Shown: positions 1 through 22,143 of the stretch, piece by piece
How positions within the stretch are numbered: the first letter of the stretch is position 1
Layout: each line of letters begins with the position of its first letter
Source of the DNA: a virus
IMG/VR virus record: IMGVR_UViG_3300042375_001097
Span: 1-22,143 of that record
Strand: one strand, 5' to 3'
Length of the DNA stretch: 22,143 bases
The notes under the pieces: model-generated
Database searches by the model: none
What the model saw: only the letters and a program-made list of their open reading frames with translations
Told to the model about the DNA's origin: nothing
Position numbers and translations under genes: made by a program

Positions 1-1
1 C

Positions 2-91
2 GACGGCTTCTCGCACTCGAACGTGAGCAGCGTGCTGCAACAACTCCGCAACACGAACGGACACAGCGTCATCGCCGCCATCACCGCCTGA
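2..91 (+). CDS. C-terminal end of an unidentified protein (partial)
   Basis: An open frame runs in from the left edge and ends at TGA 89-91, giving 29 visible residues (begins DGFSHSNVSSVLQQL). There is no start in the window. The S-N-V-S-x-V-L stretch could be the recognition helix of a helix-turn-helix, but this is too short to assign. It is followed by a small hairpin and then the next gene on the same strand, so it probably belongs to the same run of small accessory genes. Function unknown. Confidence 0.5.
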   Translation, partial: DGFSHSNVSSVLQQLRNTNGHSVIAAITA

Positions 92-103
92 TCCCCTCAC
101 CCG

Positions 104-122
104 GCGAGGTTCGATCCCTCGC
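104..122 (+). other. Small intergenic GC hairpin
   Basis: Six-base stem GCGAGG (104-109) / CCTCGC (117-122) with a 7-base loop, between the end of the partial gene and the start at 145. There is no T-run after it, so it is not a standard terminator. Similar hairpins occupy other junctions of this arm. Confidence 0.5.
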
Positions 123-144
123 TAATCCCGAACAAAACACGACC

Positions 145-387
145 ATGACCATCAACGCCATCAGCCGCCAGCTCCGCCTCACCTCCATTCCCATGGTTCA
201 CAGCCCGGGAATGATCCGCTGGATCCTCGCCACCATCGCCCCGTTCGATCAACCCAAGGCGATCGACCTGCTCGAAGCGATGGGGCTGAAGACCGAAGAC
301 GCCGTGCGTATCGCGGCCAAGGATCCAACCATCCACATCGCCTACAACGACGAGGACGGCACGGTGCTGTTCTCCTTCGACGCCTGA
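145..387 (+). CDS. Hypothetical small protein (80 aa)
   Basis: Unrecognised 80-residue protein. The start is supported by the AACACGACC context directly before ATG, which recurs at many starts in this arm; no Shine-Dalgarno is visible. It has an amphipathic N-terminal half (ISRQLRL, IRWILATI) and an acidic C-terminus with a DEDGTVLFSF strand-like segment. It has no Cys and no membrane segment, so it is probably a small cytoplasmic protein. The next gene starts 24 bases downstream with the same leader. Function unknown; position among variable small phage genes suggests an accessory or host-takeover role, which is only an inference. Confidence 0.65.
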   Translation: MTINAISRQLRLTSIPMVHSPGMIRWILATIAPFDQPKAIDLLEAMGLKTEDAVRIAAKDPTIHIAYNDEDGTVLFSFDA

Positions 388-411
388 ATTTCAAACCGAC
401 CAAACACGACC

Positions 412-663
412 ATGAGAATCGCCATCGAAACCGAAACCCGCCAAGTCGAAGACAACGGATGGGTGAACGCCGGATCTTACCATTCCGCCATGTTTGCCCA
501 CCCCCAACCCGTGAGCGTCAAGGGGTGTCCCGCCGGGCGCTCACAGAAGTCCATGCAGGACGCAATCAACGACCTCGTTCGCCGGACGAATGACGAGAGC
601 GGAACGTGCATGATTCCGGCTGATTTCGCCATCACCCGCCACAACGGACAACCTACCGCCTGA
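412..663 (+). CDS. Hypothetical small protein (83 aa)
   Basis: Unrecognised 83-residue protein. ATG 412 is immediately preceded by AAACACGACC, the recurrent start context of this arm. It contains two Cys residues (in VKGCPAG and SGTCMIP), no metal-binding pattern and no membrane span. It ends in TGA 661-663, and the CTGACAGAACATCAAC element begins three bases later. Same-strand neighbours lie within about 35 bases, consistent with one transcript. Function unknown. Confidence 0.65.
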   Translation: MRIAIETETRQVEDNGWVNAGSYHSAMFAHPQPVSVKGCPAGRSQKSMQDAINDLVRRTNDESGTCMIPADFAITRHNGQPTA

Positions 664-665
664 TC

Positions 666-681
666 CTGACAGAACATCAAC
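666..681 (+). promoter_or_regulatory. Recurrent junction element (CAGAACATCAA)
   Basis: CTGACAGAACATCAAC lies between the stop at 663 and the start at 699. It is one of a set of plus-strand copies of CAGAACATMAA in gene junctions. The role is unknown; it lies too close to the start to be read simply as a -35 box. Confidence 0.5.
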
Positions 682-698
682 AATTGAATCAAACGACC

Positions 699-929
699 AT
701 GAAACAACACCAATACACCATCCTCGCCGACCTCGCGGCGAACCTGACCCTGACCTTCGCGGTCATCGCCTGCATCGCCTGCATGGGTGCCATGGCAGCG
801 CCGCTGATCGCCATGGCCGCGTTCGCGCCGCTCCTCGGCGTGTTCTTCGCCTCCATGGCAATGTCCTACGTCTCAGAGCTCGTTAGCCAATGGCTGCACG
901 AGCAAGCCTACCGTCAATCGCATCGCTGA
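699..929 (+). CDS. Small membrane protein, probably two spans (76 aa)
   Basis: The 76-residue product has a hydrophobic centre: residues about 12-60 are dominated by Leu, Ala, Val, Ile and Met (ALIACIACMGAMAAP-like composition) and can form two membrane helices. The C-terminus is hydrophilic (QWLHEQAYRQSHR). The start is placed at ATG 699 because of the preceding AAACGACC context; an in-frame TTG at 684 lacks it. It is expected in the inner membrane. It could be a superinfection-exclusion or other membrane accessory protein, but nothing in the sequence shows a function. It is remote from the lysis cassette on the minus strand, so a holin role is less likely. Confidence 0.65.
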   Translation: MKQHQYTILADLAANLTLTFAVIACIACMGAMAAPLIAMAAFAPLLGVFFASMAMSYVSELVSQWLHEQAYRQSHR

Positions 930-936
930 AATCTCC

Positions 937-947
937 CAGAACACCAA
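937..947 (+). promoter_or_regulatory. Variant of the recurrent junction element
   Basis: CAGAACACCAA differs from the CAGAACATCAA consensus at one base. It begins 7 bases after the stop at 929 and precedes the AACACACGACC-ATG start at 961. Confidence 0.35.
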
Positions 948-960
948 CAAACACACGACC

Positions 961-1500
961 ATGAAAAAAGAACCAAAACGCAACGCCCGCCGGATCCTGC
1001 TCATCGACAAATTCATCACGCTCGACAAGGCATTCGGCGAATACCCTGACGTGTTCCTCGCCACCGTGGCAGTCCTCGACGACGAGACCAACACCCCGCG
1101 CAACTGGAGCCGCCCCTATCAAGAGGATCGCATCGCGGGCGATTGCGGTGCTTTCACCGTCCGCGCATTCCGCACGTCATTTGGCGACGGGTGCAAGATA
1201 CTTTCCAGCGTCAACGCCCGCGCCGTGAAAAGCGACAACCCGACAGAATACGAGGAATGCGCCAAGGCGCTGAAAGGCTACGCCAAGCGCCAATCTGACC
1301 TCTACGACAAGGTCGGCGGCACGAGCGATTCCGTGGACGGGCTCATCCGTCAAATCCTCTGCCTCGGAGTTTCTGAGGTTTTCGAGCGGGCCGACGGTGA
1401 CACTGAAAGCTGGCTTCAGAAGGGCGATTGGAAACGCTCGTCCACCGGCGACCTTGCAAACCGCCTGCGCCGTGCATTCGCGCAAACCGCCGCCGCCTGA
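961..1500 (+). CDS. Hypothetical protein (179 aa)
   Basis: Unrecognised 179-residue soluble protein, the longest of the first accessory genes. ATG 961 follows ACACACGACC. The N-terminus is strongly basic (KKEPKRNARR), followed by a mixed domain with three Cys residues (GDCGAF, GDGCKI, YEECAKAL) and a C-terminal helical section rich in Arg/Asp. There is no Walker, HTH or nuclease motif that I can recognise. It ends in TGA at 1498-1500, immediately before a junction element and hairpin. It is cotranscribed with its neighbours by spacing; function unknown. Confidence 0.65.
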   Translation: MKKEPKRNARRILLIDKFITLDKAFGEYPDVFLATVAVLDDETNTPRNWSRPYQEDRIAGDCGAFTVRAFRTSFGDGCKILSSVNARAVKSDNPTEYEECAKALKGYAKRQSDLYDKVGGTSDSVDGLIRQILCLGVSEVFERADGDTESWLQKGDWKRSSTGDLANRLRRAFAQTAAA

Positions 1501-1503
1501 CCC

Positions 1504-1520
1504 CTGACAGAACATCAACC
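1504..1520 (+). promoter_or_regulatory. Recurrent junction element (17-base form)
   Basis: CTGACAGAACATCAACC starts four bases after the stop at 1500. The same 17 bases occur inside the helicase gene at 15557-15573. A GC hairpin follows directly. Confidence 0.5.
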
Positions 1521-1521
1521 C

Positions 1522-1544
1522 GCCCGGGGTTCCATCCCCCGGGC
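1522..1544 (+). other. Intergenic GC hairpin next to the junction element
   Basis: Perfect 8-base stem GCCCGGGG (1522-1529) / CCCCGGGC (1537-1544) with a 7-base loop. It lacks a T-run. It lies between the element at 1504 and the start at 1563. Confidence 0.6.
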
Positions 1545-1562
1545 AAACCTCAAACGACCATC

Positions 1563-1670
1563 ATGAAACACCTCCGCGCCATCGCCCTATTTTCATCATT
1601 CGCCATGACGCCGATCGCGCTTGGCTACGGCATCACCAAGCTCGCCATCATCATCTCCGAGAACCTCTAA
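1563..1670 (+). CDS. Very small single-span membrane peptide (35 aa)
   Basis: ATG 1563 to TAA 1668-1670 encodes 35 residues, starting MKHLRAIALFSSFAM and ending IIISENL. The hydrophobic stretch (about residues 6-31) with basic residues at the N-terminus suits one membrane helix or a signal-like peptide. The start lies in a CAAACGACCATCATG context, a shifted version of the arm's usual start context. It is flanked by genes on the same strand at 11 bases or less downstream. Function unknown. The short length lowers confidence, but the leader and tight packing support it. Confidence 0.5.
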   Translation: MKHLRAIALFSSFAMTPIALGYGITKLAIIISENL

Positions 1671-1681
1671 ACACTACCATT

Positions 1682-1966
1682 ATGAAACTCATCACCGGAA
1701 ACACCTACCCAGTCAAAGAGGAGATAAAAGCCCTCGGCGGAACGTGGAGCAAGGCCAGCAAAGGCTGGCTTGTGCCTGACGACAAGGCGGACGAAGCCCG
1801 CGCCATTGTGGCCGGGGCCGGACCCTCCGCGCCCTACACTCCCAAGCGGTGCCGTGCAACGAGCCGCTATCGCTCGAACGTCTATCAATTTGCCGGAGGC
1901 GCGGAGGTTTACCGCAACAAATCAGGACGCTGCGAGGACGCGCCGTGCTGCGGCTGCTGCTCTTAA
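1682..1966 (+). CDS. Phage protein with an ALGGTW repeat-like N-terminus and Cys-rich tail (94 aa)
   Basis: The N-terminal 30 residues (ITGNTYPVKEEIKALGGTW, then KASKGWLVP) match a pattern common in phage and plasmid proteins, similar in form to DUF5710-type segments (…KALGA-W-…-W-VP), whose role is not established. The middle is Arg/Tyr-rich, and the protein ends in a Cys cluster, CEDAPCCGCCS, with five Cys in eleven residues, which may bind metal. The start is ATG 1682, after ACACTACCATT, a weaker form of the arm's usual context. It is a small cytoplasmic protein in the accessory operon. No function can be assigned. Confidence 0.6.
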   Translation: MKLITGNTYPVKEEIKALGGTWSKASKGWLVPDDKADEARAIVAGAGPSAPYTPKRCRATSRYRSNVYQFAGGAEVYRNKSGRCEDAPCCGCCS

Positions 1967-1990
1967 CTCTCACCCACCAACATCAACACC

Positions 1991-2164
1991 ATGACACCAG
2001 AACCATACCAAATCATCGCCCGCCTGCTTTTTTTCTCCGAGTATCTCCGACTGCGCCGGATGGTCCGCGAGGACATCGCCCACGCCATTCAATTCCCCGG
2101 CGGCGGCATCGCGGCCCGCTTGGAAAAAGCCTCCCACCACCTCCGCGTCCAATACGGAAAATAG
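1991..2164 (+). CDS. Hypothetical small protein (57 aa)
   Basis: ATG 1991 to TAG 2162-2164 encodes 57 residues, MTPEPYQIIARLLFFSEYL at the N-terminus and HHLRVQYGK at the C-terminus. ATG follows CAACATCAACACC, a leader also seen before the start at 4307. It has an Arg-rich centre (LRLRRMVRED) and a Gly-Gly-Gly turn (FPGGGIAARL), so it looks like a small helical protein, possibly nucleic-acid binding. Codon use fits its neighbours and the reading frame is clean. Function unknown. Confidence 0.5.
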   Translation: MTPEPYQIIARLLFFSEYLRLRRMVREDIAHAIQFPGGGIAARLEKASHHLRVQYGK

Positions 2165-2185
2165 CATTATTCACAATTCTATTCT

Positions 2186-2200
2186 TGCCAGAACATCAAG
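2186..2200 (+). promoter_or_regulatory. Recurrent junction element
   Basis: TTGCCAGAACATCAAG lies in the 97-base gap between 2164 and 2262, with a hairpin at 2221 and an AACACGACC-ATG start downstream. The order element, hairpin, leader is the same as in the 1500-1563 junction. Confidence 0.5.
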
Positions 2201-2220
2201 CCAGCCCTACAACTCCCTAA

Positions 2221-2234
2221 GTCACCTGAGTGAC
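2221..2234 (+). other. Small intergenic hairpin
   Basis: GTCAC (2221-2225) / GTGAC (2230-2234) with a CTGA loop, between the junction element and the start at 2262. There is no T-run. Confidence 0.4.
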
Positions 2235-2261
2235 GCCAGAAACGACCAACCAAACACGACC

Positions 2262-3038
2262 ATGGAAACCAACATTGACCGCATCAAAGACAAACTCGCC
2301 AAGCTCCTGCGCCTCGGCGAAAACGCCGCCGCCACCGATGGCGAAATCACCAACGCCCTGAGCATGGCCGCCGCGCTGATGGCAAAGCACCAACTCACCC
2401 GTGAGGACATCGACACCAACGCCGCCGACCCAATCGCCAAGGTGACAGTCGGCAGACACTACGCCTTCACCAAGGGCGCGAACCTCACGACGTGGGAAAA
2501 CCTCATCCAGCATTTCGTCTGCGAGTTTATTGGAAGCGTCGCCTGCTACAACGCCGGGAAAATGCAGGCCCGCCGCAACGGGATCGCGGTGGACGGCGGG
2601 AAGCAGGCCAATGCGCTCGTCTTCTATGGCAGCGACGACGACGCCCGCGCAGCCGTGGCATTGTTTGAGGAATTGTCCTATTCAATCTCCGCGATGGCAA
2701 TCATCCGGTGGGGATCATGGGCGCGGGGCGACGGTGCCGCTTATGCCTACGGCTTCGCGCAAGGATTGCGCGACGCCAACAAAGTCGCCAAGCGTGAGCT
2801 TCTCAACACTGACCCGACGACCTCCGCCCTCATCGTCAAATCCGGCGAGACATCGCTGGCTATCGTCGCCAAGGGCAAGGCATGGCTCGCCGCGACTCAT
2901 GGCGTGCAACTCCAATCCCGCTCCGGACGCCGGACCAACTTCTCCTCCTCCAATGCTGGCAGCGCCATGAGCGAGGGACGGCGCGACGGTGCCAACTACA
3001 ACGTCAACCGCCCGGGCGCTCGCCACGCCATCGCCTGA
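2262..3038 (+). CDS. DUF2786-type phage protein (258 aa)
   Basis: The N-terminal 50 residues show the DUF2786 pattern: IKDKLAKLLRLGENAAATD, an EI-x-NALSMAAALMAKHQL helix, then a short linker. The rest resembles the domain that usually follows DUF2786 in phage and bacterial proteins (W-x-x-LI-x-x-F-C-E-F, then a central FYGSDDDARAAVALFEEL and a Y-A-Y-GFAQGLRDA segment). The family is common in phages, and its molecular role is not established. ATG 2262 follows AAACACGACC. It is the largest gene of the left arm and ends 77 bases before the next start. Soluble and cytoplasmic by composition. Confidence 0.8.
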   Translation: METNIDRIKDKLAKLLRLGENAAATDGEITNALSMAAALMAKHQLTREDIDTNAADPIAKVTVGRHYAFTKGANLTTWENLIQHFVCEFIGSVACYNAGKMQARRNGIAVDGGKQANALVFYGSDDDARAAVALFEELSYSISAMAIIRWGSWARGDGAAYAYGFAQGLRDANKVAKRELLNTDPTTSALIVKSGETSLAIVAKGKAWLAATHGVQLQSRSGRRTNFSSSNAGSAMSEGRRDGANYNVNRPGARHAIA

Positions 3039-3070
3039 CCGCCTGACGAGCCCGGGTGACACCGGACGAA

Positions 3071-3084
3071 ACGCTGCGAAGCGT
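3071..3084 (+). other. Small intergenic hairpin
   Basis: ACGCT (3071-3075) / AGCGT (3080-3084) with a GCGA tetraloop, in the 77-base gap between 3038 and 3116. There is no T-run, and the junction element is absent here. Confidence 0.35.
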
Positions 3085-3115
3085 CGCGGAAGTCAACACT
3101 CCCCACCACACCAAA

Positions 3116-3520
3116 ATGAAAACGACACAACACACTCCCGGCCCTTGGGAATTTGATCCCGCCATTGACACATTTAATATCGGAACGATTTCCGTGGGTC
3201 CAGACCCAGAAAACTATCCTGTCGCTCACGTCGAGTCATGGACTGATGGCGGGACTGATTGCGACGAGGCAAAAACAGCCCTTGCTAACGCCCGCCTGAT
3301 CGCCGCCGCTCCTGAGCTCCTCGCCGCGCTGGAGCTCATCTACGCGAACGCCGCCGAATCGCCGGAATGGATCCGTGCATCCATCGCCCCCGCCATCCTC
3401 AAAGCCACCCGTTCCGCCTCATGCACCTGCGAGTCGGAATGTTCCGGCCCCGTCCCGCCCTACTGCTCCGAGCACGATGGCGATTACTCCGCATTCCTCG
3501 CCTTCAACAACTGCGACTGA
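3116..3520 (+). CDS. Conserved phage protein of the HTPGPW / NARLIAAAPELL family (134 aa)
   Basis: It starts MKTTQHTPGPWEFD and contains EAKTALANARLIAAAPELLAALEL. Both are signatures of a small protein found in very many phages and prophages, with no established function. The C-terminal third is Cys-rich (SCTCESECSGPVPPYCSEHD), with five Cys that may hold a metal. ATG 3116 is chosen over an upstream in-frame start at 3056 because the family begins at this Met. An A-rich leader (CACACCAAA) precedes it, without Shine-Dalgarno. Same-strand operon neighbours lie on both sides. Confidence 0.75.
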   Translation: MKTTQHTPGPWEFDPAIDTFNIGTISVGPDPENYPVAHVESWTDGGTDCDEAKTALANARLIAAAPELLAALELIYANAAESPEWIRASIAPAILKATRSASCTCESECSGPVPPYCSEHDGDYSAFLAFNNCD

Positions 3521-3544
3521 TACCACTCTCCAACCAACACGACC

Positions 3545-3898
3545 ATGAACACCCAAACCGACGAGTTTGAAATCTCCGCCCGCCTCTCCCACAAATACGT
3601 CAGCGGATGGAATCACCTCGACCAGTGGCATCCGGTAGGAATCGCCCGCCCCGTCCCGACCGGGAGACCATCCCGCTGGGACGAGAATGGCGAGAGTTTC
3701 CGCCGTTTCGAGCTTCTGGAAGTCAACGCCGGGAACACCCGGCCCGAGAACGTCAAGCGGGCGATCACCGACACCATGCAGACCGGGTGCCGCTGCGAGC
3801 ACGATTGCTGCGGACACGTCCAAAGCTCAGTCTCCCGCGTCCGCCGGATCCGCAATAACCTTTACGCCGTGACCGTTCGCGGCTATCGCAACCTCTGA
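3545..3898 (+). CDS. Hypothetical protein with a Cys/His cluster (117 aa)
   Basis: Unrecognised 117-residue protein. ATG 3545 follows CAACACGACC. A CRCEHDCCGHVQ segment at about residues 83-94 carries four Cys and two His, and resembles the CTCESEC segment of the preceding gene, so the two proteins may share a small metal-binding or disulphide module. The C-terminus (RVRRIRNNLYAVTVRGYRNL) is basic and strand-forming. It lies 24 bases after the previous stop and 17 before the next start, clearly within one transcript. Function unknown. Confidence 0.65.
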   Translation: MNTQTDEFEISARLSHKYVSGWNHLDQWHPVGIARPVPTGRPSRWDENGESFRRFELLEVNAGNTRPENVKRAITDTMQTGCRCEHDCCGHVQSSVSRVRRIRNNLYAVTVRGYRNL

Positions 3899-3915
3899 CC
3901 AAAAACAACACGACC

Positions 3916-4245
3916 ATGAAAACACAAAACAACTGGAAGCCCGTCATCGAATCGCTTTTCTCCGCCCTCGCCAACGCGGAAATCACCGTGGACGAGGTGG
4001 ACAACGGCGGCGACGAAACCACCACCGACCCCGCTGAATTCCTCGACGAGGCCACCGCCTGCGACGAGTGCCGCGTGCTCGTCCGAATCCCGGGTGAGAC
4101 TCGCCGCCACACTCTCCTGATCGTCCTCGGAAACGAGCCGTTCGAGACCGTTTCGGACTACTCCCAGCATCCCCTCCTCGACGCCACACTCGAAGCGTGG
4201 AGCGAGTCATGGGAAGGCAAGCCCTGCCCCACCATCGAAGCCTGA
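3916..4245 (+). CDS. Hypothetical acidic protein (109 aa)
   Basis: A 109-residue strongly acidic protein with many Asp/Glu through residues 20-75 (VDEVDNGGDETTTDPAEFLDEA and onward; given in part). It has three Cys, two in a CDEC pair. ATG 3916 follows AACACGACC. Acidic small early proteins in phages are sometimes DNA mimics that inhibit host nucleic-acid-binding proteins; this is a possibility suggested only by charge. It is followed by a hairpin and a junction element. Function unknown. Confidence 0.65.
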   Translation: MKTQNNWKPVIESLFSALANAEITVDEVDNGGDETTTDPAEFLDEATACDECRVLVRIPGETRRHTLLIVLGNEPFETVSDYSQHPLLDATLEAWSESWEGKPCPTIEA

Positions 4246-4257
4246 CACACACTCCCG

Positions 4258-4280
4258 GGCGGAGGTCCAACCCCTCCGCC
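4258..4280 (+). other. Intergenic GC hairpin
   Basis: Perfect 8-base stem GGCGGAGG (4258-4265) / CCTCCGCC (4273-4280) with a 7-base loop. There is no T-run. The junction element follows 11 bases later and the next start is at 4307. Confidence 0.6.
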
Positions 4281-4291
4281 TCACACCTTCA

Positions 4292-4302
4292 CAGAACATC
4301 AA
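4292..4302 (+). promoter_or_regulatory. Recurrent junction element
   Basis: CAGAACATCAA, extended upstream as TTCACAGAACAT. It ends four bases before ATG 4307. At this distance it must lie in the untranslated leader or in the initiation region itself. Confidence 0.5.
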
Positions 4303-4306
4303 CACC

Positions 4307-4561
4307 ATGGACAACATCACACTCCCGACCATCCACTCCAACGGCACCAGCCGGAACTCTCTCCAAGAGGATTACGACGCCGCCGCCCACGCCTTCGAGG
4401 ACTTCATCGACCGATGGGGCGATGTCGAATTCAACGCCCGCGACTACTACGTCGTGGACGGCGCTTGGTCGAAAGCTCTCGAAGAGCGCGAGACCATGAA
4501 TCGGAAGATCCGCGACATCCGCATCTACATGCAAACCATCCGCGAACACCTCCACTCATGA
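4307..4561 (+). CDS. Hypothetical small protein (84 aa)
   Basis: Unrecognised 84-residue protein. Residues 20-84 are mostly helical and charged (YDAAAHAFEDFIDRW, then KALEERETMNRKIRDIRIY), compatible with a two-helix hairpin or short coiled coil. ATG 4307 follows ACATCAACACC. Its TGA (4559-4561) overlaps the ATG of the next gene as ATGA, so translation is coupled to the three paralogous genes that follow. Function unknown. Confidence 0.6.
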   Translation: MDNITLPTIHSNGTSRNSLQEDYDAAAHAFEDFIDRWGDVEFNARDYYVVDGAWSKALEERETMNRKIRDIRIYMQTIREHLHS

Positions 4562-4764
4562 GCATACAACAACCGAAACTCGCCCGGGGGGTCAACCTCT
4601 CCGACGACGAGGTCCGCGCCCTCACCGCGCTGGCGAGACACTACAAAGCACTCTCCCGTTCCGGCCCGACGACCGGGGAACCCTCATGGCGAGTCCTCGT
4701 CATGGCGATCGCTTCCGGCGAAATCACACTCTCCCGCACCCGCGCAACCAGAATCTTAAAATGA
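4558..4764 (+). CDS. PSWRVLV-family protein, copy 1 of 3 (68 aa)
   Basis: First of three adjacent paralogues. Shared core: LS-x5-LxxLA, then RxGPTxGxPSWRVLV, then IA-x-G-x2-T. This copy carries VNLSDDEVRALTALARHY, SGPTTGEPSWRVLVMAI and ends TRATRILK. The pattern (helix, conserved GPTxGxPSW turn, helix, short strand) looks like a small DNA- or protein-binding fold, but I do not recognise a named family with a known function. The start is fixed by the ATGA overlap with 4307-4561; its own TGA overlaps the next ATG. No Shine-Dalgarno; initiation is probably by coupling. Confidence 0.65.
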   Translation: MSIQQPKLARGVNLSDDEVRALTALARHYKALSRSGPTTGEPSWRVLVMAIASGEITLSRTRATRILK

Positions 4765-4955
4765 AAAAAATCGCATCATCCATCAAACTCTCCCCCGATC
4801 AAGTCGGGAGGCTCAACGAACTCGCCGCCGATCTTGGGGCGCATGCCCGCACCGGCCCAACCTCCGGCGAGCCGTCATGGCGCGTCCTTGTCGCCGCGAT
4901 TGCCGATGGCGAGGTCACACTCTCCCGCGTTCATCCCGTAAGAATCCTGAAATGA
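4761..4955 (+). CDS. PSWRVLV-family protein, copy 2 of 3 (64 aa)
   Basis: Second paralogue: IKLSPDQVGRLNELAADLG, RTGPTSGEPSWRVLVAAIA, ending HPVRILK. It is closer to copy 3 than to copy 1 in the N-terminal helix (LSPxQ) and shares with copy 1 the C-terminal RILK. Its start ATG overlaps the TGA of copy 1, and its TGA overlaps the ATG of copy 3, by the same AAATGA arrangement. This points to tandem duplication that included the junction. Small, soluble, probably oligomeric with its paralogues; function unknown. Confidence 0.65.
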   Translation: MKKIASSIKLSPDQVGRLNELAADLGAHARTGPTSGEPSWRVLVAAIADGEVTLSRVHPVRILK

Positions 4956-5374
4956 AAACACCCGTCACCGCCCTGCGGCTATCTCCCGCGCAAATCGCGA
5001 AGCTCAACAGCATCGCCACCGCTCACGGGACACTCTCCCGCACCGGACCAACGTCAGGACTACCCTCGTGGCGCGTCCTCGTCGCCGACATCGCCGACGG
5101 TCGCCTCACCGTGAAGGATCCGGCGAAACGCTGGGAACCCAAGGAGCCCAAGGAAAAGAAAAAGCGCAAACCCTTCCGCGCACACCCGAGGTTCGCCGCG
5201 AAATGGTGGAAACCCACCGAGATGGACGACATGCCCGTCGCCGACGCCCTCGCCGCCAGCGGCTACCCGCTCGACGAGCTCGTGGCGGCAGGCATGAAAC
5301 TCGTGGACGACGGCGCGAACCTCATCACCCCTCCCGAATGGACCGGGTGGGCATGGAAGGAGGAGGAGGGATGA
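4952..5374 (+). CDS. PSWRVLV-family protein, copy 3 of 3, with an added C-terminal domain (140 aa)
   Basis: Residues 1-57 repeat the family core (LRLSPAQIAKLNSIATAHG, RTGPTSGLPSWRVLVADIA). A Lys/Pro/Glu-rich linker follows at about 60-80 (KEPKEKKKRKPF), then an unrelated C-terminal domain with Trp-rich segments (AAKWWKP, PPEWTGWAWKEEEG) and a helix PVADALAASGYPLDELVAAG. It is therefore a two-domain version of the same module. The basic linker would suit nucleic-acid contact. It is the last gene of the left plus-strand cluster, ending 42 bases before a strong terminator. Function unknown. Confidence 0.7.
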   Translation: MKTPVTALRLSPAQIAKLNSIATAHGTLSRTGPTSGLPSWRVLVADIADGRLTVKDPAKRWEPKEPKEKKKRKPFRAHPRFAAKWWKPTEMDDMPVADALAASGYPLDELVAAGMKLVDDGANLITPPEWTGWAWKEEEG

Positions 5375-5383
5375 AGGCGCGTC

Positions 5384-5400
5384 TTTAATCGCCGATTAAA
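5384..5400. repeat. Perfect AT-rich inverted repeat
   Basis: TTTAATC (5384-5390) / GATTAAA (5394-5400) around GCC, between the last left-arm gene and the terminator. It could be a protein-binding operator or the first part of the termination region. Confidence 0.4.
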
Positions 5401-5416
5401 TCCCTCCGACACTAAG

Positions 5417-5448
5417 GCCGGGCCGCCCTCAAAAGCGCCCGGCTTTTT
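5417..5448 (+). terminator. Rho-independent terminator of the left plus-strand operon
   Basis: Seven-base stem GCCGGGC (5417-5423) / GCCCGGC (5437-5443), 13-base loop, then TTTTT (5444-5448). It follows the last gene of the cluster and isolates it from the attachment region and the convergent integrase gene. Confidence 0.85.
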
Positions 5449-5453
5449 CGTAG

Positions 5454-5476
5454 GTGGAGAACATCCGGAGAACCAC
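5454..5476. repeat. Left GAGAAC repeat pair (candidate integrase arm sites)
   Basis: GTGGAGAACATCC followed by GGAGAACCAC. The GAGAAC hexamers begin at 5457 and 5468, 11 bases apart (about one helical turn). The same arrangement recurs at 5627 on the other side of the tRNA-like core. Flanking direct repeats of this kind are typical of arm-type binding sites of tyrosine integrases; that role is inferred. Confidence 0.5.
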
Positions 5477-5501
5477 CCCCGTAAGTCGTTGATTTTCAAG
5501 G

Positions 5502-5526
5502 TAGCGGCTGTGGGACTCGAACCCGC
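5502..5526 (-). other. attP: attP-like core: 3' end of a tRNA (or tmRNA) gene
   Basis: Read on the minus strand, this is a T-arm plus acceptor 3' half. Stem GCGGG (5526-5522), loop TTCGAGT (5521-5515), stem CCCAC (5514-5510, one mismatch), acceptor AGCCGCT (5509-5503) and discriminator A (5502). No 5' half of a tRNA is present on either side. A tRNA 3' end beside an integrase gene is the usual form of a phage attachment core. The pairing 5' acceptor of the host gene would read close to AGCGGCT; the amino-acid identity cannot be told. Confidence 0.75.
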
Positions 5527-5573
5527 ATTAGCTGTTACTTGATGTTCCATCATTACACGCAACTTGCTGTTTT

Positions 5574-6776
5574 TCAGTCGATTCTGGGTTTCTTGTTTTT
5601 TGGTGACTCACCGTGAATCTCGTTTAGTGGAGAACATTTGGAGAACACTGAGAACCATTCTTCACCCTCGGACGGGCTTTTCGCGTCGTTGTAGGAGCGC
5701 CCCGCCTCGCTCTCCGAGTTGCCAGCCTCCATCGCGGTTTTTGCCAGCCCGACAACCGCCGCACGGTAGCTGATGAACGAATGCCGGAGCGCGTTCCGCT
5801 TCCAGCCGCCGATGAACGCCCCGAGCCGGGTGGTCTCGCACAACGAGCCGTGAGTGGATGGTTTCGACGGGTAGAGATGCGGGCCGATGACACCCGTCCC
5901 GGCGATCGGCTCCAGCCACGAACGGAGCGCCGGGGTCATGGTGATGACTCTCCGTTCGCCGGTTTTTGAGGTCTCGCGACGCACGATGATGATGTCCCTG
6001 TCCCACTTGATGTCCTCCCACGCCAGCGGCGGCTTCGTGCTACCCTGCTGCGGGATCACCTCTTCGGTGCGGAGCCCGCCGAGGGCGCATAGAGCGAGCC
6101 ACGGGAGATACTGAGGGCGGACATTGTCGAGGAGGATGCGAAGCTCTCCCGGCGTGTAGGTGGCAGGCACACCCCGGACGACGATCGGCTTGCCGACTCT
6201 CTCCGCTGCGGTCTTTTCGCCATGTGGGAGATACTCCCGCTCGACGCACCACTTGAAGAACGTCACCCATGCCGCCCTGACGTTCTTGCGCGTCCGTGCC
6301 GCGCCCGCGAGCGGCGGCAGGTCGCCCGGGCCGATGTCGCCAAGCGTCATGTCGGGGATCAGGCCGAGGTGCCGCTTGAGCGTCGTGTGATTGTGCGGCG
6401 AGGTTCCGGCGTTGCGCTTCTTCTCCGATAGGAACTCCGCGACGGCTTCCTTGGAGTTCTTTTTCGGAGCTCGCTTGCCATGCCACACGAGGAATTCATC
6501 TACCAGCTTGCAGGAAGGGTCCGCCTCGATGATCCGCTGGCACGCCTTCGCCTGCTCCGGCGTGATCGCGCTCATGTCGAACCCACCCCGGAAGATGCTC
6601 CGGGCGTATTCCATCGCGTCTTTTTTCGCAGCCTCTAACGACGACCGCGTGACGTGCTTGCCGTCGGCCTTGTAGCGCCAATACTCTCTCCCGCTGGGGT
6701 GATTCCACGGATAGACCGAGATGCTCACCGTGCGATATTTGACGACCTCACTCACGGTTTTGATGACCTCACTCAC
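5574..6776 (-). CDS. int: Tyrosine site-specific recombinase / phage integrase (400 aa)
   Basis: It catalyses integration and, with a directionality factor, excision between attP and a host tRNA-type site. The N-terminal part (about 1-90) is an arm-binding and SAM-like region, residues about 90-190 the core-binding domain, and 205-375 the catalytic domain. Active-site residues visible: Arg236 (ALCALGGLRTEEV), Lys271 (SKTGERR), Arg331 (NALRHSF) and Tyr362 (AGRSYND). The usual His of HxxR and the H/W position are both Asn (328 and 353, AGNS), which I associate with Planctomycetes/Verrucomicrobia integrases. The gene ends 48 bases from the tRNA-like core. Its start overlaps the end of the RHH gene by 8 bases, so the two form one minus-strand operon. 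Confidence 0.93.
   Translation of the reverse strand: MSEVIKTVSEVVKYRTVSISVYPWNHPSGREYWRYKADGKHVTRSSLEAAKKDAMEYARSIFRGGFDMSAITPEQAKACQRIIEADPSCKLVDEFLVWHGKRAPKKNSKEAVAEFLSEKKRNAGTSPHNHTTLKRHLGLIPDMTLGDIGPGDLPPLAGAARTRKNVRAAWVTFFKWCVEREYLPHGEKTAAERVGKPIVVRGVPATYTPGELRILLDNVRPQYLPWLALCALGGLRTEEVIPQQGSTKPPLAWEDIKWDRDIIIVRRETSKTGERRVITMTPALRSWLEPIAGTGVIGPHLYPSKPSTHGSLCETTRLGAFIGGWKRNALRHSFISYRAAVVGLAKTAMEAGNSESEAGRSYNDAKSPSEGEEWFSVFSKCSPLNEIHGESPKNKKPRID
5627..5656. repeat. Right GAGAAC repeats (candidate integrase arm sites)
   Basis: GTGGAGAACATTTGGAGAAC and following bases. GAGAAC begins at 5630, 5641 and 5650. The first 22 bases match the left repeat at 5454 except at a few positions. It lies inside the 3' end of the integrase gene, so the sites and the last codons of the gene are shared. 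Confidence 0.5.
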
Positions 6777-6972
6777 GTCTCAGGTAGTATTCGGCGATGG
6801 CTTTCATCAGCGCGTCTTCGACGACTTTCGAGAACGACACTTTGCGGTTCGCGGAAATCTCACGCACCGCTTCGGTTACATCTGGTGGCAGGGAAAACCC
6901 AACTTTCCTGCGCTTCTTGTCGTCCGCGATCGGCGGGCGACCGGAATGGCCTCGAACTGGTTTCGTGTTCAT
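6769..6972 (-). CDS. Ribbon-helix-helix DNA-binding protein, candidate excisionase or int regulator (67 aa)
   Basis: A small RHH (Arc/CopG-like) protein: strand RRKVGFSLPPDV, helix TEAVREISANR and second helix SFSKVVEDALMKAIAEYY. The N-terminal tail contains GHSGRPP, like an AT-hook core, and RHH dimers insert a β-ribbon in the major groove. The start is placed at ATG 6972 (MNTKPVRG); an in-frame ATG at 7002 would add ten residues, including a Pro run encoded by a C9 tract. It is located directly before int and overlaps it, so control of integrase expression or recombination direction is likely. It faces another RHH gene across the control region. Confidence 0.75.
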   Translation of the reverse strand: MNTKPVRGHSGRPPIADDKKRRKVGFSLPPDVTEAVREISANRKVSFSKVVEDALMKAIAEYYLRRE

Positions 6973-6982
6973 TTTTGGAAGT

Positions 6983-6991
6983 GGGGGGGGG
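6983..6991. repeat. G9 homopolymer beside the RHH start
   Basis: Nine consecutive G on the plus strand (C9 on the coding minus strand), between the two possible starts of the RHH gene (6972 and 7002). It would be translated only if the upstream start is used. Homopolymers of this length slip readily. Confidence 0.5.
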
Positions 6992-7005
6992 CGGAGTGAC
7001 ATACG

Positions 7006-7019
7006 GACTAGAATTAGTC
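7006..7019. promoter_or_regulatory. Inverted repeat, candidate RHH operator
   Basis: GACTA (7006-7010) / TAGTC (7015-7019) around GAAT, just upstream of the minus-strand RHH gene in the AT-rich divergent region. A small palindrome here suits a dimeric RHH repressor. No second copy was seen nearby. Confidence 0.3.
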
Positions 7020-7073
7020 AAAACAATTCATACGTCGCCAACATACACCACTTTTCTTAATCGCAAAGGTATT

Positions 7074-7101
7074 TTTATGGCCCAAATAATCCCCTAAGCA
7101 A
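7074..7101 (-). promoter_or_regulatory. Candidate minus-strand promoter for RHH-int
   Basis: On the minus strand TTGCTT (7101-7096) and CATAAA (7079-7074) are separated by 16 bases, a weak sigma-70-like match. It would place the transcript start near 7067, about 95 bases before the RHH ATG. The wider region 7003-7144 has no gene and is AT-rich compared with its surroundings. Confidence 0.25.
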
Positions 7102-7144
7102 ACTTTAGCTTTTCTTTCCACTTAAACCCACCACTCTCCGCCCC

Positions 7145-7345
7145 ATGCCGAGCGTGAAGCAACCCCTCCAGACAACTCCGAGAAAAGCAGGACGCCCGCC
7201 GACGGGCCGCACGAAACAAGTCATCAAAGCGACCGTTGACGAAAAAATCGTCGCCGAGGCCAAGAAAGCGGCGTCCGAAAACGGCGAGTCGTTCGCCGCT
7301 TTCGTCTCCCGGGCAATCCACGCGCAACTGCTACGGATGTCCTGA
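7145..7345 (+). CDS. Ribbon-helix-helix DNA-binding protein, divergent partner (66 aa)
   Basis: RHH fold visible as strand VIKATVDEKI, helix VAEAKKAASENG and helix SFAAFVSRAIHAQLL. The N-terminal arm holds KAGRPPTGRTKQ, the same GRPP motif as in the divergent RHH protein. It is the first gene of the rightward operon and is transcribed away from int across a 140-base control region. This is the position of a Cro- or CI-like switch gene, so it probably represses its own and/or the int promoter. No CI-type repressor is seen between it and int. Leader CCACTCTCCGCCCC has no Shine-Dalgarno. Confidence 0.7.
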   Translation: MPSVKQPLQTTPRKAGRPPTGRTKQVIKATVDEKIVAEAKKAASENGESFAAFVSRAIHAQLLRMS

Positions 7346-7381
7346 TTTGCCCAATATCCTTACCTATTTCCTTTCCACCTC

Positions 7382-7633
7382 ATGCTCTCCCTCACCCACC
7401 AGCAAATGACCGGCCTCATTGACGCCGCCCGCGCCGACCTCGTCGCCGAAATGATCCGCGACAACGGCGCGTCGATCCACCTCCTCTCCCCGGCCCAAGC
7501 GGCTGGAATCCTCGACATCCGGCCCAACACCCTGACCCGGCTGCCGATCCCGCGTGTCGCCCTCGACACGAAACTCATCAAATACCGCCTTTCCGACATC
7601 ACCGCCTTCATCGAATCGCGAGTGGAACGATAA
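7382..7633 (+). CDS. MerR/excisionase-like winged helix protein (83 aa)
   Basis: Residues 33-80 fit an HTH_17/excisionase-type winged helix: LLSPAQAAGILDIRPNTLTR (helix-turn-helix), a short wing (IPRVALDTKLIKYRL) and SDITAFIESR, the usual last helix. The N-terminal 30 residues form a separate helix (QQMTGLIDAARADLVAEMI). Such proteins act as phage directionality factors or as transcription regulators. Its place, second in the operon after the RHH gene and near int, suits either. The start is ATG 7382 without a Shine-Dalgarno. It is followed by the longest structured intergenic region of the operon. Confidence 0.75.
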   Translation: MLSLTHQQMTGLIDAARADLVAEMIRDNGASIHLLSPAQAAGILDIRPNTLTRLPIPRVALDTKLIKYRLSDITAFIESRVER

Positions 7634-7639
7634 CCCTCT

Positions 7640-7712
7640 CTCTCCGTCGCCGCCCGGGTGGCGACCTCCAGTGCCTGTGCTCACCGAGCGAAAAATATCC
7701 GGCGACGGAGAG
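7640..7712 (+). promoter_or_regulatory. Structured leader with two competing hairpins
   Basis: A 13-base perfect inverted repeat (7640-7652 with 7700-7712, CTCTCCGTCGCCG / CGGCGACGGAGAG) encloses 47 bases. Inside it, GTCGCC (7646-7651) can instead pair with GGCGAC at 7660-7665. The two pairings exclude each other, as in attenuators or riboregulators. There is no T-run, so a simple terminator is unlikely. The junction element follows at 7725. Confidence 0.5.
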
Positions 7713-7724
7713 ACCTTAAATTGC

Positions 7725-7735
7725 CAGAACATAAA
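7725..7735 (+). promoter_or_regulatory. Recurrent junction element (CAGAACATAAA form)
   Basis: CAGAACATAAA, extended as TTGCCAGAACATAAAG, ends three bases before ATG 7739. The 5' extension TTGC is shared with the copy at 2186. Confidence 0.5.
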
Positions 7736-7738
7736 GAA

Positions 7739-7987
7739 ATGAAACCAACACACCGCCAACTCGCCACGAGTCACGCATTCATATCAGGCGTCGCCTGCTG
7801 CTGCCTGATTCTCCTCATGCTCATGCTGTTCCTGTTCGCCTGCTACGGGCAGGTCTATCCAGCCATCGCCGCTTGGATGACCGGAATCTGCGCGTTCCTG
7901 ATGACAATGCACCACGCCGCCGAAGCCAGCCGCCACAAATCCATGACGGCATTCGACGACTACAAAAACGAAAACACCTTCCAATGA
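7739..7987 (+). CDS. Small two-span membrane protein (82 aa)
   Basis: The 82-residue product has two hydrophobic segments, about 13-37 (ISGVACCCLILLMLMLFLFA) and about 40-58 (YPAIAAWMTGICAFLMTM), followed by a polar tail (HHAAEASRHKS to the end). It is expected in the inner membrane with a short loop between spans. ATG 7739 is chosen because the junction element ends just before it and an upstream in-frame extension has no Met. Its TGA overlaps the ATG of the recombinase gene (ATGA). Function unknown; a membrane gene at the head of a recombination operon is unusual. Confidence 0.65.
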   Translation: MKPTHRQLATSHAFISGVACCCLILLMLMLFLFACYGQVYPAIAAWMTGICAFLMTMHHAAEASRHKSMTAFDDYKNENTFQ

Positions 7988-8952
7988 GCTCCCTTAAAAC
8001 AGTCATTCGCGGCGTCAAACCGCAACCTCACTTCGTCCTGCTCTACGGCGTGGACGGAGTCGGAAAGTCCACCTTCGGCGCGGACGCTCCATCACCCATC
8101 TTCCTCGGTCCCGAGGATGGTCTCGGAATGCTCGACGTTCCGCGCTTCCCGACTCCCAAGTCATGGGCGGACATCAAAGCCACCGTCAACGACCTCCTCA
8201 TGGAGGACCACGAGTTTGAAACCCTCGTCCTCGACAGCGTCGATTGGATCGAGCCGATGATCTGGGCGTTCCTCTGCAAAGAGGAGGGCGTCAAATCCAT
8301 CGAGCAGGTCGGCGGCGGGTTCGGCAAGGGATACGTCCTCGCCCGCGAGCAAACCCTGGAGTTCGTCAAGACCCTCCAGCGCCTGCGGAAGAAGATGAAC
8401 GTCATCGCTCTCGCGCACGCCCTCATCAAAACCACCGAGGATCCATACGCCGGTGAGCGATACGACCGATACCTCGTCAAGATGAACGACCAAGCGGCGG
8501 GAATCTGGCGGGAAGCCGTCGATTGCGTCCTGTTCGCCAACTTCAAGACCGTCTTCTCGAAAGCCAAGGGCGCAGCCAAGGCACGGGCAGAGGGAGACGG
8601 GCGGCGGGTCATGTTCACCGAGCGCCGCCCCGCATTCGACGCCAAGAACCGCTTCGACCTCCCCTTCGAGATGGAGCTGTCATGGACGGAGTTCGCCGAG
8701 CGTTCCGCCGCCGCTCTCCCGTCGTCAACAGCGGACACCGAGGACAAGCTGGCGACACTCTTCAAGGGCATCGAGGCGCAAGCCGTCGCTTATCTGATCG
8801 AGCTGGAATGGCTGGAAGACGGGCAACCGCTCTCCGACCTCCGCGCCGTCAACCGCAAGAAAATCCTTTCCCGGCCCGAGGGGTTCCTCGCCGCCGTTGT
8901 GAAACACGCCGAGAAGGCAACCGAACCTACCACCCCAGACACCGAAAACTAA
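7984..8952 (+). CDS. Sak4-type RecA/Rad51-like recombinase (AAA_24), 322 aa
   Basis: A phage ATPase of the AAA_24/Sak4 group, single-strand annealing proteins that pair complementary ssDNA in replication and recombination. Walker A is YGVDGVGKST at residues 21-30 and Walker B LVLDSVDWIE at 81-90. The family's FGKGYVLAREQ segment, MNVIALAHALIK and the DRY-LVKMNDQAAGIWREAVDCVLFA region follow. The C-terminal 90 residues are variable and helical. The start is set by the ATGA overlap with the membrane protein gene. An ssDNA-binding protein gene follows after four bases, which is the usual partner. Confidence 0.85.
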   Translation: MSSLKTVIRGVKPQPHFVLLYGVDGVGKSTFGADAPSPIFLGPEDGLGMLDVPRFPTPKSWADIKATVNDLLMEDHEFETLVLDSVDWIEPMIWAFLCKEEGVKSIEQVGGGFGKGYVLAREQTLEFVKTLQRLRKKMNVIALAHALIKTTEDPYAGERYDRYLVKMNDQAAGIWREAVDCVLFANFKTVFSKAKGAAKARAEGDGRRVMFTERRPAFDAKNRFDLPFEMELSWTEFAERSAAALPSSTADTEDKLATLFKGIEAQAVAYLIELEWLEDGQPLSDLRAVNRKKILSRPEGFLAAVVKHAEKATEPTTPDTEN

Positions 8953-8956
8953 CATC

Positions 8957-9445
8957 ATGGCACACCTAGACCCAAGCAACTTCATTTACGACGAGCCGGA
9001 AGACAAAGACAAGATCGTCTTTGCCAAGGGTATATACAAATTCCGCATCACCGAAATCAACTCCATGACAGAGTCCAAAGAGGCTCGGAACCCGATGCTT
9101 CCAATCAAGTTCGAGTTCTCCCGAGCTGACGGCAAAACGACGACGGTTTATGACAACCTCGTTTTCACCGACACCGCGAAATGGAAAATCAGCCAGTTCC
9201 TTTCCTGCATCTGCGGCCCCGGAATCAAGCCCGGTCGAAAGATCGACTTCAATGACGCCGATTTCCTCGAATGGGTGAAAAAGCAAACCGGAACCGCTCG
9301 CCTCAAGGTCGAGCAAGTCCAAGGCAAGGGCAAGGACTACGATCGTAACAGCATCGAAGCATTCATCTTCAGCGCGACCGACGCGCCGAAATCGGCACCA
9401 GCTCCCGAGCCTGCCGACGACGAAGACGATGCAATTCCATTCTGA
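8957..9445 (+). CDS. ssb: Phage single-stranded DNA-binding protein (162 aa)
   Basis: The N-terminal 120 residues form a β-rich domain with KGIYKFRITEINSM, PIKFEFSRADG and WKISQFLSCICGPGIKPG, similar in arrangement to DUF669-type phage proteins that replace classical SSB. The last residues are an acidic tail, PADDEDDAIPF, which is the interaction tip typical of bacterial SSB proteins. It would coat ssDNA and recruit the neighbouring Sak4-type protein and nucleases. ATG 8957 lies four bases after the recombinase stop. The gene is followed directly by the junction element and a strong terminator hairpin. Confidence 0.78.
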   Translation: MAHLDPSNFIYDEPEDKDKIVFAKGIYKFRITEINSMTESKEARNPMLPIKFEFSRADGKTTTVYDNLVFTDTAKWKISQFLSCICGPGIKPGRKIDFNDADFLEWVKKQTGTARLKVEQVQGKGKDYDRNSIEAFIFSATDAPKSAPAPEPADDEDDAIPF

Positions 9446-9451
9446 CCTTCA

Positions 9452-9462
9452 CAGAACATAAA
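9452..9462 (+). promoter_or_regulatory. Recurrent junction element (CAGAACATAAA form)
   Basis: CAGAACATAAA, extended as TTCACAGAACATAAAC, lies 6 bases after the ssb stop and three bases before the terminator stem at 9466. Confidence 0.5.
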
Positions 9463-9465
9463 CAA

Positions 9466-9504
9466 GCGCCCGGTTCTCCCGGGAACCGGGCGCATCCCTT
9501 TTTT
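9466..9504 (+). terminator. Strong intrinsic terminator inside the replication operon
   Basis: Perfect 11-base stem GCGCCCGGTTC (9466-9476) / GAACCGGGCGC (9483-9493), 6-base loop, then a short spacer and six T (9499-9504). ATG 9511 follows six bases after the T-run. It should stop or reduce transcription of the SbcC-like and helicase genes unless antitermination or a new promoter intervenes. Confidence 0.8.
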
Positions 9505-9510
9505 ATAAAA

Positions 9511-9741
9511 ATGAAACACCTATCTGTGGCAGAAGCCAAAGAGCAAAACTACCGCTCAATCACCGGCGACCTCTGGCCCGAGCGCGAAAAAGACAAGCCA
9601 ATCATCGCGTCGATGGAGCAAACCCTCTCCACCTGCGACGCCATCTGGATCGACATGCCCTACGAGGCGATTCAGGCCGGACGCAAAAGGAGCGAACTCA
9701 TCCTTCCTGAAGACGAAATCCAAAGAATCAAGACCACCTGA
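9511..9741 (+). CDS. Hypothetical small protein (76 aa)
   Basis: Unrecognised 76-residue protein, mostly charged helices (LSVAEAKEQNYRS, then EDEIQRIKTT at the end) with one Cys. ATG 9511 follows an A/T-rich TTTTTTATAAAA stretch, unlike the A/C-rich leaders elsewhere. It stops at 9741, one base before the ATG of the SbcC-like gene, so the two are translated together. It may be a partner of that ATPase. Function unknown. Confidence 0.6.
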   Translation: MKHLSVAEAKEQNYRSITGDLWPEREKDKPIIASMEQTLSTCDAIWIDMPYEAIQAGRKRSELILPEDEIQRIKTT

Positions 9742-9742
9742 C

Positions 9743-11077
9743 ATGAACATCCTGCAACTATCCATCACCGACCTCAAGAAGGTCTCCGCCATCGAGATCA
9801 ACCCGGAGGACGGCAAGCCCATCGTTCTCACCGGGGACAACGCCAACGGCAAAAGCTCCGTTCTCGAATCCATCATCCTCGCGCTCTCCAACAAGGGGCT
9901 CGAAGACCCTATCCGCCACGGTCGCCCGTCCGCATCGGTCAAGCTCACCCTTGGCAGCGACAAGATGGAATACACCCTCGAACGCCGGATCACCAAGAAG
10001 GGCGATTACCTCACCCTCACCGACGCCGCAGGCGTGCCAGTCCAGAAGGCGCAAACCTTCCTCAACGGCATCATCGGCAACTATGCCTTTGATCCGTTGG
10101 AGTTCACGAAGCTGAAAGCCAAGGACCAAGTCGAAGCTCTCAAGTCCGCCGCCGGACTCGACTTCTCGGAAGTGGACGCCGAGCGTGCCGCCGCTTACGC
10201 AGAGAGAACCGCCGTCACCCGCGACGGCAAGGAACTCGCCGCCCAACTCGCCGCCGTGCCTGAGCCTCGCGAGGGGACGCCGGAAGAAGAGGTTTCGGCG
10301 GCGAAGTTGATGGAAACCCTTCGCACGATGGAGAAGGCGACGGACCACCTCGCAGTCGCCAAGCGCCAAGTCAAAGCGGCGAAGGAGAAGGAAGAGTTCG
10401 CCCTGAGTGAAATCGACCGCATCAGAGAATCTCTCAAGATAGCTGAGAACTATCAGTCCACATGCGCCGAGATGATCGACGAGACTCAGAAGATCCTCAT
10501 CGCCGCCGAGGCGTCCGCCCCTGACGAGTCCGCGCTCGAATACGCCCGCTCTGAAATCTCCGCCATCGACACGACCAACGCCCGCATCCGCTCCGCCCGT
10601 CAGCACCGGGAGATTTCGGCCAAGCTCAAGGATCTCCGCCTCAAGGTGGCGTCCCTGAACCGCACCATCGAAGTCGTGGACGAGCGCAAGGCCGAGGCGA
10701 TCAAGAACGCAAACCTCCCACTGGAAGGTCTCGAACTCACCGACGACGGCGTCATGTTCAACGGCACGTTCTTCACCCAACTCAGCACGGCGGAGCAAAT
10801 CCGCATCTCCACGCTGGTCGCCATGTCGCAGAACCCGGGCCTGAAAATCATCATTATCCGCGAAGGCGCTTTGATGAACACCGCGAACCTCGCCCTCATC
10901 TCCAAACTCGCCGCCGACCGTGGCTTCCAACTCTGGATCGAGAAGTTCCAAGAGAGCCCATCCGACATCGGCTTCCACATCATCGACGGCGCGATCGCCT
11001 TCGAGGACGGAGAAGCTGTCGCCCCGGCACCCGAGCCCGCACCCATCACCAGCGCGATTGAAAACCCTGACTTCTGA
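9743..11077 (+). CDS. SbcC/RecF-like AAA ATPase (444 aa)
   Basis: An SMC/Rad50-type ATPase of the phage form. Walker A is LTGDNANGKSS (residues 29-39), followed by the NKGLEDPIRHGRPSASV segment typical of this group. Residues about 180-330 are a coiled-coil region, and the C-terminal ATPase half contains FTQLSTAEQIRIS (signature region) and LKIIIIREGALMN at the Walker B position. The acidic DE of classical Walker B is replaced by REG, a form I recall from phage members of this group. The last 20 residues are a Pro/Glu/Ala tail. It is probably the structural-maintenance subunit of a recombination nuclease complex; the exonuclease gene two positions downstream is a candidate partner. Confidence 0.8.
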   Translation: MNILQLSITDLKKVSAIEINPEDGKPIVLTGDNANGKSSVLESIILALSNKGLEDPIRHGRPSASVKLTLGSDKMEYTLERRITKKGDYLTLTDAAGVPVQKAQTFLNGIIGNYAFDPLEFTKLKAKDQVEALKSAAGLDFSEVDAERAAAYAERTAVTRDGKELAAQLAAVPEPREGTPEEEVSAAKLMETLRTMEKATDHLAVAKRQVKAAKEKEEFALSEIDRIRESLKIAENYQSTCAEMIDETQKILIAAEASAPDESALEYARSEISAIDTTNARIRSARQHREISAKLKDLRLKVASLNRTIEVVDERKAEAIKNANLPLEGLELTDDGVMFNGTFFTQLSTAEQIRISTLVAMSQNPGLKIIIIREGALMNTANLALISKLAADRGFQLWIEKFQESPSDIGFHIIDGAIAFEDGEAVAPAPEPAPITSAIENPDF

Positions 11078-11083
11078 TTTCCC

Positions 11084-11320
11084 ATGAACATCACCGAACC
11101 ACCAGCCCAAGAGGCACCTACTATCATCGGCGTATCCGCCGCCGTCACTTTCGGCGAAGCGAACATCATCATCACTGGAGACGACATCCCCACCCTACGA
11201 GATTTCTTCTCGGACCTCGGCATCCTAGAAATCAATATCTCCGAGATCCGGCAAACCGTCACGCTGCTCGGCCCGGTTGTCGCCCTCGCCAGTATCGCTC
11301 ACATCCAAGAAAACGCATAA
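11084..11320 (+). CDS. Hypothetical small protein (78 aa)
   Basis: Unrecognised 78-residue protein between the SbcC-like ATPase (gap 6 bases) and the exonuclease (gap 1 base). It shows an alternating strand/helix pattern (IGVSAAVTFGEANIIITG, then IPTLRDFFSDLGI) and no Cys. The tight spacing suggests a role with the recombination proteins. Function unknown. Confidence 0.6.
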   Translation: MNITEPPAQEAPTIIGVSAAVTFGEANIIITGDDIPTLRDFFSDLGILEINISEIRQTVTLLGPVVALASIAHIQENA

Positions 11321-11321
11321 C

Positions 11322-12113
11322 ATGTCACTCATCAAACGCGACGAGCGATCGTCACACTGGTATTCCCGGACGGGAGAAAGCTGCCACACGGTCATCGCCA
11401 AAACCACCGGACTCCCACGCGCCACCAACGTAACGGACGCCCGCAAGCTCGGACTCATACCGAGTGTTACCAACGTCATCGCCATCAAGGCGAAGCCCGC
11501 GCTCAACACTTGGTTGCAGGACAACGCCATCCTCGCCGCCCTCAACACGCCCCGCTACCCCGGCGAGCTGGATGCCGACTACCACTCCCGCATCGCCACC
11601 GTCTCCGATTCCATCGGCAAGGAAGCGGCGGAGTGGGGAACCCTCCTCCACGAGCAACTGGAGCAATACTGCACCGGCGGCGCGTTCCTCGGCACGGGCG
11701 AGATCCTGAATTACGTCGCAGGCTACGACGCGTGGCACCGGGAGAACGTCGTCGATGTCATCCACGCCGAGAAGTCGGTCGTCGGCGAGCTTGGCTACGC
11801 CGGACGACTCGACCTCTACGCCACCATCAAGCACGGCGGAGAAGTCCGGCGGGCGGTCATCGACTACAAATCCCAGAAGATCAAAGGCAAGCCCAAGGGC
11901 AACTTCTACAAGGAGTGGGAGATCCAGCTCGCCGCCTATGCCGACTGCCTACGGGAACCCGGCGAGCCGCTGCCTCTGCTGGTCTCCATCATCATCCCTT
12001 CCGACGCTCCCGGCCCGGTGCAAGTGAAGGTGTGGGAGAATGGCGAGGGCGCACTCAAAGCCTTCCACGCGTGCTTCGCGCTGTGGTGCTACGAGAAAGG
12101 ATACCAACCATGA
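11322..12113 (+). CDS. PD-(D/E)XK exonuclease, RecB/Cas4-like (263 aa)
   Basis: The fold is read from motifs in order: WGTLLHEQLEQY (His110), GYAGRLDLYATI (Asp164), RRAVIDYKSQK (Asp181 and Lys183, the D-x-K core) and EWEIQLAAYADCL (Gln202/Tyr206). These are the conserved elements of RecB-family nucleases in phages (PDDEXK_1 type), which resect DNA ends to give ssDNA for annealing by Sak4 or Redβ-type proteins. The start ATG 11322 is two bases after the previous stop; an upstream in-frame start would overlap that gene by 44 bases. Its TGA overlaps the next ATG. Confidence 0.8.
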   Translation: MSLIKRDERSSHWYSRTGESCHTVIAKTTGLPRATNVTDARKLGLIPSVTNVIAIKAKPALNTWLQDNAILAALNTPRYPGELDADYHSRIATVSDSIGKEAAEWGTLLHEQLEQYCTGGAFLGTGEILNYVAGYDAWHRENVVDVIHAEKSVVGELGYAGRLDLYATIKHGGEVRRAVIDYKSQKIKGKPKGNFYKEWEIQLAAYADCLREPGEPLPLLVSIIIPSDAPGPVQVKVWENGEGALKAFHACFALWCYEKGYQP

Positions 12114-12379
12114 ATGATTTTAAAGACTGCGGCGGCCCTGCTTTCCCGCACAAACCAAAGAAATGGAATCCTGAGGGATGGTATGAGGGTGATGCCAACC
12201 AAACAGGATACGGTATATCCATTCGCGACTGGTTCGCGGGCATGGCTTCCGGAAGCGTGCTTCGCGAGTGGAGTGAGGTCACACCCAATCAAGGCGAAAC
12301 GTGGCACCAGATGGTAGCGCGTATTTCCTATGAACATGCCGACGCCATGCTCGACGCCCGAAATGCCGACCCTGCGTGA
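12110..12379 (+). CDS. Conserved phage protein of the GGPAFP / RDWFAG type (89 aa)
   Basis: It begins MNDFKDCGGPAFPHKP and continues with YGISIRDWFAGMASG. The paired GGPAFP and G-x-(S/T)-x-RDWFA signatures mark a very widespread small phage protein without known function. The start is fixed by ATGA overlap with the exonuclease and by the family's N-terminus. The C-terminal helix (ISYEHADAMLDARNA) is also typical. The next gene starts inside its 3' end. Confidence 0.75.
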   Translation: MNDFKDCGGPAFPHKPKKWNPEGWYEGDANQTGYGISIRDWFAGMASGSVLREWSEVTPNQGETWHQMVARISYEHADAMLDARNADPA

Positions 12380-12770
12380 CACCATCGACTGGCGCGTTCC
12401 ATCCGCGTCAGCGTGGCAGGGCAAGGAGGCGGACCTGCAAGTGGAGATCGTCACCCGGTCTCTCGCGCTCGCCTCCTCCTTCCCTGAGATTCACCTCCTC
12501 CACGCCATTCCGAACGGGGATTGGCGCGGATGGGGGACCGGGGTGAAGCTCAAAGCCCAAGGCGTCATCCCCGGCATCCCCGACCTATGTCTTCCCGTTC
12601 CCCGTGGCGAGTTCCACGGCTTCTACCTCGAACTCAAGAAAGCACGCGGAAGCGTCAAGCCCGACCAATGGGCGATGATGCACGCGCTCCACTCCCAAGG
12701 TTACTACGTCCGAGTCACCAACCACCTCGGCACCGCCATCACTCTCATTTCCGACTACCTAAAAATGTGA
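12363..12770 (+). CDS. VRR-NUC domain nuclease (135 aa)
   Basis: A stand-alone VRR-NUC protein of the PD-(D/E)XK superfamily, structure-specific nucleases that in phages probably act as Holliday-junction or flap endonucleases. Visible motifs: HAIPNGDWRG (about 48-56), GVIPGIPDLCLPV (67-79, catalytic Asp), FYLELKKARG (87-96, the E-x-K core) and QWAMMHALHSQGYYV with the conserved Gln102. The start is taken as ATG 12363 (17-base overlap with the upstream gene); ATG 12330 would give eleven more residues and cannot be excluded. Its TGA overlaps a GTG start downstream. Confidence 0.82.
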   Translation: MPTLRDTIDWRVPSASAWQGKEADLQVEIVTRSLALASSFPEIHLLHAIPNGDWRGWGTGVKLKAQGVIPGIPDLCLPVPRGEFHGFYLELKKARGSVKPDQWAMMHALHSQGYYVRVTNHLGTAITLISDYLKM

Positions 12771-12967
12771 AAATCACCCTCACGGACAAGGCTTATGAAC
12801 TCACCAAGATGAAGAGACCTGCCGCAAATCCACCGACAACGACAACGACAATCATCGGCCATGGATGGTCTGAATCCAAGGGGATGAATTATGATGACTT
12901 CGACCGCTTCCAAACCAAATACCATGGCATCCCCGAACACCTCATTGAAGCAAACGACCATGACTGA
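12767..12967 (+). CDS. Hypothetical small protein, GTG start (66 aa)
   Basis: It starts with GTG 12767, which overlaps the TGA of the nuclease gene (GTGA), and ends at 12967, overlapping the next start at 12960. The 66-residue product has a basic first half (ITLTDKAYELTKMKRP), a run of Thr (PPTTTTTII) and an aromatic/charged second half (MNYDDFDRFQTKYHG). No ATG alternative of similar length exists. Function unknown. From here to about 15240 the base composition is visibly less GC-rich than upstream. Confidence 0.45.
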   Translation: MKITLTDKAYELTKMKRPAANPPTTTTTIIGHGWSESKGMNYDDFDRFQTKYHGIPEHLIEANDHD

Positions 12968-13283
12968 CATTGATTTATTTGCGGGCTTTGACCCCGATGA
13001 TTACGAACTCATAACGATGGATGGCTATCACGACTGCATCGTCGGAATCGTCGAACAGTTTGGACGCCCGCCCATCGTCTGCTACGACAAGGCGAAGGTG
13101 CTGGAAAAACTGGTGAATGACGGATGCTCGGAAGAAGAAGCGGACGAGTTCTGGTCCTTCAACCAAATCGGCGCTTGGGCGGGCGATACCACGCCGTGCT
13201 TTATCTCACTGAACGGCCAATCTTATTATCCTGCTAACGCAATAGGCCATCCGACCGGAGAGAAAGGAACCGAAAATGAGTAA
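12960..13283 (+). CDS. Conserved phage protein of the SEEEA-x-E-x-FN-x-GAW type (107 aa)
   Basis: Residues 35-85 (VCYDKAKVLEKLVNDGCSEE, then EADEFWSFNQIGAWAGD) match a small protein found in many phages, with a conserved YD-x-x-K-V, SEEEA and FN-x-x-GAW-x-G-x-x-TP pattern and no assigned function. ATG 12960 is chosen because AAACGACC precedes it, as at the left-arm starts; the gene overlaps its upstream neighbour by 8 bases and the helicase start by 8 bases. Soluble and acidic. Confidence 0.7.
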   Translation: MTDIDLFAGFDPDDYELITMDGYHDCIVGIVEQFGRPPIVCYDKAKVLEKLVNDGCSEEEADEFWSFNQIGAWAGDTTPCFISLNGQSYYPANAIGHPTGEKGTENE

Positions 13284-14451
13284 TCAACAGCAAAGCTTCA
13301 CCGGGTCGGATGCGCCGACTTGTTCATTTTCTTCATCTTCTGCGGATGAGATGACATTGCGAGGCTATCAATCTTCCATCGTTAGCGAGACGCTGACAGC
13401 ACTTGAAACACATTCCCGCGTCGTTGTGGCATGTCCTACCGGATCAGGCAAAACAGTGATCGCAATCCATGGACTACTGCCGAAGCTACCCGGCAAGACA
13501 GCATGGGTGACGCACCGGAAGGAACTAGCAAAGCAAGCCCGCGAATACGGGCGAACCCTCGACGTGTTCATGGCACAAGGGGAAATCACTGGCGAATATG
13601 ATACAATCATCATCGACGAGGGCCACCACGTCTGCGCCGCTCAGTATCGAAAAATCCTTGCTGGCTACCCCTCCGCTAAAATCATCGCGCTGACGGCAAC
13701 ACCCTACCGGCTCGACGGCGTGGGGCTTGGATCGTGTGGCTTCTCTCGGATCGTCCATGGTCCTGATACCTACGACCTGACGGAAGATGGAACACTCTGC
13801 CGCGCTCGGGTCTATATCCCGCGCTCGGAACACACGGCGGCATGGTCGCCGGATGCCGCCGCAAGGCGGATCATCCAAACAGCATTCACGAAGGGAATCG
13901 TCTTCTGCCGATCCGTGCCAGAAGCGCAAGAACTGGCGCAACTTCTGACGGATGCTGGAATCAAGGCCGCAAGCATCGACGGCGCAACCGACCCGAAAAA
14001 ACGGGCGAAACTCTTCCGCAGCTTCGCCAAGGGTAAGCTCAAGATCATGTGTAATCACACCATCTTCACGGAAGGCGTGGACGTGCCAAATGTGGATCTG
14101 GTGGTCTTAAATCGCCACACACTGAGCCGCTGCCTCTGGAAACAGATGATCGGGCGCGGAACGCGGAACGCCCTTGGCAAGACAGAATGCACGGTGCTAG
14201 ACCTCGCTGGAAACGGCGTGCTGCATGGCTCAATCTACGACAGGGAAATCTATGATCTCAACGGCAAGGTGGAATCCACCGAATCCCGAACACTCACACC
14301 AAGCGCGGCCTCTGATGAGGCTGAAAAATACGAACACAACCAAGGAGAGGAACTAAAAGAATGGAAACCACAACCGAAACCAATCAGACTGATCGAGAGC
14401 TTACATCGACTGAAATCCAAATCGCCATTGCACAGATTGAGGACCGCTTGA
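13276..14451 (+). CDS. SF2 DEAD/DEAH-type helicase, first of two (391 aa)
   Basis: A nucleic-acid-dependent ATPase. Motif I CPTGSGKT (residues 53-60), Ia VTHRKELAKQ (78-87), II IIDEGHH (112-118), III LTATPYR (139-145), V FTEGVDVPNV (264-273) and VI KQMIGRGTRN (289-298). It is shorter than the second helicase at 15295, has DEGH instead of DEAH, and lacks that gene's long C-terminal region. An AAAGGA sequence seven bases before ATG 13276 is a proper Shine-Dalgarno, uncommon in this window. Composition is lower in GC and uses more A/T-ending codons than neighbours, suggesting a separate origin. Confidence 0.85.
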   Translation: MSNQQQSFTGSDAPTCSFSSSSADEMTLRGYQSSIVSETLTALETHSRVVVACPTGSGKTVIAIHGLLPKLPGKTAWVTHRKELAKQAREYGRTLDVFMAQGEITGEYDTIIIDEGHHVCAAQYRKILAGYPSAKIIALTATPYRLDGVGLGSCGFSRIVHGPDTYDLTEDGTLCRARVYIPRSEHTAAWSPDAAARRIIQTAFTKGIVFCRSVPEAQELAQLLTDAGIKAASIDGATDPKKRAKLFRSFAKGKLKIMCNHTIFTEGVDVPNVDLVVLNRHTLSRCLWKQMIGRGTRNALGKTECTVLDLAGNGVLHGSIYDREIYDLNGKVESTESRTLTPSAASDEAEKYEHNQGEELKEWKPQPKPIRLIESLHRLKSKSPLHRLRTA

Positions 14452-14867
14452 TGCGTGTCGCCAAGGCGCAAAGCGAGCTTGCGGAGATCGCCGAAGGCGA
14501 TGATGAAAAGGAGTTCGCGGCGAAGCTGCGGACGAAATACGACATTCCCGAAGGGATTCATCTATTCTTTGAAGGCGTGGACGCCGCGCTGACAAAGGAC
14601 AATGTCAAAATCTGCAAGCCTCACCTCGCCGCGTTCGTGAAGGGTAAGCTGACGGAAAACTCGTTCTCTGATCTGGTCTTCTTCTTCGAGGAGTGCGCCG
14701 AATGTGATTACGGCTGGATACTGGTAGAGCGTCCAATGGGGTTCTATGACCAACCCAGCCGCGAGGATATGGACGCCGTGATTGCGGAGATGGAATCCAT
14801 CGGCACGCGCTCACGCTCGAAAAACACGAAACTGCCCCGAATAGCGGGTGTCTTTTCTTCCAAATGA
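14361..14867 (+). CDS. Hypothetical protein (168 aa; alternative start at 14451)
   Basis: Unrecognised soluble protein with an N-terminal helix (ELTSTEIQIAIAQIEDRLMR) and a domain containing DIPEGIHLFFEGVDA and FFFEECAECDYGWILVERP; the basic tail is TRSRSKNTKLPR. ATG 14361 overlaps the helicase end by 91 bases in another frame and has GGAGAGG upstream as Shine-Dalgarno. ATG 14451 overlaps the helicase TGA by one base (TGATG), the usual coupled arrangement, and would give 138 residues. Both are plausible. It is likely a partner of the helicase by proximity. Confidence 0.6.
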   Translation: METTTETNQTDRELTSTEIQIAIAQIEDRLMRVAKAQSELAEIAEGDDEKEFAAKLRTKYDIPEGIHLFFEGVDAALTKDNVKICKPHLAAFVKGKLTENSFSDLVFFFEECAECDYGWILVERPMGFYDQPSREDMDAVIAEMESIGTRSRSKNTKLPRIAGVFSSK

Positions 14868-14930
14868 ACGCAATAGGTGAGGCACGGGCGGACAACGCCA
14901 GCCCGCCACAAGATCAAAATCTCTAATCAC

Positions 14931-15242
14931 ATGGAAACTCCGAATCAAACCGACCCGCCCGTTGACCTCGACCGCCTTGTTCGGCTGGGGGAGGTAGTCG
15001 TGGATCACACCGACGGTTATGAGTATGCAGGGCCATTCCGCGACGGAAACGCCGCGTGGGAGTGGGTAAAACTCCAGAAAAACGCAAGGGGGCTGACAGT
15101 GGTGGCTAAAATCCGGCTACCCCTAACCGCGCCAGTCGTTGAGTGCGAACACTGCCAAGGCTCAGGCTACAAAGATGATCCCGATGCTCTCTACACCTGC
15201 CCGTCTGGCTGTCTGCCGAACACGTTATTAGACCGATCATGA
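14931..15242 (+). CDS. Hypothetical protein with a C-terminal zinc-ribbon-like motif (103 aa)
   Basis: Residues about 72-98 hold CEHCQGSGYKDD, then YTCPSGC: a C-x2-C-x-G-x-G pattern followed by a second Cys pair, like one zinc site of DnaJ-type or small phage zinc ribbons. The N-terminal part is β-rich and unrecognised. ATG 14931 is chosen over in-frame 14877 because METPNQT… resembles the neighbouring gene's METTTETNQTD start, and the 5' extension is basic and uncharacteristic. Its TGA overlaps a short ORF that leads into the second helicase. Confidence 0.6.
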   Translation: METPNQTDPPVDLDRLVRLGEVVVDHTDGYEYAGPFRDGNAAWEWVKLQKNARGLTVVAKIRLPLTAPVVECEHCQGSGYKDDPDALYTCPSGCLPNTLLDRS

Positions 15243-15298
15243 CAAACTGCCGAAAACAACGCGCCGAGCACAAGCGGCTGAGAATGAATACCCCATGA
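15239..15298 (+). CDS. Possible 19-residue relay ORF before the second helicase
   Basis: ATG 15239 overlaps the preceding TGA (ATGA), and the TGA at 15296-15298 overlaps the helicase ATG (ATGA). The peptide is MTNCRKQRAEHKRLRMNTP, highly basic. Such a mini-ORF could carry ribosomes across the 52-base gap and couple helicase translation to upstream genes. It may be chance; there is no other support. Confidence 0.3.
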   Translation: MTNCRKQRAEHKRLRMNTP

Positions 15299-16806
15299 AC
15301 CTCCGCCCCTACCAGAACGACTTCGTCTCCGGCGTCGCCCAAGGCTTCCACGCCGGATTCCGCAGGCAGCTCGGCGTCCTGCCGACAGGAGGCGGCAAGA
15401 CGATCGTTTTCGCCAAGATCGCCCAGCGATTCCACGAGAAGCGCGGCGAGCGCACGCTGATCCTCGCCCACCGGGAGGAACTCATCGACCAAGCGGCGGC
15501 GAAAGTCCAGATGGCGACGGGCCTGATCCCCACCGTCGAAAAGGCGAACCGCCACGCTGACAGAACATCAACCATCGTCGTCGCCAGCATCCAGACGATG
15601 CAGGGCGACCGGCTCGCCACTTGGCCGAAGGATCACTTCGGCCTGATCGTCTGCGACGAGGCCCACCACGTCCTCGCCGACCAGTGGCAGACCACCCTCA
15701 ACCATTTCGACGCCCGCGTCCTCGGCGTGACCGCCACGCCTGATAGAGGCGACAAGAAATCCCTCGCCAAGTATTTCGACAACCTCGCCTACGAGATCGG
15801 AATGATGAAGCTCATCGAAGACGACCACCTCTCCAAGGTTGCCGTCCGATCGGTGCCGCTCCAGATCGACCTCGCCGATGTGAGCTCCACCGGCGGCGAC
15901 TACGACGCCACCCAGCTCGACGCCGCCATCACGCCCTACCTCAAGCAGATCGCTGAGTTCATCGCCCGCGAGTGCGGCGACCGCAAGCGCATAGTCGCCT
16001 TCCTGCCGCTCATCGCCACGTCTCAGCGGTTCGTGGACGAGTGCCGCAAGGCCGGAATCGACGCCCGCCACATCGACGGCAAGAGCGACGACCGCAAGGA
16101 GATCCTCGACGACTACTCGAAGGGAAAATTCCGCTTGCTCTCGAATGCCATGCTGCTCACCGAGGGCTGGGACGAGCCGGGGGTGGATTGCCTCCTCGTC
16201 CTCCGCCCCACCCGCTCCCGCGCCCTCTACGCGCAAATGGTCGGACGCGGCACCCGGCTTTCCCCCGGCAAGAAGAACCTCCTGCTTCTCGACTTCCTCT
16301 GGGCGCACGAGAAGCACGACCTGATGAAGCCCGCATCCCTCGTGGCGAACACCAAGGAGGAGGAGGCGCTCATCACCAAGGCGCTCGCCGAGGGCGACGA
16401 CAAAGACCTCGGCGAAGCCATCATCGACGCCGCTGCCGAGCGCGAAGCCGCCCTCATCCGCGAGATCGCCGCCAACGCCGCCAAGAAGGAACGCTTCATC
16501 TCCCTCGAACACGTCGGCACCCTCCTGAAGGACCAGAAGATGAAGGACTACTCGCCCATCTTCGGCTGGGAGAAAACTCCCGCCACCGAGGGCCAGAAGC
16601 GCGTGCTCGATAAATTCGGCCTGAAGTGCGAAACGAAAGGCGAAGCGTCGATGGTGATGAACCGCCTGTTCGACCGCTCCCGCGCCAAAATGGCGACGAT
16701 CAAGCAGCTCCAATGGCTCGTCCGGATGAAGCACCCGTCGCCGGAGACCGCTACTTTTCAAGAAGCGAAAGATTTCCTCGACGCGAAGTGGAAAAAGACG
16801 GCGTGA
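15295..16806 (+). CDS. SF2 DEAH helicase, second of two (503 aa)
   Basis: Motif Q-like LRPYQNDFV (3-11), I LPTGGGKT (29-36), Ia LAHREELIDQ (57-66), II VCDEAHH (119-125), III VTATPDR (145-151), V LTEGWDEPGVD (288-298) and VI QMVGRGTR (314-321). The C-terminal 170 residues, Ala/Glu/Lys-rich and helical, end in MATIKQLQWLVRMKHPSPE, a module often seen at the ends of phage helicases of this type. It is likely a replication or recombination helicase. GC-rich codon use is typical of the phage backbone. The junction element occurs inside the gene at 15557-15573, and another follows its stop. Confidence 0.88.
   Translation: MNLRPYQNDFVSGVAQGFHAGFRRQLGVLPTGGGKTIVFAKIAQRFHEKRGERTLILAHREELIDQAAAKVQMATGLIPTVEKANRHADRTSTIVVASIQTMQGDRLATWPKDHFGLIVCDEAHHVLADQWQTTLNHFDARVLGVTATPDRGDKKSLAKYFDNLAYEIGMMKLIEDDHLSKVAVRSVPLQIDLADVSSTGGDYDATQLDAAITPYLKQIAEFIARECGDRKRIVAFLPLIATSQRFVDECRKAGIDARHIDGKSDDRKEILDDYSKGKFRLLSNAMLLTEGWDEPGVDCLLVLRPTRSRALYAQMVGRGTRLSPGKKNLLLLDFLWAHEKHDLMKPASLVANTKEEEALITKALAEGDDKDLGEAIIDAAAEREAALIREIAANAAKKERFISLEHVGTLLKDQKMKDYSPIFGWEKTPATEGQKRVLDKFGLKCETKGEASMVMNRLFDRSRAKMATIKQLQWLVRMKHPSPETATFQEAKDFLDAKWKKTA
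15557..15573 (+). promoter_or_regulatory. Junction element copy inside the helicase coding sequence
   Basis: CTGACAGAACATCAACC, identical over 17 bases to 1504-1520. It is read in frame as Ala-Asp-Arg-Thr-Ser-Thr with AGA, ACA and TCA codons, while neighbouring codons for these residues are mostly CGC, ACC and TCC. Confidence 0.45.
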
Positions 16807-16817
16807 TCGCACCCGCA

Positions 16818-16828
16818 CAGAACATCAA
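16818..16828 (+). promoter_or_regulatory. Recurrent junction element before the primase-helicase gene
   Basis: CAGAACATCAA begins 12 bases after the helicase stop and ends 9 bases before ATG 16838, whose immediate leader is AAAAGACC. Confidence 0.5.
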
Positions 16829-16837
16829 GAAAAGACC

Positions 16838-18997
16838 ATGACCAACGACCCCTACGCCGCCGACATCCTTGAACGCCTCAACTCCCGCGTGGAGGAGGTT
16901 TGCAAACATCTCCTGCCGGGAGGGAAACGCCGGGGAACCGGATACTTCGCCGGGGGCGTCTCCGGCGAGACCGGGAAATCCTTGGAGGTCGAGTTGCAAG
17001 GGACGAAGGTCGGACTCTTCCATGACCGGGCGGCGAGCGAAAGTGGAAGCCTCCTGAAGCTCTGGATGATGAACCGTGGCATCCGCTTCCCTGACGCGCT
17101 CGACGAGGCTGCGGACTTCCTTGGCATCCCGCGCCGGGAGAGGACGAAAGCCCCGTCCAAACGCCTCAACCCGTCCAGCTTTGAATACAGCGCCCCCACG
17201 GAAACCCACCTCACGAAACCGGATGCGATACCAGAGAACGACCCCATGCCGATGCCGCCGGAGACCCCGACCAAGATCGACTGGGATTCCTGCCTGATGG
17301 ACTTCACCGAGAAGCACGCCGACGAGGTCTGCAAGGCCCGTGGATACTCGCCCCACTTTGTCGATTGGCTTCACGAGCAGGAGGCGATCGGCATTCACAA
17401 GGGCTGCGTCGCCTTCCCCGTCCACGACGACAAGGGCGAGGTCGTCCGCATCCACTTCAAGGGGCGGGACCACTGGCAATACTATCCAAAAGGCGGCGAG
17501 ACCGCCCCGCTCCTCGTCGGCGCTCCCATCGCCCACGCGGCGGAGGTGCTCGCCTTCGAGTCGCAGTGGGATGCCTTCGCCATGCTCGACAAGCTGGGTG
17601 CTCATCTGGCGGACAACGCCAACAAGTATTGCGCCTTCATCACCCGGGGCGCATCCACCAATACCAACCTCTCCAAGCTCGCCGTCCCCAAGCTCATCGC
17701 CTGTCCGCAGAACGACCCGCCGGAGAAAGCCAGCAAGACCACCGGGCGCACCCCGGCGGAAGAGTGGCTGTTCCGGATCCAGGGTTCCAAGCACAAGTCC
17801 ACAGCGTTCTCCGTCTTCGACACCCCGCCCCAGCACAAGGACGCGAACGACTGGATCCGCGCCGACCAGCCGACCTCGGAACAAGTCATCGCCCTGTTTT
17901 CGGATGCGAAGAACCCGCTCCTCAAGTCGGTCATGTCCGCCGCCGAGCTGATTGAGATCGGTGCGAGCATGCAGGATGACCCGGATTCCCTCATCGGCCA
18001 TGAGCGCCGATTCCTTGGCAAGGGCGGCTCCATGCTATTCATCGGCCCGTCCGGTATCGGCAAGTCCACCCTGATGACATCGTTCCTCTGCCATGCCGCC
18101 GCAGGCATCCCGTGGAACGGCATCAAGTTCCGCCGCCCGCTCCGCGTCCTCGCCATCCAAGCGGAGAACGACCAAGGCGACCTTTCAGAGATGATGACTG
18201 GGATTTTCCGCGACACGTCGATCACGAACCAATTCGGCAAGCCGGGACTCCGCCTGCTCAGAACCAACCTGCTCTTCAACAATCTCACCGACAAGACCGG
18301 GCCGGAATTCGTCAACCACCTCGAACAGATGGTGCGCGGGCTAGAAATCGACCTCGTCTGCATCGACCCGCTCCTCTCCTACGTCGGCGACGACATTTCA
18401 CTCCAGAAGGTCGCCTCCAATTTCCTCCGCCACAACTTGCTTCCGGTCATGAAAAGCACCGGGGTCATGGTGACGATCGTCCACCACACCGGCAAACCGC
18501 CCAAGGAGAAGACCAAGCAGACCAACGCCGAGCTGTCTTACAGCGGACTCGGATCGTCCGAACTCGTCAACTGGGCGCGGGCGGTCTGCTGCATCGTCCC
18601 CACCGACGAGGAGGGCATCTTCGAGTTCCGCATCACCAAACGCGGGAGCCGCGCCGGGATGATCGACCAGTTCACCGGCGAGCGCACCGACAAGATCCAC
18701 ATTTGCCACAACGCCACCGGCGAGGGCATCTTCTGGAAACAGATCCAATACGAAGCGCAGGAACCCGAGCCGAAATCCTACGGCAAGGGGAAGGGCGGAG
18801 CGCCCCAAGGGAGGCGGATCAACACCTCCGAATACCTCCACCTTATCCCGAAACGAGTCGCCAACGGCGAGCTTGCCCGCATCCTGCGCGAGGACGTGGG
18901 CATGAAGCAGGCCCAGATCGCCGCCGCCATCAAGGAGCTGCGGGCCGAGGGGCGGATCAAGGCGATGGGCGACGGGAGCTGGGAAGTTCAGGATTGA
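16838..18997 (+). CDS. Primase-helicase fusion (TOPRIM-like plus RepA/AAA_25 helicase), 719 aa
   Basis: This is the central replication protein. Residues about 25-100 resemble the N-terminal region of phage primases (VGLFHDRAASESGSLLKLW). About 185-345 is a TOPRIM-like domain (GCVAFPVHDDKGEVVRIHF, VLAFESQWDAFAML and KDANDWI). Residues 395-610 are a hexameric RecA-like helicase of RepA/AAA_25 type: Walker A FIGPSGIGKST (401-411), LAIQAENDQGDL (438-449), Walker B LVCIDPLLSYVGDD (506-519) and VTIVHHTGKP (545-554). About 650-719 is a winged-helix tail (LARILREDVGMKQAQIAAAI). It would unwind DNA and prime synthesis. No DNA polymerase gene is in this window. Leader AAAAGACC, no Shine-Dalgarno. Confidence 0.87.
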   Translation: MTNDPYAADILERLNSRVEEVCKHLLPGGKRRGTGYFAGGVSGETGKSLEVELQGTKVGLFHDRAASESGSLLKLWMMNRGIRFPDALDEAADFLGIPRRERTKAPSKRLNPSSFEYSAPTETHLTKPDAIPENDPMPMPPETPTKIDWDSCLMDFTEKHADEVCKARGYSPHFVDWLHEQEAIGIHKGCVAFPVHDDKGEVVRIHFKGRDHWQYYPKGGETAPLLVGAPIAHAAEVLAFESQWDAFAMLDKLGAHLADNANKYCAFITRGASTNTNLSKLAVPKLIACPQNDPPEKASKTTGRTPAEEWLFRIQGSKHKSTAFSVFDTPPQHKDANDWIRADQPTSEQVIALFSDAKNPLLKSVMSAAELIEIGASMQDDPDSLIGHERRFLGKGGSMLFIGPSGIGKSTLMTSFLCHAAAGIPWNGIKFRRPLRVLAIQAENDQGDLSEMMTGIFRDTSITNQFGKPGLRLLRTNLLFNNLTDKTGPEFVNHLEQMVRGLEIDLVCIDPLLSYVGDDISLQKVASNFLRHNLLPVMKSTGVMVTIVHHTGKPPKEKTKQTNAELSYSGLGSSELVNWARAVCCIVPTDEEGIFEFRITKRGSRAGMIDQFTGERTDKIHICHNATGEGIFWKQIQYEAQEPEPKSYGKGKGGAPQGRRINTSEYLHLIPKRVANGELARILREDVGMKQAQIAAAIKELRAEGRIKAMGDGSWEVQD

Positions 18998-19030
18998 CTC
19001 AGCGCGGATCATGACGGAACGTGATGCGCC

Positions 19031-19432
19031 ATGAAGAAACCGACCCTCGCCGCTTCATTTGCCGCGCTCCGCCAAAAGCACAGGCTGACCCTGCTTGCCA
19101 TCGCCAACGCCTGCGACCTCGCCGAGACCACCATCCTGAAGGTGGAGGCGGGGCGTCCGGTGCGCTGGGAGACGCTCCATCTGATTCTTTCCACCGGCTT
19201 CAAGATCCGCATCGGGACTCCTCAATACGAGGAATTCCACCGCCTGTGGCTCGTAAAGAAGGCTGAAGTGGCATCCAGCCAACCATCGGATTTCGCCAAG
19301 AAAAAACTCAGCCCTCACGCCGCAGCGGCGGTGAAAGCGTTTCGGAACATCATCCGCGACCTCGATGAGCCGACGACCCGCAAAGCAGTCATCGCTGCCG
19401 GAAACGTGGCGAAGAAGGCGCTCCTCAGTTGA
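19031..19432 (+). CDS. XRE-like helix-turn-helix regulator (133 aa)
   Basis: Residues 8-60 form a HTH_3/XRE-type DNA-binding domain: ASFAALRQKHRLTLLAIANA (helices 1-2), CDLAETTILKVEAGR (recognition helix and following turn) and WETLHLILSTGF. The second half is Lys/Ala-rich with a C-terminal helix (RKAVIAAGNVAKKALLS). It is the last gene of the rightward operon, so it may control the switch to the minus-strand late genes. ATG 19031 overlaps the stop of a 7-codon ORF (19011-19034) as ATGA. Its last 8 bases overlap the end of the convergent endolysin gene; no terminator is visible between them. Confidence 0.72.
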   Translation: MKKPTLAASFAALRQKHRLTLLAIANACDLAETTILKVEAGRPVRWETLHLILSTGFKIRIGTPQYEEFHRLWLVKKAEVASSQPSDFAKKKLSPHAAAAVKAFRNIIRDLDEPTTRKAVIAAGNVAKKALLS

Positions 19433-20012
19433 TCGGTCCCTCGATGAGAATAAAAGAGAACCTCTTTAGCCCGGCTAAATGAAGTGTCTCGTTGAGGGTG
19501 CGGCGGAAATCACCCCATTGTTCTGGAGGCAGCGTGCAGCAGCCTTCAGAGGAGGTGCCGTTAACGCCGCCCAGATGAAGGTTGATCCCGAACTCTCCAG
19601 ACTCAGTCACGGCGACCGTGCCGTCTTTTTTGAACCGCTCGACGGTGACGAGATCAGGCCCCTGTCCGAACGCTTGGTATTTGCCCCGGTGGATGAGTGG
19701 CTTGAACCACCAGCAGCCGGGTTTGAGGCGAGCCATGAATTTGCCCGCGCCCGCGTTCCACCCGTATCTGGAAGGGTCGGTGTTGCCGTTCCAAGCAGTC
19801 ATGCTTTGAGGCGTGACAATGAAAAACGCGTCGTCGTAGGCGGAGATGTCGTTGCCAGCCTCGCCGATGGTCTCGGCATAGTAGCCCCTCACCGCCAGAA
19901 CAAACCGCTCCGGCGGTGGGGATGTGCCGTGCTTGTCCGCCCACGCTTCGGTGGCTTTGGCCACAACAAGTTCGCGGCTGGCTTTGGGCTTGCTTTTGGG
20001 AATGGGGATCAT
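19425..20012 (-). CDS. Putative endolysin with L,D-transpeptidase (YkuD)-like active site (195 aa)
   Basis: The C-terminal half has FGINLHLGGVNGTSSEGCCT (141-160) followed by LPPEQWGDF: a conserved His (146) and a S-x-G-C motif (Cys158), as in YkuD-fold enzymes that act on peptidoglycan through a catalytic Cys. It also has repeated aromatic segments (FFIVTPQSMTAWNGNTDP, WWFKPLIHRG). Phage proteins with TSSEGCQT-PPEQW-like ends are known near lysis genes. It lies at the end of a minus-strand run of tiny membrane genes that look like holin and spanins, which supports a cell-wall role. No signal peptide is seen, so export would need the holin. A structural or other function is possible. Confidence 0.65.
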   Translation of the reverse strand: MIPIPKSKPKASRELVVAKATEAWADKHGTSPPPERFVLAVRGYYAETIGEAGNDISAYDDAFFIVTPQSMTAWNGNTDPSRYGWNAGAGKFMARLKPGCWWFKPLIHRGKYQAFGQGPDLVTVERFKKDGTVAVTESGEFGINLHLGGVNGTSSEGCCTLPPEQWGDFRRTLNETLHLAGLKRFSFILIEGPIN

Positions 20013-20016
20013 GGCG

Positions 20017-20130
20017 TCAGCATTTCACAAACAGATAGGCCAGCCAGAAGGCCGCAAGAAACAACATAGCAACCAGTCCCGGCCACCAAGGTGGCGTGTC
20101 GGGCGGCTCCATGTCGTAGTTCGAGGACAT
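20017..20130 (-). CDS. Very small single-span membrane protein (37 aa)
   Basis: ATG 20130-20128 to TGA 20019-20017. The N-terminus is MSSNYDMEPPDTPPWW; residues 17-36 (PGLVAMLFLAAFWLAYLFVK) form one membrane helix, and the last residue is Cys. The start overlaps the TAA of the upstream lipoprotein gene (TAATG). The Pro/Trp-rich head and single span could suit a holin accessory or antiholin. It sits 4 bases before the endolysin start. Confidence 0.55.
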   Translation of the reverse strand: MSSNYDMEPPDTPPWWPGLVAMLFLAAFWLAYLFVKC

Positions 20131-20267
20131 TATTTTTCGGCGAGGATTTCGATCACCCGCATGGCGGAGGGAGCGTCCACGCTCACGTCCTTGCTGCCAT
20201 CCGGATTGACCCGGACGGAGCAGGAGGCGAGGCAGACAATGGCAACAAGTGTGGCGATGGTTTTCAT
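20130..20267 (-). CDS. Small lipoprotein, o-spanin-like (45 aa)
   Basis: It starts MKTIATLVAIVCLASCSVRV: a short basic n-region, hydrophobic core and a lipobox LASC with Cys at 16, so a mature outer-membrane lipoprotein of about 30 residues is predicted. The remainder (NPDGSKDVSVDAPSAMRV to the end) is polar. Tiny lipoproteins in phage lysis cassettes are usually outer-membrane spanin subunits (Rz1-like). The start overlaps the stop of the upstream holin-like gene (ATGA), and its TAA overlaps the next ATG. Confidence 0.6.
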   Translation of the reverse strand: MKTIATLVAIVCLASCSVRVNPDGSKDVSVDAPSAMRVIEILAEK

Positions 20268-20428
20268 GGCTCTTGGGTAGGGGTTGCGTCCTTGGCGAGG
20301 TAGCCCAAAACGGCGAGAGTCACGGGCAGAACCCATGTCTTCCAATCGTCGATAGAGTGTCCTTGCTGGACGATCCCTTGGATGGCGGCGGCGGCTGCGC
20401 AAAGCAGTCCGATGAGTGTGGTTTTCAT
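20264..20428 (-). CDS. Holin-like small membrane protein (54 aa)
   Basis: It starts MKTTLIGLLCAAAAAIQGIV, has a polar loop (QQGHSIDDWKTW), then a second hydrophobic helix (VLPVTLAVLGYLAKD). Two short spans with a small polar turn and a charged tail are typical of small phage holins; the GYLAKD end also resembles holin-like proteins. It would form membrane lesions that release the endolysin. It is linked by TAATG to the upstream coiled-coil gene and by ATGA to the lipoprotein gene. Confidence 0.6.
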   Translation of the reverse strand: MKTTLIGLLCAAAAAIQGIVQQGHSIDDWKTWVLPVTLAVLGYLAKDATPTQEP

Positions 20429-20625
20429 TAGCGGTTCTTGTAGAGGCAGGTGCCGAGGCCGCAGCCTTTGCTGAGTCGGTCAACGTCGTCCTGAAGCTTG
20501 GCGACGATGATGCGAAGGCTGGCGATCTCAGTCGCAAGCGAGCGGTAGATGATCGCGGCCAGCGTCGAGATGACGGTGGCGAGTGCGAGCAGCACCATTA
20601 AAATCCATTCTGTCGGGACGTTCAT
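20428..20625 (-). CDS. Membrane-anchored coiled-coil protein, i-spanin-like (65 aa)
   Basis: It starts MNVPTEWILMVLLALATVIS; residues 7-29 form one membrane helix. A heptad-like helix follows (RSLATEIASLRIIVAKLQDD, then VDRLSKGCG) and the end is CGLGTCLYKNR with two Cys. One N-terminal anchor plus a periplasmic coiled coil is the plan of inner-membrane spanin subunits (Rz-like), here short. The start is ATG 20625, where the upstream gene's TGA overlaps; an upstream in-frame ATG at 20670 would overlap that gene by 49 bases. Confidence 0.55.
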   Translation of the reverse strand: MNVPTEWILMVLLALATVISTLAAIIYRSLATEIASLRIIVAKLQDDVDRLSKGCGLGTCLYKNR

Positions 20626-20696
20626 TTTTGGGGGAGTTTGGGAAATGGGATGAGCATGTAAATTACGCACCAGAGGAGTTTAAGAGCTGTCATCAT
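20622..20696 (-). CDS. Tiny hydrophobic peptide gene (24 aa)
   Basis: ATG 20696 (or 20693) to TGA 20624-20622; it starts MMTALKLLWCVIYMLIPFP and is one hydrophobic segment with a basic end. It is overlapped at both ends: its ATG with the stop of the Pro/Glu-repeat gene (ATGA) and its TGA with the next ATG (ATGA). The consistent overlaps argue for translation, but the length is minimal. Possible membrane peptide or coupling leader. Confidence 0.4.
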   Translation of the reverse strand: MMTALKLLWCVIYMLIPFPKLPQK

Positions 20697-21124
20697 GGCT
20701 CTGGTTCAGGTTCCGGCTCAGGCTCTGGTTCCGGTGTTGGCTCTGGTTCCGGTGTTGGCTCTGGTTCCGGTGTTGGCTCTGGTTCCGGTGGGGCAACGTA
20801 GACAAATGCGGCTCCGTCGAAAACAATGTCCGAGCGGCCAGCGGCGACTGGTGCGCGGCTGGCGAATCGCGGGACAGCGAGCGCGTCGAGGCTGGCGTTG
20901 ACCTGCAAGCCCAATGCGGTATTGGCGGCAAATGTGGCGAGCGTGGCGGGGATGTCGGCGTTCAGCACGGCCAGCAAGCGATCGGTTGGGAGACTCCAGA
21001 ATGCTGCGTTGGTGGTGGCGAGCGTCGAAGCGAGATGGTGCGTGGCTTCGCCTGCTTGCAGGACGAGTTGCTCTTTTGCTGCGAGATCGGCTTCAGCTTG
21101 GGTGAGTTGGCGGATGATTGACAT
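20693..21124 (-). CDS. Tail-associated protein with a C-terminal Pro/Glu repeat (143 aa)
   Basis: Residues 1-112 are helical and Ala/Leu-rich (LTQAEADLAAKEQLVLQAGE; LASTLATTNAAFWSLPTDRL), ending in a short β segment (SDIVFDGAAFVYVAPP). Residues 114-143 are EPEPTP-type repeats made by an 18-base tandem repeat. It follows the tail fibre gene by 5 bases and precedes the lysis genes with an ATGA overlap. It may be a fibre chaperone, a fibre-attached protein or a spacer-bearing wall protein; none is proven. Confidence 0.6.
   Translation of the reverse strand: MSIIRQLTQAEADLAAKEQLVLQAGEATHHLASTLATTNAAFWSLPTDRLLAVLNADIPATLATFAANTALGLQVNASLDALAVPRFASRAPVAAGRSDIVFDGAAFVYVAPPEPEPTPEPEPTPEPEPTPEPEPEPEPEPEP
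20721..20790 (-). repeat. 18-base tandem repeat encoding EPTPEP units
   Basis: About 3.8 copies of GGCTCTGGTTCCGGTGTT (plus strand) at 20721, 20739, 20757 and 20775; shorter related GGCTCTGGTTCC-type units extend the tract to the left end of the gene. In-frame repeats of 18 bases can change number without a frameshift. Confidence 0.75.
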
Positions 21125-21129
21125 AAATT

Positions 21130-22143
21130 TTAGCGGATAAGTGTCCTGTTGATTTCAAATTTGTGGTAATCAACATAGGCGATGATAGGCACAGCAAGTA
21201 TAGTTGTATTGTAAAATACAAATCCAACTTGAACATTGGATGTTGGAATGTTTGTAGAGTTGGTTACAGACCACAGTATTGTTCCTGATTCGGAATAAAG
21301 ATAAAACGAAACCGATGCCGCGCCCGCATTGACGGCAACTCTCATTTGATACCAAGCATTGACAGGCGCGCTATAGGTTGTGGCGTTAGTTGTTGTATTA
21401 ACAATTCCGCCAGAAAAGTTTGCCGTGATAGCAGAGAAAACAATATTACCCGCTCCGTCGCCAACTCCTTCCGCATAAGCAATATAGCTTGGTGCAGCAG
21501 AATTTATACTAGAAGCAAAACCAATTCGGCATCTAGTAGTATCTGCATTAAGTGCAGGTTTGAATATCAAAGTATATTCTTCATTTCCACCAAAAACAAT
21601 AGGCAGAACACTGCTAGTGCTTATACCCGCTCCAGAATTCGCAAAAGTACCAGTAGGGAAACCGACTACTCCAGGATGATTTGCGCTACACTGTGACGCA
21701 ACAAAGGAAACAGATGCTCCCCCCCCCTGTGCTGCTATAGTTTGAAACCCATTTCCATAAGGGGATGTATTTAAGGTAGTGCTATTAAAATCACTTTCAG
21801 CTACAACATATTTGAATGGTAGATGCGCTTGAGGCATAACCCGCGCATCGACTAATGACCTAGTCATGGCACTTGTCGGATTTGTTGCTGCCTGACCTGT
21901 CAGTTCAACCTGACCGCTGAACGACTGCGATCCGGTGAACGTCTGAGTGCCGCTGGATGGGTTGATCAGGGCGACCGTGCCGCTGGTGTTTGGGAATGCA
22001 ATGGCGCGGTCGGCAGTGGGGCTGTGGGAAAGCGTTGTGGCGTAAGTGCCGTTGTTTAGCCTAAAGTTTGAACGGGTTTGTATATAGGCGTTGGTTCCGT
22101 AAGTAGTGATGTTGGCATTAATTCCTTCTGTGTAAAGGGTGGC
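21130..22143 (-). CDS. Tail fibre / receptor-binding protein, C-terminal 337 residues (partial)
   Basis: The frame is open from the right edge to the stop at 21130-21132, so the true start is outside the window. The first visible 95 residues (minus strand 22143 to about 21860) carry fibre-shaft features: YATTLSHSPTADRAIAFPNT, TVALINPSSGTQTFTGSQSF and QAATNPTSAMTRSLVDAR, a pattern common in phage fibres and collar proteins. The C-terminal 240 residues are a Ser/Thr/Asn-rich β domain, probably jelly-roll-like receptor binding (YTLIFKPALNADTTRCRIGF; WYQMRVAVNAGAASVSFYLY). That part is clearly more AT-rich than the shaft, as expected of an exchanged host-range tip. It contains a G9 tract at 21719-21727. 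Confidence 0.72.
   Translation of the reverse strand, partial: ATLYTEGINANITTYGTNAYIQTRSNFRLNNGTYATTLSHSPTADRAIAFPNTSGTVALINPSSGTQTFTGSQSFSGQVELTGQAATNPTSAMTRSLVDARVMPQAHLPFKYVVAESDFNSTTLNTSPYGNGFQTIAAQGGGASVSFVASQCSANHPGVVGFPTGTFANSGAGISTSSVLPIVFGGNEEYTLIFKPALNADTTRCRIGFASSINSAAPSYIAYAEGVGDGAGNIVFSAITANFSGGIVNTTTNATTYSAPVNAWYQMRVAVNAGAASVSFYLYSESGTILWSVTNSTNIPTSNVQVGFVFYNTTILAVPIIAYVDYHKFEINRTLIR
21719..21727 (-). repeat. G9 homopolymer in the tail-fibre tip
   Basis: Nine C on the plus strand, nine G on the coding strand, encoding the Gly-Gly-Gly of AAQGGGASVSF. Loss or gain of one base would truncate the receptor-binding domain, so it could act as a phase-variation tract. Confidence 0.6.

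Follow-up and report, generated by a model that had tools for sequence, protein, structure and literature searches.

Ribbon-helix-helix (RHH) proteins recognise DNA through a beta-strand, while their helices form the dimer (PMC6547453 and reviews cited there). By the rule given for the RHH strand, a basic residue stands at position 2 or 6 and an uncharged polar residue at position 4 (PMC6547453). RHH motifs are also found joined to a WYL domain in RspWYL1, a Type VI-D CRISPR accessory protein that binds ssRNA and in which the motif is atypical and is present twice per chain (PMC6547453). Another WYL protein, Sll7009, was identified as a negative regulator that represses a CRISPR system, and its DNA-binding domain was described as a winged helix-turn-helix (HTH) (PMC10212523).

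The DNA analysed here (the window, 22,143 nucleotides) is a 22 kb virus record of a temperate phage. A rightward operon of small genes (about 145-5374) ends with three consecutive genes (copies 1-3; Table 1) that have a domain of approximately 55 residues in common, with neighbouring copies being 53% identical in protein sequence. When copy 2 was used as a protein query against the whole record only the three copies were matched (copy 1 at E 1.1e-18 and 58% identity, copy 3 at E 2.3e-16 and 54%). This agrees with a held-out profile, built from relatives outside the window only, which recovered copies 1-3 at E 1e-12 to 3e-15 (copy 1 at E 1e-12) and nothing else, and it bears out the original prediction of three paralogous genes in a row. 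The repeat has a period of exactly 191 nt, seen twice (192-1, from the 4-nt overlap). Copy 1 ends AGA ATC TTA AAA TGA and copy 2 ends AGA ATC CTG AAA TGA, both reading R-I-L-K-stop and both carrying the AAATGA junction in which the TGA overlaps the next ATG. As the exact period includes the overlap, the repeat unit contained the coupling junction, as had been proposed. The gene upstream of copy 1 (4307-4561) is unrelated to the family and is also ATGA-coupled to it. Values of dN/dS among the copies lie between 0.26 and 0.52 and dS is about 1.0-1.5, with synonymous sites near saturation. The duplication is therefore old, and copies 1-3 are real, constrained genes under purifying selection. No Shine-Dalgarno-like sequence precedes any of the three starts and the ACACGACC leader, which is present before six left-arm genes, is absent before copies 1-3; translation is therefore likely to proceed through ATGA coupling.

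Table 1. Positions of the three genes and of associated features in the window.
Feature	Position	Strand	Description	Basis
ACACGACCATG motif	137-147, 404-414, 953-963, 2254-2264, 3537-3547, 3908-3918	+		Window scan
ATGA overlap	4558..4561	+	Stop of gene 4307-4561 / start of copy 1	
Copy 1	4558..4764	+	68 aa, domain-only RHH-like protein, 4-residue N-terminal extension	ORF and translation
ATGA overlap	4761..4764	+	Copy 1 stop / copy 2 start	
Copy 2	4761..4955	+	64 aa, domain-only RHH-like protein	ORF, protein search, AlphaFold2 model
ATGA overlap	4952..4955	+	Copy 2 stop / copy 3 start	
Copy 3	4952..5374	+	140 aa: RHH-like domain, Lys-rich linker and one WW module	
WW module of copy 3	5204..5356	+	About residues 85-135; modelled helix-helix-strand-strand, low confidence	
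Probable intrinsic terminator after copy 3	5414..5448	+	GCCGGGC..GCCCGGC TTTTT; fold z -2.27 for 5375-5455	
20-nt direct repeats GTGGAGAACAT..GGAGAAC	5454-5473, 5627-5646	+	Flank attP core	
attP core	5502..5524	-	23 nt identical to 3' end of tRNA-Leu(CAA), verrucomicrobial genomes	
Tyrosine integrase	5574..6776	-	Convergent with copies 1-3; PHROG integrase E 5e-21	

The family had been described as unnamed, and no Pfam, PHROG or NCBIfam model matched it above its cut-off. Sub-threshold library matches include the RHH types RHH_1, NikA-like, CopG and MazE9; the best score for Pfam RHH_1 was 14.3 bits against a cut-off of 20.5, which is a detection limit and not a fold criterion. When seven family domains were compared, profile against profile, with the N-terminal domains of cyanobacterial WYL regulators, the score was 49.6 over 52 columns (P 3.3e-10); 200 column-shuffled controls reached at most 17.7 and integrase windows at most 17.3. 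The WYL N-termini in this alignment are those of real plasmid proteins. Comparison of the family with CopG, Arc and phage RHH proteins scored 21.5 (P 6e-4; shuffled maximum 11.5) and that of the family together with the WYL N-termini scored 30.1 (P 4.2e-6; shuffled maximum 10.6), the comparison set consisting of CopG and Arc sequences and three other members taken from the loci. Both the family profile and the WYL N-termini match CopG/Arc-type proteins above controls. From these comparisons the domain emerges as a homologue of the N-terminal domain found in cyanobacterial WYL regulators and as a relative, beyond chance, of RHH DNA-binding proteins. The original prediction of an unnamed family holds above the library cut-offs but is in part contradicted by these more distant relations. 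A helix-turn-helix reading of the domain was not supported, with no profile match to HTH proteins. For the cyanobacterial WYL proteins aligned here, the present comparison does not support the winged HTH described for Sll7009. A WYL-type N-terminal domain was also seen in a DUF6262-annotated protein of a Chroococcidiopsis plasmid (L060 / L061 4761-5513).

The AlphaFold2 model of copy 2 contains two helices (12-25 and 40-48), with a pLDDT of about 92 over residues 11-50, but a Foldseek search of two models against solved folds returned nothing significant. This is weak evidence either way since the chain is very small and would be expected to fold as an intertwined dimer. In the monomer model, in which the beta-strand lacks a partner, that strand is not formed. 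Among the PDB entries listed, the RHH antitoxin AtaR has the highest TM-score (0.42-0.43, rmsd 2.4), with an E-value that is not significant. In the alignment, read by eye, strand position 6 is K in copy 2, R in copy 3 and in the relatives L030 and L035, and N in copy 1, which has no basic residue in the strand; K or R thus occupies the last outward strand position in four of the five phage members. Position 4 is small in all five (S, A, S, S, G). The strand chemistry of the phage members would appear close to the RHH rule (PMC6547453).

The window proteins and the cyanobacterial WYL regulators (for example WP_281009563.1, WP_065717510.1, WP_015081684.1) are alike over the whole domain, including the strand, helix A and a G..PS..L...IA core, although the loop is about 5 residues shorter in the WYL regulators. 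The latter also possess a WYL ligand-binding domain, whereas copy 3 has a WW module instead, with no match to a WYL domain, and copies 1 and 2 have nothing beyond the shared domain; the three are therefore not WYL regulators. CopG/Arc-type RHH repressors resemble the family in size and may also share its predicted strand-helix-helix pattern and strand chemistry, but they have an inter-helix loop of about 4-5 residues, compared with about 14 in the family. RspWYL1 has RHH motifs joined to other domains, but no sequence match between it and the window family was found. We regard the family as a new branch within a protein type already known and not as a new system.

Relatives comprise a homologue in one verrucomicrobial phage, another in a prophage and a pair next to a tRNA gene. 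The first came from the DNA surrounding integrase relatives, in which a profile of the window copies identified a 197-aa protein of another phage (L030:12198-12791:-, E 8.5e-15). This gene is convergent with a related integrase and it too is ATGA-coupled, although the gene upstream is not the one seen in the window. When 388 genomes of the phylum were searched with a profile, two real matches emerged: a 239-aa protein (L035/L040) encoded in a prophage that also has terminase genes and a serine recombinase, and a locus adjoining a tRNA-Gln gene (L036/L041) with a second divergent paralogue one gene further on. Further searches of 337, 162, 244 and 244 genomes, partly the same ones, gave no additional genome, and pattern-based scans of viral and genome contigs with the window copies alone gave no close relatives. 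No acceptable relative of copy 2 was present in the phage and plasmid collections, nor of L035 or L030 in the phage collection. Weak genome matches (L037-L039, L043-L049) were judged on inspection to be fragments or chance similarities and were rejected, and matches to L035 in Deinococcus and other plasmids (E >= 1) were not accepted. The family is a rare one, and duplication has occurred in it more than once.

Copy 3 had been thought to have gained its Lys-rich linker and Trp-rich domain. However, L030 and L035 have the same plan, in which the domain is followed by a Lys-rich linker and modules of about 50 residues starting with WW, two in each protein as compared with one in copy 3. A profile of these four outside modules found copy 3 as its best match in the window (E 6e-4); the linker and module of copy 3 are 36% identical to L030 over 59 residues, and when L035 is taken alone the match of the module is weak. 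In 378 Verrucomicrobia genomes searched for the WW module, only the L035 protein already known was found, and none of the libraries searched contained a match. The three copies group together in a tree (support 0.81), with the order among them not resolved (0.40). Since the distant relatives already have the linker and module, the long form is probably ancestral, and by parsimony it most likely predates the window array, with copies 1 and 2 as derived short forms; the gain of a tail by copy 3 is thus not supported.

The attP core downstream of the genes matches the 3' end of tRNA-Leu(CAA) exactly. In the related Verrucomicrobia family this match occurred in 15 of 60 genomes, once in each, and a reversed control gave none, which supports the claim that the copies lie beside attP. 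The direct repeats flanking the core may be arm-type sites of the integrase. Relatives of this integrase (L027-L032; 48-66% identity) come from Verrucomicrobia, including a Prosthecobacter genome. The probable terminator between copy 3 and attP was missed by a simple terminator scan. The DNA to the right of the integrase contains a control region and a rightward replication operon (helicase, primase-helicase).

Divergence among the copies is unevenly distributed, with 4 of 28 residues invariant in the strand and helix A compared with 16 of 25 in the loop and helix B. Such a pattern would be expected of paralogues that have one dimer interface in common and recognise different sites. With a loop and helix B that hardly vary and predicted reading strands that do, different operators are probably bound by the three copies. 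Overall, it is reasonably likely, though far from certain, that the genes encode small dimeric RHH DNA-binding regulators of a temperate verrucomicrobial phage, most likely acting on transcription of the accessory operon or the neighbouring control region. In the DNA major groove, each N-terminal strand would recognise an operator, and helices A and B would build the dimer, while the conserved R-G-PT-G-PSW loop, longer than that of ordinary RHH proteins, may cap helix B and contact the DNA backbone. The copies would probably bind their operators as homodimers, with heterodimer mixing possible, and, being translationally coupled where the accessory operon ends, they would be made in a linked ratio. 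Copies 1 and 2 would be the reading head alone, and the basic linker and WW module of copy 3 may provide a second contact to DNA or to a partner. The heteromeric complex or graded specificity put forward in the original prediction is plausible on this footing. A particular form of it, in which full-length copy 3, bearing a WW effector module, and a pair of head-only paralogues are made in linked amounts through ATGA coupling and form a mixed-dimer set of at most six dimer species, is a doubtful proposition; such species would differ in operator and in number of effector modules and would act as a graded switch on the attP side.

The main alternative is that the proteins are recombination accessory factors, either a directionality factor or attP-architecture proteins, that work with the integrase at attP. 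In the window, about 130 bp separate the end of the operon from the attP core, and two relatives also have a recombinase gene nearby, a related integrase at about 1 kb in L030 and a serine recombinase (PF00239 E 1.3e-31) at about 1 kb in L040. These recombinases, however, are of unrelated classes, the L040 gene begins its own operon, and the integrase relatives L027-L029, L031 and L032 have no family member in their records or genomes. The window also has another excisionase-like HTH gene (7382-7633; HTH_17, E 0.002, below cut-off). Such a role is on balance unlikely.

It is rather improbable that the copies merely provide gene dosage or redundancy, with all of them doing the same job. The near identity of the loop and helix B and the ending shared by copies 1 and 2 are what might be expected of such an arrangement, but the duplication is old, the copies have diverged mainly in helix A and the predicted reading strand, and copy 3 differs in architecture. 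RHH domains are common in antitoxins and an accessory operon of small unknown genes adjoins attP, both of which could be consistent with a variable accessory region that encodes orphan antitoxins or counter-defence proteins. This we regard as very unlikely: PADLOC gave no match at E 0.1 for the three copies or for seven left-arm neighbour genes, no toxin-like neighbour was recognised and the relatives are located in unrelated small-gene operons. The present analysis provides a probable identity for a phage protein family that carried no label, connects that family with the DNA-binding domain of cyanobacterial WYL regulators and offers a compact natural system for testing how related dimeric regulators may retain one interface while the DNA-reading residues change.

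Several further features of the window were observed. The motif ACACGACCATG, which ends in the start codon, stands before six left-operon genes; allowing one mismatch, it has 8 matches in the window compared with 0.47 expected, and none of 100 shuffles reached as many. It was absent from the related loci examined. Since almost no gene of the window has a Shine-Dalgarno sequence, the motif may serve this phage as a signal for translation start or for regulation. In the control region a small gene (6769-7002, minus strand) is RHH-like, with a match to RHH_1 just below cut-off (E 0.0016), and another (7145-7345, plus strand) is RHH-like by eye only; in the related phages L028 and L030 a Cro/C1-type HTH gene occupies the place before the integrase instead. 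Two superfamily 2 helicase-like genes (13276-14451, PHROG DNA helicase E 1.8e-66, and 15295-16806) lie in one replication operon. An ORF adjoining the tail-fibre-like gene (20693-21124, minus strand) has a C-terminus made up of repeated PEPEPTPEPEP units.
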